Source: an uncultured Oleiphilaceae bacterium (GTDB taxonomy: Bacteria; Pseudomonadota; Gammaproteobacteria; Pseudomonadales; Oleiphilaceae). Taken from it: a stretch of 64,000 bases of DNA. A model generated the notes under the pieces. It saw only the letters and a list, made by a program, of their open reading frames with translations. It was not told where the DNA came from and ran no database searches. The stretch lies in the NCBI GenBank assembly GCA_913060665.1, contig CAJXUY010000014.1, positions 54,597 through 118,596 of the forward strand, given 5' to 3'. The translations under genes and the position numbers were made by a program. Shown one piece after another: positions 1 to 64,000 of the stretch. The stretch's first letter is position 1; each line of letters begins with the position of its first letter.

Positions 1-2
1 CT

Positions 3-1127
3 ACCTCATTAATCGTTACCGGGTGCGGTGAAGATTCGGCTAGCAAGCAACCATCTAAAGACGCACCGTTACCCTCAGTAGTTGTTTCAACTGTTAGTAG
101 CTTGTCTATAAGCCCTACCAGGCGTTTTATCGGCCGTACTGAAGCAGTCGAAGATGTACAAATAAAAGCCCGTGTTAGCGGCTATTTGATGTCTATGGAT
201 TTCGTTGAGGGGCAAGACGTTGAAAAGGGTGACGTACTGTTTGAGATTGACTCTAAACCTTATCAGGCTGAAGTATCTCGCCTGTCTGCTGAAGTGAATA
301 GGCAGCAAGCTAGTTTGACGAATGCGAAACGGAATTATCGTCGAGGTAATGAACTGATCGAAAAAGGGTTTATTAGTGCGATGGAAATGGATGATCTAAC
401 ATCTAAGCGGGATCAGGCCAGCGCGTCTTTGCAATCTAGCGAGGCGGCATTAGAGGCGGCGAAACTCAATTTGTCTTATACCAGAATCCAGGCGCCTATA
501 TCGGGACGTATCGGTCGCAAGTCTCTCAGTATTGGTGATTTAGTCAGCCCTGAATCGGGTGTGTTGGTGACGATTGTGACTGTTGACCCCATGTATGTGA
601 CCTTTGATATTTCAGAAAAATTAGTCGCTACCGCTAGCGGGCAAAAAAATTCACTGTCTGAAGCGACAAAAGCGTTGCCTATACCGAATATAGAGTTACC
701 GAATGGTGAGATGTATGATCAGCAAGGTCAGTTTGATTTTGTCGACAATCGCGTTGACCCTGCAACCGGTACGGTAAAGGTGAGAGCGGTATTCCCCAAT
801 CAAAAGGGGCTACTGATACCGGGCCAGTATGTTACGGCTGTCGTTAGCTCAAGCGAAGTATTAGACGCTATACTTATTCCTCAAGCCGCTGTTTCTGAAG
901 ACCAGCAAGGCCATTTTGTAATGGTCATAGACGACAAAGATATCGTTCAAGTGCGTCGAGTAGAAATGGGTGAAAGAGTTGAAGTTAATTGGGTGGCAGA
1001 AAAAGGGCTGAAGGAAGGCGAGCGGTTAATAGTAGAAGGTATTCAAAAAGTAAGAACCGGACAACAGGTAAACCCTGTAGAGCAGAAAGTTAAAGCATTC
1101 GACGAAACTAATAGCAAACTGCCTTAG
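3..1127 (+). CDS. RND efflux periplasmic adaptor (MFP), 5' partial
   Basis: Periplasmic adaptor subunit of a tripartite RND efflux pump; it links the inner-membrane pump encoded 12 bp downstream to an outer-membrane channel. The reading frame is open to the left edge of the window, so the true start lies outside. The visible N-terminus carries a lipobox-like V-T-G-C with the Cys at bases 24-26, so the protein is probably a lipoprotein anchored in the inner membrane. A biotinyl-lipoyl-like half-motif, a coiled-coil hairpin rich in A/E/L/S, a second lipoyl half (IQAPISGRIGR) and a C-terminal beta domain follow in the order of the AcrA/MexE family. An internal TTG at 102 is not the true start. 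Family assignment is firm; substrates cannot be read from sequence. Confidence 0.9.
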   Translation, partial: TSLIVTGCGEDSASKQPSKDAPLPSVVVSTVSSLSISPTRRFIGRTEAVEDVQIKARVSGYLMSMDFVEGQDVEKGDVLFEIDSKPYQAEVSRLSAEVNRQQASLTNAKRNYRRGNELIEKGFISAMEMDDLTSKRDQASASLQSSEAALEAAKLNLSYTRIQAPISGRIGRKSLSIGDLVSPESGVLVTIVTVDPMYVTFDISEKLVATASGQKNSLSEATKALPIPNIELPNGEMYDQQGQFDFVDNRVDPATGTVKVRAVFPNQKGLLIPGQYVTAVVSSSEVLDAILIPQAAVSEDQQGHFVMVIDDKDIVQVRRVEMGERVEVNWVAEKGLKEGERLIVEGIQKVRTGQQVNPVEQKVKAFDETNSKLP

Positions 1128-1139
1128 GGAATCAACTTT

Positions 1140-4100
1140 ATGTTTAGCTTATTTTTTATTGATCGGCCCAAGTTTGCGTTTGTTATTTCAATAGTGATTT
1201 CCCTAGCGGGTCTGCTGTCTATTCCGTTATTACCTATTGCAGAGTTTCCCGATGTGACCCCGCCGGTTGTTAACGTTTCCACTAGTTACCCTGGCGCAGA
1301 TGCTGAAACCGTTAGGGATACGATTGCAACGCCTATTGAGGCTGAACTCAACGGGGTTGAGGGTGCAATGTATATGTCTTCAAATAGCGCCAATGATGGT
1401 ACTTACTCATTGAATGTGACGTTTGAAGTGGGCTCTGACCCAGATATGGCGCAGGTGCGAGTGCAAAACCTGGTTCAGCAGGCGCTTCCTAAGCTACCAG
1501 AAGAAACCTCTAAGCAAGGTGTTAATGTTAATAAGCAATCAACGTCTATGACGATGATCGTAAACCTGTTTTCACCCGAAGAAACCCATGATGGTTTATT
1601 TCTCTCAAACTATGCCAGCCTTAGTATCACGGATGCCCTTGCTCGTATTAATGGTGTGAGTAAAGTAACTATTATGGGAGCCTTGGACTACGGTATGCGA
1701 ATTTGGCTTAATCCAGATCGTATGGCGAGTTTAAATTTAACGGTGCAAGATATCTTGAGCTCAGTTCAGGAACAGAACGTTCAAGTTGCTGCAGGGCAAG
1801 TGGGGGCACCGCCTTCGCCAAGTTATCAGCAGTTTCAGTATACGCTTAGAACCACTGGGCGACTTACGAGCGTTGAGGATTTTGAGAATATTATTCTGGT
1901 AGCTCGAGAAGATGGTTCCTCTGTCAGGTTAAAAGATGTAGCTCGTCTTGAGTTAGGTTCACAAAGTTATGCTTCTTTCGGCAAGCTTGATAATAAACCC
2001 AGCACCGTAATTGCTATCTATCAACTACCTGAAGCCAATGCCCTCGATATTTCTGATGCAGTAAACATAGAGATGGAGAAGTTGAAAGTAGGGTTCCCCA
2101 ATGATATTGATTACGGCATTCTTTATGATACTACTAAGTTTGTTGATGCTTCGATAAAAGAGGTAGCTATAACATTATTTCAAGCGTTAATACTGGTTGT
2201 ATTAGTTGTTTACATCTTTTTGCAAGATGTTCGCTCAACGTTAATACCCGCAATCGCGATTCCCGTTTCTTTGGTCGGTACATTCGCTGTATTGTTGGTT
2301 ACGGGTATGAGTATCAATACGGTGACCTTGTTTGCATTAATTCTTGCTATAGGAGTGGTGGTCGATGATGCCATTGTGGTGATTGAGAATGTGCAGCGGC
2401 ATATGGATGATGGTTTATCACCGAAAGACGCTACCCGGCAAGCAATGAAAGAAGTATTTGGCCCAGTTATCGCGACGACACTCGTACTGCTTGCGGTTTT
2501 TGTACCTGTTGCCTTAATGCCGGGTATTACCGGCCAGATGTATGCGCAGTTTGCAGTGACCATTTCGATTGCTGTTATTATTTCATCCATTAATGCTTTA
2601 ACCTTAAGCCCTGCACTTTGTGCAACCGTACTTAAGCCTAACTCACCCGATAGTGAGAAGAAAAAAGGCCGCTTTTTTACCTGGTTTGAAGCAACCTTTG
2701 CACGCTTAACGGGAGGTTATGTCGGATGGGTGCGTGTTTTGGTCCGCAGAGTGGTTTTAGTGGTTGTGTTATTAGCCTTAATCCTAGGCGGAACCGGGTT
2801 TCTATTCAAAACACTACCGACAGGGTTTATCCCCCCTGAAGATAAAGGCGCATTCATGATTGATATTGCGCTGCCTGATGGCGCTTCGCTCCAGCGAACC
2901 GAAGCAGTGCTGGATCAGGTGACCGAAATTATTAATAGTGAAGCCGGTGTTGCTAACGCCATGACCGTGAGTGGTTACAGTATATTGAAAGGCGCTGCTT
3001 CTTCAAATGCGGGTTTGGCGATTGTGGTACTCGACCCTTGGGATGAGAGGCCGACCAAAGACCTGCATATGTTTGGTATTCTTCAGAGAATTCAGGCAAA
3101 ACTATTTGCACTGCCTGATGCAAACATATTTGCGTTTCCGTTACCTGCTATTCCTGGAATAGGTGCAACAGGAGGTTTTGAGTTTGTATTGGAAGACACT
3201 ATGGGAAGGTCGCCATCTGAATTGGCCGCTGTTATGCGTACCCTTATTTTAAAGGCCAATGAGGCTCCTGAAATAGATAAGGCGTTTAGCTCCTTTAGAG
3301 CCGATGTACCACAGGTATTTATTGATGTTGATCGGGTTAAGGCTCGCAATTTGGGTATACCACTCAATGATGTTTTTATGACCATGCAATCGTTATTGGG
3401 GTCACTCTATATTAATGACTTCAATAAGTTCGGTAAGGTTTACCGAGTTATGATGATGGCTGATGCCGAGTATCGTAGTGATGTCAGAGATATTGACCGG
3501 TTTTACGTAAGAAGCCAAACCAATGAAATGGTGCCGTTAGGTACATTGATTGACACCAAACCAATACTCGGCCCTGAAGTGGTGACCCGATATAATCTTT
3601 TTGCCTCAGCAAATATTAATGGTAGTGCTGCTCCGGGATACAGCTCAGGCCAGGCTATCGCAGCAATGGAGCGGATAGCGGCAGAAGAGTTACCAGATGG
3701 ATACGCCTTTGAGTGGACGGGTATGACTTATCAGGAATTAGCGGCTGGAAACCTCGCCCCGTTGCTCTTTTCGTTAGCCATTATCTTCGTTTATCTATTT
3801 TTGGTGGCCCAGTATGAAAGTTGGTCGATTCCGCTAAGCGTTATGTTTGCGGTGCCTATCGCTATGTTAGGTGCATTAATGGCTGTTGCGGCGGTCGGTA
3901 TGGCTGTTAACTTGTATACCCAGATAGGGTTGGTGCTGTTAATTGGTTTATCGACCAAGAGCGCCATTCTCATCGTTGAGTTTGCAAAAAACCTGAAGGA
4001 AGAAGAAGGGTTATCTGTCTGGGATGCTGCGATTAAAGCAGCGGAATTAAGATTTCGGGCGGTATTAATGACAGGGCTTTCTTTTGTGCTGGGGGTTATC

Positions 4101-4277
4101 CCGTTAGTGCTATCCACTGGCGCTGGAGCAGTGAGTCGGTTGTCGTTGGGCTTTGCAGTACTCGGTGGCATGATGCTCTCAGTCGTTGTTGCGACGCTGT
4201 TGGTACCAGCGTTTTATGTGATTATTCAACGAATCAGAGACCGCTATAAGGGGAGTGATGACGCTAAGCCAAGTTAG
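1140..4277 (+). CDS. RND multidrug efflux inner-membrane transporter (HAE-1 family)
   Basis: Proton-driven inner-membrane pump of the AcrB/MexF family, which exports hydrophobic compounds together with the adaptor upstream. At 1045 residues it has the usual family length. The N-terminus (FFIDRPKFAFVISIVISLAG) is the first membrane helix; two large periplasmic loops follow. The paired Asp residues of the proton relay are present in GVVVDDAIVVIEN, and the second half carries the matching helix cluster near residues 870-1030. The start ATG at 1140 lies 12 bp after the adaptor stop, so the two genes are an operon. No outer-membrane channel gene follows; it may lie elsewhere or upstream. No regulator is visible in the window. 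Confidence 0.95.
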   Translation: MFSLFFIDRPKFAFVISIVISLAGLLSIPLLPIAEFPDVTPPVVNVSTSYPGADAETVRDTIATPIEAELNGVEGAMYMSSNSANDGTYSLNVTFEVGSDPDMAQVRVQNLVQQALPKLPEETSKQGVNVNKQSTSMTMIVNLFSPEETHDGLFLSNYASLSITDALARINGVSKVTIMGALDYGMRIWLNPDRMASLNLTVQDILSSVQEQNVQVAAGQVGAPPSPSYQQFQYTLRTTGRLTSVEDFENIILVAREDGSSVRLKDVARLELGSQSYASFGKLDNKPSTVIAIYQLPEANALDISDAVNIEMEKLKVGFPNDIDYGILYDTTKFVDASIKEVAITLFQALILVVLVVYIFLQDVRSTLIPAIAIPVSLVGTFAVLLVTGMSINTVTLFALILAIGVVVDDAIVVIENVQRHMDDGLSPKDATRQAMKEVFGPVIATTLVLLAVFVPVALMPGITGQMYAQFAVTISIAVIISSINALTLSPALCATVLKPNSPDSEKKKGRFFTWFEATFARLTGGYVGWVRVLVRRVVLVVVLLALILGGTGFLFKTLPTGFIPPEDKGAFMIDIALPDGASLQRTEAVLDQVTEIINSEAGVANAMTVSGYSILKGAASSNAGLAIVVLDPWDERPTKDLHMFGILQRIQAKLFALPDANIFAFPLPAIPGIGATGGFEFVLEDTMGRSPSELAAVMRTLILKANEAPEIDKAFSSFRADVPQVFIDVDRVKARNLGIPLNDVFMTMQSLLGSLYINDFNKFGKVYRVMMMADAEYRSDVRDIDRFYVRSQTNEMVPLGTLIDTKPILGPEVVTRYNLFASANINGSAAPGYSSGQAIAAMERIAAEELPDGYAFEWTGMTYQELAAGNLAPLLFSLAIIFVYLFLVAQYESWSIPLSVMFAVPIAMLGALMAVAAVGMAVNLYTQIGLVLLIGLSTKSAILIVEFAKNLKEEEGLSVWDAAIKAAELRFRAVLMTGLSFVLGVIPLVLSTGAGAVSRLSLGFAVLGGMMLSVVVATLLVPAFYVIIQRIRDRYKGSDDAKPS

Positions 4278-4428
4278 GTTTGTTTAGTGTTTAGTTTAAT
4301 TGTCTCCGCCCTTTGAGCGGATGCTGAAGGGGCGACGGTAACTTCATTACAATATAAAAAATCAGTAAATATACGTTAATGTTCGTCTATGCGAATATTA
4401 ATAGACACTATTAAGCTAAGGTTTGGCT

Positions 4429-5340
4429 ATGAGATTAAGCCGTTTTTGGGTGCTGAAAAAAAGTTTCGCTGTCACACTGTTTGTTTTGCTATCAATTTCA
4501 TTGTCCCATGCTGAAGGGTTATCCCCAAAGGACTTACAATGGAGTGAACTGAAATACTCAGGGTCTAAATTTTTTATTAGTTTGGATACGTCTGTTTCAG
4601 TAGATATGATTAGTAAAGAGCAAGCGAGTAGTGAGCTAATCATACCCAAAGAAGGTGAGGGTAAGCAGCCTTTAGCTGATGAAATCGTCAAGCTAAATGT
4701 TAAAAACAGTGTTGTTGGGAGTGAAACTGACTTTACAGTGTGGCTAGAGCCTGATACAACCGTGCTACAGCGTACATCGATCTATGGAGGCATCAAAGAG
4801 TGGTATCGTACATATCGGTTTATGAGTGACAGGGTATACTCTGACAAGCGAAAACCCACTAATAGTAAAGAAAAAGGAGAGCGTTGGAATACTTGGACCA
4901 ATATCGCTCAGGGCTTTTTCATGTTGGATGATACAGAGCAAAAGGCAACGGTTAGCGAATCAGAAGCTCTATTTTATCTAATTGGTGTTTCTGACTTAAA
5001 AAACAAGGGGGATAAAACCTCTTTAAATATGTACGATCGGAGCGGTGTAATCAATGCAACCGTGGCGATTACCGGATCAAAAAGGGTTTCTGTCGACTAT
5101 CAGGTCATTAAAGACGGACAATCGTCCCGAGTTAAGAAAAAGGTTGTTGCATTAGAAGCGATAGTCGATGCGCGTTCTATTAAAGCGGATGGCAACCTAG
5201 AGAAGTTTAAGTTTCTGGGCTATAAGGATGATATTAGACTACTCATTGACCCTGAGTTAAATGCCATACTCGAAATATCGGGAGCAGTAGAGTATGTGGG
5301 GGATGTTACTATTCGGCTGGAACAAATTTCACTCAATTAA
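4429..5340 (+). CDS. Secreted protein of unknown function (DUF3108-like fold possible)
   Basis: I do not recognise this gene with certainty. It has a cleavable signal peptide (charged start, hydrophobic stretch, then SLSHAEG), so the product is probably periplasmic. The rest (about 280 residues) is rich in beta-type sequence with conserved-looking Trp/Tyr in GGIKEWYRTYRF. The pattern resembles DUF3108-type periplasmic proteins, but this is a weak resemblance. The ATG at 4429 is chosen over a TTG two codons upstream because an AAGG lies 7 bases before it. A glycosyltransferase-like gene begins 63 bp downstream in the same direction, so co-transcription is possible. Confidence 0.75.
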   Translation: MRLSRFWVLKKSFAVTLFVLLSISLSHAEGLSPKDLQWSELKYSGSKFFISLDTSVSVDMISKEQASSELIIPKEGEGKQPLADEIVKLNVKNSVVGSETDFTVWLEPDTTVLQRTSIYGGIKEWYRTYRFMSDRVYSDKRKPTNSKEKGERWNTWTNIAQGFFMLDDTEQKATVSESEALFYLIGVSDLKNKGDKTSLNMYDRSGVINATVAITGSKRVSVDYQVIKDGQSSRVKKKVVALEAIVDARSIKADGNLEKFKFLGYKDDIRLLIDPELNAILEISGAVEYVGDVTIRLEQISLN

Positions 5341-5403
5341 TCGAACTGTTTCAGAAATAGCACGATTTAAATAAACTATTGAAGATGAAGTTGAGAGCGT
5401 TAT

Positions 5404-6762
5404 TTGTCGTTTCATAAGCAATCTCATGCGGTAAGCAAGTACTTGCGTAACTACTCTGAGCATGAGGCGTTGCTGTTAGAGTGTCTTCCTAAGCAATACG
5501 GACACACAGTTGTCATTCCTCTTTATGATGAGTCATTTGACGTTATTGTTCGGTTACTCAATTCAAATTTCTCCTTTACTGACTCATATTCTTGTCATTC
5601 CATTGTGTTTATATTGGTTGTCAATTGCCCGGAAGAGGGTGATGAGCAAGCCGCAGCTAGAACTGTGGCATTGCTGGATCAGCTGACTGAATGGGCTCGG
5701 CCAGTTCTCAATACCGAAAATGTTGCTTATGGTGAGTTTGAAAATGGAAATGGCATCATTATTATCGATAGATGTAGTGATAGTAAGAGGATAGACAAAA
5801 AGCAAGGCGTCGGACTTGCCCGTAAGATTGGCGCTGATCTGGCTTGTTATTTAATATTTACAAAGGCGGTTATTGGCCCGTGGATTCACTCAACAGATGG
5901 GGATGTTATATTACCCCCTGATTATTTTTCTGGCGTTAGTCGGTATGCCCCTGCTTCAGTGTTTCCAGGTAACTCCAAACATACCCCTGCAGCATTGATC
6001 TATCCTTTTAATCACATACCTGAAAAGAACTATGAAGTTGCCAGTGCACTCTATGACTGGTCATTAAGATATTACGTTGAATGTATAAGAGAAGCGGGTT
6101 CTAGTTACGACTACCACACCATTGGCAGTCTGATTGCGGTTGACTTTGTTTCATACGCAAAAGTTAGAGGGTTTCCGAAACGGTCGGGTGGAGAAGATTT
6201 TTATTTGTTGAATAAACTGGCCAAAGTAGGACAAATTGTCAGCCTAGAAGCGCCTGTCATTAATGTCGCCGCAAGACCTAGCCAGCGGGTGCCGTTTGGC
6301 ACTGGTCCAGCTATCTGTAAAATTACCGAAACCAAAAACGCAATTGAGAATCACCTTTTTTATCATCCGGGTATCTTCAGGCAACTAAAAATAGTCTATT
6401 TATTGATAAATAATAGTTGGGATTTGAGTAAAAAAATGGCCCCCGCTAGAGTTAACGATATTGTATCGGCGTTGGATTTGTCAGCGGTACATTCCCCTAT
6501 AAACGCGGCAACCATTGGAGCACTGGATACGTTGGGTTTCTTCTCTGCATGGACACATGCTGTTAAGCAATCAAGCAATGTGGAATCGTTTGTTAAACAA
6601 ATGACGATTTGGTTTGATGCGTTTAAAACACTCAAGTTTGTTCATATTTTGAGAGATCATGATTATCCTTCGTTAACGCTGAAACAGGTGTTACAAAACA
6701 CGCAGATTTTGAGCGATGACTTGCGCGTTAGAGCTACACTGCTGACCTCAATACCGAAATAG
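5404..6762 (+). CDS. GT-A type glycosyltransferase-like protein
   Basis: Likely cytoplasmic glycosyltransferase with a GT-A fold. The N-terminal part (HTVVIPLYDESFDVIVRLL) matches the nucleotide-binding start of family 2 enzymes. A D-x-D type metal site is seen in STDGDVILPPDYF, and a later GGEDFYLLNKL resembles the acceptor/catalytic acid region (G-E-D) of GT-A enzymes. No membrane segments are obvious. The start is TTG: the frame has a stop at 5392-5394 and no ATG before the conserved region. An alpha/beta hydrolase gene follows after 12 bp, so the two are probably co-transcribed. Donor and acceptor are unknown. Confidence 0.7.
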   Translation: MSFHKQSHAVSKYLRNYSEHEALLLECLPKQYGHTVVIPLYDESFDVIVRLLNSNFSFTDSYSCHSIVFILVVNCPEEGDEQAAARTVALLDQLTEWARPVLNTENVAYGEFENGNGIIIIDRCSDSKRIDKKQGVGLARKIGADLACYLIFTKAVIGPWIHSTDGDVILPPDYFSGVSRYAPASVFPGNSKHTPAALIYPFNHIPEKNYEVASALYDWSLRYYVECIREAGSSYDYHTIGSLIAVDFVSYAKVRGFPKRSGGEDFYLLNKLAKVGQIVSLEAPVINVAARPSQRVPFGTGPAICKITETKNAIENHLFYHPGIFRQLKIVYLLINNSWDLSKKMAPARVNDIVSALDLSAVHSPINAATIGALDTLGFFSAWTHAVKQSSNVESFVKQMTIWFDAFKTLKFVHILRDHDYPSLTLKQVLQNTQILSDDLRVRATLLTSIPK

Positions 6763-6774
6763 AGAAGTACTTTA

Positions 6775-7662
6775 ATGTTAAACAGACTTAAACAATGGGA
6801 GTACCCCCTCTCTACAGGTTTTACAGTTCGAGGGTTTTACACTGAGCCGACTGGTAACCCTGTGATTCATTTTGTGCATGGTAATGGGTATTGTGGTTTG
6901 GTTTATGAACAGATGCTTGAGCCTCTTATGGAGCACTACGATCTTTTTATCAGTGATATTCAGGGTCATGGTAATAGCGATGTGGGTGGGCATTTTAGAG
7001 GCTGGAATCGAAATTCGGAGTTTTGTGCTGAGGTATGGCAGTACTACAAAAAAAGGCTTTGGCCTGACGTGCCTGCAATCGCCATGGGACATAGTTTTGG
7101 TAGTGTCATGTCTGCGTTGATGATGGCTAATCATCCAACCTTATTTGATCGTGGTGTATTGTTGGACCCTGTTTTTCTTAATAAATCGTTGATGAGGCTA
7201 GTGGTATTATCTGAGCCCTTTGGCCTGCTAAATTTTACTTCATTAGCGCGTAGAGCCAAAAGTCGGCGTAGTGAATGGTCTGATACAAAAGAAGCGTTTG
7301 ATTACTTTCATCAACGAGGAATGTTTAAAGGCTGGGACGATGGCTGTTTGTGGTCGTACATTAACCATGCGCTTAAAGAAACATCTAATGGCTTAATGTT
7401 GAAGTGTCCGCCCCGGAGAGAGTCGGCGATTTTTGCCTCATTTCCAAAACGCTTATGGTCTTCACTTGATCGTATTACCACTCAGACTCATGTTATCTAT
7501 GGCGACCGAAGCTATCCGTTTGTTCTGAAATCTGCCAATGTGTTGCAGCAATCAAATGAAGTTGTAACTGCAGAGGCTGTACCAGGTAGGCATTGTTTTA
7601 TGCAAGAGCATCCCGTAAAAACGGCAGAAAAGATTCATAAACACCTGTCATCAGGTGGGTGA
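6775..7662 (+). CDS. Alpha/beta hydrolase
   Basis: Soluble alpha/beta-hydrolase. Visible features are the oxyanion-hole motif HGNGYCG near residue 36, the DIQGHGNS loop, the nucleophile elbow GHSFGS with the catalytic Ser near residue 108, and a C-terminal catalytic His in PGRHCFMQEHP. The length (295 residues) is normal for the fold. It lies 12 bp behind the glycosyltransferase-like gene, suggesting a shared role, perhaps in making or trimming a glycolipid, but that is inference. The substrate cannot be determined. Confidence 0.85.
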   Translation: MLNRLKQWEYPLSTGFTVRGFYTEPTGNPVIHFVHGNGYCGLVYEQMLEPLMEHYDLFISDIQGHGNSDVGGHFRGWNRNSEFCAEVWQYYKKRLWPDVPAIAMGHSFGSVMSALMMANHPTLFDRGVLLDPVFLNKSLMRLVVLSEPFGLLNFTSLARRAKSRRSEWSDTKEAFDYFHQRGMFKGWDDGCLWSYINHALKETSNGLMLKCPPRRESAIFASFPKRLWSSLDRITTQTHVIYGDRSYPFVLKSANVLQQSNEVVTAEAVPGRHCFMQEHPVKTAEKIHKHLSSGG

Positions 7663-7720
7663 TAGCAAAGGGTATTGCTAGCGAGAGTTGGTCAATTACT
7701 CTAAATAGATACTCGATTAA

Positions 7721-7786
7721 TCGCAGCTAAAAGCAGCTCCTACATCTTACCTAATTCACAAGGTAGGAGCGGCACTTTGGCGCGAT
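7721..7786. repeat. Inverted pair of REP-like palindromic elements
   Basis: Two inverted copies of a Pseudomonas-type REP core lie head-to-head between convergent genes. The left copy (7721-7744) contains TCGCAGCTAAAAGCAGCTCC and the right copy (7761-7786) contains GTAGGAGCGGCACTTTGGCG. The inner arms GCTCCTAC and GTAGGAGC pair perfectly, giving a cruciform of the REPIN type. It may also end transcription of the two converging units. Confidence 0.65.
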
Positions 7787-7798
7787 ACTTTGCTTCTG

Positions 7799-9346
7799 TT
7801 ATCTTGCGATATTAGCAGATAGTAACTTGGAATGAATGCGGTAACCTTCAGGAAGTGAGGTCGTAATCGGGTCTTTTTCGACTAAACTTCGACTCTTAGG
7901 TTTTATTGCCTGTTTGATTTTCCAGCGTTCTTTTTTGATCACTTTTCCGGCGGTATCTGTCATCGTAGACTCAATCTCTATTTCGATCACTGTGATCTCG
8001 CTGTGGTTTTCTGCATAGGCTTTAAGTTCTCGATTTTTGCCGAGCGTATGTTTAATCTTAATGTATTTTTCTGGATGGCTGGGTAGCTCAAGTTTGGCCA
8101 GCTTAACGCGTGCGCTTTGACCATTACTGCCTTGGGCTTGAGATGCTTTTCCGTAGTGCAGTATGGCGTTTTGTTGATCCCCTTGTAATTGCGCAATATT
8201 GCCTAACCCTAGTTCAGCAACTGACGTCGGTAGAAGTTGAGCGCTACGTGAGAAGTCTTTCTTTGCCTGTTCAAGGTTGCCTAGCTTTTCGTTTGATAGC
8301 CCCTTTTTTAAGTAACTTGAGAATTGTTCAGGGAATAGGGCAACCGACCTCTCATATTGTTTAACCGCCAATGAATCTTTGCCTTGAGCACTGTAAATAT
8401 CGCCCTTAGTGGCATAAAACAGTGCTTCATTAGGTTCTTCCTTAATGGCTTTATCTATTTCAGCCATTGCGGAAGAGAAGTTCTTATTAGTTATTAGTGC
8501 AACCGCTTTGTCTTGAGCGGTATATGCATTGGACTTGCTCAAAAGGTATTTCATATGCTTCTGAAAGTCTGCTTTTCCTCGGTAGTTACCCGTTGAAGAA
8601 AATGCTACAACATGCTCACGGTTAGCGGATACCCGAGCTGGAGAGGGAGGGTGAGATGCAAATAGCCCCTGTAGCCAATTAGATTGCTGATTTTTCGATA
8701 ACTCGACAAATAGTTGCTGTAGTTCAACGGCTGCGTTTAAGTCGTAACCCGCTTTAGCCATATACTTCATACCGAAGTGATCTGATTCGAGTTCGTGTTC
8801 TTGGCTGTATTGCGCCATGGTTAACTGGGCTCCCATGGTGGCCCCGCCAATAATCAGATCTTTATAGTCTGTACCTTCAGTTGCCAAGCCCAGCCCCATC
8901 ATACCGTACTCCACTAACATTCCTTGCTGAGTACGTTGCGCACTATGGCGTGCAGCGGCATGAACAATTTCATGACTTAATACGGCGGCCAATTGCGCTT
9001 CATCATCAAGCTTAACTAGCAAGCCTCTATTTAATGCGATTTTACCTGATGGCAGCGCCCAGGCATTGGGGACTGAGTTATTGAGGATTACAAACTCGTA
9101 TGGCAAATCTGGACGGTCGCCGACAGCTGCAAGTTTTTTACCCACGCTTGCTATATAAAGGGTCAATTCAGGGTCAAGGTAGTACAAGCCGCCCTGAGAC
9201 TGTTGCGCGGGTTTATATTGTGATTGCCCTATTTGTGCGTCTTGGCTCTCTGAGACAAACATTAGTTGTTGTTCGCCGGTTACGGGGTTTACTGAGCAAG
9301 CTGTCGATAAACTAGCAAAAATTAGTATGGTGATAAGCCTTAGCAT
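7799..9346 (-). CDS. M48 family zinc metalloprotease, lipoprotein with TPR region
   Basis: Envelope zinc protease of the M48 family, related to BepA/YfgC-type outer-membrane quality-control proteases. The N-terminus is a lipoprotein signal with lipobox LSTAC (Cys17). The HExxH site is HEIVH at residues 125-129, followed by AARH; the third ligand is probably in EHELESDHFG. After the catalytic domain, residues about 260-410 have the A/L/Y spacing of tetratricopeptide repeats (for example ALFYATKGDIYSAQGKDSLA). The far C-terminus is a separate segment of unknown role. It appears monocistronic, with convergent neighbours on its downstream side. Confidence 0.9.
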   Translation of the reverse strand: MLRLITILIFASLSTACSVNPVTGEQQLMFVSESQDAQIGQSQYKPAQQSQGGLYYLDPELTLYIASVGKKLAAVGDRPDLPYEFVILNNSVPNAWALPSGKIALNRGLLVKLDDEAQLAAVLSHEIVHAAARHSAQRTQQGMLVEYGMMGLGLATEGTDYKDLIIGGATMGAQLTMAQYSQEHELESDHFGMKYMAKAGYDLNAAVELQQLFVELSKNQQSNWLQGLFASHPPSPARVSANREHVVAFSSTGNYRGKADFQKHMKYLLSKSNAYTAQDKAVALITNKNFSSAMAEIDKAIKEEPNEALFYATKGDIYSAQGKDSLAVKQYERSVALFPEQFSSYLKKGLSNEKLGNLEQAKKDFSRSAQLLPTSVAELGLGNIAQLQGDQQNAILHYGKASQAQGSNGQSARVKLAKLELPSHPEKYIKIKHTLGKNRELKAYAENHSEITVIEIEIESTMTDTAGKVIKKERWKIKQAIKPKSRSLVEKDPITTSLPEGYRIHSKLLSANIAR

Positions 9347-9594
9347 TGTTGTCCCTAAATTACTGTGAATTAAATATAGCGACTATTTTGACTAATTTAG
9401 GCTTTGATCCGCAATAGAGTTGCCATTTTTATTCTATATTTAGACATAGTGTTACAACATGAATACAGTGTGATAGTTAGTATTCTAGCGTTGAAAGTCA
9501 GTGGTGATAGGGCTATAGTGCGTTGTTGCTATAAATTTCGCTTTGTGCGGTTTCACGTTCTTTCCACTGATTAATTCTGTGTTAGTAAATAACA

Positions 9595-10320
9595 ATGATG
9601 TTCTCAGATTATCTATTCGATATTGTTGCGGTTGTTTGGTTTGTTAGTATCTGGGCTGGATATGGGCATTACTCGGACTATCGTGGTAAAAAGCGTCCCA
9701 CGCTATCTAGTACTTTAGACCTTTATAGGGGTGACTGGATGCGGCGAGTCTTGATGCGTGAAAATCGTATTTCTGATGCATCGGTGCTCGGTAACCTTGA
9801 ACGCAACGGTGCTTTTTTTGCGTCGAGCAGCTTACTGATTATGGCCGGTATTCTGACCGCAATAGGCTATGCCGATGAAGCAATGGCCGTGTTTCAGGGT
9901 TTTCCAGCGGTCACTAATAATGGGCAAACTATGTGGGAGCTAAAGCTCGCAACGTTATTGGTTGTCTTTATTTACTCGTTTTTTAAATTCACGTGGTCTA
10001 TGCGGCAGTATAATTTCTGTTCTGTCTTAATCGGCAGTGCTCCCTTGGTTCATGAAGAGAAAGTTAGCCCTGCTGCTCGTAAGGCATTTGCCAATAGCGC
10101 CGCGGAAGTTGCTAATTTAGCCGGTGATACATTTAATTTGGGTTTAAGGTCCTACTATTATGCGCTTGCGGTGCTAGCTTGGTTTATTCATCCGCTAGCC
10201 TTTATGGTAGCCTTTATGGTAGCGTCTACAGCGGTTGTGGTTATTTTGTATCAGCGTGAGTTTTACTCTAGAGCACTGAGGGTATTACGTTCAGGTAAAG
10301 ATTTTGATGATGATAAGTAG
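9595..10320 (+). CDS. DUF599 family membrane protein
   Basis: Inner-membrane protein of the DUF599 family: a hydrophobic first helix, the conserved GDWMRR region, then about four more membrane segments (residues 73-95, 118-140, 180-210). The function of the family is unknown. Two adjacent ATGs (9595 and 9598) are possible starts. Two hotdog thioesterase genes follow after 6 bp and with a one-base overlap, so this is a three-gene operon; what a membrane protein does with two thioesterases is not known. Confidence 0.85.
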   Translation: MMFSDYLFDIVAVVWFVSIWAGYGHYSDYRGKKRPTLSSTLDLYRGDWMRRVLMRENRISDASVLGNLERNGAFFASSSLLIMAGILTAIGYADEAMAVFQGFPAVTNNGQTMWELKLATLLVVFIYSFFKFTWSMRQYNFCSVLIGSAPLVHEEKVSPAARKAFANSAAEVANLAGDTFNLGLRSYYYALAVLAWFIHPLAFMVAFMVASTAVVVILYQREFYSRALRVLRSGKDFDDDK

Positions 10321-10326
10321 CGTTTT

Positions 10327-10851
10327 ATGAAAAATGATTCGGTTTTGTTTGGTAAAGTCTCCCGATTTGTCGGTTCTTTGGCCCAATGCGGGGAACTGGG
10401 TATTAAGCCTGTACAAGCGGCGCCAAATGAGTTGATCTTGGAGTTACCTTACAGTAACGCAATAATTGGTAACCCTGATACTGGGGTAATCCATGGAGGG
10501 GCCATTACCACATTAATGGATACCGCATCAGGCGCTGTAGTGATTTGCGGGCTTGAAGAGTTTGAACTATGCCCAACATTAGACCTTCGCGTTGACTATA
10601 TGCATGCGGCTGAACCGGACCAGCCCGTTTTTGCCAAAGCAACCTGTTATAAGGTCACCAAAAATATTATTTTTACCCGATGTATTGCTTACCAGGGAAC
10701 AGAAGAAGAGCCAGTGGCACAGTGTGTGGCGACGTTTATGAGGATCGGCGCAGAAGCCACTCCATTATCGTTTCGCCAAATGATTATGGGCGATGGTTCA
10801 ACCGACGATGAAGGCGGGCGGGCTGATACTAATCAAGTGGGGCAGGCATAA
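10327..10851 (+). CDS. PaaI-type hotdog thioesterase (first of tandem pair)
   Basis: Hotdog-fold acyl-CoA thioesterase of the PaaI/4HBT group. The signature is VIHGGAITTLMDTASG, with the central helix carrying the catalytic Asp-type residue, and then LDLRVDYMHAA as the following strand. At 174 residues it is slightly longer than the typical 140, with a polar C-terminal tail of about 30 residues. It overlaps the second thioesterase by a single base (TAATG), which implies translational coupling. The substrate is unknown. Confidence 0.9.
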   Translation: MKNDSVLFGKVSRFVGSLAQCGELGIKPVQAAPNELILELPYSNAIIGNPDTGVIHGGAITTLMDTASGAVVICGLEEFELCPTLDLRVDYMHAAEPDQPVFAKATCYKVTKNIIFTRCIAYQGTEEEPVAQCVATFMRIGAEATPLSFRQMIMGDGSTDDEGGRADTNQVGQA

Positions 10852-11282
10852 TGGACTTAAGAAATTTAGTCAAAAAAGCCCATGAAAGTGGTGATTACTC
10901 AGAGCTAATAGCAACTATCCCTTATGCTGTCACCATTGGCGTAGAGTGTGAACGCTTTGGTGATGAAGTAATGTTTAAGCTGCCTAGAAAGAAAAGTAAT
11001 ATCGGAAACCCAATCTTACCGTCAATTCATGGTGGCGTCATTGGTGGGTTTATGGAGATCTCCGCGTCGCTTCATCTGCTAATGTTTCATGACACCCCCA
11101 AGTTGCCTAAAATAGTTGATATTTCACTGGACTATCTACGAGCTGGTTTGGATAGAGATACTTATGTTGAATGTAAATTAACGCGGCAAGGGAGCCGTGT
11201 TGCCAACGTGATTGTCACTGCGTGGCAAAAATCGCGTAATCAACCCATCGCATTGGCAAGAGCTCATTTTATATTTAGTTAA
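10851..11282 (+). CDS. PaaI-type hotdog thioesterase (second of tandem pair)
   Basis: Second hotdog-fold thioesterase, 143 residues. The helix motif is SIHGGVIGGFMEISAS; the usual acid is Glu in this copy rather than the Asp of the first. The strand LDYLRAG matches the family. Because the two proteins differ in the catalytic helix, they could form a heteromer or act on different acyl-CoAs; this is inference. The start overlaps the stop of the upstream gene by one base. Confidence 0.9.
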   Translation: MDLRNLVKKAHESGDYSELIATIPYAVTIGVECERFGDEVMFKLPRKKSNIGNPILPSIHGGVIGGFMEISASLHLLMFHDTPKLPKIVDISLDYLRAGLDRDTYVECKLTRQGSRVANVIVTAWQKSRNQPIALARAHFIFS

Positions 11283-11412
11283 CAACCTCTATAAAAATCA
11301 TAGTCATTCTCCTCTACAGATACCGTAGTCATTTCCGCCTTCGCGAGGATAACAAAAGATAAAGGAATAATGTTTTAGGATAATGACTAACTAGCCCTCT
11401 ATTAATTTTTGC

Positions 11413-11440
11413 CTTGAAATAAATTCTATAGCCCCAAGAT
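11413..11440 (+). promoter_or_regulatory. Heat-shock sigma32-type promoter of htpG
   Basis: A -35 element CTTGAA (11413-11418), 13-base spacer and a -10 element CCCCAAGAT (11432-11440) match the sigma32 consensus CTTGAA-N13/14-CCCCATNT with few mismatches. It sits 114 bases before the htpG start, as expected for a heat-shock chaperone gene. Confidence 0.85.
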
Positions 11441-11553
11441 ATGATTTCACCAGCACGTTACTCATATTTATTAAGCTGTTAATAAATAGTTGAGCCGTAA
11501 CTGCTTATTTAATACTAACCCGCTCCTAGAATGAAAAGAGAGTTAAGTTAAAC

Positions 11554-13461
11554 ATGACTGTAGAAACAAAAAAAGAGACCTTAGGTTTTCAGACCGAAGT
11601 TAAACAGCTTCTTCATTTGATGATTCATTCTTTGTACAGCAACAAAGAAATATTTCTTCGTGAACTTATCTCAAACGCGTCTGATGCTGAAGATAAGCTT
11701 CGTTTTGAAGCACTATCAAATCCTTCATTGTACGAAGATGATGGTGAACTGAATATCCGTTTAGCATTTGATAAAGAAGCTAATACTGTCACTATCTCTG
11801 ATAACGGCATTGGTATGTCTCGCCAGAACGTACTTGATCACTTAGGTACAATAGCCAAGTCTGGTACTGCAGACTTTATGAAAAATCTGTCGGGTGACCA
11901 GCAAAAAGATTCACAATTGATTGGTCAGTTTGGTGTGGGCTTCTACTCATCTTTCATCGTTGCCAAAAAAGTTGAAGTATTCACTCGTCGCGCAGGTCTT
12001 GACGCATCTGAAGGTGTTCGTTGGGAGTCTGAAGGCGAAGGTGATTTTACACTTGAAACCATCGAGAAGAAAGATCGTGGTACTTCTGTTGTTCTTCACT
12101 TAAAAGAGGACGAAAACGAGTTTGCAGACGGGTGGCGTTTACGTAACTTGGTTAAAAAATACTCTGACCATATTTCATTCCCAGTGGTCATGCTTTCAGA
12201 GCCTACACCTCCAGCGGAAGGCGAAGAGGCCAAAGAGCCAGAAGACGAGACGATCAACGAAGCCACTGCGCTTTGGACGCTTTCTCGTTCAGAGGTTAAA
12301 GACGAAGAATATAGCGAATTCTATAAGCATATTAGCCATGACTTCCAAGACCCGCTTACTTGGTCTCATAATCGAGTAGAAGGCAAGCTAGAGTACACAA
12401 GCTTACTATATGTGCCATCAAAAGCGCCTTATGATATGTACAACCGTGAGGCACCGCGTGGATTGAAGTTATATGTTCAGCGTGTCTTCATAATGGATGA
12501 TGCAGAGCAGTTCTTACCTCTATATCTTCGTTTCATTAAGGGTGTAGTTGATTCGAATGACCTGTCACTTAACGTCTCCCGTGAGATTCTTCAAAGCGAT
12601 AAGGCAGTAGATAGCATGCGCAGCGCGTTGACTAAGCGAGTGCTTGATACGCTAACTAAACTTGCTAAAAACGATCCAGAGAAATACCAATCATTCTGGA
12701 ATGAGTTTGGTCAGGCCTTGAAAGAAGGCCCGGCTGAAGATACGGGCAACAAAGACAAGATTGTTAAGTTGCTTCGTTTCGCGACCACTCATACCGGCAA
12801 TAGCAATCAAGACCAGTCAGTAGAAGATTATATCGGCCGTATGAAAGAAGGCCAGGATAAGATCTACTACATCGCAGCAGATAGCTTTGGTACAGCAATA
12901 AGCAGCCCTCACTTAGAAATTTTCCGTAAGAAGGGTATCGAAGTATTGATTATGTCTGATCGTATTGACGACTGGATGATGTCTTACTTAACTGAGTTTG
13001 ATGGCAAGCAGTTCCAGGATGTAGCCAAAGGTGCGCTTGACCTAGGTGATGTTGAGAACGAGGAAGTTAAGAAGCAGGAAGAAGAAGCGACTAAAGAATT
13101 TGAGAGCCTGTTATCTCAAATTAAAGAGTTGCTTAAAGATAAAGTCGCTGACGTTCGTGTTACCAGCCGATTGACTGATTCACCAGCATGTTTAGTGGTA
13201 GGCGAACAAGATATGGGCGCACAGATGCGACGTATCATGGAAGCTGCAGGCCAAAGTCTACCTGATAGCAAGCCAATATTCGAATTGAACCCAGAGCATC
13301 CTTTGGTATTACGTTTGAATGATGAACAAAACGATGACCGTTTTAATGACTTAGCCTGGGTATTATTTGATCAAGCGGCATTGGCAAGCGGAGACGCACT
13401 TAAAGAGCCTGGTGCGTTTGTAACTCGCCTGAACAAACTGTTACTGGACCTTAGTAAGTAG
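11554..13461 (+). CDS. htpG: Chaperone HtpG (Hsp90)
   Basis: Cytosolic ATP-dependent Hsp90 chaperone. The GHKL ATPase motifs are visible: [22 protein letters not shown] and [11 protein letters not shown]. The middle-domain [18 protein letters not shown] stretch and the C-terminal dimerisation region follow. Length 635 residues is normal for bacterial HtpG. A small deviation is SDAEDKLR where SDAADKLR is usual. The start ATG at 11554 follows a polypurine stretch, and the gene is preceded by a sigma32-type promoter and followed by a hairpin terminator. Confidence 0.98.
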
Positions 13462-13539
13462 TAGTGTGCAGCTAACTAATAACGGGCTGGTAAGCAACCC
13501 GTTGTTGGTGTATTTAGCAGGCGCGATAGCGTTAACAAA

Positions 13540-13567
13540 AGGCAGTCTATTTAGGCTGCCTTTTTTT
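13540..13567 (+). terminator. Rho-independent terminator after htpG
   Basis: Stem AGGCAG/CTGCCT with a 10-base loop followed by a run of seven T. It lies 80 bp after the htpG stop. Confidence 0.85.
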
Positions 13568-13754
13568 GTTTTTGATTGTGAATGACCGGGAAATGGTTTA
13601 TTACAGAACAGCCGGCTTTATGGCATGAGAGTAATGGCGAGAAAGATTAACAATCGATTATTGTTAGATGGTTGGAGTTCCATTACTATTTGAAATACTT
13701 AATGGGTACAACAAATATTTACTTATACGATGATATGTCTTTATAGGAGAGAGA

Positions 13755-14642
13755 ATGAACAACTCGCAAGCTGGGATTTTGAAACCGATACCTATGTCAG
13801 CACGTTACCTGATTTTTTCTATTGAGCAGTCGAACAGTATACCTGAAGCTCTGTCTCGGCTATCTTTGATAGCTGATGGCGATAATGTAGTCGTAGGTAT
13901 TGGTCACTCACTTATTTCGTCCTTAGGTGCTGATATAGAGGGAATGAGAGCATTTCCATCTTTCGTGAGTTGTGGCATTGAGATTCCTGCGACTCATGGT
14001 GCAGTTTGGTGTTGGTTAAGAGGTTCTGACAGGGGTGATCTAATCCACAAAGAGCGTGAGATTACACAAGCTTTAGCCCCTGCATTTGTAATCGATAACA
14101 TTGTAGATGCCTTTAAGCATGGCGACGGTCTAGATTTAAGTGGTTATGAAGACGGTACTGAGAACCCCACAGGTTCTGACGCGGTAGCCTGTGCACTGAA
14201 ATCGTCAAAGCAAGCCGGCATTGAAGGTAGCAGTTTTGTCGCTGTACAACAGTGGGTGCATGACCTCAATCGGTTCGACGATATGGAGCCGCTAGAACAA
14301 GACCATACGATTGGGCGCCGAAAAAGTGATAATGAAGAGCTTGATGATGCGCCTGCGTCTGCTCATGTGAAACGAACTGCCCAAGAGGACTTTAGTCCTG
14401 AAGCATTTGTGATTAGGCGATCTATGCCGTGGGCGAATGAAGCAGGCGAAGGGCTTAATTTTGTTGCGTTTGGCGAATCGTTTGACGCATTTGAGGCTCA
14501 ATTAAATCGAATGACAGGTAGGGATGACCAAATTGTTGATGCGTTATTTCGTTTTACACGGCCGATAACTGGCGGATACTTTTGGTGTCCTCCAATAGTC
14601 AATGGCACGCTTGACCTTTCCGCACTAAAGTTAGGGTCTTAA
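13755..14642 (+). CDS. DyP-type heme peroxidase
   Basis: Dye-decolorizing peroxidase, a heme enzyme that uses hydrogen peroxide to oxidise bulky organic substrates. The GxxDG motif is GYEDG at residues 130-134 with the distal catalytic Asp133. The proximal heme ligand is His204 (AHVKR), and the distal Arg is in VIRRSMPW (about 221). Length 295 fits the short bacterial (YfeX-like, class P/B) form. There is no signal peptide, so it is cytoplasmic or encapsulated; no encapsulin gene is next to it. An AGGAGA precedes the ATG. It is a single-gene unit convergent with the diguanylate cyclase. Confidence 0.93.
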   Translation: MNNSQAGILKPIPMSARYLIFSIEQSNSIPEALSRLSLIADGDNVVVGIGHSLISSLGADIEGMRAFPSFVSCGIEIPATHGAVWCWLRGSDRGDLIHKEREITQALAPAFVIDNIVDAFKHGDGLDLSGYEDGTENPTGSDAVACALKSSKQAGIEGSSFVAVQQWVHDLNRFDDMEPLEQDHTIGRRKSDNEELDDAPASAHVKRTAQEDFSPEAFVIRRSMPWANEAGEGLNFVAFGESFDAFEAQLNRMTGRDDQIVDALFRFTRPITGGYFWCPPIVNGTLDLSALKLGS

Positions 14643-14645
14643 AAA

Positions 14646-14678
14646 TCCCCCCCTTACTTCACCTGAAGTAAGGGGGGA
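14646..14678 (-). terminator. Strong terminator of the diguanylate cyclase operon, between convergent genes
   Basis: A 13-bp perfect stem (14648-14660 with 14665-14677, six G:C pairs at its base) and a four-base loop ACCT. Read on the minus strand it is followed by ATTTTT, so it ends the minus-strand operon; it begins only 5 bases after the peroxidase stop and may also stop plus-strand transcription. Confidence 0.9.
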
Positions 14679-14680
14679 GG

Positions 14681-15649
14681 TCAAAGTGTTGCCAGATCGA
14701 AAACAACCGTTTTGTTTCGTCCAGTTTCTTTGCATTTATATAGCGCCTGGTCTGTCTTTTCTAACCACTGTTTGTAGTCATCTAGCTTTTTAGATGCTTC
14801 GCAAATGCCTAGGCTAACGGTGAATTTTATTTTAATGTTATCGTGAACAACCGTGGTTTCTTCAATTGCCTTTCGTAAACGTTCACAGTAGATAACGGCA
14901 TTTTCTGCCGTTGTGTGCCCTAAAATAATTCCAAACTCTTCTCCACCGTAGCGACCCGCTATATCGGTTTTCCTAAGGGAGTCTCTTAACAGTTTAGATA
15001 CGACTCTTATCACCTCGTCGCCAGCCTGATGTCCATAGGTATCATTTACTTTCTTAAAATGATCGATATCAAACATAACAAGCGAGGAGGTTGTTTCGTA
15101 ACGCTGAAGGCGGCTGTATTCATTTTGTAGACACTCTTCCCAATAACCTCGGTTGTTAAGCATGGTTAAGCGATCTGTGCGACTCAAAGATTCTAGCTCT
15201 TTATTGGCGCCTTCTAGTGCCTTCTTATTGCTTGCAATATCCGTTACGTCATAAATGATCACGCAAACGTGGTTTACCGTACCGTCAGCAGATGCCAGTG
15301 GGCTAATACTTACGTTTTGGTACATAAACTCTTCAGTGCCGGTAATAGGGCGATAGTTTTTAAATTTAAACAGGTAGGGGCGTAATTCCCACGTAATAAA
15401 TGCCCGATTTTTTAGCAGAAAAACAGATTCTGCTTTTTGGGTAAACCAATCTTTAGGAATATCTTCAAATACATCAAATAGGGTCTGGTCTTTGACCGTG
15501 ATAGGGTTTATTCCGCTGTGATTTTCCATGAAACTATTCCACACCTGAACCTTAAAGTCCCTATCTAGAACGATCAGACCTACATCAATGGTCTGTAGCA
15601 TATCCATTAACCAATGGAATTCTTTTATGTCTAAATTATCATTTGCCAT
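14681..15649 (-). CDS. PAS-GGDEF diguanylate cyclase
   Basis: Makes the second messenger c-di-GMP. An N-terminal PAS domain (residues about 8-135, starting MLQTIDVGLIVLDRDFKVQVWN) is joined by a short coiled coil (NKKALEGANKELESLSR) to a GGDEF domain. The active site reads GGEEF, and the RKTD five residues before it is a complete inhibitory I-site, so product feedback is expected. There are no membrane helices. The gene starts 10 bp after a response regulator with a CheC-like output domain, so the pair is probably a two-protein signalling module. Confidence 0.95.
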   Translation of the reverse strand: MANDNLDIKEFHWLMDMLQTIDVGLIVLDRDFKVQVWNSFMENHSGINPITVKDQTLFDVFEDIPKDWFTQKAESVFLLKNRAFITWELRPYLFKFKNYRPITGTEEFMYQNVSISPLASADGTVNHVCVIIYDVTDIASNKKALEGANKELESLSRTDRLTMLNNRGYWEECLQNEYSRLQRYETTSSLVMFDIDHFKKVNDTYGHQAGDEVIRVVSKLLRDSLRKTDIAGRYGGEEFGIILGHTTAENAVIYCERLRKAIEETTVVHDNIKIKFTVSLGICEASKKLDDYKQWLEKTDQALYKCKETGRNKTVVFDLATL

Positions 15650-15659
15650 AACGAGTTGT

Positions 15660-16715
15660 TTAATCCATCAGATAAGAGAGTCGCTGATTCAAATTGTCAA
15701 TTGAGTCTTCGGTAAACAGCAGCATTAGGTCACATGTGATATCGTAGTTTTCGATTTCGTAGGTTATTTCGATTGCTAACGTTTGCGTCCAGCGAGTTTC
15801 ATTGGTTTTAAGTAAATCACCGACTTTTACGTGTTGGCCTAGAACCATTGGGTGTCCTTGGCTAAATGCAATATCTAGCTGCTGTGCGATACCGCTGGTG
15901 CAAGCGCCAACGAGAATACTAGCGATATCCATAATTAACTCAAGTTGTGAGGTATCGTTAAGCTCTCCACTAAACTTAAGAAGTTTTGCAATATCTTCAT
16001 AGTTGGAGTCACTAAATATCAATAATGCTTCGCCAGCGATACCCGAGCCTATAAAACCTTGGCATACTGCTGTATAGGTATCACCTTGTTCGGCCTGAGC
16101 AAGCGCCATTTTTAGCTCACTGACTTCCAGAATATTGACATTTGGAATCGGAAGTTTTACAAACACATCAAGTAATCGGGCTAACAAATCAGCTGCTTGC
16201 CCCATAGCAACGTTTGAAATTTCTTGAATGCAATCGCGGTACTGAACTTGTCCTGCGTCTTCAAGTTCTTGCTCTGACCTTCGGGACGGTGGTTGGGCTT
16301 GAGGGCTATCGGGTGTTTTGGTCTCGGCTATAGGTGCCGCACTTGGGCGCGCGTAGAGACCAAACTTTTCCAATATAACGGTTAGGTCATCGACACCAAT
16401 GGGCTTCTTAATAAACTCCAAAGCACCGAGTGCTTTTACACGCTGGTGAGCCTCAGGCTGAATATCGCCAGATACAACAATAACCATTGTTTGAATGTCG
16501 TTTTTTAGAATAGTTTCTAGCGTTTCGTAACCATCCATAACCGGCATGTTCAGGTCTAGAAACAGAATCTCACCTTTACCATTTTGAAGTTGCTCTATTG
16601 CATCTTCGCCATGAACGGCATAACTGATTTCAATATCCCAGTCAGCGGGTAAGGAACGAGCCATTTGTTTTCTGGCAACGCTAGAGTCGTCACAAATTAA
16701 GACGGGTGTTGTCAT
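15660..16715 (-). CDS. Response regulator with CheC/CheX-like output domain
   Basis: Receiver domain (residues 1-125) with the phosphorylatable Asp54 in LFLDLNMPVMDGYE, acidic pair DD at 9-10 and the switch Lys in FIKKPIG. A Pro-rich linker follows (about 125-150) and then a CheC/CheX-like domain. In it, DCIQEISN fits the phosphatase signature D-x3-E-x2-N; the second, symmetric site (LIMDIAS) does not. The protein may therefore carry its own aspartyl-phosphate phosphatase. It is encoded just upstream of the diguanylate cyclase, which it may control. Confidence 0.88.
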   Translation of the reverse strand: MTTPVLICDDSSVARKQMARSLPADWDIEISYAVHGEDAIEQLQNGKGEILFLDLNMPVMDGYETLETILKNDIQTMVIVVSGDIQPEAHQRVKALGALEFIKKPIGVDDLTVILEKFGLYARPSAAPIAETKTPDSPQAQPPSRRSEQELEDAGQVQYRDCIQEISNVAMGQAADLLARLLDVFVKLPIPNVNILEVSELKMALAQAEQGDTYTAVCQGFIGSGIAGEALLIFSDSNYEDIAKLLKFSGELNDTSQLELIMDIASILVGACTSGIAQQLDIAFSQGHPMVLGQHVKVGDLLKTNETRWTQTLAIEITYEIENYDITCDLMLLFTEDSIDNLNQRLSYLMD

Positions 16716-16888
16716 TGTAATTATTTTGCTCTTGTTGAGTGATACCCAAGTTTAACGAGATACATGGATATTTAGTTTAGGGCTGGTTATATCTAACACA
16801 TCGACCAATTATGAGCTTACTTAGAGTAAGTAAAGATCAATAACGGGCTTGCGGCAAGTTGAATATTGATGATTAGGGAAACTAAACC

Positions 16889-16918
16889 AAAAAGGCAGCC
16901 TGAAGACTGCCTTTGGTA
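16889..16918 (-). terminator. Terminator after the DUF1329 gene
   Basis: Stem AAAGGCAG (16891-16898) / CTGCCTTT (16907-16914) with extra CCA/TGG pairs. On the minus strand the stem is followed by TTT. It lies about 40 bp after the stop of the DUF1329 gene, in the 240-bp gap before the response regulator. Confidence 0.75.
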
Positions 16919-16953
16919 TTAAAAAACTCAATAAATCAAGTCTGAATAGACCG

Positions 16954-18315
16954 TTAACGCTTAGCTTCTCGACGAGCAGCTGAGGTGGTGAACTCTCGAC
17001 GCTTAAAGCTGGGATCGAAGTCAATGGTTTCTTGCTTATCGAGGCCTTCAACGTAGTAGCGCTCGGATTTAAGGTCGTAGGTGAGTTCAACGGTTGTCCA
17101 CGTAACGGGTATTTGGTAGAAATTCATCGAATGTGCTTCTGACACTCTCCACAAATCTCCTTTTTTATCGAAGTCTTCTGTTAATACGATCTGCCATGTA
17201 TCTTCATCAAAGAAGAAACGTCGCTTATGATAAACGTGCCTTAGGCCATCTCTGAGTAGCCCCTCGACCTCCCAAACTCTATGCAACTCATAACGCGTCA
17301 AATCTTGGTTAATATGCTTCGGGCTTATTACCTTAGCTGCATCTTGACTCTGCTTGTTTAACTTATAAGAATTATAAGGAATGTAGATTTCTTTTTTGCC
17401 TTTTAACGACCATTGATACTGGTCTGGCGCTCCGTTATACATATCTTTTTGGTCTACGGTTCTTAAACTCTCAGAACGTGGAAGGTCAGTACCATATTCT
17501 AAATTTGGAGTCCTTCTTAAGCGTCGTTCTCCTGCTTGGTAACGCCATGCTTTTCGAGGTGATCTAACTTGATCCAATGTTTCATGTACTAGTGTTAAAC
17601 TACCTGCTAACTTCGCGGGGCTTTTGATTTTGGTCTTGAGGTAGAAGATTTTGTTATCTATTTCGTCAAGCGTAATTCCGGGCTGAGCATAAGCAAAATA
17701 GTAACTATAGTTAGTTAAAATGGGATTATATGACCCATCTTTAGTCGGTGTGATTATCGCTGAATTAAATGCAGCTTGCTCTCCCCTGTATCGTAGAATA
17801 TGGTTCCAGATAGTTTCTACACCATTATTAGGGATAGGGAACGGACTGGTTGTAATGGTATCTCTTACCCCATTGGCGTTTTCTTGCAGCTCTGCGCTAA
17901 GTGCATTCTCTGTTAGTTTTTCATAAACCCAATCAGGATAAGACGCTGAACGACGAGTGGCGTATACCGGGATTTCGTAACCTGGGGCATACTGAGTAAG
18001 CAGTGCCTTTTGGCCTTCCGTTAAGTTCTTATCATACTTTGCCATGTTCTTTTTGCTTATTTTAAACAACACTTTGTCGCTTTCGAAGGGATCTGGATGA
18101 AAATCACCTTCTTCGTAGTTTTTTGGAATTTCTTTAACTCCGCCATCCCAAGCGGGAATAGTGCCTTCTGAATTGCCGTATCGCTCAGCGCCAACAGGCG
18201 TCAAATCGTTCTTTAATCGTTTGGCTGTGGCCTCATCAACTTTGGCTAAGGTCAAGCCGCTTGAGGTTGACAGCGTTAGGACAGCTAGAGCTGTAACCAG
18301 TTTGGATAATTTCAT
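16954..18315 (-). CDS. DUF1329 outer-membrane-associated lipid-handling protein
   Basis: Exported protein of the DUF1329 family (LolA/LolB-like fold, often described as outer membrane lipoprotein-sorting). The N-terminus is a cleaved signal peptide ending SGLTLAKVD. The family opening LKNDLTPVGAERYGN...GTIPAWDGG is clear, and the 453-residue length is typical. In Pseudomonas and marine bacteria this family is often encoded with a DUF1302 beta-barrel and linked to fatty acid or hydrocarbon/sterol handling; no such partner is adjacent here. The function is therefore inferred only at family level. Confidence 0.9.
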   Translation of the reverse strand: MKLSKLVTALAVLTLSTSSGLTLAKVDEATAKRLKNDLTPVGAERYGNSEGTIPAWDGGVKEIPKNYEEGDFHPDPFESDKVLFKISKKNMAKYDKNLTEGQKALLTQYAPGYEIPVYATRRSASYPDWVYEKLTENALSAELQENANGVRDTITTSPFPIPNNGVETIWNHILRYRGEQAAFNSAIITPTKDGSYNPILTNYSYYFAYAQPGITLDEIDNKIFYLKTKIKSPAKLAGSLTLVHETLDQVRSPRKAWRYQAGERRLRRTPNLEYGTDLPRSESLRTVDQKDMYNGAPDQYQWSLKGKKEIYIPYNSYKLNKQSQDAAKVISPKHINQDLTRYELHRVWEVEGLLRDGLRHVYHKRRFFFDEDTWQIVLTEDFDKKGDLWRVSEAHSMNFYQIPVTWTTVELTYDLKSERYYVEGLDKQETIDFDPSFKRREFTTSAARREAKR

Positions 18316-18546
18316 ATATCTACGGCCTCACATGCTTACTAATAAGTAATTTTTAATTGTATTTATCTATTACAAGCTATAACTTGCTGATAGTTCGTCA
18401 AAAGTTATTACTAATAATAGTACGTTATTTTGAAAAAACTGTATGTTTAGAGTTGTAACCGCAGTTATTTTTAATAAACATAGATTATTAAGTTAAAATA
18501 GATCAATAATTTCAGCATTGTTAACGATTGTGGAGCGTTAGGTATA

Positions 18547-19056
18547 ATGAGCAATAGGTGGCGGTCTCACACATCAGAAAAACTGTTTTTGGCAGGTATT
18601 CAGTTAGCGGAGTGGCAAAGTAGTGGTGAATATGAATCGAGCATCGTTAAGCCCCGTGAAGAGTCGTTTAAGCAATCCGCTATTTTACTGATAGTTACCG
18701 CTTGGGAAGGTTTCTTAAACGAATTAGCCGACTATCATCAGCAAAAATCAGAGGGAATAGCGACGCTTGACCAGCTGGTAGCGTTAATTGGTCGTGATAT
18801 TCCCGAAATCGAATATTTGGTTGAAATAAAAAAATGTGATGGTAGCTGGTTATCGGATCTATTGCTTCTTAACAAAATAATTCGAACCCCTCAAAATCGT
18901 GAGTCTGATACTCTGACTCTAGATCTTGCAGATAATGCGTTGATAGCAACCTCTAGAACGCATGTGCTGGTTGATTCGGTCGATAATATAGACCGTATTA
19001 GAGAGGAATTTAAAGGTTACTTGGAAGCGTTAAGGTCACGAATGTCTGAATGGTGA
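18547..19056 (+). CDS. DUF6586-type conserved protein of the lexA locus
   Basis: 169-residue soluble protein of unknown function resembling the Pseudomonas family (DUF6586) encoded between lexA-sulA and topA. Visible signature: early AEWQ segment, then AWEGFLNELADYHQQ. The conserved synteny (this gene, a small 80-residue protein, sulA, lexA) is the strongest support. Its weak RBS and own promoter region (upstream 230 bp) suggest independent expression. No catalytic motif is visible. Confidence 0.75.
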   Translation: MSNRWRSHTSEKLFLAGIQLAEWQSSGEYESSIVKPREESFKQSAILLIVTAWEGFLNELADYHQQKSEGIATLDQLVALIGRDIPEIEYLVEIKKCDGSWLSDLLLLNKIIRTPQNRESDTLTLDLADNALIATSRTHVLVDSVDNIDRIREEFKGYLEALRSRMSEW

Positions 19057-19152
19057 GGATTTAAGCTATCATTAGTTGTATACTGTGTACAGATATTAAC
19101 ATTTTTACCCCGTGTATTTTACTAACTATTTGAATTCAGGACTGTTTGTCTT

Positions 19153-19395
19153 ATGAGTAGTGCGTTTTTAGAAATAATAGAATTACCTGATGGCGAATTT
19201 GCGTTACAAAAGGCGGACGAAAATGAGTCACCGTTAGTGACTATTACGTTTTCTAAGGATGCAAAAGAGTTTTTGAAAGAGCACAATGTAACGGTTGCTA
19301 AGGCAATGATTAATGCTGGTATCCAGACCGTTGGCGTAATATCAAAGCAAATGGCCGAAAGTGATTTGGATGACGAGTTTCGAACGGTTCACTGA
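19153..19395 (+). CDS. Small conserved protein next to sulA (unknown function)
   Basis: 80-residue acidic cytoplasmic protein. It resembles the small gene that sits beside sulA in Pseudomonas genomes; its role is unknown. An AGGA lies about 13 bases before the ATG. It converges with sulA, the two stops being 35 bp apart. I see no signal peptide or membrane segment. Confidence 0.7.
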   Translation: MSSAFLEIIELPDGEFALQKADENESPLVTITFSKDAKEFLKEHNVTVAKAMINAGIQTVGVISKQMAESDLDDEFRTVH

Positions 19396-19429
19396 TACTT
19401 TAACGTTAGTCGCTTAGACTTAACCGGCG

Positions 19430-19909
19430 CTATCGATATCTCATGACTACACCGTGGCTGCTTCCTTTCGCTGATGCAGCCTCTAACAACCGAAAACCTT
19501 TTTTTGTCAACTTGTTAGTCCACGCTATTACGGCATGACATGTACCCGCTGAAAGGGCTTGATGAGTAAGGTCTAATGTGGATTTTGTGTCTGTTGATCT
19601 TAGTACCATTATTTGATTGGCAATAATTCCTGATTGCTGTTGCCACCGATTTAGTAAACGTTGAGGTGGGTCTATCCACGCCAACCACCTGTTATCCTGA
19701 TTTAGCTGCGTCATCATAGGTAACAGCATTTGAATGTTTTCTGCTTGCTCAGGCGATACGATAATCTCAGTGACATTACCTGTTTCAATATTAGAAGTGG
19801 GTTTATCTTGAGGTTCATAGGCTTGATTAATGGTGCCGTCTGCAACCGCGTATAAGTCGCACCTTGGTGCACTCATAGGTTGCTCATCATAAAAGCTCAT
19901 TTGCTTCAT
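19430..19909 (-). CDS. sulA: SOS cell-division inhibitor SulA-like
   Basis: 159-residue protein of the SulA family, which blocks FtsZ assembly during the SOS response. The region [20 protein letters not shown] followed by [12 protein letters not shown] matches the family core. It starts 4 bp inside the lexA stop (ATGA overlap), so it is translationally coupled to lexA and shares its SOS promoter, as in Pseudomonas lexA-sulA operons. SulA proteins are poorly conserved, so synteny carries part of the call. Confidence 0.85.
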
Positions 19910-20514
19910 GACATATTCTCCTTTCTGATAACGCCTACGCCGAGCCCTTCGATAAATAGCTCCTGTTCTCGAAGATCAACTACAATCGGGCCAAACTCTT
20001 CATTTTCTGCGATGAGCTGGACTTCATGCTTGTTTTTCTGAAAACGTTTGACGGTTACTTCATCTTCAATTCTAGCCACTACAATCTGGCCATTACGCGC
20101 TTGTTCTGTTTTATGAACGGCTAGCAAATCTCCGTCAAGAATACCTATATCTTTCATGCTCATGCCTTTGACTCTTAAGAAGTAGTCTGCACTAGGCGCA
20201 AAAAAACTTGGTTGGAGGTTACAGTAATCTTCGATATTCTCTTCGGCCAAAATAGGATTACCTGCGGCGACTTGACCAACGATTGGTATACCAGGTTTAT
20301 GATTTTCTGGTAGGCGAATACCTCTGCTTGCACCGGGAACTATTTCAATAGCGCCTTTTTTGGCCAATGCCTTAATATGCTCTTCTGCGGCGTTTGCGGA
20401 ACGAAATCCGAGTTCTTTCGCTATTTCTGCACGAGTAGGCGGGTAACCGGTTTCTTCGATATTTCGTTGAATTAGGTTTAACACTTCTGTCTGTCTGTTT
20501 GTTAATTTAATCAT
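19906..20514 (-). CDS. lexA: SOS repressor LexA
   Basis: Represses SOS genes and self-cleaves when stimulated by RecA. The N-terminal winged helix ([26 protein letters not shown]) is followed by the S24 protease domain. With the ATG at 20514 the protein is 202 residues and the cleavage site Ala84-Gly85, Ser119 and Lys156 fall exactly at the E. coli LexA positions, which decides the start over the upstream GTG (20523). Two LexA-box-like sites lie just upstream, giving autoregulation. It overlaps sulA by 4 bp. Confidence 0.97.
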
Positions 20515-20529
20515 AACGGCCACTTACTC

Positions 20530-20545
20530 ATGTGTCTTTATACAG
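20530..20545 (-). promoter_or_regulatory. LexA box 1 (imperfect)
   Basis: Matches CTG-N10-CAG with one mismatch (plus strand ATG-N10-CAG). It lies 16 bases before the lexA start and 19 bases from the second box, like the paired operators of enteric lexA. Confidence 0.65.
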
Positions 20546-20548
20546 TAT

Positions 20549-20564
20549 ATGTAAATGTATACAG
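20549..20564 (-). promoter_or_regulatory. LexA box 2 (imperfect)
   Basis: Minus-strand CTGTATACATTTACAT: CTG-N10 followed by CAT instead of CAG. The AT-rich interior TATACATTTA is typical of gammaproteobacterial SOS boxes. Confidence 0.7.
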
Positions 20565-20690
20565 TATTATTTGAAAAGTAAACCATTACAGGTAATTATT
20601 TTAGCTGTTCTAGTATGGCGTATTACCATTCAATTGCTTATATTAGTGACCGGCGTTCATTTATAATCACATGGGTTAAGGGCTTTTAGC

Positions 20691-21956
20691 GTGCTATTTA
20701 AAAAAGGGCAGTTCCAAAACGCAAATTTATCTGCTTATACAATTATTCTCAGTAGCTTACTATTAAGCTCACCGTCTTTAGCTAATGGGCTTGAAGCAGA
20801 GGTCGGAATAGAAGGGCGATATTTTTTTGACGATGGGTTATTCGGGCAAGAAAAGGAGAATTTATCGGTACGTGTTCAACCTGAATATGATCACTCGTTT
20901 GAAAACGGGGATGATAGTATTGAATTGGTATTGTTTGCTCGCTGGGATCAGCATGACGATGAGAGGACTCATGGTGACGTTAGAGAGGCCAGTTGGACTC
21001 ACGTTGGTGATGGGTGGGAAACAAAAGTAGGTGTTAGTAAGGTATTCTGGGGCGTTACAGAGTCACAGCACTTAGTCGATATAGTTAACCAAACAGACTT
21101 GGTTGAAAGTCCTGATGGTGAAGATAAGTTGGGTCAACCCATGGCCTCTTTTTCAGTAGAAGAAAGCTGGGGTACAGTTGACTTATTCCTATTGCCATTT
21201 CACCGAGCGAGAACGTTTCCTGGAGAAGATGGCCGCTTTAGAACGCCGATTGTGATCGATGGAGAGAACGCTCAGTATACGTCAGGTGCAGGTGAAAACC
21301 GGGTGGATGGTGCCATACGGTACTCTCACTATATTGATGACTTAGAGTTCGGATTGTCTCATTTCTCAGGCACTAGTAGAGACCCTTTACTAGCATTTAA
21401 TGGAAACCCTTTAGATCCGAAACTCATACCTATTTATACAGTGATTGATCAGACTGGGCTAGACGCGCAATACATTTATGAGTCATGGTTGCTCAAGTTT
21501 GAAGGCTATTCTCGCTCTGGATATGGCGACCGATATTCAACGGCCGTTACCGGATTTGAATATACTCAAGTGGGCATTTTCGATTCAAATTCTGATATTG
21601 GTTGGGTTGTAGAGTATCTTTTTGATGATCGAGGAGAGGCTGCCGAAACGTTTCTCGAGCAGGATCTGTTTTTAGGTATTCGCTGGACTTTAAATGACGC
21701 AAATTCAACAGACGCCTTGTTAGGTGTTTTTTGGGACCCTGAAAGTGAAGAAAAAATTGTTTCGATTGAGGCGAATAGGCGCATAGGGCAAGATTGGAAA
21801 TTATCAGTTGAGGGAAGGGCATTTTTAGCGGGTGAGCATTATGATTTTAACCCTGGCACACCATTAATCTCTCTAGTTGTTCCATATCCAAACAGTAAAA
21901 CATACTTCTTCCAAGATGATGATTTTGTTCAAATTGAGTTAACACGTTATTTTTAG
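20691..21956 (+). CDS. Outer-membrane beta-barrel protein, unknown substrate
   Basis: Exported protein: signal peptide (hydrophobic IILSSLLLSSPSLANG), then alternating polar/aromatic beta strands over about 390 residues and a terminal Phe in ELTRYF, the classical BAM recognition end of outer-membrane proteins. The start is GTG with AAGGG 8 bases upstream. I cannot place it in a named porin family; it is shorter than DUF1302 proteins. Divergent from lexA, from which it is separated by about 175 bp. Tyr/Trp-rich strands WTHVGDGWETKVGVSKVFWG would fit a substrate channel. Confidence 0.8.
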   Translation: MLFKKGQFQNANLSAYTIILSSLLLSSPSLANGLEAEVGIEGRYFFDDGLFGQEKENLSVRVQPEYDHSFENGDDSIELVLFARWDQHDDERTHGDVREASWTHVGDGWETKVGVSKVFWGVTESQHLVDIVNQTDLVESPDGEDKLGQPMASFSVEESWGTVDLFLLPFHRARTFPGEDGRFRTPIVIDGENAQYTSGAGENRVDGAIRYSHYIDDLEFGLSHFSGTSRDPLLAFNGNPLDPKLIPIYTVIDQTGLDAQYIYESWLLKFEGYSRSGYGDRYSTAVTGFEYTQVGIFDSNSDIGWVVEYLFDDRGEAAETFLEQDLFLGIRWTLNDANSTDALLGVFWDPESEEKIVSIEANRRIGQDWKLSVEGRAFLAGEHYDFNPGTPLISLVVPYPNSKTYFFQDDDFVQIELTRYF

Positions 21957-22073
21957 AGGGCGAGAGAAACATCTAATACGTTATAAGTGTCAGGAATACA
22001 ATGGGTAGGTCGGGTTGTCAAAAGTTCGTTAACCAGAATCCTAGACCTCCCTAGAAGTCAAAGGATGAAAAGG

Positions 22074-22556
22074 CTATTCCACAATATTTTGGGTCTGCAA
22101 TTGTGCTCGAATTGATTCCAGTCGCTCCCTATTTACGTCAAAATCTTTAAACCCTAACCGTGAAGCCGAACGAAGCTGAACGCTATTGTTCTCTTTGTCG
22201 AGTAGAAATTCTGTGTCATCCACAAATTGCATGATGCCGCTGGTGTATTCGGCATAAATATATTGATCATCTTGTTTGATTATTTCTGCATTGTCGTTGT
22301 TTTCAATTAACGCCTGTAGCGATGTCCATGCGTGCTGCTGATTAACGTCTTTTAGTTTGTATGCATCTATATAGTGAGTTTCGTCAGATTTTTGTTCAAA
22401 GCTACCGACGCAGTTCGGGCTATCTGGGCAAGGTGTAAGTTGATTTCCAGAGATGCCAATATCGACAGGGCGAGTGCCGGTACAGGCGGTTAGTAACGAC
22501 GCAGATAATAATAAACTGGCGATGCTAATAGGTGTCTTCGCTGATGGCTTTGTCAT
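22074..22556 (-). CDS. DUF1499 family lipoprotein
   Basis: Small lipoprotein with lipobox LLTAC (Cys25) and a DUF1499 domain, recognised by PCPDSPNCVGS at the start and FVDDTEFLLD in the middle. Family members are of unknown function and found in many Proteobacteria and plastids. It appears monocistronic. The basic N-terminus (TKPSAK) supports the signal peptide call. Confidence 0.88.
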   Translation of the reverse strand: MTKPSAKTPISIASLLLSASLLTACTGTRPVDIGISGNQLTPCPDSPNCVGSFEQKSDETHYIDAYKLKDVNQQHAWTSLQALIENNDNAEIIKQDDQYIYAEYTSGIMQFVDDTEFLLDKENNSVQLRSASRLGFKDFDVNRERLESIRAQLQTQNIVE

Positions 22557-22674
22557 GTTTATTCTCTTAACTGGGTGATCGTTTACCAGTGATGGCTATT
22601 AACGGATATTAGAAAAGTAACAGGATTTAAAATAGAATACGAGTTTCAGAATTAAAGGTTAGGAATTCTCCACT

Positions 22675-23040
22675 ATGTCTAGAAGAAACAGAGAGTCCGG
22701 TGGTTTGGTCTTCTCGACCGAATTTGGAAAAATGTGCCCTGGCTGCGGTGAATCAGTTTCTCAATGTCGCTGTAAAGATGATGATGAAATTGAGGTAGGT
22801 GATGGTGTTGTAAGGGTGTCTAAGGAGACCAAGGGTCGAAAAGGTAAGGGGGTTACGCTAATTACCGGCGTTCCGTTAGATGCTAAAGCGATGAAAGATC
22901 TGGCAAAAAAATTAAAGCAGAAATGTGGCGTCGGCGGTGCAATTAAAGACCGAGTGATAGAAATTCAGGGTGACCACCGAGACCTACTAGTCGAAGAACT
23001 GAAGAAATTCGGTTGGGTTGTAAAAAAGGCAGGGGGGTAA
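22675..23040 (+). CDS. yciH: SUI1/eIF1-like translation factor YciH
   Basis: 121-residue homologue of eukaryotic eIF1, thought to influence initiation-codon selection. Residues 55-118 hold the SUI1 domain (TLITGVPLDAKAMKDLAKKL, then CGVGGAIKD and IEIQGDHRD). The N-terminus has CPGCGESVSQCRC, a two-CxxC/CxC metal-like knuckle common in the bacterial forms. It stands alone and converges with the ABC exporter gene. Confidence 0.93.
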   Translation: MSRRNRESGGLVFSTEFGKMCPGCGESVSQCRCKDDDEIEVGDGVVRVSKETKGRKGKGVTLITGVPLDAKAMKDLAKKLKQKCGVGGAIKDRVIEIQGDHRDLLVEELKKFGWVVKKAGG

Positions 23041-23080
23041 GCCCTGCTTGTAAATGCCTTAAAACCTCATAGTGCCTTGT

Positions 23081-24874
23081 TTATTCCTGACTCTCTTTCT
23101 GCTGTATGTGCCATAGTTTTGCATATTGCCCATTAAGCCGTAACAGCTGATCGTGTGTGCCTTCTTCCGCAACTTCTCCATGACTTAGTAATATTATTTT
23201 ATCGGCATCGACGACAGTCGATAAACGATGGGCAATCACCAAACTCGTATAGCCTTCTGATACTTCTTTGATGGCTTCTAATATCGCTTGCTCTGAACGG
23301 CTATCCAACGACGACGTTGCCTCGTCGAATACCAGTATCGGGGGGTGTTTAAGAATTGTTCTGGCAATGGCGACACGCTGTTTTTCGCCGCCTGAAAGTT
23401 TTAAACCACGCTCCCCAACAGTCGTTAGTACACCTTTTGGCAGTTCGGCAATAAAGCTATCCAGATGGGCAAGGCTGATGGCCTTTAATACCTCTTCGTC
23501 GGAGGCGTCTACGTTACCATAGCGAACGTTCTCTAATATGGTGTCGTTAAAGAGTACGGTATCCTGAGGGACGATTCCGATTGCTCTGCGTAATGATTGC
23601 TGAGTGATCAGGCGTAAGTCTTTGCCATTAACCGTGATAGAGCCTTGGTTGCAGTCATAAAAGCGGAATAGTAATTTTACCAATGTTGATTTACCAGACC
23701 CACTTTCACCCACCAGCGCCACTTTTTCACCCTCTTTTACGGTAAAGGTAATATTTTTGATAATCGGCCGTTCTGAATGGTAGTGAAACGATACATGATT
23801 AAATTCAAGTTCGGCATTTTCGAGCGCGAGTTCTTCTGCTTCATCAGCGTCAGTAATTTTTGGTTGCTTTTTGAGCAGTTCAAACATCTGCTCAATATTC
23901 GCCAGTGAGCCTTTTATTTCACGATAGACGAAGCCAAGAAAATTAAGCGGGATAAATATCTGCATCATAAACGCGTTGATCAGCACAAAGTCACCAATAC
24001 TCATGGTGCCGTTGGCTACGCGCAGTGCTGCGAGTGCTAGCATACTGGTGGTTGCAGCCGCAATGATGAATGCCTGGCCTCCATTCAGCGCAAACATGGT
24101 TAAGCGGTTTTTACGTTTCGCTTGTTCCCATGTGGCTAGGTTTTCATCGTAGCGGTTGGATTCGTAGGTTTCGTTGGTGAAGTATTTTACGGTTTCATAG
24201 TTAAGTAAGCTGTCTATCGCTCGTGAGTTTGATGCTGAATCCGCCACGTTAACCTCGCGAACGAAGCGGGTGCGCCAGTCTGTTGCAACGATAGAGTAGG
24301 CCACATAAGCTATCACTGACAATAGGATAATCAGAGCGAAGCTAATGCCATAGTTATAGAACAGGATACCCACGACCAATAGCACTTCAAATAATGTGGG
24401 GAATATATTGAACACCAAAAAGCGCATCAACATATTAATGCCGGTAGTTCCCCGTTCAATATCTCTGGATAACCCGCCGGTTCGCCGATTGAGGTGGAAA
24501 TCCATATCGAGGTTATGGAGATGCTTAAACGTTTGTAGCCCGATTCGTCTTATGGTGCGTTCGGTGACCCGGCCAAATAAGGTATCTCTTACCTCATTAA
24601 ATACGACATTCATAAAACGTGCGAGGCCATACGCAGCCACTAGACCTAGTGGTGCTATCAGTAATGCACCTGTGCCCAAGTCTTTTGAATCAAGGGCGTC
24701 TACAATGTGTTTTAGAATAAAAGGGATAATAATGCTGGCTAGCTTAGCCAGCACCAAGCAACTTAATGCTAACAATACGCGCTTTTTGAATTCTAAAAGA
24801 TAGGGAAACAGCATTTTTATTACGTGCCATTTCATCCCGGTACCGGGTTCTACTTCATAATTACGGTGTCGCAT
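23081..24874 (-). CDS. ABC half-exporter, Atm1/HMT1 type
   Basis: Fused membrane and ATPase exporter of 597 residues, active as a homodimer in the inner membrane. Six membrane helices occupy residues about 20-320. The nucleotide-binding domain has Walker A GESGSGKST, signature LSGGEKQR and Walker B ILVFDEATSS. The N-terminal half (TGMKWHVIKMLFPYLLEFKKRV and NRRTGGLSRDIERGTTGI) is typical of the ABCB7/Atm1 group, which in mitochondria and some bacteria exports glutathione-linked sulfur or metal compounds. It starts 15 bp after a PhnA-type gene; the two form an operon. Confidence 0.92.
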   Translation of the reverse strand: MRHRNYEVEPGTGMKWHVIKMLFPYLLEFKKRVLLALSCLVLAKLASIIIPFILKHIVDALDSKDLGTGALLIAPLGLVAAYGLARFMNVVFNEVRDTLFGRVTERTIRRIGLQTFKHLHNLDMDFHLNRRTGGLSRDIERGTTGINMLMRFLVFNIFPTLFEVLLVVGILFYNYGISFALIILLSVIAYVAYSIVATDWRTRFVREVNVADSASNSRAIDSLLNYETVKYFTNETYESNRYDENLATWEQAKRKNRLTMFALNGGQAFIIAAATTSMLALAALRVANGTMSIGDFVLINAFMMQIFIPLNFLGFVYREIKGSLANIEQMFELLKKQPKITDADEAEELALENAELEFNHVSFHYHSERPIIKNITFTVKEGEKVALVGESGSGKSTLVKLLFRFYDCNQGSITVNGKDLRLITQQSLRRAIGIVPQDTVLFNDTILENVRYGNVDASDEEVLKAISLAHLDSFIAELPKGVLTTVGERGLKLSGGEKQRVAIARTILKHPPILVFDEATSSLDSRSEQAILEAIKEVSEGYTSLVIAHRLSTVVDADKIILLSHGEVAEEGTHDQLLRLNGQYAKLWHIQQKESQE

Positions 24875-24889
24875 TAACCTCCAGTCAGC

Positions 24890-25474
24890 TTAGTTAGACT
24901 TTTTCAAGAAGCAACTGAGTAGTACTATTCGTGTTCCGTTAACCCGGCCTTCAATGTGTTCAGGGTTAGACGTTAGCGATATACTTCTGACTGCAGTGCC
25001 TCGTTTAGCTGTAAACCCAGCACCTTTAACATCAAGGTCTTTGATTAAGGTTACGGTATCACCGGCATGTAGCACTGCACCGTTGCTGTCTAGAGTTGGC
25101 TCAGTGTCATCGTCATTTTCTGACGTGTCAGTTGACTCAGCCCATATTTTTACATCTTCTTCAAGGTAGAGCATATCAAGCAGGTCATTTGCCCAGCTCT
25201 CACCTGAGGTGGATAACTGCTTTAGCTGACGCCATGCCATTACCTGTACGGCAGGCACCTGACTCCACATGCTGTCGTTTAGGCAACGCCAATGGTTTGC
25301 ATCGATAGTATCTGGTTGATCAATTTGTCCGCGGCAGGAATCACAGATCATCACACATTTATCGACACTGTTGGTTGAGTTAGGTGGAACTTGGTACAGG
25401 CTCAAATTTGAATTTGAAGAACAAAGTTCGCATTTTGAGTCGCAGCGTTGCATTAATGATTTTTCGATGCTCAT
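24890..25474 (-). CDS. PhnA/YjdM-type zinc-ribbon protein
   Basis: Soluble PhnA-domain protein. Two pairs of Cys near the N-terminus (CDSKCELC, then CVMICDSC) form a zinc ribbon, followed by HWRCLNDSMWSQVPAVQVMAW, a hallmark of the family, and the C-terminal SH3-like domain (LHAGDTVTLIKDLDVKGAGF). Despite its name the family is not required for phosphonate breakdown and its role is uncertain. The ATG at 25474 is preferred to a TTG seven codons upstream. It precedes the Atm1-type exporter by 15 bp. Confidence 0.88.
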   Translation of the reverse strand: MSIEKSLMQRCDSKCELCSSNSNLSLYQVPPNSTNSVDKCVMICDSCRGQIDQPDTIDANHWRCLNDSMWSQVPAVQVMAWRQLKQLSTSGESWANDLLDMLYLEEDVKIWAESTDTSENDDDTEPTLDSNGAVLHAGDTVTLIKDLDVKGAGFTAKRGTAVRSISLTSNPEHIEGRVNGTRIVLLSCFLKKSN

Positions 25475-25598
25475 AGTGTTATAAGTCTCTAACAATAGCC
25501 TAATAGGTCTCTAAAATAATTGCGGCTATTATGCCTCTTCTAGCGCTCAAATTCACTGTTGGTGTAGTTTGTAACAATAGGCTGGGTATGCAGCATAA

Positions 25599-26657
25599 TT
25601 AACAGCAACCACCGCCTGCATCACTGCCGCTATCATCTGTTGTCCAAAGGTCAAACGGGATGGACGTTCCACAACCTTCAAAGATGCCATAGTGAGTGTC
25701 CCAGTTACCGATGAACTCAAAATGATCTTTAAAGCGTGTGTCGTGAAGCATTTTCCATGTATTGCCGCAGACAGGAAAAACCTTTCCTTTTTCGATGGCG
25801 TGATGTTTATCAAGCCAAAATACTTCTGTGTGATTAGGAATAGACCCTTTATATATTACTGCTTGTCCGTAATCTTCACATTGAGGCTCTAATTCTGGCA
25901 GCTTAAACAAACGATAAGTGGCAGAGAAAAAGTTGATATGGCCTATTTTCTCTTCAACACTTTCGTTGTCTATGGTAATGACGCTATCTTCGACCAGACG
26001 GGGGTCGTTAAACCCAGCAGATTTTGCCAAATTCACGAAATCGTTCCAGTACAAGGCGCCACTGAGACACTCACCATATAAAACAGGGTCTTTTACTAGC
26101 GATTCTGGAACTCGCCTGTCGGCATAAACATCTGAGAAGTATAGTTCTCCACCGGGCTTTAGCAGCCGGTAAGCTTCTCTCATAACAGCCTCTTTATCGG
26201 GGGAGAGGTTGATCACACAGTTAGACACGATGATGTCAAAGCTATCATCTGGCAAATTGAGCTCATCTAAGCGTTCAATGTAACCTAACCTGAATTCTGT
26301 ATTAGGTTTTGCATAGCCAAACTTTTTAGCATGATAGTCGATATGTTTTTGAGCGATACTGAGTTGTTCTTCAGTCATATCTACGCCCAACACAGAACCG
26401 CTTTCACCGACCCATTGAGAGAGCACATAACAGTCTCTTCCGGAGCCACTTCCAAGGTCAAGAATACGAGCGCCTTCTAATAACGCAGGAGCAATCAGAC
26501 CGCATCCGTAATAGCGCGCCATTACTTCATCGTGAACTTGCGACAGCGCATTTTTAATGTGTCTAGGCATGTTGCTGTCAGTACAACAGGCATTGGTTTT
26601 TAGGTCGTCACTGTGCTGAAGTACTTTACCGTAATAATCTCTAACGTCGTCGCGCAT
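25599..26657 (-). CDS. ArsM-like arsenite S-adenosylmethionine methyltransferase
   Basis: SAM-dependent methyltransferase of the ArsM type, expected to methylate arsenite. The SAM motif I is DLGSGSGRD (67-75). Cys residues at 52, 147 (SNCVINLS) and 197 (GECLSGALYW) occupy ArsM-like arsenic-ligand positions, with a further pair at 24-25 and a C-terminal GGGCC. Length 352 fits. No arsR, arsB or acr3 gene is adjacent; a related permease lies 18 kb away in another unit. The gene stands alone. Confidence 0.88.
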   Translation of the reverse strand: MRDDVRDYYGKVLQHSDDLKTNACCTDSNMPRHIKNALSQVHDEVMARYYGCGLIAPALLEGARILDLGSGSGRDCYVLSQWVGESGSVLGVDMTEEQLSIAQKHIDYHAKKFGYAKPNTEFRLGYIERLDELNLPDDSFDIIVSNCVINLSPDKEAVMREAYRLLKPGGELYFSDVYADRRVPESLVKDPVLYGECLSGALYWNDFVNLAKSAGFNDPRLVEDSVITIDNESVEEKIGHINFFSATYRLFKLPELEPQCEDYGQAVIYKGSIPNHTEVFWLDKHHAIEKGKVFPVCGNTWKMLHDTRFKDHFEFIGNWDTHYGIFEGCGTSIPFDLWTTDDSGSDAGGGCC

Positions 26658-26687
26658 AAATATTCCTGAAAGTGATGTTCTAAAAAG

Positions 26688-27085
26688 CTAAACGTTACTG
26701 TTTAATTGGCGTTTTACTTTTTGTTCTAAAGAAGGTTTTATTTTGTGATTATCGAGTAGCCATTGGATGCAGCCTTTAATCGACCCTTTTGCGCTTCGTG
26801 GTGTCACGCCCAATGAGTGGGTGGTATCTTGAAACTCGTAATACGCGTAACCGATTCGTTTGATACCCGCTTTGCTTGCCGCCGAAAATACATTTTTAGC
26901 GCCCTAAATGGCGGATCCAACAATTTCGTCACATCGCCATAACTAAGCTCCATGTCAAGCCCGTCAATGCCTTTGGTCTCAGACGCTTATCGTATGAAAG
27001 TCCTTACTGCATGCCACTGTTTGATAAGCGCACGGACGACATTCGCGTCAATGTGCCCGTTAGCACCCGTAACCAGAACTTTCAT
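26688..27085 (-). pseudogene. Remnant of an extended-SDR NAD-dependent epimerase/dehydrogenase
   Basis: Fills most of the 580-bp gap. The N-terminal Rossmann start (MKVLVTGANGHIDANVVRAL) begins at 27085; a stop codon and at least one frameshift follow. The C-terminal end is readable in another frame (RIGYAYYEFQDTTHSLGVTPR, then IKGCIQWLLDNHKI). Only about 130 codons remain of the roughly 330 expected, so the middle is deleted. Confidence 0.75.
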
Positions 27086-27241
27086 GATGTATTCCTTATC
27101 ATTATGAGATCGTATCGATCAATTTTTGTGCTATGGTGTTTGGTAGTTGACGTATAATGACCTTAGGCCTGTTATATTTCAAGGTTTAAGATATCAGCTT
27201 TAATGTTCGCTTAAATAACAAAAAAACAGAGGAGTGACTTT

Positions 27242-28978
27242 ATGTCTTACGATATTATTATTTCCGGCGGTCGCTATTTTGATGGTACCGGAGGTGAGTC
27301 ATCGACTCAGAATATAGGTATTAAAGGTGGCAAGGTTGTTAAGGTTAGTGCCGAGAACATTGACCCTACAGGCTGTGAAAAGGTTATTGATGCTAGCGGC
27401 CAATGGGTAACCCCCGGTTTCCTGGATACTCATACGCATTATGATGCTGAAATATTGGTTAGCCCAAGTCTATCGGAGTCTGTTCGTCACGGTGTGACCA
27501 CTGTGTTGGTGGGAAGTTGCTCGTTAAGTATGATCTGCAGTAGCTATGAGGATGCATCGGATATCTTTACGCGTGTTGAAACAGTACCTAGAGAAAAAGT
27601 ATTACCTATTTTAAAAGCTAAGAAAACATGGGCGACACCTAGGCAATGGCTGGACCATGTAAAGACAATCCCTTTAGGGCCAAACTTAGTAAGCTTTTTA
27701 GGGCATAGTGATTTACGCGCAGGGGTTATGGGTCTCACAAGAGCAACGGACCTCTCGATTGAGCCAACTGAAGATGAAATGCAACAGATGGAATCTTTAT
27801 TGGAAGAGTCCTTAAAGGAAGGTTTTCTCGGGTTGTCTACCATGTGTCTTAAATGGGACAAAGTAGACGGCGATAGAGAGTGGTCTAAAAGCTTGCCCAG
27901 CACCTATTCAAAATGGAAAGAAGTCTCTCGTTTAAATAAACTAGTACGCCAATACGGTCGAGTGCATCAAGGCGCACCTAATGCAGCGGCGGTTTTGCAG
28001 ATTAATCAATATATGCGCGAATGCATGGGTATATTCAGAAAACGCTTAAAAACCACCCTGATAACCCGTATGGACTTAAAGGGTAGTGTGCTGCTGAGTA
28101 AAATTACCAATATAGCGGCGTTGGTGACTAACTTTTTTAATGGTGATTTTCGTTGGCAGGTATTACCAACCCCTTTCACTGTTTATGCTGACGGTATTGA
28201 TGTAGTGTTCTTTGAGGAGTTTGGCGCAGGAGAATTGGCGTTAGACTTAAAAGATGCGGTTGAGCGAAACAATCTATTAAAAGATAGTCAATACCGCCGT
28301 GATTTCAGAAAGTTTTACGGCGAGAAATTAAGCCCTAGAGTATGGCAACGGGATTTTGGTGATGCGGTGGTATTAGGTTGCCCGGATCAATCTATTGTCG
28401 GTAAAAACTTTGCTGAGGTAGCGAGTGAGCGGAATATTCATGTCGTTGATTTGTTTCTAGACCTTGTCGTGGAGTACGGCACCAAGCTGCGCTGGTATAC
28501 AACGGTCGGAAATCATCGTAAAAATGTATTGAAGGGGATGGTAAAAGATAAAAAATCATTAATTACGTTTAGTGATGCCGGTGCCCACATCCGGAATATG
28601 GCATTCTATAACTTACCTTTGCGTATGCTAAAGCTGGTAAAGGAGTCGATTGATGAAGGCAAAGCTATGATGGCAATGGAAAAGGCCGTATGGCGAATGA
28701 CGGGGGATCAAGCCGACTGGTTTGGCCTTGATGCAGGCAAAATTCGGGTAGGTGACCGTGCCGATGTTGTTATTATTGACCCTAAAAAGTTTGATCAGAA
28801 CTTAGAAGAGGTTAGTTGGGCTGAAATGGAAAATTTTGGACTAGAGCGTTTGGTTAACCGAAATCCTGGCTTGGTTCGGCATGTAATTATCAATGGTAAA
28901 ATGGCGGTAGAGAATGAACAGGTGCAACCTCAGTTAGGCCACGAAACGGGTTACGGGCAATTTATCCCGGCTCATTGA
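27242..28978 (+). CDS. N-acyl-D-amino-acid deacylase-type amidohydrolase
   Basis: Metal-dependent amidohydrolase (D-aminoacylase/dihydroorotase-like superfamily). The metal site DTHTHYD follows the N-terminal beta domain; the later metal/catalytic segments GHSDLR, and ITFSDAGAHI with the catalytic Asp, are visible. At 578 residues it matches the COG3653 group. GGAG-like AGAGGAG lies 9 bases before the ATG. It stands alone after a decayed gene. The exact substrate is unknown; the family includes many enzymes of undefined specificity. Confidence 0.88.
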   Translation: MSYDIIISGGRYFDGTGGESSTQNIGIKGGKVVKVSAENIDPTGCEKVIDASGQWVTPGFLDTHTHYDAEILVSPSLSESVRHGVTTVLVGSCSLSMICSSYEDASDIFTRVETVPREKVLPILKAKKTWATPRQWLDHVKTIPLGPNLVSFLGHSDLRAGVMGLTRATDLSIEPTEDEMQQMESLLEESLKEGFLGLSTMCLKWDKVDGDREWSKSLPSTYSKWKEVSRLNKLVRQYGRVHQGAPNAAAVLQINQYMRECMGIFRKRLKTTLITRMDLKGSVLLSKITNIAALVTNFFNGDFRWQVLPTPFTVYADGIDVVFFEEFGAGELALDLKDAVERNNLLKDSQYRRDFRKFYGEKLSPRVWQRDFGDAVVLGCPDQSIVGKNFAEVASERNIHVVDLFLDLVVEYGTKLRWYTTVGNHRKNVLKGMVKDKKSLITFSDAGAHIRNMAFYNLPLRMLKLVKESIDEGKAMMAMEKAVWRMTGDQADWFGLDAGKIRVGDRADVVIIDPKKFDQNLEEVSWAEMENFGLERLVNRNPGLVRHVIINGKMAVENEQVQPQLGHETGYGQFIPAH

Positions 28979-29161
28979 TCGTTACACGGGCCTTAGTAGT
29001 CTAGTTTGGAAAAAGTTTGCTAGACTTACAGTTAATGGTTTTAGGTTCAAAACAGTGGGCCCCGCACTCCTCAGGGTGACCTCTCTTGCAGAGCCATACA
29101 CCTTGTTCGCGGGGATGTCAGCGTGTAATGTACCTTTAATATAGGTAGTTGGAATAGATGT

Positions 29162-30406
29162 ATGAGTTCGTTAAGTGAAAATATGATTAGCGCAGAGTTT
29201 AGTAGTCGTGCTTCTCACGCAGATAAGCTTGAGCATGGCGAATTCTTATTCAATGGTTTTACTGAGTTATTTAATAACCACTCGTCATTGGGCAAGATAC
29301 ATCAAGCGGTAGGCAGTGACCAAAAACTCAGAATACTCTGCTACCAATTGTCTGAATACCCTATATTAATAGACGCTGTTAAAGCTGCAGCTAATCAACG
29401 ACAAGATTTCTTGGAGCGGGCGTTATGTTGTAGTTGGCTTTGCTTTTTAATTGCGGTGCAGTTGAAATTCTCCGTTGGCGCGACTAAAGAAGTGTTCATT
29501 GCAGGGTTAGTTCACGATATTGCCACGTCTGGCAGTGATCATCTTGCAGAACTATCGCCTATTTTTTCAGGTGATGCAGCTTCACTGAGCGATCATCATA
29601 ATGAAGCTGCACATTTGGTCACTACAGGCCGATTTTTGGATTCAGTACCCAGGTTGCCAGATGGGATTAAGTCTATTGTCCGTTCACACCACGAGCGATT
29701 TGACGGCACAGGCTTTCCTGATGGTAAAGTTGAACAGCAGCTATCGGTCGCTCAACAAATTCTAATCGTAACGAATGAGGTTATGGAGTTTTGCAGCAAA
29801 GACTTGGCCGCTCCCTTTAATATTACGTCTATAATGCCTATCCTAAAACTAAACGCTTCGGTCTATTTTAGGCCTGTTTATAGTGCGGTTATCACGGTCA
29901 TTAAGCCAAGTGATATTAAGTCTATTCAGTATCAACGACCCGTCATCAATGCCGTTCTAGATATGCAGAATCAGCTCATATTGCGTTGGCCCCACCTCTT
30001 AAAAGCCTCAGCAGAGTTGATGCTGCTAAATGGTAGCCCTGTAGTAATCACGTTAACACAGATAGCAAGAAGAGCATGGATGTTGGTAACCACTGCGGGC
30101 ATTTTATCCGAGGACCTTTCGCTTTGGCTGTCACAACAGGAAGAAGTTGAGAAAAATGATGATGTTGATAAAACTGATAAAGAGGGTTTAGAGCTTGAAA
30201 TACTGCACGAGCTAGAGGTGTTGTTGGGGGAATTGAACACTATGATTCTATCCTATCAACAGCACCTAGAAACATTGACCCAAGACTCAACGGTCGAGAT
30301 GACTGATTCAAAACGGTCACTACTGATAGATTTGTGTCACTCTCTAGGCGAACAGCAAGAAACGTTTGACCTAGATGAGTTTACTATTTTAAATATGTGC
30401 GATTAA
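29162..30406 (+). CDS. HD-GYP-like c-di-GMP phosphodiesterase domain protein, degenerate motif
   Basis: The central region (residues about 85-225) is an HD-GYP type domain: VHDIA at 117-121, HHNEAAH at 145-151, and HHERFDGTGFPDG at 176-188, the last being the GYP motif with F for Y. The usual HDIGK lysine is missing (HDIAT). Flanking regions of about 85 and 190 residues are not recognised; the C-terminus has a Glu/Leu-rich coil (EGLELEILHELEVLLGELN). It may degrade c-di-GMP or only bind it. The permease gene downstream begins 21 bp after its stop. Confidence 0.8.
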   Translation: MSSLSENMISAEFSSRASHADKLEHGEFLFNGFTELFNNHSSLGKIHQAVGSDQKLRILCYQLSEYPILIDAVKAAANQRQDFLERALCCSWLCFLIAVQLKFSVGATKEVFIAGLVHDIATSGSDHLAELSPIFSGDAASLSDHHNEAAHLVTTGRFLDSVPRLPDGIKSIVRSHHERFDGTGFPDGKVEQQLSVAQQILIVTNEVMEFCSKDLAAPFNITSIMPILKLNASVYFRPVYSAVITVIKPSDIKSIQYQRPVINAVLDMQNQLILRWPHLLKASAELMLLNGSPVVITLTQIARRAWMLVTTAGILSEDLSLWLSQQEEVEKNDDVDKTDKEGLELEILHELEVLLGELNTMILSYQQHLETLTQDSTVEMTDSKRSLLIDLCHSLGEQQETFDLDEFTILNMCD

Positions 30407-30427
30407 TTAACTAATAGCGTCGTTTTA

Positions 30428-31714
30428 ATGTTACCCAATCATTCTAATGGTAGAACCTTACCTGCTTTTACCGTTGTTTTACTCTCATCATTGTATTTCT
30501 CCCAGGGGTTGCCGTCTGGATTTTTAGCCCATGCTTTGCCTGCCTTGCTGAGAGAGTATGGTGTAGCCGTTGAGTATATTGGCTTATTAAAGTTGCTGGC
30601 CCTGCCATGGCTTTTAAAATTCCTTTGGGCGCCCTTTATAGATCGTACTGAAGTAGGGCGGCTGGGTGATCATCGTGGCTGGATACTGTTGATGCAGTCG
30701 CTGTTAGCATTGCTGTTGCTAACCCTTTCGTTTTTCACGCCTAATATGCTATTTGGCTCATTGATTATCTTCTTCTTTGGCGTGGTATTAATGATCAACA
30801 CCACCGCGGCTACCCAAGATATCGCAACAGATGGCTTAGCGGTGAAGTTATTGCCCGAAAAGTGGCGAGGCCTGGGCAATAGTATTCAGGTTTCTGGTTT
30901 TAAAACGGGGATGATTATCAGTGGAAGCCTGTTGCTGATTAGTGTCGATAAACTAGGATGGTCAATGTCGTTTCAGTTATTAGCGGCTAGCTTGATTGTA
31001 TTGTTGATTCCTTCATTTGTCTTTAAAGAAAGGGCGAACGTAGGGTCGTTTGTGACCCCCTTAAGCGGCGACGCGCCGGAGCAGAAAGCTAGCATTAAAA
31101 AGAGCTGGGGTAATGCTTATAAAGGTTTTTTTTCGCAGCAAGGTATAGTGTATTGGCTGGTCGTATTATTCACATATAAAATCGCTGACTCTTTAGGTTC
31201 GGGGATGATAAAACCTCTCCTGATTGATACTGGTTACACCTTAACCGATGTTGCCGAGTTAACATTTTGGGCATCTATCAGCGGCTTGGTCGCAGCTGTT
31301 GTTGCAGGGTTCATTTATTATCGACTGGGTGCGAAGTGGTCGTTACTGCTTTTTGGGTTGTTACAGACATTAGGGATAGCGGCATACGGTTTGGTTGTAA
31401 CTGGGGATCTCAGTAATGAAACAGTAATGGCCATTGCATTATTTGAGCAAGCTGCCGACGGCATGTCTACAGTGGCATTATTCGCGCTTATGATGGGGCA
31501 GTGTAGAAAAGGCCATGAAGGCAGTGATTACACTGTTCAGGCATGCATTCAGGTGGTGATGTCTGGGGTGGTCGGAGCGTTAAGCGGGTTTATTGCTAAG
31601 TTTGCTGGCTATCAATCACTCTATTTACTCGCTGGCTTATTAGGGACTTTGACCCTAATCCCTGTTTATATCTATTTTACTCATCAAGCTCAGAGAGCCA
31701 ATACTCATGACTGA
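30428..31714 (+). CDS. AmpG/PAT-like MFS permease
   Basis: Twelve-helix major facilitator permease. The N-terminus ([26 protein letters not shown]) and [21 protein letters not shown] are characteristic of AmpG and acetyl-CoA transporter-like permeases. AmpG imports anhydro-muropeptides for cell-wall recycling, but many members of this family have other substrates, so the role stays open. Its stop overlaps the start of the YchJ-like gene by 8 bases; the three genes from 29162 to 32210 appear to be one transcription unit. Confidence 0.85.
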
Positions 31715-32210
31715 TAGCGACAACTGCCCTTGCGGCTATATTGTAAACGATAAGGTAGCGCTTTACTCAGAGTGTTGTGAGCCGTTTATTAGTGGGTTAT
31801 CGAAACCGATACATTGTGAGCAACTGATGCGATCTCGTTATACGGCTTATTCTTTGGCAAACGTTGATTACCTCATCGCTACTTGGCACCCTAGTAAGCA
31901 ACCTTCATTAAATAGACAGGATTTACTCCAATCGGCGAGTAATACAGAATGGATGCGCTTACAGGTTGTAAATAGCCATCAGCAAGGTGAAAGGGGTATT
32001 GTCGAATTTAATGCTTGGTTTAAGGATATTGACGGAGAGGGATTAAACCACCCGATAAACTGCTTGCATGAAACGTCCCGATTCGAAAAAATGGGAGATC
32101 AATGGTTTTATGTTGATGGTGACGTAGAGTCTTCAGGTGAGACAAAAGTAGGTAGGAATGATCCATGCCCTTGTGGCAGCGGCAAAAAGTATAAGAAATG
32201 TTGTAGTTAA
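31707..32210 (+). CDS. YchJ/UPF0225 protein with SEC-C metal-binding motif
   Basis: 167-residue cytoplasmic protein with a SEC-C-like Cys set at both ends ([21 protein letters not shown] and [17 protein letters not shown]) flanking an NTF2-like middle ([16 protein letters not shown]). This is the architecture of YchJ (UPF0225). The C-terminal zinc-binding motif is the one found at the end of SecA. The function of the family is unknown. It overlaps the permease gene, suggesting co-translation. Confidence 0.92.
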
Positions 32211-32219
32211 TAACTTGAA

Positions 32220-32253
32220 AGGTGGTGAAATAAACGTTGTTATCTCACCACCT
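32220..32253. terminator. Hairpin between convergent genes
   Basis: Nine-base perfect stem AGGTGGTGA (32220-32228) / TCACCACCT (32245-32253) just after the YchJ stop and before the bluB stop. No long T run follows on either strand, so it may be a weak bidirectional terminator. Confidence 0.5.
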
Positions 32254-32263
32254 GATTGAGGCC

Positions 32264-33010
32264 TTACCAGGTCCCCGGGAAGTTTTTATCATCAATAACC
32301 TGCGATACCAGCGAGTCCTCGTCACTGTTTTTCTGCTCTCCCCACTGATCAAAAAATATTAAATCATCAAGTGCTGTTCTTTTTAACCAACCGGCGGTTT
32401 CTAATTCTGGTTTATCAAAAAAGTGGGAGACATACCCCACACAAAGATAGGCTATCGGCACAATATCAGGCGGGATAGCCAACGCCTCTTGCAATGCCTG
32501 TTGTTCTATTATGCTGACCCACCCCACCCCAAGGCCTTCTGCTCGTGCAGCTAACCAAAAATTTTGAACCGCACATACGCTGCTATAGAGGTCCATTTCC
32601 TTCATTGAGGTTCGCCCAATCACCACGGGGCCAGTACGTTGACGGTCACAGGTAATACAGATGTTAACCGGAGTCTCAAGAATGCCTTCTAGCTTTAATG
32701 AACGATAGGTTTTGCTTTTTTCAGACTCAAACATGTCTGCCGCTTTGTCATTCGCTTCAACAAATGCATGATGAACCTTTTGTTTGACCTCTTGAGATCT
32801 AACCACTACAAAATTCCAGGGTTGCATAAAGCCGACTGAAGGGGCATGGTGCGCTGCATATAACACGCGACTGAGCACATCGTCAGGTATTGGATCGGGT
32901 TTGAATTGCCCTCGCACATCGCGTCGATTAAAAATAGTCTTATAAAGGCCATCACGATCGACTTCGCTGAAAAATAAATCTTCTTGATGATGAGTGTCTT
33001 TCTTTTCCAT
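32264..33010 (-). CDS. bluB: 5,6-dimethylbenzimidazole synthase BluB
   Basis: Oxygen-dependent enzyme that cuts reduced FMN to 5,6-dimethylbenzimidazole, the lower ligand of cobalamin. Nitroreductase-like fold: IFNRRDVRGQFKPDPIPDDVL (FMN phosphate binding), HHAPSVGFMQPWNFV, then GLGVGWVSI. The ATG at 33010 is chosen because AAGGGGA lies just upstream and because the longer frame (to 33103) would start inside the riboswitch B12 box. No other cobalamin gene is near; the riboswitch upstream makes it repressed by B12. Confidence 0.93.
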   Translation of the reverse strand: MEKKDTHHQEDLFFSEVDRDGLYKTIFNRRDVRGQFKPDPIPDDVLSRVLYAAHHAPSVGFMQPWNFVVVRSQEVKQKVHHAFVEANDKAADMFESEKSKTYRSLKLEGILETPVNICITCDRQRTGPVVIGRTSMKEMDLYSSVCAVQNFWLAARAEGLGVGWVSIIEQQALQEALAIPPDIVPIAYLCVGYVSHFFDKPELETAGWLKRTALDDLIFFDQWGEQKNSDEDSLVSQVIDDKNFPGTW

Positions 33011-33055
33011 AGTATTCCCCTTATCAGAAAAGTGTGAGCACGCCTGTCCAAACGT

Positions 33056-33266
33056 CTCTATAGCTAATAGGCCGGTCTTCTGACTGAGGGTCTTTTTGTT
33101 CAACTACCTTCCCGGATGCTTTTAGCAAACCCAGTGGAGTTTTAAGCTTGAACAATCACCATTACAGCGTTGGGCACGTATCGGACTTACACCGATTTCC
33201 CGATTCTCCATTAATGACTGTTTGCTTATAAATATAATAAACAAGCAGCACGTGTAGGCACCTAAA
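33056..33266 (-). ncRNA. Cobalamin (B12) riboswitch upstream of bluB
   Basis: On the minus strand the conserved elements appear in order: GGTGCC entry stem, GGGAAATCGGTGTAAGTCCG, then CCCAACGCTGTAATGGTGA, the CCACTG loop, GGGAAGG, and the B12 box AGTCAGAAGACCGGCC (33070-33085). This is the classic gammaproteobacterial cobalamin riboswitch. It ends about 45 bases before the bluB start and is expected to shut off the gene when adenosylcobalamin is plentiful. Confidence 0.95.
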
Positions 33267-33415
33267 AGCGAGTAGGGCACTTTTGCAAAACTGCGTAAAC
33301 TTGTCAACGGGGTGATGGATGCTAATTAAATAACTTTTTGAAATGTACGAGATGAAATAAACATTGATTCAAGATAGAGTTGAATTATTCAGACAATAAA
33401 AAGAAAGGATCACCC

Positions 33416-34339
33416 ATGATTAAGTACCTTCGCACACCCGAAAAGTGCTTTGACCGCATTGTCGGTTATCCATTTCATCCACATTTAGTAAAGGTTGATG
33501 AGGGGCTAGAAGTCGATGGTAGTGCTTCACAAGGGTTGCAAATGCACTTTGTCGATGAGGGCCCACGTGATGCAGACCCGATACTGATGCTCCATGGTGA
33601 GCCAAGTTGGTCATACCTCTACCGTAATATGATCCCGATTTGTGCCGCCGCAGGGCACCGAGTCATCGCGCCAGATCTGATCGGGTTTGGTAAGTCAGAC
33701 AAACCCATCGACATCTCTGTATTTTCTTATCAGCAACATATGGATTGGATGCAGACGTTTATCGATAAACTAGACCTAACGAATATTACACTCGTTTGTC
33801 AGGATTGGGGCTCACTGATTGGCTTAAGGCTCGCGGCAGAAAACAAAGATCGATTTAAAGCGATTGTGGTAGGGAATGGCATGTTACCCACCGGTGACCA
33901 ACCCGTCCCGATGGCATTCCATGCGTGGAAAACCTTTGCGTTATATAGCCCTTGGTTTCCAATAAGCCGTATCGTAGAAAGCGGCACGTTTAAAAAATTA
34001 TCCGGCGCTGAGCGTAAAGCCTATGATGCGCCTTTTCCAACCAAAAAACATAAGGCAGCCACCCGCGCGTTTCCAAAACTAGTACCTGTTTCACCTTCAG
34101 ACCCTGCTACTGAAGCCAACCGAGCCGCATGGAAAGTGCTCGAACAGTGGAAAAAACCGTTTCTTACCACCTTTAGCAATGGAGACCCCATTACACGAGG
34201 GGGTGATAAGTACATGCGAGGCCGTATACCGGGGAGTAAAGACCAGAATCATCAAACACTATCGGGAGGGCATTTCCTGCAAGAAGATTCACCCCAACAA
34301 TTTGCAGCCGCGATTAATGGGTTGTTAGCGACCTGTTAA
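33416..34339 (+). CDS. Haloalkane dehalogenase (HLD-I type)
   Basis: Alpha/beta hydrolase that removes halide from haloalkanes. The pentad is visible: nucleophile Asp130 and halide-binding Trp131 in VCQDWGS, second halide-stabilising Glu62 in HGEPSWSYLYR (Glu as in subfamily I, not Asn), and catalytic His286 in SGGHFLQED. Spacing parallels DhlA. The ATG at 33416 is preferred because AAAGGA lies 8 bases before it; the longer frame from TTG at 33380 lacks an RBS. It stands alone, with no alkane or alcohol dehydrogenase gene adjacent. Confidence 0.9.
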   Translation: MIKYLRTPEKCFDRIVGYPFHPHLVKVDEGLEVDGSASQGLQMHFVDEGPRDADPILMLHGEPSWSYLYRNMIPICAAAGHRVIAPDLIGFGKSDKPIDISVFSYQQHMDWMQTFIDKLDLTNITLVCQDWGSLIGLRLAAENKDRFKAIVVGNGMLPTGDQPVPMAFHAWKTFALYSPWFPISRIVESGTFKKLSGAERKAYDAPFPTKKHKAATRAFPKLVPVSPSDPATEANRAAWKVLEQWKKPFLTTFSNGDPITRGGDKYMRGRIPGSKDQNHQTLSGGHFLQEDSPQQFAAAINGLLATC

Positions 34340-34441
34340 CCGTTTTTAACGCTGTTCTGTTAGAATACTATTCAGAATAGCGTTACCTATACTAATTCGG
34401 TAGCCCCTACAGATTCAATTTCCCGCTTAGGAGTTTCACTG

Positions 34442-35620
34442 TTGTCTCATCATGATGTCATTGTAATCGGTGCTGGCGCAGCCGGCCTTATGTGTGCAAT
34501 AACGGCGGGCAATAGAGGTCGTAATGTACTGGTGCTAGATCACGCTAACAAGGCGGGTAAAAAAATACTGATGTCGGGGGGCGGGCGTTGTAACTTTACC
34601 AATATGTACTCAGAACCCGAAAACTTCTTATCTCATAACCCTCATTTTTGTAAGTCTGCTTTAGCGCGATATACCCAATGGGATTTTATCGCTTTGGTTG
34701 AGAAGCATGGAATTCCCTATCACGAAAAAAAACTTGGTCAACTATTCTGCGACAACAAAGCCAGCGACATTTTGGGTATGCTGCTAAGTGAGTGTGACGA
34801 TGCAGGTGCCAAGGTCCGACTTGATACCACTATCGATAAGATAGAGAAAACGGAGCAAGGGTTTGCATTGAATGTGGCCAACGCCCTATTAACCTGTGAT
34901 TCGCTTGTTATAGCAACAGGTGCTCTGTCTATTCCTACTATGGGCGCGACGGGCTTTGGGTATGATGTTGCTCGTCAGTTTGGTCACTCTATACTAAGTA
35001 CCAGGGCAGGGCTGGTGCCGTTTGTCATCACCAATAAACTCAAGCCATTGTGTGAAGCGCTTTCTGGCAGTTCAGTTGATACCACTGTCAGCTGCAACGG
35101 CAAAGCCTTTCGAGAGAATATACTCTTTACCCACCGAGGCATTAGCGGCCCGGCTATCCTGCAAATATCATCTTTCTGGCGAGAAGGGGATGAAATAGAG
35201 GTCAACCTTCTACCCAGCAATGACGCACAGCGCTGGCTAACCGATGAGCAGATCGGACGGCCTAATACAGAGCTTCGCACCGTGTTATCAGATATTTTTA
35301 CAAAAAAAATGGCAACCCTGTTTTGTGAAAATTGGTTCGACTCAAAGCCTATAAAGCAATACACCCCCGCAGAACTAGAAACAATCGCAAAGCAGCTAAG
35401 TGAATGGAAAATTAAACCCTCAGGAACTGAAGGATATAGAACGGCTGAAGTAACCTTAGGCGGTGTTGATACGGATGAACTCTCTTCTAAAACGATGATG
35501 TCTAACAAGGTTGATGGGTTGTACTTCATTGGTGAAGTAGTTGATGTGACAGGTTGGTTGGGGGGCTTTAATTTCCAATGGTCATGGAGCTCTGGGCATG
35601 CCGCGGGGGAGAGTGTTTAG
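34442..35620 (+). CDS. BaiN/YhiN-type FAD flavoprotein (HI0933 family)
   Basis: Flavoprotein of 392 residues. FAD-binding motifs: VIGAGAAGLMCAITAGNRG at the start, and the family marker GKKILMSGGGRCNFTN. C-terminal GGVDTDELSSKTMMSNK and LYFIGEVVDVTGWLGGFNFQWSW complete the HI0933 signature. In gut bacteria BaiN reduces bile acids; in other bacteria the role is not known. It starts at TTG 34442 with AGGAG 8 bases upstream, so the unusual start is credible. Single-gene unit. Confidence 0.9.
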   Translation: MSHHDVIVIGAGAAGLMCAITAGNRGRNVLVLDHANKAGKKILMSGGGRCNFTNMYSEPENFLSHNPHFCKSALARYTQWDFIALVEKHGIPYHEKKLGQLFCDNKASDILGMLLSECDDAGAKVRLDTTIDKIEKTEQGFALNVANALLTCDSLVIATGALSIPTMGATGFGYDVARQFGHSILSTRAGLVPFVITNKLKPLCEALSGSSVDTTVSCNGKAFRENILFTHRGISGPAILQISSFWREGDEIEVNLLPSNDAQRWLTDEQIGRPNTELRTVLSDIFTKKMATLFCENWFDSKPIKQYTPAELETIAKQLSEWKIKPSGTEGYRTAEVTLGGVDTDELSSKTMMSNKVDGLYFIGEVVDVTGWLGGFNFQWSWSSGHAAGESV

Positions 35621-36287
35621 TAGATTGAAGGAATTAAAACGCAGGAAGTTTGAATTAAACGAAGACAATTGAACTGAAAACAGGAAACGAAATAACACTT
35701 TACTAACTGTATTTATTACATATTACAAGCTTCACGCTTGTCTTCGTTTTTAAAAGTTACGATTACAATTAGGCCTATTAATCTTTTAGCCTTGTTCATA
35801 ACGAGATAAACTACTGCGACTACGAGTCGCTGCAAACTAGCAGGCTTCAAATGGTAAGGTTTCCGGGGTATTGAAAGCTTACGTTTCAAACCAAACTTGA
35901 ATGGTAAAACCTGTCTACAGGCTGCGCTAGAGAAGAAGAGTGTTATTCAGAGGCAAAAGTGTCCGCGAAGCTGCCACTCAACAGCTATATGAAAATAAGG
36001 ACTATTCGGTCAAATTTTGCGTTTATTTGACTAGCGAAAAGAGCACAAAGCGCTAACCTTTGTCAGGTCTGTAAACGTGACAAATAGGCCTTGCTATTAT
36101 CAAAGAAAACGAATTTTCAGTGAGTAGTTTGAGCCTTCCACCGTTACCGCCTCCCTCATATAGTTACCAAAACGTTAAGCAGCGAAAATACCTTACAGTA
36201 CAGGCTCGATGTAAACAGACGCAATTCACTACTGAAGACTCGCTACACAGGTAATTCATAGGGAAATTCCTGTAGCGCAGGAATATA
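35621..36287. other. 667-bp intergenic region without ORF
   Basis: No protein-coding stretch was found on either strand. It holds a 12-base inverted repeat, AAACGAAGACAA (35657-35668) / TTGTCTTCGTTT (35738-35749), the right arm running into TTTTT, which may end the flavoprotein transcript. At 36266-36284 a 7-bp stem ATTCCTG/CAGGAAT with a 5-base loop sits against a TATAAT (36284-36289), the probable -10 of the Zur-controlled gene. The middle (35800-36250) is mixed sequence with no recognised RNA family. Confidence 0.5.
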
Positions 36288-36304
36288 ATGTTATGTTATA
36301 ACAT
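36288..36304 (+). promoter_or_regulatory. Zur-type operator upstream of the ZnuA-like gene
   Basis: ATGTTATGTTATAACAT: arms TGTTAT and ATAACA are perfect around a 3-base centre, matching 11 of 13 bases of the gammaproteobacterial Zur core GTTATAATATAAC. It overlaps the -10-like TATAAT at 36284-36289 and lies 70 bases before the start, as expected for a repressor site. Confidence 0.75.
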
Positions 36305-36373
36305 ACCTTATTAAGTTTCTACACATACCACGAATCTTTAAAACTAAATTGCCATCAACATTTGGAGAATCTC

Positions 36374-37813
36374 ATGCGAGATAAGCTATTGGCCTACACA
36401 CTGCTTGGTTTAGGAATTCCGCTCACATCAATAGCGAGCACAAGCAGCCCTAATGTCGCCGTAGATATTGCCCCTTTGCACTCTTTGGTCAGCCAAGTGA
36501 TGGAAGGAGCTGGTAAGCCGGAATTACTTATTCCTGCCGAAGCCTCCCCTCATGAATATACATTACGCCCTACACAAGCGCAGAGTTTGTCCAATGCAAA
36601 AATTGTATTTTGGATGGGCGAGGAGCTCTCGCCATGGTTGGAAAAAGCCATGGACAATGTGGCCGACTCTGCACAAAAAATTGAAATGCTAGCGCTGGAC
36701 AGCACGGTAAAGTATGAATTCCGTGAAGGTGCAACCTTTGAAGAGCATGCCCACGATGATGAGAACGAAGAAGAGCAATTTGATGACCATAAGGAGTATG
36801 AGTCCGGTTGGTTCGACGGGTTCTTGTCATGGTTCAGTCCTGACGATCATGAACATGATGGTGCTCATTCTTTTGAATGGGCGGGTGCTTTTAAGCTCTC
36901 AGCCGGAGAATATGTGTGGTCCTTTGCAAAGGTTGATGGCGATTACGCAGACCCCATGATGAAGATGGTAATGCTTGCAAGTAATTTAAGTGGAGAATCA
37001 GCCATTGAGGCGGAGGAAGAAACGGCCGAAGGGTTAGTAAAATCGTCGAACGCGATTAAGCTCGTTCATAGTGATGCAATGACACCAAACGCTAGTAGTG
37101 CCTACCAAGTCGTTTTTGATCCCAATAGAAATGTGACCGAATACCGCGTGCTTATCGAAGAAGAAGGGGTGTATACATTTTTTACCGAGCATATGCCCTT
37201 TGAATTTGAAGCCGATGAGCATTTTTTCAAAGATGCGGGTGGGCAAGATGTAGAACCCATTGCTCAAGAGCCAGAAGCGGGTCACCATCATCATGGGGGT
37301 ACCGACCCTCACGCTTGGCTTGACCCAGAAAATGCAAAAACATGGATCACCGAAATTAAAGAGGTGCTATCCAAAAATGATCCTCAAAACGCCAATCTGT
37401 ATGACCGTAATGCCAAACAGGCAATCGCTGAGCTGGACAGTCTCATTGAAACAACGCGTAGTAAAGTGAGCAGTCTCGGTGAGTTGAAGTTTATTGTATT
37501 TCACGATGCCTACCAGTATTTCGAGAAACGATTCGGCATATCAGCAGCAGGGTCAATCTCACTTGGTGATGCAGAAGACCCAAGCCCCGCAAGGATTGCA
37601 GAGATTCGAGATACTGTTAGAAAACTAGGTGTGAACTGTGTTTTCACTGAGCCTCAGTATAACCCTGGGTTGGTAGAAAACGTATTTGATGGATCGACCA
37701 TCTCGGCTATTGGCGTAATGGACCCCTTAGGAGCAAGTATTGAGGTAGGGAGTAAACACTATGCAGCGTTAATAGAAGGTATGGTAACTAGTTTAAGTCA
37801 GTGTAAAAAATAG
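36374..37813 (+). CDS. ZnuA-type zinc-binding protein with a large inserted domain
   Basis: Periplasmic zinc-binding lipocalin-like cluster A-I solute-binding protein. Signal peptide ends near SIAST. Zinc His ligands are expected in APLHSLV, SPHEYTL and DPHAWLDP, and in FHDAYQYF; Cys in GVNCVFTEP and the C-terminal QCKK match the ZnuA disulfide. At 479 residues it is about 170 longer than E. coli ZnuA. The extra part (residues about 115-300) carries acidic/His clusters (EEHAHDDENEEEQ, DDHEHDG, HHHHGG) and a beta-rich unit starting FEWAGAFKLSAGEYVWSF. The ATG at 36374 follows GGAG by 7 bases. No permease or ATPase follows. Confidence 0.88.
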   Translation: MRDKLLAYTLLGLGIPLTSIASTSSPNVAVDIAPLHSLVSQVMEGAGKPELLIPAEASPHEYTLRPTQAQSLSNAKIVFWMGEELSPWLEKAMDNVADSAQKIEMLALDSTVKYEFREGATFEEHAHDDENEEEQFDDHKEYESGWFDGFLSWFSPDDHEHDGAHSFEWAGAFKLSAGEYVWSFAKVDGDYADPMMKMVMLASNLSGESAIEAEEETAEGLVKSSNAIKLVHSDAMTPNASSAYQVVFDPNRNVTEYRVLIEEEGVYTFFTEHMPFEFEADEHFFKDAGGQDVEPIAQEPEAGHHHHGGTDPHAWLDPENAKTWITEIKEVLSKNDPQNANLYDRNAKQAIAELDSLIETTRSKVSSLGELKFIVFHDAYQYFEKRFGISAAGSISLGDAEDPSPARIAEIRDTVRKLGVNCVFTEPQYNPGLVENVFDGSTISAIGVMDPLGASIEVGSKHYAALIEGMVTSLSQCKK

Positions 37814-37936
37814 TAATGCTGTGTTAGAGGGCAGGCTTTTAGGGTGCTATCAGCCCGCGCCTTTAGCATAAAACTGATATTCGTCGCCTCACAAACCGGC
37901 GAGCTATTGTGACGAGACAAGTAAGAGGATGGTTAA

Positions 37937-38134
37937 ATGTCTAACAAAATTCCTGTTACTATACTCACCGGTTTCGTTGATAGTGGCAAGACTACGCTGC
38001 TCAATCGCATCTTGTCAGAGGAGCATGGTCTACGCATCGCTGTGATCGAAAACGAGTTGGGTGAAATTGGTATTGACCTAGATTTGGTCATTAATGCCGA
38101 TGAACCGGATAATACAAGAGCCTTTGCATTATGA
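37937..38134 (+). pseudogene. Truncated COG0523 (CobW-like) GTPase
   Basis: Only the first about 55 residues of a COG0523 metal-chaperone GTPase remain: [22 protein letters not shown] (P-loop, normally GFLGAGKT) and [13 protein letters not shown]. The frame ends '[12 protein letters not shown]' before the CxCC metal motif and the rest of the G domain. The stop overlaps the next start by 4 bases. A full family member has over 300 residues. The start of the island is therefore probably damaged. Confidence 0.85.
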
Positions 38135-38568
38135 AAGATATAAAGAAAATTTTCCGTAATCTCGAAAATAAACTGAAACAGACTAGTTGGTTTGAAGATG
38201 ACTGGGAAATATATAACCGCGGTGCCTACCTGCAACTCTATAAAATTAATTGGCATAATCATAATCAAGGTGGCATTCATTTTGAAACCTTTATTGAAGG
38301 GCCCGAGATTAAACAAAAAGCCTTTCCTGTTTGTATGCATGCTGAGGAGGATAGTCCGTCTCAATCAGAGTTTATTGAAAAATTTCTAGAGCTAGAGGGC
38401 GATCGTATACAAAGCTGGAAGGGTTACCAGACGGTGGGTAAAGGATACAGTATATGCCAGAAAACCCTGCCGCTTAATTTTAAGAACCTAGAACAACGCT
38501 TGTTCGAAGAGTTTAACCGTCTTCGACAACTTGAAGCTGGCATTGAACAGGTAATGAGTAAGCTTTGA
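38131..38568 (+). CDS. Unknown protein in the zinc island
   Basis: 145-residue soluble protein that I do not recognise. The N-terminus ([34 protein letters not shown]) is amphipathic; a single Cys pair occurs at about 71 and 110. Start ATG overlaps the truncated GTPase stop (ATGA), and its own frame is intact, so it may still be translated. It could be the natural neighbour of a COG0523 gene or the C-terminal remains of an insertion event. Function unknown. Confidence 0.6.
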
Positions 38569-38611
38569 ATGCAGGTGTATATAAATGCAAAACGTAATGT
38601 GAGGCCGAATA

Positions 38612-38800
38612 TTGAAAAAGCCTAAAAGCCCTTGCATTGATGTTTGTGAATTCTCGGGGCCCAATGGCTGGTGTCTGGGGTGTGGTCGCACTCGGCCGGA
38701 GTGTCAAAAGTGGAAGGCAATGAAGCCCTATGACAGAAATATTCTTGAAAAAACGTTAAAAAAAAGAATGTCACAGATAACGTCCAAACAGGTTCAATAA
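38612..38800 (+). CDS. DUF1289 small Cys-rich protein
   Basis: 62-residue protein with the DUF1289 Cys set, CIDVCEF then CLGCGRTRPECQKW, likely binding a metal or Fe-S cluster; the family function is unknown. Start TTG at 38612 is needed to include the conserved SPCIDVCEF region; no good ATG precedes it. It is probably co-transcribed with the ZnuA-like gene (38131 ORF lies 43 bp before it). Confidence 0.8.
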   Translation: MKKPKSPCIDVCEFSGPNGWCLGCGRTRPECQKWKAMKPYDRNILEKTLKKRMSQITSKQVQ

Positions 38801-39105
38801 AAAGTTCACGGTACTATCAGAGATCACCTAGAAGGGAAAAGTCATATGTGGACAAAACCCTTTTTCAAAACTACGAAAACCAAACCTGTTGGCTCAGAAG
38901 ACAACGGGAGCTTATTTGATTGATGGAGTTATGTCTGCAATCTGGAGTTACCTGCCAAAAATATGTAACACAAAAATATGTAGTAGTGTGATTCCCAAAG
39001 GAAACTGTCGGTCTAATTACCGAGCGACTTTGTCGTAAAGAGCATATCAGCCAGTTGTTAAACTGGCTACGATTCATGCACTTTTCAGCCCAGATCGTTT
39101 TCCCA
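38801..39105. other. Intergenic region with a possible decayed reading frame
   Basis: 305 bp with no intact gene. On the plus strand one frame reads coding-like sequence such as GVTCQKYVTQKYVVV and LITERLCRKEHISQLLNWL but is broken by at least two stops. I could not assign it to a family, and it lies directly against the transposase remnant, so it may be part of the same insertion. Confidence 0.35.
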
Positions 39106-39320
39106 TCAAGCCTTGTTTACTTTTTGGTGTGGTCCACAGCACATTTTGCCCTGATGAGTTCGGTCATTGTTATAATATTCCATCCATTCGTCCAGAGATT
39201 TTTGTAAACCCTCCATGGTAGAGTATAGTTTTTCCTGAATGTGATCTGGTAAAACTCATTCAGAATAGTCTTATATCTTTGCTTGTTTTTGAAATGGGAG
39301 AAATGATGTACCTAATCCTC
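39106..39320 (-). mobile_element. Remnant of an IS3/IS481-type transposase (C-terminal DDE end)
   Basis: The minus strand reads KQRYKTILNEFYQITFRK and, after a one-base frameshift, LYSTMEGLQKSLDEWMEYY then NNDRTHQGKMCCG before a stop. This is the C-terminal end of an IS3/IS481-type integrase-like transposase. No matching N-terminal part or terminal repeats were found, so only a 215-bp scar remains between the two arms of the zinc island. Confidence 0.75.
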
Positions 39321-39349
39321 TATTCATTTGCAAGTCTTAAAAATTAATC

Positions 39350-40336
39350 CTATTTCGAGACCATAATAATATCTATCTGCTTCTCAAAAGCATTGAGACG
39401 TTTGTAAATAGACAACAGCTCAACGATGGTACTCCACGAGTGAACTAGAAATTGGAAGGACTCTTCTACCTTGCCGAATGCTCTGATCACTTGTTGCATA
39501 ACGCCCAAAGTAATTGCCCCGGCTACGATAGTTGGGGCTAAGGCGATGTAGGGTATGATCACCGAAAACTGTATATAGGACCATTTGGCAATATCGAAAT
39601 ATAAGTAGTGTTTATACAGGTTGAAGTAGTTCTTACGCAAATTGTCATATAACTTACTGACTGAAGGGGGGGCTGCTCGGTCGGCTTGATCTTCACCAAG
39701 CACTAACTCTTTACGATAAGCGGCTTCCACCATCTGGTTCTTGAACTCTAGTCCCGGCAATTTAATACCTACAATAGCCAATAATAAGGTGCCACAGCTT
39801 GCGGAAATAATAGCTACAAAAACAAGAGCTTGGTCAACAGCGCCAATCCAAGGTAATTCCTTCACATGTTCACTTAACCCCCACAGAATAGGCATGAAAG
39901 CAATGAGGGTCATAATAGAGCGTATAAACGCGACTCCCAGCCCTTCCATAATTCTGGCAAAGCGCATGGTGTCTTCCTGAACTCTCTGTGCAGCGCCTTC
40001 AATGTGACGGATGCCTGGCCAATTTTCCATATAGTAATCATTCATGGCTGTTCGCCAGCGAAATACATAATGTCGGATAAAGAACTCTAGCATTACAGCT
40101 ACAACGATGTAGATACCGGCAATCCCTGCAAAGGTAAGGAGAAACCCCAAAAAATCATCGATCGTCACAGCGCCTGGTTCTGATAGAGCCTTTTGAATAG
40201 TGTCGTAGAATTCTCCAAACCATTCATTGATTTTTACGTCTAACTGCACCTTGTACCAAGTAACACTGAAAATAAGAATAGTTCCTAGAAAGGACCAATG
40301 GAGCCAGTTTCTATTTAGAAAAAAAGATTTAAACAT
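39350..40336 (-). CDS. SbmA/BacA-like peptide transporter, short form
   Basis: Inner-membrane proton-driven importer related to SbmA, which takes up microcins, bleomycin and Pro-rich peptides. The family core is unmistakable: YVFRWRTAMNDYYMENWPGI, then HIEGAAQRVQEDTMRFA, and GIKLPGLEFKNQMVEAAYRKELV. At 328 residues it is about 75 shorter than E. coli SbmA; the first helix region is missing while the MFKSFF start is kept, and an in-frame TAA lies just before the ATG. It is the last gene of a minus-strand unit with yidD, an M23 protease and dksA2. Confidence 0.9.
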   Translation of the reverse strand: MFKSFFLNRNWLHWSFLGTILIFSVTWYKVQLDVKINEWFGEFYDTIQKALSEPGAVTIDDFLGFLLTFAGIAGIYIVVAVMLEFFIRHYVFRWRTAMNDYYMENWPGIRHIEGAAQRVQEDTMRFARIMEGLGVAFIRSIMTLIAFMPILWGLSEHVKELPWIGAVDQALVFVAIISASCGTLLLAIVGIKLPGLEFKNQMVEAAYRKELVLGEDQADRAAPPSVSKLYDNLRKNYFNLYKHYLYFDIAKWSYIQFSVIIPYIALAPTIVAGAITLGVMQQVIRAFGKVEESFQFLVHSWSTIVELLSIYKRLNAFEKQIDIIMVSK

Positions 40337-40395
40337 GAGGTGTTATGCCGTTTTAGATTGGGTTTTAGGTCAAAATTGGGTAGCACTTGTATTGG

Positions 40396-40689
40396 CTATT
40401 CTTTTAAGTTTGGTTGTTCTTTAGGCTGACAACACGGCGGTACAGGATCGTAACCTCCGGTTCCCATCGGGTGGCAGCGCCCCAAACGTTTTATCGTTAG
40501 CCACCCTCCTTTAATCGCACCATGCGTTTTTAAGGCTTCGATGGCATACTCCGAACATGTCGGATAAAAACGACAGCGAGGACCTATCATAGGGCTAATG
40601 ACTAGCTGGTAAAGTTTTACGAGTAACATTAACACGCTAGTAGGCAAACGTCTTAACTTCTGAAAAACGTTAGAGGTCACTTTTCTCAT
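40396..40689 (-). CDS. yidD: Membrane protein insertion efficiency factor YidD
   Basis: Small membrane-associated factor for YidC-dependent insertion. The family signature [21 protein letters not shown] and [24 protein letters not shown] is complete, 97 residues. The normal gene lies in the rnpA-yidC locus; here it stands between an M23 protease (16 bp upstream) and an SbmA-like gene (60 bp downstream), so it is probably a second copy serving this operon. Its start RBS is weak. Confidence 0.92.
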
Positions 40690-40705
40690 ATTTTCTAAAC
40701 TTTGT

Positions 40706-42103
40706 TTAACCTGCTGAAGGCGACGTCGTACTGCTAGGCATGCTAGTTTGCTCTAGTTGAACCTGAAGTTTAGCCTGTTTGTTTTGATTCTTATGCTGTT
40801 TATTAAGGTGGACTATTTTTTCCTTACTGAGCATTAAGTTTTGCATATCGACGACATGCAAATCAAAGCCTTTGATCTCGTTATTAGGGATGGACTTAAG
40901 CATAGGAATTTTTGCGGTCATAGGATTAACTGGCCGGCTCCTAATGTGTAATTCATAATGAAGATGTGGTCCCGTTGAGCGACCTGTATTTCCAGACAAT
41001 GCGATGACTTGGCCTCGCTCTACTTGCTGTCCTTTTCTTACGAGTATTTTGCTAAGGTGAAGAAACCGTGTCGAGTAAGCGCCAAACTCATCTATATCGA
41101 TATACTTACCCGCATAGCGGTGGTTGGCGACACGAGTGACGCGACCATGGCCAGTAGAAATTATAGGCGTTCCGGTGGGCATGGCGAAGTCAACTCCATT
41201 ATGAGGCTTAACTCGCCCGGTAACTGGATGTACTCGGCGAGGATTGAAAGACGAGCTTATACGATACTTTTTACGTGTCGGATAGCGTAAAAGCGCTGGC
41301 ACTAAGCTCTCGCCTTTTGCATTGTAGTAAGAACCATCGTTGTGTAAGTAAGCGCCAAACTCTTTTCCCCTTAATAGAATACGCGCTGCGAGTAACCGAT
41401 CTTTTCCAATACTTTGCCCATCAATGACCTCACGCTCCATCACGACCTGAAAGTGATCGCCAGCCCGTAAGTCACGCTTAAAATTAAGTGTATTCTTTAG
41501 GAGTTGAGTGATCGTCATAACACCTTTATCTGACAGGCCCGAGGATGAAGCTGAAACATAAAAACTGCCAATTATTTGCCCGCGTGTTACTTCGGCAATC
41601 TTAGTGGTTGGAGTCAGAGTTTCATTGTACATGAAATTCTCTTCATTGCGCTGGTAGGTGACCGTCCTACTCGGATCAACTATACGAGATAGGGCTTCTA
41701 GACGATTGTTAGATTGATCTATAAGAAAGTCCAGATGGTCTCCTGGTCGTAAAACATCCAATTCCAAGTATGGCTCATCGGCCTCTAATATGTCTTGAAG
41801 CACCTTTATGGAGAGCTTCTTTCGCAAAAAAATAGCCTCAAGGGTATCGCCTTCTACCACACTGTAGCGTTGATCTTGAAACTGTTGCTCTCTCGGCTTT
41901 TGAGTAGGTTGTTCAGCCATTACTTTTTGGCTACGATTATTTTGCTGATCAATTATCTCAGTGGGAATAGAGTACTGACTAGGTGTTGATGGCGGTGACG
42001 AGCTAATGCTGTACCAGAGCAAGCTGGCGAGAGCAATAAAACCAAAAACAATTTGAAGTTGACCGAATAACTGTTGATTAAACTGATTTCTATTAAGCTT
42101 CAT
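40706..42103 (-). CDS. M23 zinc endopeptidase, ShyB/MepM-like
   Basis: Periplasmic murein endopeptidase anchored by one N-terminal helix (residues 17-33). Residues 80-180 form a LysM/OapA-like region; the M23 domain has His301 and Asp305 in [10 protein letters not shown], His349, and His380/His382 in [10 protein letters not shown], all ligands intact. Length 465. In Vibrio cholerae the related ShyB is repressed by Zur and works under zinc starvation; the position beside a DksA2 gene with a Zur-like box supports the same use here. The C-terminal 60 residues are Gln/Lys-rich and low-complexity. Confidence 0.9.
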
Positions 42104-42156
42104 ACGTTCGTTATTTTTCTTTGATCTGAATAACCATCCTTAGTAGACACTAAGCT

Positions 42157-42588
42157 TTAGTCCTTGTAAGCATGTTCTTTTATTTCTTTAACGGTCTTCA
42201 CGTCAGCACAATATTCTGCGGTAGGTCTAGCCAATAAACGTGGAATACCAATGGGGTCCCCAGTTTCTAGGCAGTAACCATAGTCGCCCAATCGGATACG
42301 TTCTAAAGCTTCTTGTATCTTAGGTAATAATTTTTGTTCGCGATCAACGATACGTAATAAAATGGCACACTGTTCTTCCCAGCTTGCTCTATCGCCTTCA
42401 TCACTCAACTCCATCGGGCTAGCCATTTGATCTTTAGTTTCTTGTATTCGCTCATGGGTTGTTTCATGAAGGTCAATCAGTAGTGCTTTGAAAAAAATCA
42501 ACTGAGCTTGGTTCATGTAATCTTGTTCAGCGGCTTGTCTGATTTGCTCTTCGGTTAAGTCTTGCGTACCTATATGCTTTTTGTCCAT
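42157..42588 (-). CDS. dksA2: DksA2-type transcription factor lacking two zinc-finger cysteines
   Basis: RNA polymerase secondary-channel factor that acts with ppGpp. The coiled-coil tip keeps D63-x2-D66-x-A68. In the C-terminal finger, Cys106 and Cys127 remain but the partners are Thr109 and Val130, so no four-Cys zinc site is formed. This is the pattern of Pseudomonas DksA2, which replaces zinc-dependent DksA when zinc is scarce. First gene of the minus-strand unit dksA2-M23-yidD-sbmA; a Zur-like box lies 48 bases upstream. Length 143. Confidence 0.93.
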   Translation of the reverse strand: MDKKHIGTQDLTEEQIRQAAEQDYMNQAQLIFFKALLIDLHETTHERIQETKDQMASPMELSDEGDRASWEEQCAILLRIVDREQKLLPKIQEALERIRLGDYGYCLETGDPIGIPRLLARPTAEYCADVKTVKEIKEHAYKD

Positions 42589-42635
42589 AACCTACCTTAT
42601 TGATATGTAATCACGGGTATTGTAATAAAGGGTAC

Positions 42636-42648
42636 GTTATAACATAGC
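42636..42648 (-). promoter_or_regulatory. Zur-like operator for the dksA2 unit
   Basis: GTTATAACATAGC matches 11 of 13 bases of the Zur core GTTATAATATAAC. It lies 48 bases upstream of the dksA2 start, within the probable promoter. Confidence 0.55.
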
Positions 42649-42822
42649 ATAAAATATAGAAAGCTCACATAGCTTTACTTTCTTTTAAGATAAACGCTGA
42701 ATCGACCTGACTTCTCTAGACACATTTTTGCTTTATTGGAGTCGTTATTAGTTCGCTTTAAACTAAAGCACCCTCAGCAGAACCTGTATACAAAACTATA
42801 GCCAATCTATCTCTATAATGCT

Positions 42823-42839
42823 ATGTTGTATCATAACAT
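42823..42839 (+). promoter_or_regulatory. Zur-like operator for the plus-strand unit
   Basis: ATGTTGTATCATAACAT: arms TGTTGT and ATAACA around a 3-base centre, one arm mismatch from the ideal, 10 of 13 core positions. It is 155 bases before the decayed second dksA2 and 185 bases from the first Zur-like site, so the two divergent units have separate operators. Confidence 0.6.
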
Positions 42840-42993
42840 TACTTGCCATCTTAGCGATGCTTTTAATAAGCATTAAGTACCCACTCGAGTAATTCGCTTT
42901 TATAGAGCGGGGTATTAAACGTCGAAAATCAAAAAAATATATCATAACTACTGAGTTGTACGTCGTTTGGGATGCGTTTTCAGGAGAATTAAT

Positions 42994-43277
42994 ATGAGCC
43001 TATATATGCTAATAGGCTTACTGAAAAACAAATAGTAAACGCTCCCGGGAAAGACTACATGAATGCTGAACAACTCGGGTTTTTAAGGATGCGCTGCTGG
43101 AATTGCATAAGCTCACCTGCGCACTGATTCAGGAAGCCAAAAATTCAGCAGTCGCTTTATCGTATTAGTTTAGATACCTATGGATATTGTTTTGACCTTG
43201 GGGAATCCATTGGTATTCCCCGTCTTCTGGCTAGGCCAACAGCAGAGTATTGTGCTGAAGTGACAAACCTAAAATAA
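42994..43277 (+). pseudogene. Decayed second dksA2
   Basis: DksA-like sequence in several frames: LTEKQIVNAPGKDYMNAEQL, then DALLELHKLT, and finally DTYGYCFDLGESIGIPRLLA with ARPTAEYCAEV. The middle (coiled-coil) part is deleted and at least two frameshifts are present. The finger again keeps only two Cys (C...L, C...V), like the intact dksA2 on the other strand. An AGGAG stands 7 bases before an ATG at 42994. It is the first reading frame after the Zur-like box at 42823. Confidence 0.8.
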
Positions 43278-43391
43278 ATTAAAGAGCACCACTATAAAGA
43301 TTAGAAGAAGGTGAGCAGAAAATGTGCAAATTAACAACCGAATACGTGACTACAGCACAAAATATTGGCGACACATACAGGCAGTCCTTTT

Positions 43392-44516
43392 ATGCGAAAC
43401 CTTGATGTTGTTATTGTCGGTGCAGGCCCAGCAGGGATTGGTATGGCAATGGAGCTAGGGAAGATACCTGGGCTAGAGTTTGGGGTATTGGAAAGTGATC
43501 GCATCGGGGAATCCTTTCGACGTTGGCCAAAACAAACACGCCTTATTACACCCTCTTTTTACAGTAATCCCTTCGGTCTGGCAGATTTAAACACTATCGA
43601 TTCAACGACCTCGCCAGCCACTTTTGCTGGTGCAGAGCATTTAAGTGGTGATCAGTATGCAGATTATCTTGAACTCGTAGCAGAAAACGCAGAATTGCCA
43701 ATTGTTTGTGGCTGTAAGGTTTTAGAAGTGACCCCTGGCCCAGATGGTGGTTTTCATCTAATTACCGAACTCGGTGAGTTGTTTACAGAGTTTCTCATTT
43801 GGGGTTGTGGAGAATACCAATTCCCAAAACTAAACCCCTTTCCTGGGGCTAATTTGTGTGTTCACTACGCACAGGTCGAAAACTGGCAGATTCTAGAGAG
43901 TAGTTCTTATATCGTGATTGGTGGCTACGAAAGCGGCTTGGATTCGGCGATAAATTTAATCAAACTTGGCCATAAAGTACGCTTACTTGTGCGTAAAGCT
44001 ACTTGGGACCAGTCAGATATAAACGACCCAAGCCAAGTGCTTTCACCGTATACACGTGAACGATTACGTGAAATGGAATCCAATGATCTACTGGAGATTA
44101 TTTTTGATGCAAACGTAAGGGAAGTAACACGCCAGGGTGATAACAGTTACAGAGTACATGCCGCAGACGGTCGATATTGGGACGTAGAGCAAGCGCCTAT
44201 TTTAGGTACAGGTTTCCTCAATGGAGGTGGCGCTCGTCAAATTAAAGACCTTTGGATGTGGAATGACGAAGATCACATCATGCTGAGCGACGCTGACGAA
44301 TCCGTTATGACTTCAGGCCTTTTTCTCATTGGGCCTCAGGTGCGCCATGATCAGCGTATTTACTGTTTTATCTATAAATTTCGCCAGCGTTTTGCACGTA
44401 TTGCATCGGAAGTTGCGCAACGCTTGCAGCTGGATACTGAATGGCTCGAAGGTTCGGAAAATGGTGTTTGGGGGCCTTTTGGCAATAGTGACTGTTGTGA
44501 AGGTTGCGAATGCTGA
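43392..44516 (+). CDS. NAD(P)/FAD flavoprotein with Cys-rich C-terminus
   Basis: FAD-dependent oxidoreductase of about 375 residues: N-terminal Rossmann VVIVGAGPAGIGMAMELGK and a second nucleotide site near YIVIGGYESGLDSAINL, resembling flavin-monooxygenase/thioredoxin-reductase-like proteins. The C-terminus is GNSDCCEGCEC, with four Cys in seven residues, suggesting metal or thiol chemistry. ATG at 43392 is preferred to the TTG at 43365. The next gene overlaps by 7 bases. No substrate is known; the zinc-island setting makes a metal role plausible. Confidence 0.85.
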   Translation: MRNLDVVIVGAGPAGIGMAMELGKIPGLEFGVLESDRIGESFRRWPKQTRLITPSFYSNPFGLADLNTIDSTTSPATFAGAEHLSGDQYADYLELVAENAELPIVCGCKVLEVTPGPDGGFHLITELGELFTEFLIWGCGEYQFPKLNPFPGANLCVHYAQVENWQILESSSYIVIGGYESGLDSAINLIKLGHKVRLLVRKATWDQSDINDPSQVLSPYTRERLREMESNDLLEIIFDANVREVTRQGDNSYRVHAADGRYWDVEQAPILGTGFLNGGGARQIKDLWMWNDEDHIMLSDADESVMTSGLFLIGPQVRHDQRIYCFIYKFRQRFARIASEVAQRLQLDTEWLEGSENGVWGPFGNSDCCEGCEC

Positions 44517-45562
44517 ATAATTTGTCAATTGATCGTTTGCCCCTTGTGACTATAAGTTCCTTCATACTGATCACAAGTATTATCGTTGGTGCAATGCTTG
44601 GTCACTTTGTCCCGGTCACTGGGGAGTGGTTGGGTAATCGTGTGGATTACACATTACTCACCTTAGTCGCCTTATTATTTTTTGGTGCTCGTTTTGATGC
44701 GCTATTTAAGATTGCAAAACGTCTAGATTTTCTGGCAATTGCACTGTTTACCAATTTCGTAGCAGTGCCTGTAATAGGGTATGGGACTGCCTCACTATTC
44801 CTCTCTGCACATCCGCTTTTTGCCGTTGGGCTTGTGATCTATTTTATGGCGCCCTGTACCGACTGGTTTTTGAGCTTCACTAGGCTTTCAGGGGGAAATA
44901 TCGCTCTGGGAACAGTCTTGATTCCCATCAATATGACCGTTCAATTGTTACTCTTCCCTTTTTATCTCGATTGGTTCGCTCAAAATAGTGTGCAAGTCGA
45001 AGCAGGCTTAATTAGCAGTACATTGTTGCAATGGTTTTTACTACCACTTCTTGTGGCTATTGCGCTACACCAATGTTTGCGAAGATTACTTAAGCCAATC
45101 TTGTTCGAGCGTATATTAGACAAAGCTGATAAGACGACTCTTTGGTTGACCGCCGTAGTTATCATGCAAATATTTGCTGGAAATATTTCAATGATCATTG
45201 CGCATCATAATGTACTTGTTTTGGTACTAATCGCTGTGTTTGCTTTCTTCCTACTTACCTTTTTGCTCAGTGAAGGTTTGAGTTATTTTTGCTCGCTTCG
45301 GTATCCTGAGCGAGCATTACTGACGATGACAACCGCCGCACGTAACGCTCCCCTAATGCTCGCAGTGACCGTTGTGGTTCTACCTGATCAACCATTGATC
45401 TATGCGGCACTAGTCATTGGAATGTTAGTTGAAATGCCTCACCTGACAATATTGCGATATCTGCTTTTACGCAAGCGACAGCGTCTTAGGAAAATAAAAA
45501 ACCTGCAACACTTGAGAACAGATAGAAAAGAATACAATGGCCTAGGACAACGTTATCAATAG
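44510..45562 (+). CDS. BASS/ACR3-like permease
   Basis: Ten-helix inner-membrane permease of the bile acid:sodium symporter superfamily, closest in pattern to ACR3-like arsenic-resistance proteins (APCTDWFLSFTRLSGG resembles the ACR3 APCT region; second half RNAPLMLAVTVV). The C-terminal 35 residues are charged and cytosolic. It overlaps the flavoprotein by 7 bases, so the two form one translationally coupled pair. Neither ArsR nor an arsenate reductase is present. Whether it exports arsenite, a metal complex or a product of the flavoprotein is unknown. Confidence 0.8.
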   Translation: MLNNLSIDRLPLVTISSFILITSIIVGAMLGHFVPVTGEWLGNRVDYTLLTLVALLFFGARFDALFKIAKRLDFLAIALFTNFVAVPVIGYGTASLFLSAHPLFAVGLVIYFMAPCTDWFLSFTRLSGGNIALGTVLIPINMTVQLLLFPFYLDWFAQNSVQVEAGLISSTLLQWFLLPLLVAIALHQCLRRLLKPILFERILDKADKTTLWLTAVVIMQIFAGNISMIIAHHNVLVLVLIAVFAFFLLTFLLSEGLSYFCSLRYPERALLTMTTAARNAPLMLAVTVVVLPDQPLIYAALVIGMLVEMPHLTILRYLLLRKRQRLRKIKNLQHLRTDRKEYNGLGQRYQ

Positions 45563-45599
45563 AGGGCTAATAAAATATTAACGTAAGGACTTCACATAG

Positions 45600-45740
45600 A
45601 TGCCACTGAAAACTGCATACAACCATTACGCAATGAGCCATGTAATCTTTCAGGCGAGGCTCAAAAAGTATTTCTTTTACCATTTTTCAGGATTCAAAAC
45701 CGCCATAGGCATTGACACCGATAGCGTGAGAGGACAATAG
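45600..45740 (+). CDS. Possible 46-residue small protein
   Basis: Frame MPLKTAYNHYAMSHVIFQAR... ends 4 bases before the GTG of the CysRS gene. AAGGA lies 10 bases before the ATG. It might be a leader peptide or a residue of a former gene. No homology is recognised; the call rests only on position and RBS. Confidence 0.3.
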   Translation: MPLKTAYNHYAMSHVIFQARLKKYFFYHFSGFKTAIGIDTDSVRGQ

Positions 45741-45744
45741 AACT

Positions 45745-47151
45745 GTGAACAAAAACCCTCCGATCTACCTTCACAACACACTCTCCCGTAAAAAAGAGCA
45801 ACTAAGTACGAGTCAGCCCGAACGCGTGACAATGTATGTGTGTGGCCCAACCGTTTACAATTACGCCCATATAGGTAACGCGCGGCCAGCCCTCGTATTC
45901 GACGTGCTATCGCGGCTACTACGTCATGACTACCCGACAGTGATCTATGCGCGCAATTTCACAGACGTGGATGACAAAATCAATGCTGCTGCAGCAGCTA
46001 CGAACGTGCCTATCAGTGTAATCACGAATCGCTATATCGATGCTTACCACGAAGACATGAAATCATTAGGTGTACTAACACCCGAATTAGAACCGCGTGT
46101 TACCGAGCATATTCCCATCATTATAAAGTTAATTAATACCTTGATCGAACGAGGCCATGCCTATTTTGCTGAAGAGCATGTGCTATTCGATGTAGCGTCT
46201 TATCCGGAGTACGGACATCTGTCTGGGCGGCGCAAAGAAGACATGTTGGCAGGTGCTCGCGTGGAGGTTGCACCTTATAAACGCAATCCTCTAGATTTCG
46301 TACTCTGGAAACCTTCGACACCAGAATTGCCGGGTTGGGAAAGTCCTTGGGGTTGGGGGCGTCCCGGTTGGCACATTGAGTGCTCAGCCATGATCGGCAA
46401 GCATCTTGGCCATACCATAGACATCCATGGTGGTGGTCAAGATCTGATTTTTCCACATCATGAGAATGAAATTGCGCAAGGTACATGTGCCCATGGTGAA
46501 CTCTACTGCCGTACTTGGGTTCACAACAGCTTTGTCACGGTGGAAGGGCAAAAGATGTCTAAATCGCTTGGTAATGTTCTGCTAGTTCGCGACCTTCTCG
46601 ATCAAGCACCGGGAGAGGTCATTCGGTTGGCATTGTTATCTACCCACTATCGCAAGCCACTAGATTGGACCTCAGAGCGACTTCAGCAAGCCCGAAATGT
46701 TCTTGCGAGTTATTACGACAGCCTGTTCAAGGTAAGTGATATTGAAGTCTTGCCGGATATAAAAGCTGACAAGCAGGTGCTGGAAGCGCTGAGGAATGAT
46801 CTCAACGTTACTGGCGCCTTAGTACGTTTGCGTGAATTACAGACCCAATTAGACCGAGCAAACTCAGATACCCAGCGGGCGGACGTTAAATCCATTCTGC
46901 TGGCATCAGCTAAAATTCTAGGGTTTCTGCAGCTGCCACCGCATGAGGCTCTTTCGGTGCTTCGTCCAGAAGCAACCTCTTTTATATCATTGACTTCAAA
47001 TGCAAGGATCAAGTCGCTGGTGGCTGAGCGTGAGCAGGCAAGACAAGACAGAGACTTCGCTAAATCCGATACCTTGCGCAACACACTAGTCAATGAAGGA
47101 GTTGTCATTGAAGATACCGCTCAAGGCCCTGTATTACGCCCAGTCTCATAG
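45745..47151 (+). CDS. cysS: Second-type cysteinyl-tRNA synthetase
   Basis: Charges tRNA-Cys with cysteine. HIGH-type motif [14 protein letters not shown] and KMSKS are intact; length 468. Zinc ligands look kept: Cys33 in YVCGPTVY, Cys in WHIECSAM, and FPHHENE. GVNV-style features such as [20 protein letters not shown] and [14 protein letters not shown] resemble alphaproteobacterial CysRS rather than gamma types, so transfer is likely. CysRS paralogues have been reported among Zur-linked genes. Start is GTG with a GAGAGGA-like site. It is expected to be a spare copy beside the housekeeping cysS. Confidence 0.92.
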
Positions 47152-47238
47152 CGAGTAGCAATAAGAATGAAGACAATTTCTTGATTTAATAACCAACCTA
47201 ACAATACTTAATAAAATATGTAAAAGGAAAAGATAAAA

Positions 47239-47625
47239 ATGCAACAATCCCCTCGTGAAATTCTAGATAAATGGATGAAAGCCGTTAACGGCGCAAACGT
47301 AAAGGGCTTGCTCGATTTATATGATACTCAGGCTGTTTTGATACCTACTTTTTCAAACAGGGTGTTAAATACCCCCGAAAAGTTGCGAGATTATTTTGAA
47401 CGATTAGGTAGCCGGCCAGAACTGAGCATCGCCCTCCATGAGAAAACGCTAATCATTCAAGAGCTGCAAAATCAGTTCTATGCTCTGGGTGGGATCTACA
47501 ACTGGCGCTTTGCCGTTGACGATGAGTTACTTAACTTTGAGGCGCGTTTTAGCTATGTGGTAGATCTGTCAAAGCCAAGCCCCATTTTGCATCACCATTC
47601 ATCTCAAATACCACGGACACTGTGA
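47239..47625 (+). CDS. NTF2-like/SnoaL-type protein (DUF4440-like)
   Basis: 128-residue soluble protein with the NTF2 fold signature: REILDKWMKAVNGANVKGLLDLYDTQAVLIPTFS opening helix-loop, and IYNWRFAVDDELLNFEARFSYV as the last strand pair. It ends in HHHSSQIP. Small-molecule binding or a minor enzymatic role is possible. AAGGAAAA precedes the ATG. It follows cysS by about 87 bp and may be the last gene of the plus-strand zinc unit. Confidence 0.75.
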   Translation: MQQSPREILDKWMKAVNGANVKGLLDLYDTQAVLIPTFSNRVLNTPEKLRDYFERLGSRPELSIALHEKTLIIQELQNQFYALGGIYNWRFAVDDELLNFEARFSYVVDLSKPSPILHHHSSQIPRTL

Positions 47626-47865
47626 AAACCATTCGCTGAAGAGGCTCAATTTGTTTAGAGGTCTATGGTAAATACTTAAGCCAAGTAAGAAGTTTAAAAA
47701 CAAGACGCGGAATATCATAAACCCTAATAGAAAGATTTTCAGCCGCTTAAAAATTATAGCCTAGAACTTTGCTCAAGTAGTGTATACCGATATGGGTGAT
47801 GTCCTGACAAATTACACGTCATATTTCCGGCAAAAACTATTAGATATTCCAACTCAGCCATACCC

Positions 47866-48105
47866 TCAAAGCAAGTATTGTTTTTTGCCGACATTCCTGC
47901 AATTGATGGCGCAATTGAGAGTGTAAATTAACTCATCGCTGATAAATATCAGCTGGTTTTTGATGACTCGTTAATCGCTGATCTACAGCGTACCCCATCA
48001 CTCAAATCTGACCATGTTCATTATAATGATAAAGGATATCGTAAAATGGCCAGTGCTATTAACTTTGTAGGAAAATCTTCTTGTATTGTCTTAGCCCCTA
48101 CCTAA
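47866..48105 (+). pseudogene. Remnant of an SGNH/GDSL hydrolase
   Basis: C-terminal part of a TesA-like arylesterase: LIADKYQLVFDDSLIADLQR, then SDHVHYNDKGYRKMASAI, the conserved D-x-x-H-x-N block of the SGNH fold. One in-frame TAA (47929-47931) interrupts it and no N-terminal GDSL block is present. It lies in the 470-bp gap after the NTF2-like gene and abuts the opposite-strand M23 gene. Confidence 0.7.
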
Positions 48106-49031
48106 TCAGGCAAGTAGGGCATCAACCAGTCCCCTTTCTGAGGCGTAACCTGTTTATTTTCAGGTTGCAAAAACTTAAAGGGTACTGAGCGCCTTTGTCC
48201 GTTGTCATTATAAAGAATGGCAAAGTGCAGGTGTGGGCCGGTTGAGTAGCCTGTGTTGCCGGATAAACCAATAACTTGCCCTGCTGTTACCTTGTCGCCT
48301 GCCTTTACTTTTATGCCGCCCAGTAATAAATGCCCGTATAGGGCGTAGGTGCCATCATCATGGAGTACTTCTACCAGGTTGGCTTTATCAAGAAAGTAAG
48401 GGCTAGAGGTTCCTGCTAATACATAATTGTCCCGTGTTCTTATCACTACACCTTCTCTAACTGCGGTGATTTTCGTACCAACTAGCATGCCAATATCAAC
48501 TGCATATTGACTGCTGGGTGAGCGGTGGCTAAATCGTCCGTTAAAGCTTTGACTGATTCTCATCGGCTTATAATTGCTAAATGGTGGAAGAATCAGTGCG
48601 TTGTCTGGTTGTGCGTTAGGGTCGCCAATGACATACCGAAAGTGAACGTCCCTTTTAATGCGGCTATTTTGTTGGCTGAATAATATTTTGGTTGATAAAG
48701 GGGGAATGATCGTTGATGTAATTTTATTATTGGTTTCAATATCATATAAGAAACCTTGGGACGGGATGAGTAACGGGTTATGGGCCGTATAGTGTAAATG
48801 TCCGTTGGCGTATTTTACCGTAAGAAACGGCTTGGTTTTTGTTGTGATGAGCGCTGGTTTAAGGTTGAGTGTTTGAACAGGTATTTTACCCTGGGAGGGC
48901 TTTTTATCAGAGAAGTGCCACTTGCCTTGCTCGTCTTTATATTTATAAACCTGCCCATAAGCGGCATTAAAAAGCATTGATAAGGCGACCACTAAGAGAG
49001 TCGTGTGTGTTGTGGAAACTTTCATGATCAT
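48102..49031 (-). CDS. DUF4124-M23 peptidase-like protein
   Basis: Exported protein: signal peptide ending AAYGQ, a DUF4124 domain (VYKYKDEQGKWHFSDKKP), and a C-terminal M23/LytM domain. Ligands Asp179, His234 and His267/His269 (TGPHLHF) are present, but the first His is replaced by Gln175 in SSQYAVDIG, so zinc binding is uncertain; many proteins of this subfamily share the change. The start overlaps the upstream DUF4124 gene by 4 bases. Likely a cell-wall binding or hydrolytic protein. Confidence 0.85.
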   Translation of the reverse strand: MIMKVSTTHTTLLVVALSMLFNAAYGQVYKYKDEQGKWHFSDKKPSQGKIPVQTLNLKPALITTKTKPFLTVKYANGHLHYTAHNPLLIPSQGFLYDIETNNKITSTIIPPLSTKILFSQQNSRIKRDVHFRYVIGDPNAQPDNALILPPFSNYKPMRISQSFNGRFSHRSPSSQYAVDIGMLVGTKITAVREGVVIRTRDNYVLAGTSSPYFLDKANLVEVLHDDGTYALYGHLLLGGIKVKAGDKVTAGQVIGLSGNTGYSTGPHLHFAILYNDNGQRRSVPFKFLQPENKQVTPQKGDWLMPYLPD

Positions 49032-49489
49032 TGGCAGTTCCTTCGAATCGATGTTTCTAGGGATTGTACCCGTTGTTTTCTGGTTGCTTCGCTGATGTTA
49101 AGGTCTTTTCCATGCTCATCTACAAACACTACGCGGCCTTTAATTATCTTGAGTTGTTGGCGTGCACCTTCACACCAGTCGTTTAGTGAAGGCCGGTTTT
49201 TTTGACTTCCTTTCCAGTCGTCGATTTGCTTTTTCTTTTCAGCGTCTTTACGTTGTTCGTGCCGCAACATGATGTCAGGTGAGCTGTAATCGCTGGTAAT
49301 GTTAATTCGATCGAGTTTTTCAGAAATGTCTTTTGATTCCATTTTTTCGGGTGGTCTATCGCCAAAATGGGTTCTGCCCTGCTTGTCGGTCCATTGATAA
49401 ACTTCAGATAGTGCCGGTGAAGAGATGGCAGACATCAGCATAAAAAGGGCTGAGCCCCTTTTATGAAAAAACGCTCGTATCATACCCAC
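49028..49489 (-). CDS. DUF4124 exported protein
   Basis: 153 residues: signal peptide ending near SPALSE, then the DUF4124 core VYQWTDKQGRTHFGDRPP, a basic/acidic helical tail and a final Cys pair (DWCEGARQQ, IRRNC). Function of the domain is unknown; it occurs in secreted or periplasmic proteins. It overlaps both neighbours (10 bases with the ATPase gene), giving a compact three-gene minus-strand unit. Confidence 0.8.
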   Translation of the reverse strand: MGMIRAFFHKRGSALFMLMSAISSPALSEVYQWTDKQGRTHFGDRPPEKMESKDISEKLDRINITSDYSSPDIMLRHEQRKDAEKKKQIDDWKGSQKNRPSLNDWCEGARQQLKIIKGRVVFVDEHGKDLNISEATRKQRVQSLETSIRRNCQ

Positions 49490-52179
49490 TTCAACCTAAA
49501 CACTTCTTTTAAGCCTGACAAAATAAAGGTAGGCAGTGCCGCTATGCAAAATGTCATTAATAGGTGCTTGACGTGCAGGGGCTCGGTTCCGAATACAAGC
49601 GAACCTAAAGGGCTATAAATTAACCCTAAAGATAGAATCAATGAACCGGCTACGGCAACCAGCAGATATTGGTTGCTAAAAGGACTGCGACGGTACAGTG
49701 AGGTAAATGTGCGCGCATCAAATATATGGAATATTTGACCAAAAATAAGGGTCATAAAGGCGACGGTTTGTGCATACGCTAAGGTTGCGCCGTTGTCTAA
49801 GGCCACTTGAAATAGATAGTATGTGATAAACCCCATGACTAATCCGCGAATTAAAATTTTACTAGCGAGACTGTCTGCAAAGAAACCATCGTTACTGTCT
49901 ACCGGTTTGCGCTGCATTATGCCCGGCTCTTCGTTATCTACCCCTAATGCAAGTGCGGGGATGCCGTCACTTACCAGGTTGACCCATAAAATCATTAACG
50001 GCGCGAGTGTCAGTAGAGGGTCATCCCCCATCAGTAAAAAGGCAAATAACAAGGCGCTGACTTCACTGACGTTAGCGGTTAGCGCTTGTCGAATAAATTT
50101 GCGCATATTATCGTAAATACGGCGACCTTCTCGCACTGCTTTTACGATGGTTGAAAAGTTGTCATCTAATAGAATGAGATCGGCAGCGTCTTTGGCAACA
50201 TCGGTTCCCGCGATACCCATTGCCACTCCGATATTCGCTGAGCGCAGTGCAGGTGCATCGTTTACGCCATCTCCTGTCATGGAGACTACTTCGCCATTGG
50301 ATTGGAGGGCTTTTACTATTCGTAATTTATGTTTAGGGGTAACACGGGCGAACACTACGGTATTTTTTACGCTTTCTGCTAGCTCGATATCACTGAGGGC
50401 GTCGAGTTCTGTACCTGTAATAACGTTGTCGTTATCGTTACGTTTTACACCAATTTGCTTGGCAATAGCCTCTGCTGTACCGGCATGATCCCCTGTGATC
50501 ATGATGGTTCTAATTCCCGCCGTGTGGCATTCCTCTACGGCCAAGGGAACCTCTGTGCGAGGTGGGTCCATAATGCCGTGAATACCCAAAAAGGTGAAGC
50601 CGCTTTCTAGTTCTTCTTGGGGTTTGTCTAAATCGCTTTCATCTATTTGTTTGAACGCTACCGCTAGTGTGCGTAGGGCTTTTGCTGAAAAGTTGTTGAT
50701 AGCGTTTAACGCGGGTTGTGAACTTTCGTCTGTTAGCGGGACGGAGTCGTTGTCACTGAATACCGAAATACTGCGTTTTAATATGACATCGGGTGCGCCC
50801 TTGGCTATCACGTAGTAATTACCGTCTGTTGCCTTGGCGATAACACTCATCAGTTTTCGGGTTGAATCAAACGGAAAGCTCTTCAGTAATTCACTGCCTT
50901 CATCCAATATGCTTTGCTTGGTAATACCTGCTTTGGCGGCCACCACTGCCAAAGCGCCTTCTGTTGGCATGCCTTGTATGCCATGTCGGCCTTTTTCGCT
51001 GACAATAATAGCGTCATTACATGCAGCAGACATTTTCAATAAATGGGAAAGTGAGCGGGAGTCTTGTACGTTCACCTTGCTTTTGGATGTGTCTAAAAAC
51101 TCACCTACAGGTTCGTATCCTTCGCCTGTTACATCAAAATAGTGACCGCCACTATACATCGATAATACCTGCATTTTATTCTGAGTAAGTGTGCCGGTTT
51201 TATCTGAACAAATAACGGTGGCAGAACCTAGTGTTTCAACGGAGGCGAGTTTTCGGGTGAGTGCTTTGTTGACGACCATGCGCTTAGCACCTAGGGTGAG
51301 CACAATGGTGACGACGGTGACCAACCCTTCTGGAATAGCTGCAACGGTAAGCGAAATACCGGTGTTAATGATTTCTATCCAGTCCATACCCTGGTGAATA
51401 CCAATACCGATAATCGCTGCGACGATAATAAGTGCGGCGGCAATAAGTATGCGAGAGAGCGCATCAACACGCTGTTGCATCGGTGTTTTGGTCTCTTCTG
51501 CGGTATAAAGCATGGTGGCTATCTGACCCATTTGGGTGTCCATGCCGGTACCGACCACTAACCCTATGCCGTGGCCAGTAGATACGATAGTGCCCATAAA
51601 GGCCATATTTAGCTGATCTCCTAACGGCACTTCTTGAGCATCGATGGCAGCAGTATCTTTTTCTGATGGAACCGACTCACCGGTCAGCGCGGCTTCATCT
51701 ATTTGAAGTTGAGTCGCTTCAATTAGGCGCATATCGGCGGGCACAATAGAGCCAGTATCAAGCTTTACAATATCGCCGGGCACAATGTTAGCGGCGGCTT
51801 TTTTACACCACTCTCCGCCGCTCCGAACAAGTGCCATGGGCGCAGACATATCATTCAGTGAGTCCATGGATTTTTGCATATTAATTTCTTGAACGAACGA
51901 AATTAATACATTGATTAAGACAATAACGGCGATGGCGATGGCATCGATAAGGTGGCCGGTATACATCGACAGCAGTGCGCCGATAAAGAGAATAATAATA
52001 AGAGGGCTTTTAAGCTGGTTAAATAACAATACATACCACGGTGTTTTTTCTTCACCGCTTAGTTCGTTTAAACCAAATTCCTCAATACGAGCAGAGCTGA
52101 TATCGTTTGGTAGGCCAGTCGCCTCATCCGATTTAAGCCTAGCAAGAGCCTCTTTAGTAGAAACGCTATACCACTTCAT
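49480..52179 (-). CDS. P-type cation-transporting ATPase (Ca2+/SERCA-like, P2A)
   Basis: Inner-membrane P-type ATPase of 899 residues. Phosphorylation loop CSDKTGTLTQNKM with the catalytic Asp, TGES actuator motif, MITGDH, and TGDGVNDAPALR hinge are all intact. The N-terminus (NDISSARIEEFGLNEL) and the PEGL motif in transmembrane helix 4 (VAAIPEGLVTVV) place it with Ca2+/Mn2+ pumps of the PMR1/SERCA group. The last 10 bases overlap the DUF4124 gene. Its likely substrate is Ca2+ or Mn2+, which is inference from the family. Confidence 0.92.
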   Translation of the reverse strand: MKWYSVSTKEALARLKSDEATGLPNDISSARIEEFGLNELSGEEKTPWYVLLFNQLKSPLIIILFIGALLSMYTGHLIDAIAIAVIVLINVLISFVQEINMQKSMDSLNDMSAPMALVRSGGEWCKKAAANIVPGDIVKLDTGSIVPADMRLIEATQLQIDEAALTGESVPSEKDTAAIDAQEVPLGDQLNMAFMGTIVSTGHGIGLVVGTGMDTQMGQIATMLYTAEETKTPMQQRVDALSRILIAAALIIVAAIIGIGIHQGMDWIEIINTGISLTVAAIPEGLVTVVTIVLTLGAKRMVVNKALTRKLASVETLGSATVICSDKTGTLTQNKMQVLSMYSGGHYFDVTGEGYEPVGEFLDTSKSKVNVQDSRSLSHLLKMSAACNDAIIVSEKGRHGIQGMPTEGALAVVAAKAGITKQSILDEGSELLKSFPFDSTRKLMSVIAKATDGNYYVIAKGAPDVILKRSISVFSDNDSVPLTDESSQPALNAINNFSAKALRTLAVAFKQIDESDLDKPQEELESGFTFLGIHGIMDPPRTEVPLAVEECHTAGIRTIMITGDHAGTAEAIAKQIGVKRNDNDNVITGTELDALSDIELAESVKNTVVFARVTPKHKLRIVKALQSNGEVVSMTGDGVNDAPALRSANIGVAMGIAGTDVAKDAADLILLDDNFSTIVKAVREGRRIYDNMRKFIRQALTANVSEVSALLFAFLLMGDDPLLTLAPLMILWVNLVSDGIPALALGVDNEEPGIMQRKPVDSNDGFFADSLASKILIRGLVMGFITYYLFQVALDNGATLAYAQTVAFMTLIFGQIFHIFDARTFTSLYRRSPFSNQYLLVAVAGSLILSLGLIYSPLGSLVFGTEPLHVKHLLMTFCIAALPTFILSGLKEVFRLKWV

Positions 52180-52434
52180 ACTCTCTCCTAGTATCTATTT
52201 AGGGTGCCCAAAGCGAAAAATCATCATAGATTCAAAGGGTAGCACAGATAATGCTGTGCTAGCAGCCAATATGATTATGATTAATAGCTAAAATAACGAG
52301 GTTTTTCGAGATAAGGTAATGAGCCTAAAAGAGGTTAACACCCGCTTATATTAACGATTCTTTTGTCCTAATGTAGCTTATACTAATTAGCGTTGACCCA
52401 TTGGCATATAGGTTAAGAGGTAGAATAACAGAGC

Positions 52435-53892
52435 ATGAGTGAGTCTGAGAGCAAATCAGCCCGTTTTTTTAATCGCACCTATGAAAAGATGGGGACGCTG
52501 ACCAAGGATAGTTTAGCGGGGATCGAAAAGCTTAGAGATAAGCGGTTCTGTATCGGCATTACAGGGCTTAGCCAGAGCGGTAAATCTACATTTATCACTA
52601 GTTTGATTAATCAACTACAGCAGCATAAAACATCTAGTTTACCGGGTTTCTCCCCCGTGCTTTCTGAGCGTTTGCTAAACGTGAAAATTCACCCGCTAGA
52701 TGATAAACATTTGTTGCCCTTTCCCTACGAGGAATCTTATAGGGGGATAACGGGTTTAGATCCACAATGGCCTGATTCGACGAAAGACCTTAGTGGTTGT
52801 TTGCTAGAGTTACGGCTGGCAAAAGGTGCGCGTAAACTAACCCCATTTAGTGGTGAGCAGTCTTCACTGTATTTGGAAATTAGAGATTATCCGGGAGAGT
52901 GGCTTTTGGATCTTCCTTTGCGGGATATGACTTATTCACGCTGGTGTGCTCAGTGTAATGCTCAATATAACCAGCATCCACGTACTGAGTTATTGGGGGG
53001 ACTATTGAATGAGTTACAACAACTTGACCCGTTAGCGACGGTTGATGAAACAAAACTCAATACGCTGAATACGCGCTTTGTTAAGTTTCTTCATGATTGT
53101 AAATATAGCGATCGAAGCCTTAGCTTAATTCAACCAGGGCGGTTTCTGATCCCGGGCGATGTAGAAGATTTAAGTGTTTTATGTTTTGTACCTTTACTAA
53201 AGTGCGGTAGTTACACCGAAGGTCAGTTGGATGCAGCGGATGAGAATACCTATTTCAAATTCTGTGAGCGTCGTTATAAACGGTATGTTAAAGAGTTGGT
53301 GGAGCCATTTTATAAAACATTTTTTAGTCGTATCGATCGACAGTTGATATTAGTAGATGTGGTGAGCGCGCTCAATGCGGGCCCGGAATATGTTGATGAT
53401 ATGCGTCAAGCACTTACCAACATTACCGACAGTTTTGCCTATGGGCGTCAAAATAGGTTCTTGCAGTTATTCAAGCCAAAAATAGATAAGGTCGTCTTTG
53501 CGGCCACTAAGATTGACCAAGTCGTGTCTGAAGATCATGAAGCGGTGCGGCAGTTATTGTCTTTGTTGGTCAAGCAGGCCTATAACAACGCACAACATGA
53601 GGGTGTACTGCCGTTATGTGAGGCGGCCGCGGCGGTTCGTTCTTCAAAGGAGGTTGAGCATGATGGCGAACAAGGCATCACCGGCGTTAGTCTTGACGGT
53701 TCTCCTATTGGATATATGCATCCAACCATACCACCTCGCATACCCGAAGGTGACGAATGGAAGCCTTTTACTGAGTGGAGGATTCCTTTATTAAAACCAC
53801 CGAAGGGGTTGTCCTATCAAAACGCTGATTCCATTCCCCATATTCGCCTTGATACAGTATTGAATGCCTTAATTGGGGATAAATGCGTATGA
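52435..53892 (+). CDS. ycjX: YcjX-like P-loop protein (DUF463)
   Basis: Cytoplasmic P-loop NTPase-like protein of the YcjX family, 485 residues. Walker A GLSQSGKS lies at 44-51; the conserved LLDLPLRDMTYSRWCAQCNAQY and the middle GRQNRFLQLFKPKIDKVVFAATK blocks fit DUF463. The ycjX-ycjF pair is classically part of the phage-shock regulon, but no pspABC is near. Its stop overlaps the ycjF start by 4 bases (ATGA at 53889) or 10 bases if the upstream ATG is used. Confidence 0.9.
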   Translation: MSESESKSARFFNRTYEKMGTLTKDSLAGIEKLRDKRFCIGITGLSQSGKSTFITSLINQLQQHKTSSLPGFSPVLSERLLNVKIHPLDDKHLLPFPYEESYRGITGLDPQWPDSTKDLSGCLLELRLAKGARKLTPFSGEQSSLYLEIRDYPGEWLLDLPLRDMTYSRWCAQCNAQYNQHPRTELLGGLLNELQQLDPLATVDETKLNTLNTRFVKFLHDCKYSDRSLSLIQPGRFLIPGDVEDLSVLCFVPLLKCGSYTEGQLDAADENTYFKFCERRYKRYVKELVEPFYKTFFSRIDRQLILVDVVSALNAGPEYVDDMRQALTNITDSFAYGRQNRFLQLFKPKIDKVVFAATKIDQVVSEDHEAVRQLLSLLVKQAYNNAQHEGVLPLCEAAAAVRSSKEVEHDGEQGITGVSLDGSPIGYMHPTIPPRIPEGDEWKPFTEWRIPLLKPPKGLSYQNADSIPHIRLDTVLNALIGDKCV

Positions 53893-54974
53893 GTATTAAA
53901 CACCGAAAACAAGCGCGTGACATCGATATTGCTTCAGAGTCTTTAACGGTAAAAACAGAGTCTTCAACGGTTAAAAAGGCGGCACGAAAGGCAAAAACCT
54001 TCGTCCCTGATCAGACTGGTGCTTTTGATGATGTCCCTGAATCGATTACGGCAGGTGAGCGCTTGCCTCATATTTCAGAGTACTCGGGTATAAGTTTGGA
54101 GGCCATCCCCGTCAAGGGCCTAAAGTCGTTTATCGTTGGATTTGGTTGCTTGTTATTGGTGTTGGTGGGGTGGGAGGCCTTTAGCGTTTTTCAATTTGCG
54201 TTAGACATGCATTGGCTTTTTGCGAGTGGCTTTGTTGCATTGTTAGCGGTGGTGTTAGGGCTAGGGGGGCGCCTTTTACGTAGTTATTTGTATGACAAAG
54301 AAAACCTAAGTGCCTTGGCGCATATTCAGCAACAAGCCGGTCGTTTGAGTGATGCCCATGATATCGGCAATGCTAAGTTGTTTATCAAAGAGCTTAAACG
54401 TTTCTATGACGAAAAACCTCAAGCTGTTTACTTTCAACGGTGTATTGAGGTGCTGCCAGACTACAGCAATGACCGAGAAGTTATCAATCATATCGAAGCT
54501 GTGTTTCTACAGCCTTTAGATAAAGAAGCTCAGCGGAGAATATCTAACTACAGCCTACAAACGGGAGCGGCGGTTGCTGTGAGTCCATGGGCCTCTTTAG
54601 ATATGCTGCTGTCGCTTTGGCGCAGTATTAAAATGATTGATGATGTGGCGCAGGTTTATGGTATGCGGCCTTCAATAACTAATCGTTATAAATTACTGAA
54701 GTTGGTTATTCATCAATTAGCTTTTGTGGGAGCGACTGAAATTGTGATTGACCAAGTGATGGATGAGTTTGGCTCATCGACCTTAACCAGCATGGCCAGC
54801 GTAAGGCTAGGGCAGGGGTTAGGGGCAGGAATATATACTGCGAGGATTGGCGTCGCCGCGATGAAAGTGAGCCGGCCTATTGCATTTTCAAAGGACACTC
54901 AGCCAAAAACAAAATCTATTATTAAGTCTATGATCGAAAATTTGAAGGGGATGATGGTACGTCGCAAATTGTGA
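53889..54974 (+). CDS. ycjF: YcjF/DUF697 inner-membrane protein
   Basis: Membrane protein of the TIGR01620/DUF697 group: a charged N-terminal 80 residues, two adjacent helices (LKSFIVGFGCLLLVLVGWEAF and MHWLFASGFVALLAVVLG), then a C-terminal DUF697 domain with more hydrophobic segments. The partner ycjX overlaps it by 4 bases, so the two proteins are probably coupled. Role in stress or envelope is unproven. Confidence 0.88.
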   Translation: MSIKHRKQARDIDIASESLTVKTESSTVKKAARKAKTFVPDQTGAFDDVPESITAGERLPHISEYSGISLEAIPVKGLKSFIVGFGCLLLVLVGWEAFSVFQFALDMHWLFASGFVALLAVVLGLGGRLLRSYLYDKENLSALAHIQQQAGRLSDAHDIGNAKLFIKELKRFYDEKPQAVYFQRCIEVLPDYSNDREVINHIEAVFLQPLDKEAQRRISNYSLQTGAAVAVSPWASLDMLLSLWRSIKMIDDVAQVYGMRPSITNRYKLLKLVIHQLAFVGATEIVIDQVMDEFGSSTLTSMASVRLGQGLGAGIYTARIGVAAMKVSRPIAFSKDTQPKTKSIIKSMIENLKGMMVRRKL

Positions 54975-55103
54975 GTGTGTTTGCTAACTTCTAAGTTGAC
55001 TAAAAGGTAATCAATTATTGAGATTTATACTATACTTATTCTACTAAAATCGTTACGGCGATGAGCGACGGTTACACAATATCCTTTAAATGGAGGCTTC
55101 CTT

Positions 55104-56369
55104 ATGGAGTTCCAAAATAAGCGAATTGTTATATGTTGTGATGGCACATGGAATAAACCTGATAGTGAACCGACTAATGTTGTTAAGCTAGCAAGAGGTA
55201 TATTGCCTTTTGCGAATAACTGTCATCAGGTTGTATTTTATGATCAAGGAGTGGGAACCGAAGGATTGTTTGATAAATATATCGGCGGTGCTTTTGGTGT
55301 GGGGGTTGCGAAAAACATTCTCGATGCTTACCGCTTTATAGTCCACAACTACCAAGGGGGTGATGAGATATATTGTTTTGGTTTTAGTCGAGGGGCCTAC
55401 ACTGTCAGGGCGCTTGGCGGTCTATTGAACACCATAGGGTTGCTACCCAAGAATCAGCTAGAATACCTTTCAGACGCTTATGGGTACTACAGAACTCACC
55501 CAGAAAAACGAGCGGCCAATATCTACAGTGATTACCTACGCCCAAATGTTAAAATGATGGGCGTATGGGATACTGTAGGGGCCTTAGGCTCCCCGACTCC
55601 TTTTGTTGGTAAAATCGCGAAACGGCGCTGGGTTGGTTTTTTTGATACATCACTCTCTTCTTATATAAAGAACGCCTATCAGGCGTTAGCCATTGATGAA
55701 AAACGCCAACCGTTCAAGGCGGATTTATGGACGGGTAAAATCAATGATGACCAATGCGTTGAACAACGTTGGTTCCCAGGTGTGCATTCCAACATTGGGG
55801 GCGGGTATGATGATGTAGGGCTTTCTGACCTGACATTAGCGTGGATGGTTGAAAAATCCCAGCACTTAGACCTTGGTTTTGAAACGGCATTTGTTAAAGG
55901 CTTAACACCCTGTTTTGATGGTGAGCTATATGATTCGTTTTCACCGGTCTATCACTTATTTAAGACTATTAAACGAGACACGGGCGTAAGATCGCTTGGT
56001 GGCGACATTGATAACCCGCCTTTAAATGTTCGTATTGATCAAAGCGCGTTCTTTCGTACTAGCATTTTGGCAGGTTACCAGCCTGAAAACCTATTAGAAA
56101 AGCACTTAGAACAAGAAGCTCATTTGAAGGCAGCGGTTTTGTCTAGGGCATTTATTCGAGAGTCAACACCGGGGCTTGTTGCAGACGTCGAATTTGGTGA
56201 ATCGTTATTTAAGTGTGAAGTGGTTAATATATCTGAGGGAGGGTTACAGCTTATTTATGATGGGGAGATTTTCGGGCCAGTACAAATCAGCTCTCCCGAA
56301 TTCAAAACCAAAGTCGCCAACATCGCATGGCACCGGAAGAGCCAATATGGTTTACAGTTTGCTGCGTGA
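55104..56369 (+). CDS. DUF2235 hydrolase fused to a PilZ domain
   Basis: 421-residue fusion. Residues 1-330 are a DUF2235 alpha/beta hydrolase (Tle1-type phospholipase relatives): CCDGTWNKPDSEPTNVVKL at the start, YDQGVGTEG, and the nucleophile elbow GFSRG with Ser95. Residues about 345-421 are PilZ-like: Arg348-x3-Arg352 and Asn375-x-Ser377-x2-Gly380 are the c-di-GMP-binding signatures. There is no signal peptide. GGAGG lies 10 bases before the ATG. It stands alone, with no T6SS genes in view. A c-di-GMP-controlled lipase or esterase would be unusual. Confidence 0.82.
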   Translation: MEFQNKRIVICCDGTWNKPDSEPTNVVKLARGILPFANNCHQVVFYDQGVGTEGLFDKYIGGAFGVGVAKNILDAYRFIVHNYQGGDEIYCFGFSRGAYTVRALGGLLNTIGLLPKNQLEYLSDAYGYYRTHPEKRAANIYSDYLRPNVKMMGVWDTVGALGSPTPFVGKIAKRRWVGFFDTSLSSYIKNAYQALAIDEKRQPFKADLWTGKINDDQCVEQRWFPGVHSNIGGGYDDVGLSDLTLAWMVEKSQHLDLGFETAFVKGLTPCFDGELYDSFSPVYHLFKTIKRDTGVRSLGGDIDNPPLNVRIDQSAFFRTSILAGYQPENLLEKHLEQEAHLKAAVLSRAFIRESTPGLVADVEFGESLFKCEVVNISEGGLQLIYDGEIFGPVQISSPEFKTKVANIAWHRKSQYGLQFAA

Positions 56370-56593
56370 TGTGGTTTAGGTGTACATCGAGTATCTATGT
56401 TAGCGATTTTTCTAGCGATTAATAGGTCGTGTTTGTGTGATAGGATTGAGATATTTGATATAAGAATCTCATACAGTCTACAATGTCGTTTCTTAATAAG
56501 ATAATAGGGTTTCACCTAAATTAATGAGTCCCGCAATAGTTTGCTCGAACATTGCGATCTTATAGTGAGCTGTGTGATTGGGAAATTACAATA

Positions 56594-57619
56594 ATGAGTT
56601 TGGAGCAAGCAAAAGTTGTAAGCAAAATGGTCAGGGGGTTAGTTAACCATATTGCGAAAAAGCGAGTTTCTCGTGACGCGATGTTAAGTCAACTCAACAT
56701 CAATGAGTCAGACCTTAATAACCCCGATTATTATTTCCCGCTTTCTCTCTATAACCAGCTATATGAATTTGGTGAGGCGCAAACAGGCGACGCGTATCTT
56801 GGGTTGGCTTTTGGTGCAGACTCAGACCCCGATGTCGGTAGCGAATTTGGGTTGATTGCCAGTACCTGTGGAACAGTGGCAGATGTTTTAAAATACCAGT
56901 CAAGATTTTCAACACTTGTTCGTAATTTTGATCGATTTGAACTGATTACAGAGGGTGATATTCTTAATATTCGCTGGAGTACAGAGTTACCGGTTACTAC
57001 TCATTTGGTTGAAGAGGTATTTGCCCGTCGAAGCTTCTTTATTACTAAATACATTCTTGGTTTAGATGAGGCTATTTTTAAACAGGTGGATTTCTGTCAT
57101 GGGGTTAGTGATAGAGATCAAACCCATTTCGAATCCGTATTGGGTTGCCGCGTGAAATTTGGGCAACCGTTTAATCAAATAACCTGTAATAAATCGATTT
57201 TGAGTTACGCACTCAAGACTCCGGATAGAGACTTATGCCACTTCTATGAAGGTCTTGCTCAAAAGAAGTTGGTGGCGCAAACTCAAGGTAGTATTGTCGA
57301 AAAAGTTAGCCTTCTGCTGATGAACGCCTTGCCAGATGTCCTTTCGCTCGACCACCTTAGTAAAGACCTGTCTATTAGCCCTAGAACCTTACAGCGTCAG
57401 TTGCAGAAAAACGGCTATACCTTAAAAGAATTATATAACGAAGTTAAACGAAAGATAGCGTTAGAATCATTAAGGGCAGGGCATTCATTGATGACGATCT
57501 CTTTTAAATTGGGCTTTTCAGAGCAAAGTGCTTTTCAACGTGCTTTTAAACGTTGGCAGGGCTGTACGCCAAAAGAATTTCAGCAGTTGCACTTACACAA
57601 TACAAATACTGAGGACTAA
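56594..57619 (+). CDS. AraC family regulator (OruR/ArgR-like)
   Basis: 341-residue transcription factor. N-terminal ligand domain of the Arabinose_bd type (YYFPLSLYNQLYEFGEAQ) and C-terminal two-helix-turn-helix region (LSISPRTLQRQLQKNGYTL, and ISFKLGFSEQSAFQRAFKRW). The ATG at 56594 is preferred; the upstream frame start at 56552 has no RBS. The acyl-activating enzyme gene begins 160 bp downstream on the same strand, so this protein may control it. Confidence 0.92.
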   Translation: MSLEQAKVVSKMVRGLVNHIAKKRVSRDAMLSQLNINESDLNNPDYYFPLSLYNQLYEFGEAQTGDAYLGLAFGADSDPDVGSEFGLIASTCGTVADVLKYQSRFSTLVRNFDRFELITEGDILNIRWSTELPVTTHLVEEVFARRSFFITKYILGLDEAIFKQVDFCHGVSDRDQTHFESVLGCRVKFGQPFNQITCNKSILSYALKTPDRDLCHFYEGLAQKKLVAQTQGSIVEKVSLLLMNALPDVLSLDHLSKDLSISPRTLQRQLQKNGYTLKELYNEVKRKIALESLRAGHSLMTISFKLGFSEQSAFQRAFKRWQGCTPKEFQQLHLHNTNTED

Positions 57620-57779
57620 TAATTTTTATTCAAACAGTATGGTTACAAAAAGTAATAATATTCAGTATATGGCGTGCAGTGTCAATAATGGTGCTTTCAG
57701 GTCAATACGCTGACGTTTAGTCATACTAAAATAACATTCTATAAAATATCTACTAATAACAGAAATAAAAGGACTTGAA

Positions 57780-59468
57780 ATGAACAACGGTAACAAGCTC
57801 TATGCCACGCCTTTAGAAAAAGTTGCGAACTGGGTAAAAACGACGCCAAATAGTGTCTTTATGCGTCAGCCTATCAACGGTCAATATAAGGAATTTACCT
57901 GGAAAGAAGTTGATAACCAGGCGAGGCGCATTGCAACAGCATTGCTAGGGTTAGGCTTAGAAAAGGGTGATCGAGTTGCTATATTGGCGAAGAACTCGGC
58001 TGAGTGGTTTATTACTGATTACGCAATCCAACTTGCAAGTTTGATCAGTGTTCCGCTTTACCCAATGCAGTCCCCAGAATCGATTGAATACGTCATCAAT
58101 CACAGTGAGTCAAAAGCGATCGTTATTGGTAAACTTGATGGTGCTAAGGGCATGGAGCCAGGTATTCCAGCGGGCGTTACTCGTATCGGTATGCCTTACG
58201 AAATTGATATGAAAATCGACCTGAAATGGAATGACCTGTTAGCCAAGAATGAGCCTACTCAGGCGAACCCTGTACATGGAATGGAAGACCTGATGACACT
58301 TATTTACACGTCAGGTACTACAGGTAACCCTAAGGGTGTTATGCATACTTATGGAACCTTTAGTTTTGGTGCACAAAACGCAGTAGAGGCACTACCTGTT
58401 GGCGCACATGATCGATTCTTGTCGTTTCTACCATTATCGCATATTGCAGAACGTTTCATGGTATTGGGTTGTGCTACATACTCTGGCGCACAGGTTTCAT
58501 TTGTAGAATCCCTTGATACGTTTGCTGAAAACCTACAGTCGACCTTGCCGACTGTGTTCTTTGCTGTACCTCGATTATGGAAGAAATTCCAGCAGCAGAT
58601 TACGGCAAAAATGCCTCAGAAAAAACTCGATACACTACTGCGTGTACCACTGCTTAACCGCATTGTTCGAGGGAAAATTAAAAAAGCATTGGGTCTTAAT
58701 AAAGCACGCATTGTCGTGTCTGGTGCGTCACCCATCGCAAAAAGCCTTCTCGAATGGTATGCCAAAATTGGTATTGATATTAATGAAGGCTACGGCATGA
58801 CTGAGAATCTAGCTTATGGCCCAGCAATCAATATGCCGGGAGCTGTTAAAATCGGCACTGTAGGCTCGGTATCTGCTTTGCCCTATAGTGAAGTGCGTAT
58901 CACCGAAGACGGTGAGATCACTGTAAGGTCACCATCTCTGATGAAAGGGTATTACCTTGAGCCTGAGAAAACCGCTGAAACCATTAGAGATGGTTGGTTG
59001 CATACTGGCGATCGGGGTGAACTAGATAGTGATGGCTATCTTAAAATCACAGGTCGTGTAAAGGATGTTTTCAAAACAACTAAAGGTAAGTTTGTTCAGC
59101 CTAATAACATTGAAGGGTTGTTAATGCGCAATACTAATATTGAACAAATTTGTGTAATGGGATCTGGTCATTCACAGCCTATTGTACTTGTTGAGTTAAC
59201 TGAAATTGCGAAAGAGGCATTACCTGCCGGAGCAAAATCGATTGAAGACGATATCATGAGCACCGTGGTACAGGTGAACAAGGAGCTTGAGCGCCATGAG
59301 GTGATTGATCGTATTTTTGTGGTTGATGAAGTGTGGACACCTGAAAACGGCATGTTAACGCCCACTATGAAGATAAAGCGGAACGAAGTAGAAAAAAAAT
59401 ACGCTCCGCTGGCTGATAAATACCGTGAATCAAAGGCTCGTTTTGTTTGGGAATCACAAGAAGCCTAA
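57780..59468 (+). CDS. Long-chain acyl-activating enzyme (AMP-dependent ligase)
   Basis: AMP-forming acyl ligase of 562 residues: LIYTSGTTGNPKGVMHTYG (P-loop), NEGYGMTENLAYGPA, and the C-terminal TGDRGELDSDGYLKITGRVKD. It resembles FadD15/FAAL-long ANL enzymes that link fatty acids to CoA or carry the acyl-AMP to a partner. AAGGA lies 8 bases before the ATG. The next gene encodes an acyl reductase, so its product is probably reduced to an aldehyde. The 41-bp gap supports one operon. Confidence 0.92.
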   Translation: MNNGNKLYATPLEKVANWVKTTPNSVFMRQPINGQYKEFTWKEVDNQARRIATALLGLGLEKGDRVAILAKNSAEWFITDYAIQLASLISVPLYPMQSPESIEYVINHSESKAIVIGKLDGAKGMEPGIPAGVTRIGMPYEIDMKIDLKWNDLLAKNEPTQANPVHGMEDLMTLIYTSGTTGNPKGVMHTYGTFSFGAQNAVEALPVGAHDRFLSFLPLSHIAERFMVLGCATYSGAQVSFVESLDTFAENLQSTLPTVFFAVPRLWKKFQQQITAKMPQKKLDTLLRVPLLNRIVRGKIKKALGLNKARIVVSGASPIAKSLLEWYAKIGIDINEGYGMTENLAYGPAINMPGAVKIGTVGSVSALPYSEVRITEDGEITVRSPSLMKGYYLEPEKTAETIRDGWLHTGDRGELDSDGYLKITGRVKDVFKTTKGKFVQPNNIEGLLMRNTNIEQICVMGSGHSQPIVLVELTEIAKEALPAGAKSIEDDIMSTVVQVNKELERHEVIDRIFVVDEVWTPENGMLTPTMKIKRNEVEKKYAPLADKYRESKARFVWESQEA

Positions 59469-59532
59469 TTCGGTCTTTTATAAGACCTAATAAGCGTCAC
59501 ACGCTAGTGTGGCGCTACGACAGCAAGGGAAG

Positions 59533-61590
59533 ATGGACCATACTATGAAAAAAGTAATCAATATTAGCTTGGGTTCCTCAGAACAGGATTATGAGTTTAA
59601 AACTCGTTTTCTAGATGAAGATTTTACCGTTCAGAGAATCGGAACAAATGGAAATGAAACGGAAGCATGGGAACAGCTTCAGAGATTACAAAGTAAATGT
59701 GATGTCATGGGTGTCGGGATGGTGCCCGATGAGTTCAATGTTGGTGAGTACAAGTTTGAGAACACAAGTACTAAAAAGTTAACCCGTGTGGTCACCCGAG
59801 TGCCTGTTACAACGGGCGCTAGATTAAGGCGTATACTCCAGAATCACGCGATTCGTTATACCCAGAAAAAACTGGGTAATTATTTTAACAATAACAAAGT
59901 ACTGTTTTTGTCCGGTATGGCCAACTATGAAATGGCCACATTGATGGCTGAATATACGCCAAACTTAAAGTTTGCAGACCCGATCATACAGGCCGGTATT
60001 CCCAAGATGCTCAAGTCAGTGTCAGCGCTTGAGCTTTATGCGCGTGGACGATACAACTTAAACAAATTATCCCCCGTTGATATAGAGCAAAGCCATATAC
60101 CTTCGCTTCCAAAGGTCAAAAAGCACCTATTGAAAAAGGCAATGAAAGATTCTCACGTTGTAGTGGGGACTTGTGGGAGCCTGAAGAAATATGGCGATAA
60201 AGAGTGTTTAGTTGATAAAACGATTATCACGTCTTTCGTAACTGATGAAGATTTTGCGTTTTTCAAAGATGCGAAGGTCAACTTAGTGATTGATGTTACG
60301 CCAAATATTGGCGATCAAGTACTGGGTGCGAATGTCCTAGAGGCGATGATTATAGGTGCCTCAGATGTTGATGGTGAAGAGTTATCCAATGCATGTCTTG
60401 AAGACATTGTAAAAGAATTGGATATCAAGCCTCGTTTATTGCACCCAACCGGAACATTCAAAAATATCCGCCGATTCGCGTTTGTTATTCATCCGTTGTC
60501 TCAGGAATATATCCGTAATATAACGCCTATTCCAAAGCGATTTTCTCATACACCACTCATGAATGCCGTTGAAAAAGCGACCGCACTGGCACCGCCGTTT
60601 GTGTACACTGAAGTAAAGGGCATTAAGTCGCCTTGTGGAGCCGAAGCCGAAGGTTGGTTGATTACGGTCGGTGGAACGCCAAAAGAGATGCTTTCACACA
60701 GTCCCGAATTTACTTATAAGCGCTTGCTTGCCGCCGCCAAAATGGCAGAAAAGCTAGGTGCCCAAATCATTGGTCTTGGAGCGTTTACCAAGGTTGTAGG
60801 GGATGCGGGTATCACCGTCGCAAGACGAGCTACAATCCCTGTGACCACAGGTAATAGTTATAGTGCATCAGGTGCTTTGTGGGCCGCTGCAGATGCGATG
60901 AAACGATTGAAGCTCGTAGAGCATGAAGAAGGGACGCGAATCCCGGCTAAATCAATGGTTATCGGTGCGACCGGTTCCATAGGTTCAGTATCTGCCCGCT
61001 TGTTAGCAATGGCGTTTGATGAAGTTTATTTAGGTGGACGAAATGAAAAGACACTTAATAAACTGAGAGACTCAATCTTAAAAGATACGCCAGACGCTAA
61101 AGTATTCATTACGACTAACCCAGACGACCAGCTCGGTGATATGGATGTAGTCGTTACGTCAACATCAGGCGCGGGTAAAAAGATACTGGACATCATGAAA
61201 GTGAAGCCAGGTTGTATAATTACTGATGTAGCCCGGCCTCTCGATTTACCGGCTGAAGAAGTTGCTAAGCGCCCCGATGTATTAGTGATTGAGTCTGGTG
61301 AAATTTTGGTGCCAGGTAAACTGGACATGAAGAGTATCCAACTACCTGAAAACGTCGTTTTTGCCTGTATGGCCGAAACCATCGTACTTGCACTAGAAGG
61401 GCGTTTTGAAGTATTCACCATCGGACGTAATACCGAGTGGGAAAAGGTTAAAGAAATCTATTCACTAGGCTTAAAACACGGAATGAAGCTAGCCGCGATA
61501 TCGGGTGTAAATGGTGCGTATACAGACGAAGACCTACAAAAGGTTAGAGAGCTGGCACTTGAAGCGCGTAAGACGTGGAAGTCGCAATAG
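59533..61590 (+). CDS. Two-domain acyl reductase with a C-terminal AAR-like module
   Basis: About 685 residues. The C-terminal half (residues about 340-680) resembles cyanobacterial long-chain acyl-ACP reductase: TTGNSYSASGALWAAADAMK, the Rossmann GATGSIGSVSARLLAM, and FACMAETIVLALEGRFEVF whose Cys aligns with the catalytic Cys (about 294) of cyanobacterial AAR. The N-terminal about 340 residues are unlike AAR and unrecognised. Start is uncertain: AAGGGAAG stands directly before ATG 59533, a second ATG at 59545 is possible, and a GTG at 59509 has no RBS. Probable function is reducing the activated acyl chain to a fatty aldehyde. Confidence 0.85.
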   Translation: MDHTMKKVINISLGSSEQDYEFKTRFLDEDFTVQRIGTNGNETEAWEQLQRLQSKCDVMGVGMVPDEFNVGEYKFENTSTKKLTRVVTRVPVTTGARLRRILQNHAIRYTQKKLGNYFNNNKVLFLSGMANYEMATLMAEYTPNLKFADPIIQAGIPKMLKSVSALELYARGRYNLNKLSPVDIEQSHIPSLPKVKKHLLKKAMKDSHVVVGTCGSLKKYGDKECLVDKTIITSFVTDEDFAFFKDAKVNLVIDVTPNIGDQVLGANVLEAMIIGASDVDGEELSNACLEDIVKELDIKPRLLHPTGTFKNIRRFAFVIHPLSQEYIRNITPIPKRFSHTPLMNAVEKATALAPPFVYTEVKGIKSPCGAEAEGWLITVGGTPKEMLSHSPEFTYKRLLAAAKMAEKLGAQIIGLGAFTKVVGDAGITVARRATIPVTTGNSYSASGALWAAADAMKRLKLVEHEEGTRIPAKSMVIGATGSIGSVSARLLAMAFDEVYLGGRNEKTLNKLRDSILKDTPDAKVFITTNPDDQLGDMDVVVTSTSGAGKKILDIMKVKPGCIITDVARPLDLPAEEVAKRPDVLVIESGEILVPGKLDMKSIQLPENVVFACMAETIVLALEGRFEVFTIGRNTEWEKVKEIYSLGLKHGMKLAAISGVNGAYTDEDLQKVRELALEARKTWKSQ

Positions 61591-61629
61591 CATAAATGCT
61601 AAAACACTGTCACGTTAAGTGAATGAGAG

Positions 61630-61685
61630 CAGGATACTTTGAAGTAGTTGTTAAGTTATAACTCTTCAAGGTATCCTGTTTTTTT
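61630..61685 (+). terminator. Rho-independent terminator after the acyl reductase
   Basis: Stem CAGGATACTTTGAAG / CTTCAAGGTATCCTG with about 18 loop bases followed by seven T. It rules out 61648 as a start for the next gene. Confidence 0.9.
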
Positions 61686-61770
61686 ATGGGTAACGATTGC
61701 AAAACTGCTGTTACCGATTACTCATATAACCCTAAAGTCAATCGCACGGATACGCGAAGTAGGAATAAAC

Positions 61771-62172
61771 ATGGATGTTGTTAGAACAATAGCGCCAGGG
61801 AAAAGAGGCTCGATTCGATTCCTAAAAGAGTGGGGAGACCAGCTTGTTAACGTTCGGTATCGAAAAGATCTTGAAAATAAGCAAATGCTCACCACCATTG
61901 AAATTGTAGTAGCTAAACGCCCCATACTGACCCCGCAAAAAAGCCCCAATAATTTTTATCAAAACTGCTTCCAAGAATTCGTCGCAATTAAAATCTATTA
62001 TAAAGAAATTGATTACCGAACGAGAGTAAAGCAAGCGGGAGGGGTATGGAGTCAACAAATGAAAATGTGGGTAATTAAAAAAGAAATAGTCGAACGTCTA
62101 GGGTTGCTCGAACGGATTGTAGAAGGTGGCATAGACATGTGTACAGATGTAGACACGAGCCTAATAAAATAA
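61771..62172 (+). CDS. Conserved small protein of unknown function
   Basis: 133-residue soluble protein with recurring features of a widespread proteobacterial family: VRTIAPGKRGSIRFLKEWGD, then LVNVRYRKD and WSQQMKMWVIKKEIVERLGL. Its function is unknown. ATG 61771 follows AGGA by 7 bases; the longer frame from 61648 would begin inside a terminator. It often occurs among mobile DNA, and here it is the last gene before the cassette array. Confidence 0.7.
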   Translation: MDVVRTIAPGKRGSIRFLKEWGDQLVNVRYRKDLENKQMLTTIEIVVAKRPILTPQKSPNNFYQNCFQEFVAIKIYYKEIDYRTRVKQAGGVWSQQMKMWVIKKEIVERLGLLERIVEGGIDMCTDVDTSLIK

Positions 62173-62263
62173 AGATTGTATATAGACACATGTCGCTAGG
62201 TATGGATACTTAGTATCCAGATTAAGATACATGGCTATATATAGCTATGTCGTAGAATTAACT

Positions 62264-62373
62264 GTTAGAGGCACGTAGGGCATTAGAAGTAGGTTAACGT
62301 TTTGGTGTTTACGGTTAGCTTATTGCCATTATTTGTAACGATGATGATGGTACTATTTACCAATGTACGAAGT
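62264..62373 (+). repeat. Direct repeat copy A: 5' end of integron cassette 1
   Basis: 110 bp beginning GTTAGAGGCACGTAG and ending AATGTACGAAGT. It matches 63890-64000 with about seven differences including a one-base indel. Its first seven bases match the GTTRRRY-like cassette junction. Contains the start of a small ORF at 62363. Confidence 0.85.
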
Positions 62374-62626
62374 ACCTGACCAATCATCAAGGTCATCGTT
62401 TATAGTCGATGATAGTGATAAAAAAACATCAGGAAAAAAGATCAAAAACAAATGGGAGCAGGATGAAAACGGCAAAGCTCAATGGCAGTCGCGTACATCT
62501 CGCTCTAACCAGGCAAATCACAGGATGCCAAATACTCCGCGCCTTCGGCTCTCCATATTTGTCACCTGTGTTCGCGGCGTTATGTTTAAGAAACGATTTA
62601 CAACACAAAAAGTGAGAAGCCGGTGA
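62363..62626 (+). CDS. Possible cassette-1 ORF (87 residues)
   Basis: Basic, hydrophilic frame starting MYEVPDQSSRSSFIVDD. It runs through attC1 and ends in the next cassette, so its C-terminal third may not be natural. No RBS of note and no homology. The same start is repeated at 63990 in copy B. Confidence 0.3.
   Translation: MYEVPDQSSRSSFIVDDSDKKTSGKKIKNKWEQDENGKAQWQSRTSRSNQANHRMPNTPRLRLSIFVTCVRGVMFKKRFTTQKVRSR
62503..62585 (+). other. attC site 1 (integron cassette recombination site)
   Basis: Core CTCTAAC (62503-62509) and GTTATGT (62579-62585) flank paired arms, including CACAGGATGCCAAATA against TATTTGTCACCTGTG. This is the folded structure recognised by integron integrases. Confidence 0.7.
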
Positions 62627-63033
62627 GTATCATTAGCAGTAACCAAAACTTATATTATGTAGACGAAGATATTGTCGACGGCGAGAACCTGTATATTGAG
62701 CTTCACCCTATTATAGCTTTTGATATTGATAGCGACTATGAGCACAAAGCAATAGCGCTTCACCTTGGGGAGGTTAAAGGTACGTTATTTGATTTCAACC
62801 AAAATATGTTTATATCTACGAATGGTGTTAAAAAAACTCCAAGAGAATATCTTAAAGATTATAGAAATGCGGGGTTAACAGTTTATATTTCGTCAGAATC
62901 TCAAGAGTTTTTAGGGTTGATTTGTGAAGAAGAGAAAGGCCCAACTGAGGTTACAATTGTCACCCCTGATGGGCAGAATTTGACAAGTAGTCTTGGGCTT
63001 GAAACCTATGTTAGCGGTGGATCTTTGGATTAG
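62623..63033 (+). CDS. Cassette-2 ORF, unknown protein
   Basis: 136-residue acidic soluble protein with no recognised domain. Start GTG 62623 (MSIISSNQNLYYVDED) with GAGAAG-like sequence 5 bases before. It lies between attC1 and attC2, typical of an integron cassette gene. No catalytic motif seen. Confidence 0.65.
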   Translation: MSIISSNQNLYYVDEDIVDGENLYIELHPIIAFDIDSDYEHKAIALHLGEVKGTLFDFNQNMFISTNGVKKTPREYLKDYRNAGLTVYISSESQEFLGLICEEEKGPTEVTIVTPDGQNLTSSLGLETYVSGGSLD

Positions 63034-63035
63034 CA

Positions 63036-63137
63036 ACATAACAAGAAGCTCAAACGGACAAAATATGCTGTCATCTTTTTTGCAAAAACACGCAAAAAAA
63101 CTGCCATCAAATTTTGCCCCTTAGCTTGGCGTTAAGC
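63036..63137 (+). other. attC site 2
   Basis: ACATAAC at 63036-63042 (one base off RYYYAAC) and GTTAAGC at 63131-63137 (exact GTTRRRY). Arms AAGCTCAAACGGACAAAAT and ATTTTGCCCCTTAGCTT pair. Confidence 0.75.
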
Positions 63138-63183
63138 GCCACCAAGATCAATGTTCAAATCAACGTAGAGAATCGATAACGCT

Positions 63184-63765
63184 ATGTATCAAATATTAGC
63201 GAAGGAAGAAGCTGACGATAATTGGCTGTTGTTTGAGGATGATTGCAGTGGTGTTTTGATTCCTCGACCTGAGTATAAAGAGTTGGTTTGTCCGTCATGC
63301 TGTAAGATTAATGAGCGAAGTGCTCTCCAAATCGGTGTATCAAATAGGTTTAAGGTTCCCGGAAAGAAAGACATTTACTCGTCCAGTGATGAATATTTAT
63401 TAGTTTCAAGGAGGTTGAGAGATTTTATTTTAACCTCTGGTGTTAAAGGTCTAAAATTTTGTCCGATCCCAAGCACAGATAATTACTGTCTCATGGCTTG
63501 CGATCACTTTGTTAAGGTAAACCATGAAAAAGTTGGCTTTGAATATATAGATCGTTGTTCTAGGTGCGATAGATACAGCGAAATTATTGTTGGGCCACTA
63601 ATAGCAGGTCTACATGTTCCTGACGACCCGCTTACGGTGTTTTGTGCAGAAATAGCGAATGAAAATGTAAAAGTATCTTATTACCCTATTTTCGCTACTA
63701 AAACAGTCAAGAAATTAATAGAAAATGAAAAGTTTAGTGGTATTCTGTTTGAAGAGGCATGGTAG
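63184..63765 (+). CDS. Cassette-3 ORF with zinc-ribbon-like Cys pairs
   Basis: 193-residue soluble protein of unknown function. Two Cys pairs, CPSCC near residue 36 and CSRCD near 125, suggest a metal-bound fold, with a resemblance to the 'double CxxC' architecture of some toxin-immunity proteins that I cannot confirm. The start ATG 63184 has no strong RBS. Embedded between attC2 and attC3. Confidence 0.65.
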   Translation: MYQILAKEEADDNWLLFEDDCSGVLIPRPEYKELVCPSCCKINERSALQIGVSNRFKVPGKKDIYSSSDEYLLVSRRLRDFILTSGVKGLKFCPIPSTDNYCLMACDHFVKVNHEKVGFEYIDRCSRCDRYSEIIVGPLIAGLHVPDDPLTVFCAEIANENVKVSYYPIFATKTVKKLIENEKFSGILFEEAW

Positions 63766-63780
63766 AGCTAACGGTCTTTC

Positions 63781-63896
63781 GCTTAACAAGTGCGTGCAAA
63801 GGACGGCAAACTCCGTGGCACAAATTGCAATTGGCTGCGCCAATTTTAACGCAATTTGCACCACTCCGTTCGCCGCCTTTGACGCGGGCGTTAGAG
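63781..63896 (+). other. attC site 3, long hairpin form
   Basis: GCTTAAC (63781-63787) is an exact RYYYAAC and GTTAGAG (63890-63896) is close to GTTRRRY. A long inverted repeat joins CAAATTGC...ATTGGC with GCCAAT...GCAATTTG, like the large terminal structures of Vibrio-type attC sites. Confidence 0.75.
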
Positions 63897-64000
63897 GCAC
63901 GTAGAGCATTTATAGGTAGGTTAACATTTTGGTGTTTACGGTTATCTTATTGCCATTATTTGAAACGATGATGATGGTACTATTTACCAATGTACGAAGT
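63890..64000 (+). repeat. Direct repeat copy B: 5' end of cassette 4, cut by the window edge
   Basis: Near copy of 62264-62373, from GTTAGAGGCACGTAG to the window end. It would carry the same small ORF start at 63990. Divergence of about 7 bases suggests old paralogous cassettes rather than a recent duplication. Confidence 0.85.

Follow-up and report, generated by a model that had tools for sequence, protein, structure and literature searches.

Gene content of the locus

The window, a stretch of 64,000 nucleotides from an uncultured Oleiphilaceae bacterium, carries at 36287-47625 what is likely a cluster of Zur-repressed zinc-starvation genes, as predicted from gene families and operator-like sequences. 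ZnuA, DksA2, CysRS2 and COG0523 are familiar themes of Zur regulation. On the plus strand, a Zur-type box (36287-36305) lies 69 bp upstream of the gene for a ZnuA-type zinc-binding protein (36374..37813), which has an insertion of about 160 residues and could be aligned with the other ZnuA of the genome. Its assignment in the initial annotation is borne out by Pfam (ZnuA, 212.9 bits, cut-off 29), though it scores under the NCBIfam ZnuA equivalog cut-off (192.1 vs 268), the insertion splitting the match. The COG0523 GTPase described as truncated is indeed a 65-aa N-terminal piece (37937..38134, plus strand; Pfam cobW, residues 6-55) and likely a relic. It is followed on the same strand by the uncharacterised protein H145 (38131..38568), which matched no family in Pfam or NCBIfam, and a DUF1289 protein (38612..38800; PF06945). 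An insertion-sequence-like repeat remnant at 39081..39274, missing from the initial annotation, looks transposase-like by eye and is 93% identical over 196 bp to C2.

The minus strand encodes an SbmA/BacA-like transporter (39350..40336; Pfam 489.6 bits), whose membership in the zinc unit is uncertain, one of the two YidD copies of the genome (40396..40689; Pfam and NCBIfam), an M23 endopeptidase (40706..42103) and DksA2 (42157..42588). The endopeptidase had been called ShyB-like; its ShyA/ShyB type stands, but the closest structure is ShyA (6u2a, E 4.9e-97) and we do not claim the ShyB label, since no ShyB model came up in NCBIfam by which the two could be distinguished, and the score of 411.0 is under the ShyA cut-off of 700. 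DksA2, whose best PDB match is 4ijj, lacks the C4 zinc finger as previously noted: in the alignment to 4ijj and 1tjl, C-x2-T and A-x2-C replace the two CxxC motifs. A second Zur-type box, in two overlapping registers at about 42628-42651, lies about 40 bp upstream of dksA2.

The third box (42822-42840) precedes a plus-strand unit centred on a flavoprotein. Between them, translation revealed a broken second dksA2 (43002..43301, plus strand), a relic with two in-frame stops that had been overlooked; in the related locus L026, a DksA2 match likewise lies directly upstream of the flavoprotein. The flavoprotein gene (43392..44516, plus strand) belongs to Pyr_redox_3 (Pfam, 287.3 bits) and ends in a four-cysteine tail, CCEGCEC (CC-x2-C-x-C, 44493..44513). 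Its stop is overlapped by the start of a BASS-fold, ACR3-like permease gene (44510..45562, plus strand; Pfam SBF 64.8, cut-off 24.3). The unit continues with a second cysteinyl-tRNA synthetase, CysRS2 (45745..47151, plus strand), whose identification holds at the NCBIfam cysS equivalog level (476.7 bits vs 340) and which is 44% identical to the other copy of the genome. It keeps all residues aligned to C28, C209, H234 and E238 of 1li5, which we take to be the CysRS zinc ligands. A SnoaL/NTF2-like protein (47239..47625, plus strand), with weak Pfam matches and an uncertain role in the unit, completes the locus.

Zur-type operators in the window and the genome

The boxes had been proposed as three Zur-like palindromes, and the proposal was confirmed with a matrix trained on four sites of the same genome, all outside the window. 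Among the 63,982 window positions scanned, the znuA box ranks first, the box before the flavoprotein unit second and the dksA2 box third, and no position in 4.4 Mb of order-1 random sequence matches their matrix score. A further matrix match at 39166 was discounted, as it falls inside the repeat remnant that is also present on C2. The boxes share the 14-mer core TATGTTRTAACATA, from which the znuA box has no mismatch and the other two have one each. At no more than one mismatch, this core occurs at eight sites genome-wide, three of them the window boxes, and all eight fall in four zur or zinc islands. Seven of these sites were already known when the core was composed, leaving the eighth, C7:108984, which lies 68 bp upstream of a zur gene, as the sole independent discovery.

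Comparison with background had been set in advance as the measure of the boxes, which are among the best matches of the genome at zero to one mismatch. At up to two mismatches the core is not commoner genome-wide (22 forward and 24 reverse sites) than the reversed control (35 and 35). An earlier 17-mer gave 21 genome-wide sites at up to three mismatches vs 17 for its control, and nine of the 21 lie inside the four islands, counting overlapping registers and leaving out the site in the insertion-sequence-like remnant. Because such looser cores do not clearly beat their controls, weight is given to near-perfect matches only. A loose 13-mer gave no signal in the window (610 matches vs 642.6 expected); the sites stand out only with the longer core at zero to one mismatch or with the matrix.

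The presence of a zur gene, the other check named by the initial annotation, is established, since three genes of the Zur type were identified in the genome. One of their products was compared with the PDB, where its best matches, 7dh7 and 4mtd, are entitled "zinc uptake regulation protein". The other zinc islands carry hisI, pyrC, folE2, thrS, znuCB and ZigA/COG0523 genes. The predicted control of the island by Zur is well supported. Scans of the island found 18 sigma-70 promoters vs 24.6 expected from shuffles, i.e., no excess, and 14 terminators vs 10.3, a slight excess, so that the operon ends are taken as provisional.

Recurrence and nature of the flavoprotein-permease pair

In all, 72 loci were gathered by flavoprotein motifs alone. 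In them the flavoprotein and permease are accompanied by zinc genes and operators much more often than expected. COG0523 is present in 34 of the 72 loci; in the 35 whose genomes were searched, it occurs in 21 vs 0.83 expected. Of nine kinds of zinc-linked gene, 43 loci hold one or more, 31 hold two or more and 29 hold none, where HisI, ThrRS and ZnuA were counted at E ≤1e-8 and need not be zinc-starvation paralogues. A Zur-type box scoring above the best of 1 Mb of random sequence is present in 38 of 42 proteobacterial loci, the remaining four (L025, L030, L031 and L044) having none over this threshold. It lies no more than 600 bp upstream of the flavoprotein match in 20 of the 42 and elsewhere in 18 of the 38 box-bearing loci; in a further genome of the order to which the window belongs, the distance is 359 bp. 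In Firmicutes, a Bacillus-type Zur box, with one to three mismatches to the consensus, lies 40-74 bp upstream of the flavoprotein match in six of seven loci. The operator scan found no near box in L066 and none at all in L062. The same flavoprotein gene is thus accompanied by unlike operator sequences in Proteobacteria and Firmicutes.

These loci also bear on the genes that the initial annotation had set apart as not usually linked to Zur. For the flavoprotein and permease, and less so for YidD (eight of 72 loci), the separation did not hold, as they recur in zinc loci; it stands for SbmA and the SnoaL/NTF2-like protein, which had no match among the 72 related loci, and for H145 and DUF1289, which were matched in one only (L042), where they also adjoin. 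YidD adjoins CysRS in seven of its eight loci, a smaller lead. The flavoprotein itself is rare among relatives of the host: the only hit in 398 genomes of the phylum at E ≤1e-60 is its own genome, which is also one of the two hits in 293 genomes of the order at E ≤1e-30.

All four cysteines of the tail are invariant in 22 sequences, and in a set of 60 sequences C369, C372 and C374 are each conserved at 95% or more. The tail is present in Proteobacteria, Firmicutes, Chloroflexi, Verrucomicrobia and three cyanobacterial sequences. The AlphaFold model of the flavoprotein is poor (mean pLDDT 67.2, tail <50) and was therefore not used for placing the tail. A full-length relative of solved structure, 3d1c (E 2.3e-86 using the alignment), is a putative flavin-containing monooxygenase of Staphylococcus aureus that likewise has cysteines at its C-terminal end and whose PDB title states no function. 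The next-best PDB matches, the YpdA/Bdr bacillithiol disulfide reductases, share the fold and the NADPH/FAD layout, but the flavoprotein adds the cysteine tail and has an Ala14, invariant in 22 sequences, at the first Rossmann loop, where the active-site cysteine of Bdr presumably sits. Identity with YpdA/Bdr was rejected on this position and on score (61.5 bits vs a 339.9 cut-off, NCBIfam), as was identity with ArsO (26.5 vs 425, NCBIfam). Among the database rows listed, the family carries only the names oxidoreductase, monooxygenase, thioredoxin reductase, "flavoprotein involved in K+ transport" and "CzcO".

The permease resembles ASBT structures (query-normalised TM-score up to 0.75, Foldseek), and its C116, R278, E308 and H311 are invariant in 18 sequences. 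It has the BASS fold, the PCT motif and the late Glu in common with ACR3 exporters and BASS symporters and differs from them in its zinc context; we know of no zinc carrier among ACR3 and bile-acid symporters. It falls well short of the ACR3 arsenite exporter model (70.2 bits vs 282.8, NCBIfam). A BASS permease lies downstream of the flavoprotein in 35 of the 72 loci, an unrelated FeoB-like transporter is the partner in 20, in other phyla, and 12 have neither type within 1.5 kb, though the sequence is long enough. All three FeoB-like partners scanned have the FeoB_N and Gate domains (Pfam) in common with FeoB ferrous iron transporters; they are 541-566 aa long and were rejected as FeoB equivalogs (87.3, 77.5 and 99.1 vs 315.65). 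In 41 loci the partner is the ORF listed immediately downstream; for 30 of these, the mechanically assigned start of the partner falls ahead of the flavoprotein stop.

Possible function and relation to known systems

The pair is most likely a Zur-controlled metal-acquisition module in which the permease would hand zinc, or a substitute metal, to the tail, by a chemistry that we infer. We hypothesize that Zur represses the island genes and that, once zinc is scarce, the permease would admit zinc or a substitute metal, which is likely bound at the inner face by the cysteine tail, whose thiols NADPH would probably hold reduced via FAD. The other genes follow the familiar pattern: DksA2 would stand in for a zinc-finger protein, and extra capacity would come from the second ZnuA and from CysRS2, which retains its zinc ligands. 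That the locus is a zinc-starvation island with an uncharacterised flavoprotein-permease core handling scarce zinc or a substitute metal has, in our estimate, about an even chance of being correct.

Other explanations were also considered. The pair could import a substitute metal, Fe2+, Mn2+ or Co2+, with the flavoprotein acting as a reductase, so that the ligand-keeping paralogues (CysRS2, probably ThrRS2 and HisI2) could be loaded with the other metal. The FeoB-like partner in 20 of the 72 loci, the presumed zinc ligands kept in CysRS2 and the better suitability of a redox enzyme for a redox metal all agree with this, but the four-thiol tail fits zinc equally and the three FeoB-like partners score far under the FeoB cut-off (77.5-99.1 vs 315.65), so we regard it as unlikely. 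Defence against metalloids or toxic metals, placed under Zur by chance, appears improbable: the NCBIfam model closest to the permease is ACR3, whose presumably important Cys and Glu the permease keeps, and the flavoprotein matches ArsO weakly, but these scores (70.2 and 26.5 bits) are far under the cut-offs (282.8 and 425), the other partner type is FeoB-like and no arsenite pump, and Zur-type boxes lie upstream of the flavoprotein gene in two phyla.

We give little credence to the idea that the permease moves a zinc carrier which the flavoprotein produces by hydroxylating a small molecule. In its poor model the fold appears like that of the N-hydroxylating monooxygenases DfoA and SidA, and one neighbour cluster that looks TonB-receptor-like by eye occurs in three loci; on the other hand, no metallophore biosynthesis gene was recognised by eye among the 45 commonest neighbour clusters, the conserved cysteine tail would be left unexplained, and chelate transport is unfamiliar for FeoB-type proteins, which to our knowledge do not move chelates. 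It is equally hard to accept that the flavoprotein and permease are just two of several unrelated passengers in an otherwise ordinary Zur regulon. SbmA and the NTF2-like protein are unmatched in the related loci, and the relics and the insertion-sequence-like remnant do indicate a disturbed region, but the pair turns up alongside zinc genes and operators much more often than chance would give.

The reading as a Zur-controlled metal-acquisition module may be extended to an undescribed redox-coupled zinc-starvation system, horizontally spread across phyla, in which ACR3-fold and FeoB-like gates would be interchangeable and feed one flavin enzyme with a zinc-carrying four-thiol tail; we consider this bolder version possible but doubtful. 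Bacterial zinc uptake is commonly described via ZnuABC and ZIP proteins. The pair, placed behind Zur-type operators in distant phyla, suggests a further zinc route or handling step and a link of zinc supply to NADPH and thiol chemistry, and it would bring BASS/ACR3-fold and FeoB-like proteins into zinc physiology. It also offers a testable function for a widespread flavoprotein family.

In the open-licence literature, which makes this weak evidence, no published description of the pair was recognised under the topics flavoprotein, oxidoreductase, permease, FeoB and YidD with Zur. The pair is undescribed in the matched passages of PMC2770081, PMC6103462, PMC2823685, PMC13339975, PMC6336718, PMC7174638, PMC5387054, PMC10393844 and PMC10957091, the candidates cg0795 and MSMEG_5022 aside. 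According to the available parts of one survey, gamma- and betaproteobacterial Zur regulons include DksA without the C4 finger, CysRS, ThrRS, HisI, PyrC, COG0523, FolE2 and DUF1826, with the zinc ligands retained in the paralogues of CysRS and ThrRS (Haas 2009, PMC2770081). The present genome differs from those regulons in its three zur genes and four islands, and the words flavoprotein and permease are absent from the main text of the survey in the form available (PMC2770081). A table elsewhere gives negative fold changes for MSMEG_5022, a "flavin-containing monooxygenase" (PMC7174638), and a paper on thiolutin and FAD-dependent disulfide reductases mentions Zur (PMC12288471). A parallel is cg0795 of Corynebacterium glutamicum, a Zur-controlled "putative oxidoreductase" that adjoins a COG0523 gene and is, like the flavoprotein of the window, an oxidoreductase under apparent Zur control near COG0523 (PMC2823685). 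If cg0795 is a homologue, Zur control of the flavoprotein family would already have been demonstrated once (PMC2823685).

Zur-type operators and the units of the island

The three Zur-like palindromes and the genes named with them in the initial annotation are all present in the window, which spans positions 54597-118596 of contig C14 in a 4.39-Mb genome (G000) and stops at the contig end. Box 1 (36287-36305) heads a plus-strand unit of znuA (36374-37813), a 65-residue COG0523 fragment, the gene for the uncharacterised protein H145 (38131-38568) and DUF1289. Box 2 (about 42628-42651) belongs to a minus-strand unit of dksA2, the M23 endopeptidase (40706-42103), yidD and sbmA, while the plus-strand unit of box 3 (42822-42840) comprises a dead dksA2 copy, a flavoprotein (43392-44516), a BASS-fold ACR3-like permease (44510-45562), cysRS2 and an NTF2-like gene.

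The operators were scored with a matrix trained on four sites of the same genome, all outside the window: one upstream of zur on contig C12, two on C18 (ahead of znuCB and of the COG0523–zur unit) and one on C7 ahead of hisI–pyrC–folE2–thrS. The window boxes took ranks 1, 2 and 3 among 63,982 positions, and no position in 4.4 Mb of order-1 random sequence scored as high with this matrix. With at most one mismatch, the 14-mer core occurs at eight sites genome-wide, all inside four islands (window 3, C7 2, C12 1, C18 2); one of them, C7:108984, lies 68 bp before a zur gene and had not been used in writing the core. With two mismatches allowed, hits to this core (22 forward and 24 reverse) were no more numerous than those to its reversed control (35 and 35).

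The window DksA2 has lost its C4 finger, and CysRS2 keeps all the residues that we take to be zinc ligands. Paralogues of both kinds, a CysRS keeping its zinc ligands and a DksA without the C4 finger, are reported in Haas 2009 (PMC2770081). The dead dksA2 copy (43002-43301, plus strand) adjoins the intact minus-strand gene; it probably marks an older gene order, because in the related locus L026 a DksA2 match directly precedes the flavoprotein. In the window ZnuA an inserted segment of about 160 residues includes acidic and His-rich stretches; the genome's other ZnuA lacks it, and locus L024 has a match to the window protein at 68% identity. A repeat remnant within the island (39081-39274), transposase-like by eye, has a 93% identical copy on C2, and a methyltransferase that is ArsM-like (arsenite methyltransferase) by eye lies about 10 kb from the island (25599-26657).

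Zinc-linked genes elsewhere in the genome

The genome has four FUR-family genes, three of them Zur-type as judged from mutual similarity and neighbours, and from the PDB for the one compared. These paralogues lie on C7, C12 and C18 (L020-L022); two of them share 55% and 63% identity with the third, and each adjoins boxes and zinc-linked genes. Three copies are unusual for the group: of the 41 genomes searched in the family, this one included, 2 have three zur matches, and each of the four genus mates has at most one. Checked against families, the C12 neighbourhood reads zur–hisI–COG0523 and that of C18 ZigA-type COG0523–DUF1826–zur–DUF1007–NicO, followed by znuCB; the ZigA-type protein scores 696.5 bits (cut-off 600), and for znuCB the best families are ZnuB (250.3 of 284) and ZnuC (265.6 of 306), both below their cut-offs. 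On C7 the order is zur–NicO–hisI–pyrC–folE2–thrS, with NicO assigned by eye and the last four (hisI, pyrC, folE2, thrS) above NCBIfam cut-offs. ZnuA occurs twice, in the window and on C1, where the 3.8 kb read contained no znuB or znuC alongside; thus both binding proteins are encoded apart from the C18 znuCB. CysRS and YidD have two copies each.

The flavoprotein and its neighbours in other genomes

The flavoprotein–permease pair has a scattered distribution. With an E-value limit of 1e-60 the flavoprotein turned up in one of the 398 genomes searched in the phylum, namely the window's own. In the order (293 genomes, E up to 1e-30) L097 is the only other carrier found, and there a box stands 359 bp ahead of the match. 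A flavoprotein motif scan of genome contigs gave 72 loci. Record titles place 42 of them in Proteobacteria, and the remaining 30 come from Firmicutes, Chloroflexi, Verrucomicrobia and further groups. Of the 42 proteobacterial loci, 38 contain a site that outscores everything in 1 Mb of matched random sequence, in 20 of these at most 600 bp before the flavoprotein match. In 6 of the 7 Firmicute loci (L063-L067, L070, L074) a Bacillus-type Zur box stands 40 to 74 bp before the match, all box distances running to the tblastn match start, which is not a proven start codon. These boxes have 1 to 3 mismatches to the Bacillus-type consensus, and ten shuffles per locus gave best matches with at least 4; no such near box was seen in L066 (Firmicute) or L062 (Rubrobacter).

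The examined flanks contain at least one of nine zinc-linked gene kinds in 43 of the 72 loci and COG0523 in 34, with matches accepted at E up to 1e-8 and not all proved zinc paralogues; the flanks of the other 29 show no such marker. Within the 35 loci whose genomes were searched, COG0523 was found in 21 vs 0.83 expected by chance. A gamma-carbonic-anhydrase-like hexapeptide protein (one member checked) recurs in nine loci, and gamma-carbonic anhydrase is a known Zur theme (PMC2770081). YidD occurs in 8/72 loci and ShyB-like M23 in 2/72. YidD directly adjoins the CysRS match in seven of its eight loci (L024, L029, L050, L055, L056, L090, L094); a second YidD copy could be part of the zinc-starvation genes. 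SbmA and the NTF2-like protein had no match in the 72 loci, and H145 with DUF1289 was matched in one, L042 (Methylophaga), where the two are adjacent (16335-16949) as they are in the window, with HisI and COG0523 nearby. We consider Zur control of the flavoprotein–permease pair very probable.

A possible role of the pair

The flavoprotein and permease genes overlap in the window, and in 30 of the 41 loci whose partner is the first ORF listed downstream, the partner's mechanical start precedes the flavoprotein stop. Downstream lies a BASS permease in 35 of the 72 loci and a FeoB-like protein in 20; neither transporter follows in 12 loci with at least 1.5 kb of sequence, and 5 are too short to judge. 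In L079 (2630-3259, Verrucomicrobia) and perhaps, by eye, L062 (9337-9930) an uncharacterised protein of about 200 aa adjoins the flavoprotein, with no Pfam family above cut-off. That one flavoprotein is paired with either of two transporters, unrelated to each other, suggests a substrate common to enzyme and transporter. Transporters of the FeoB type move divalent metals, and the ACR3-like permease is therefore predicted to carry a metal too.

The flavoprotein ends in a CC-x2-C-x-C tail that is invariant in 22 sequences (the window and 21 relatives), and of its four cysteines the last three each occur in 95% or more of 60 sequences (the window and loci whose ORF measured 340-450 aa); the three cyanobacterial sequences and one planctomycete sequence examined keep CC-x3-C-x-C. 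The four-thiol tail would be a plausible zinc acceptor, and the reduced state of this tail, or of a thiol carrier, could be maintained by FAD with NADPH. Each step of this chemistry (a common substrate, metal passage through the permease, zinc on the tail and flavin-reduced thiols) is inferred, and we consider it less likely than not. Since regulation by Zur is the strong component and the chemistry the doubtful one, the statement as a whole stands at even chances. Mercuric reductase is a flavoprotein with metal-binding cysteines at its end, and the window flavoprotein, with its own terminal cysteines, would resemble it by analogy.
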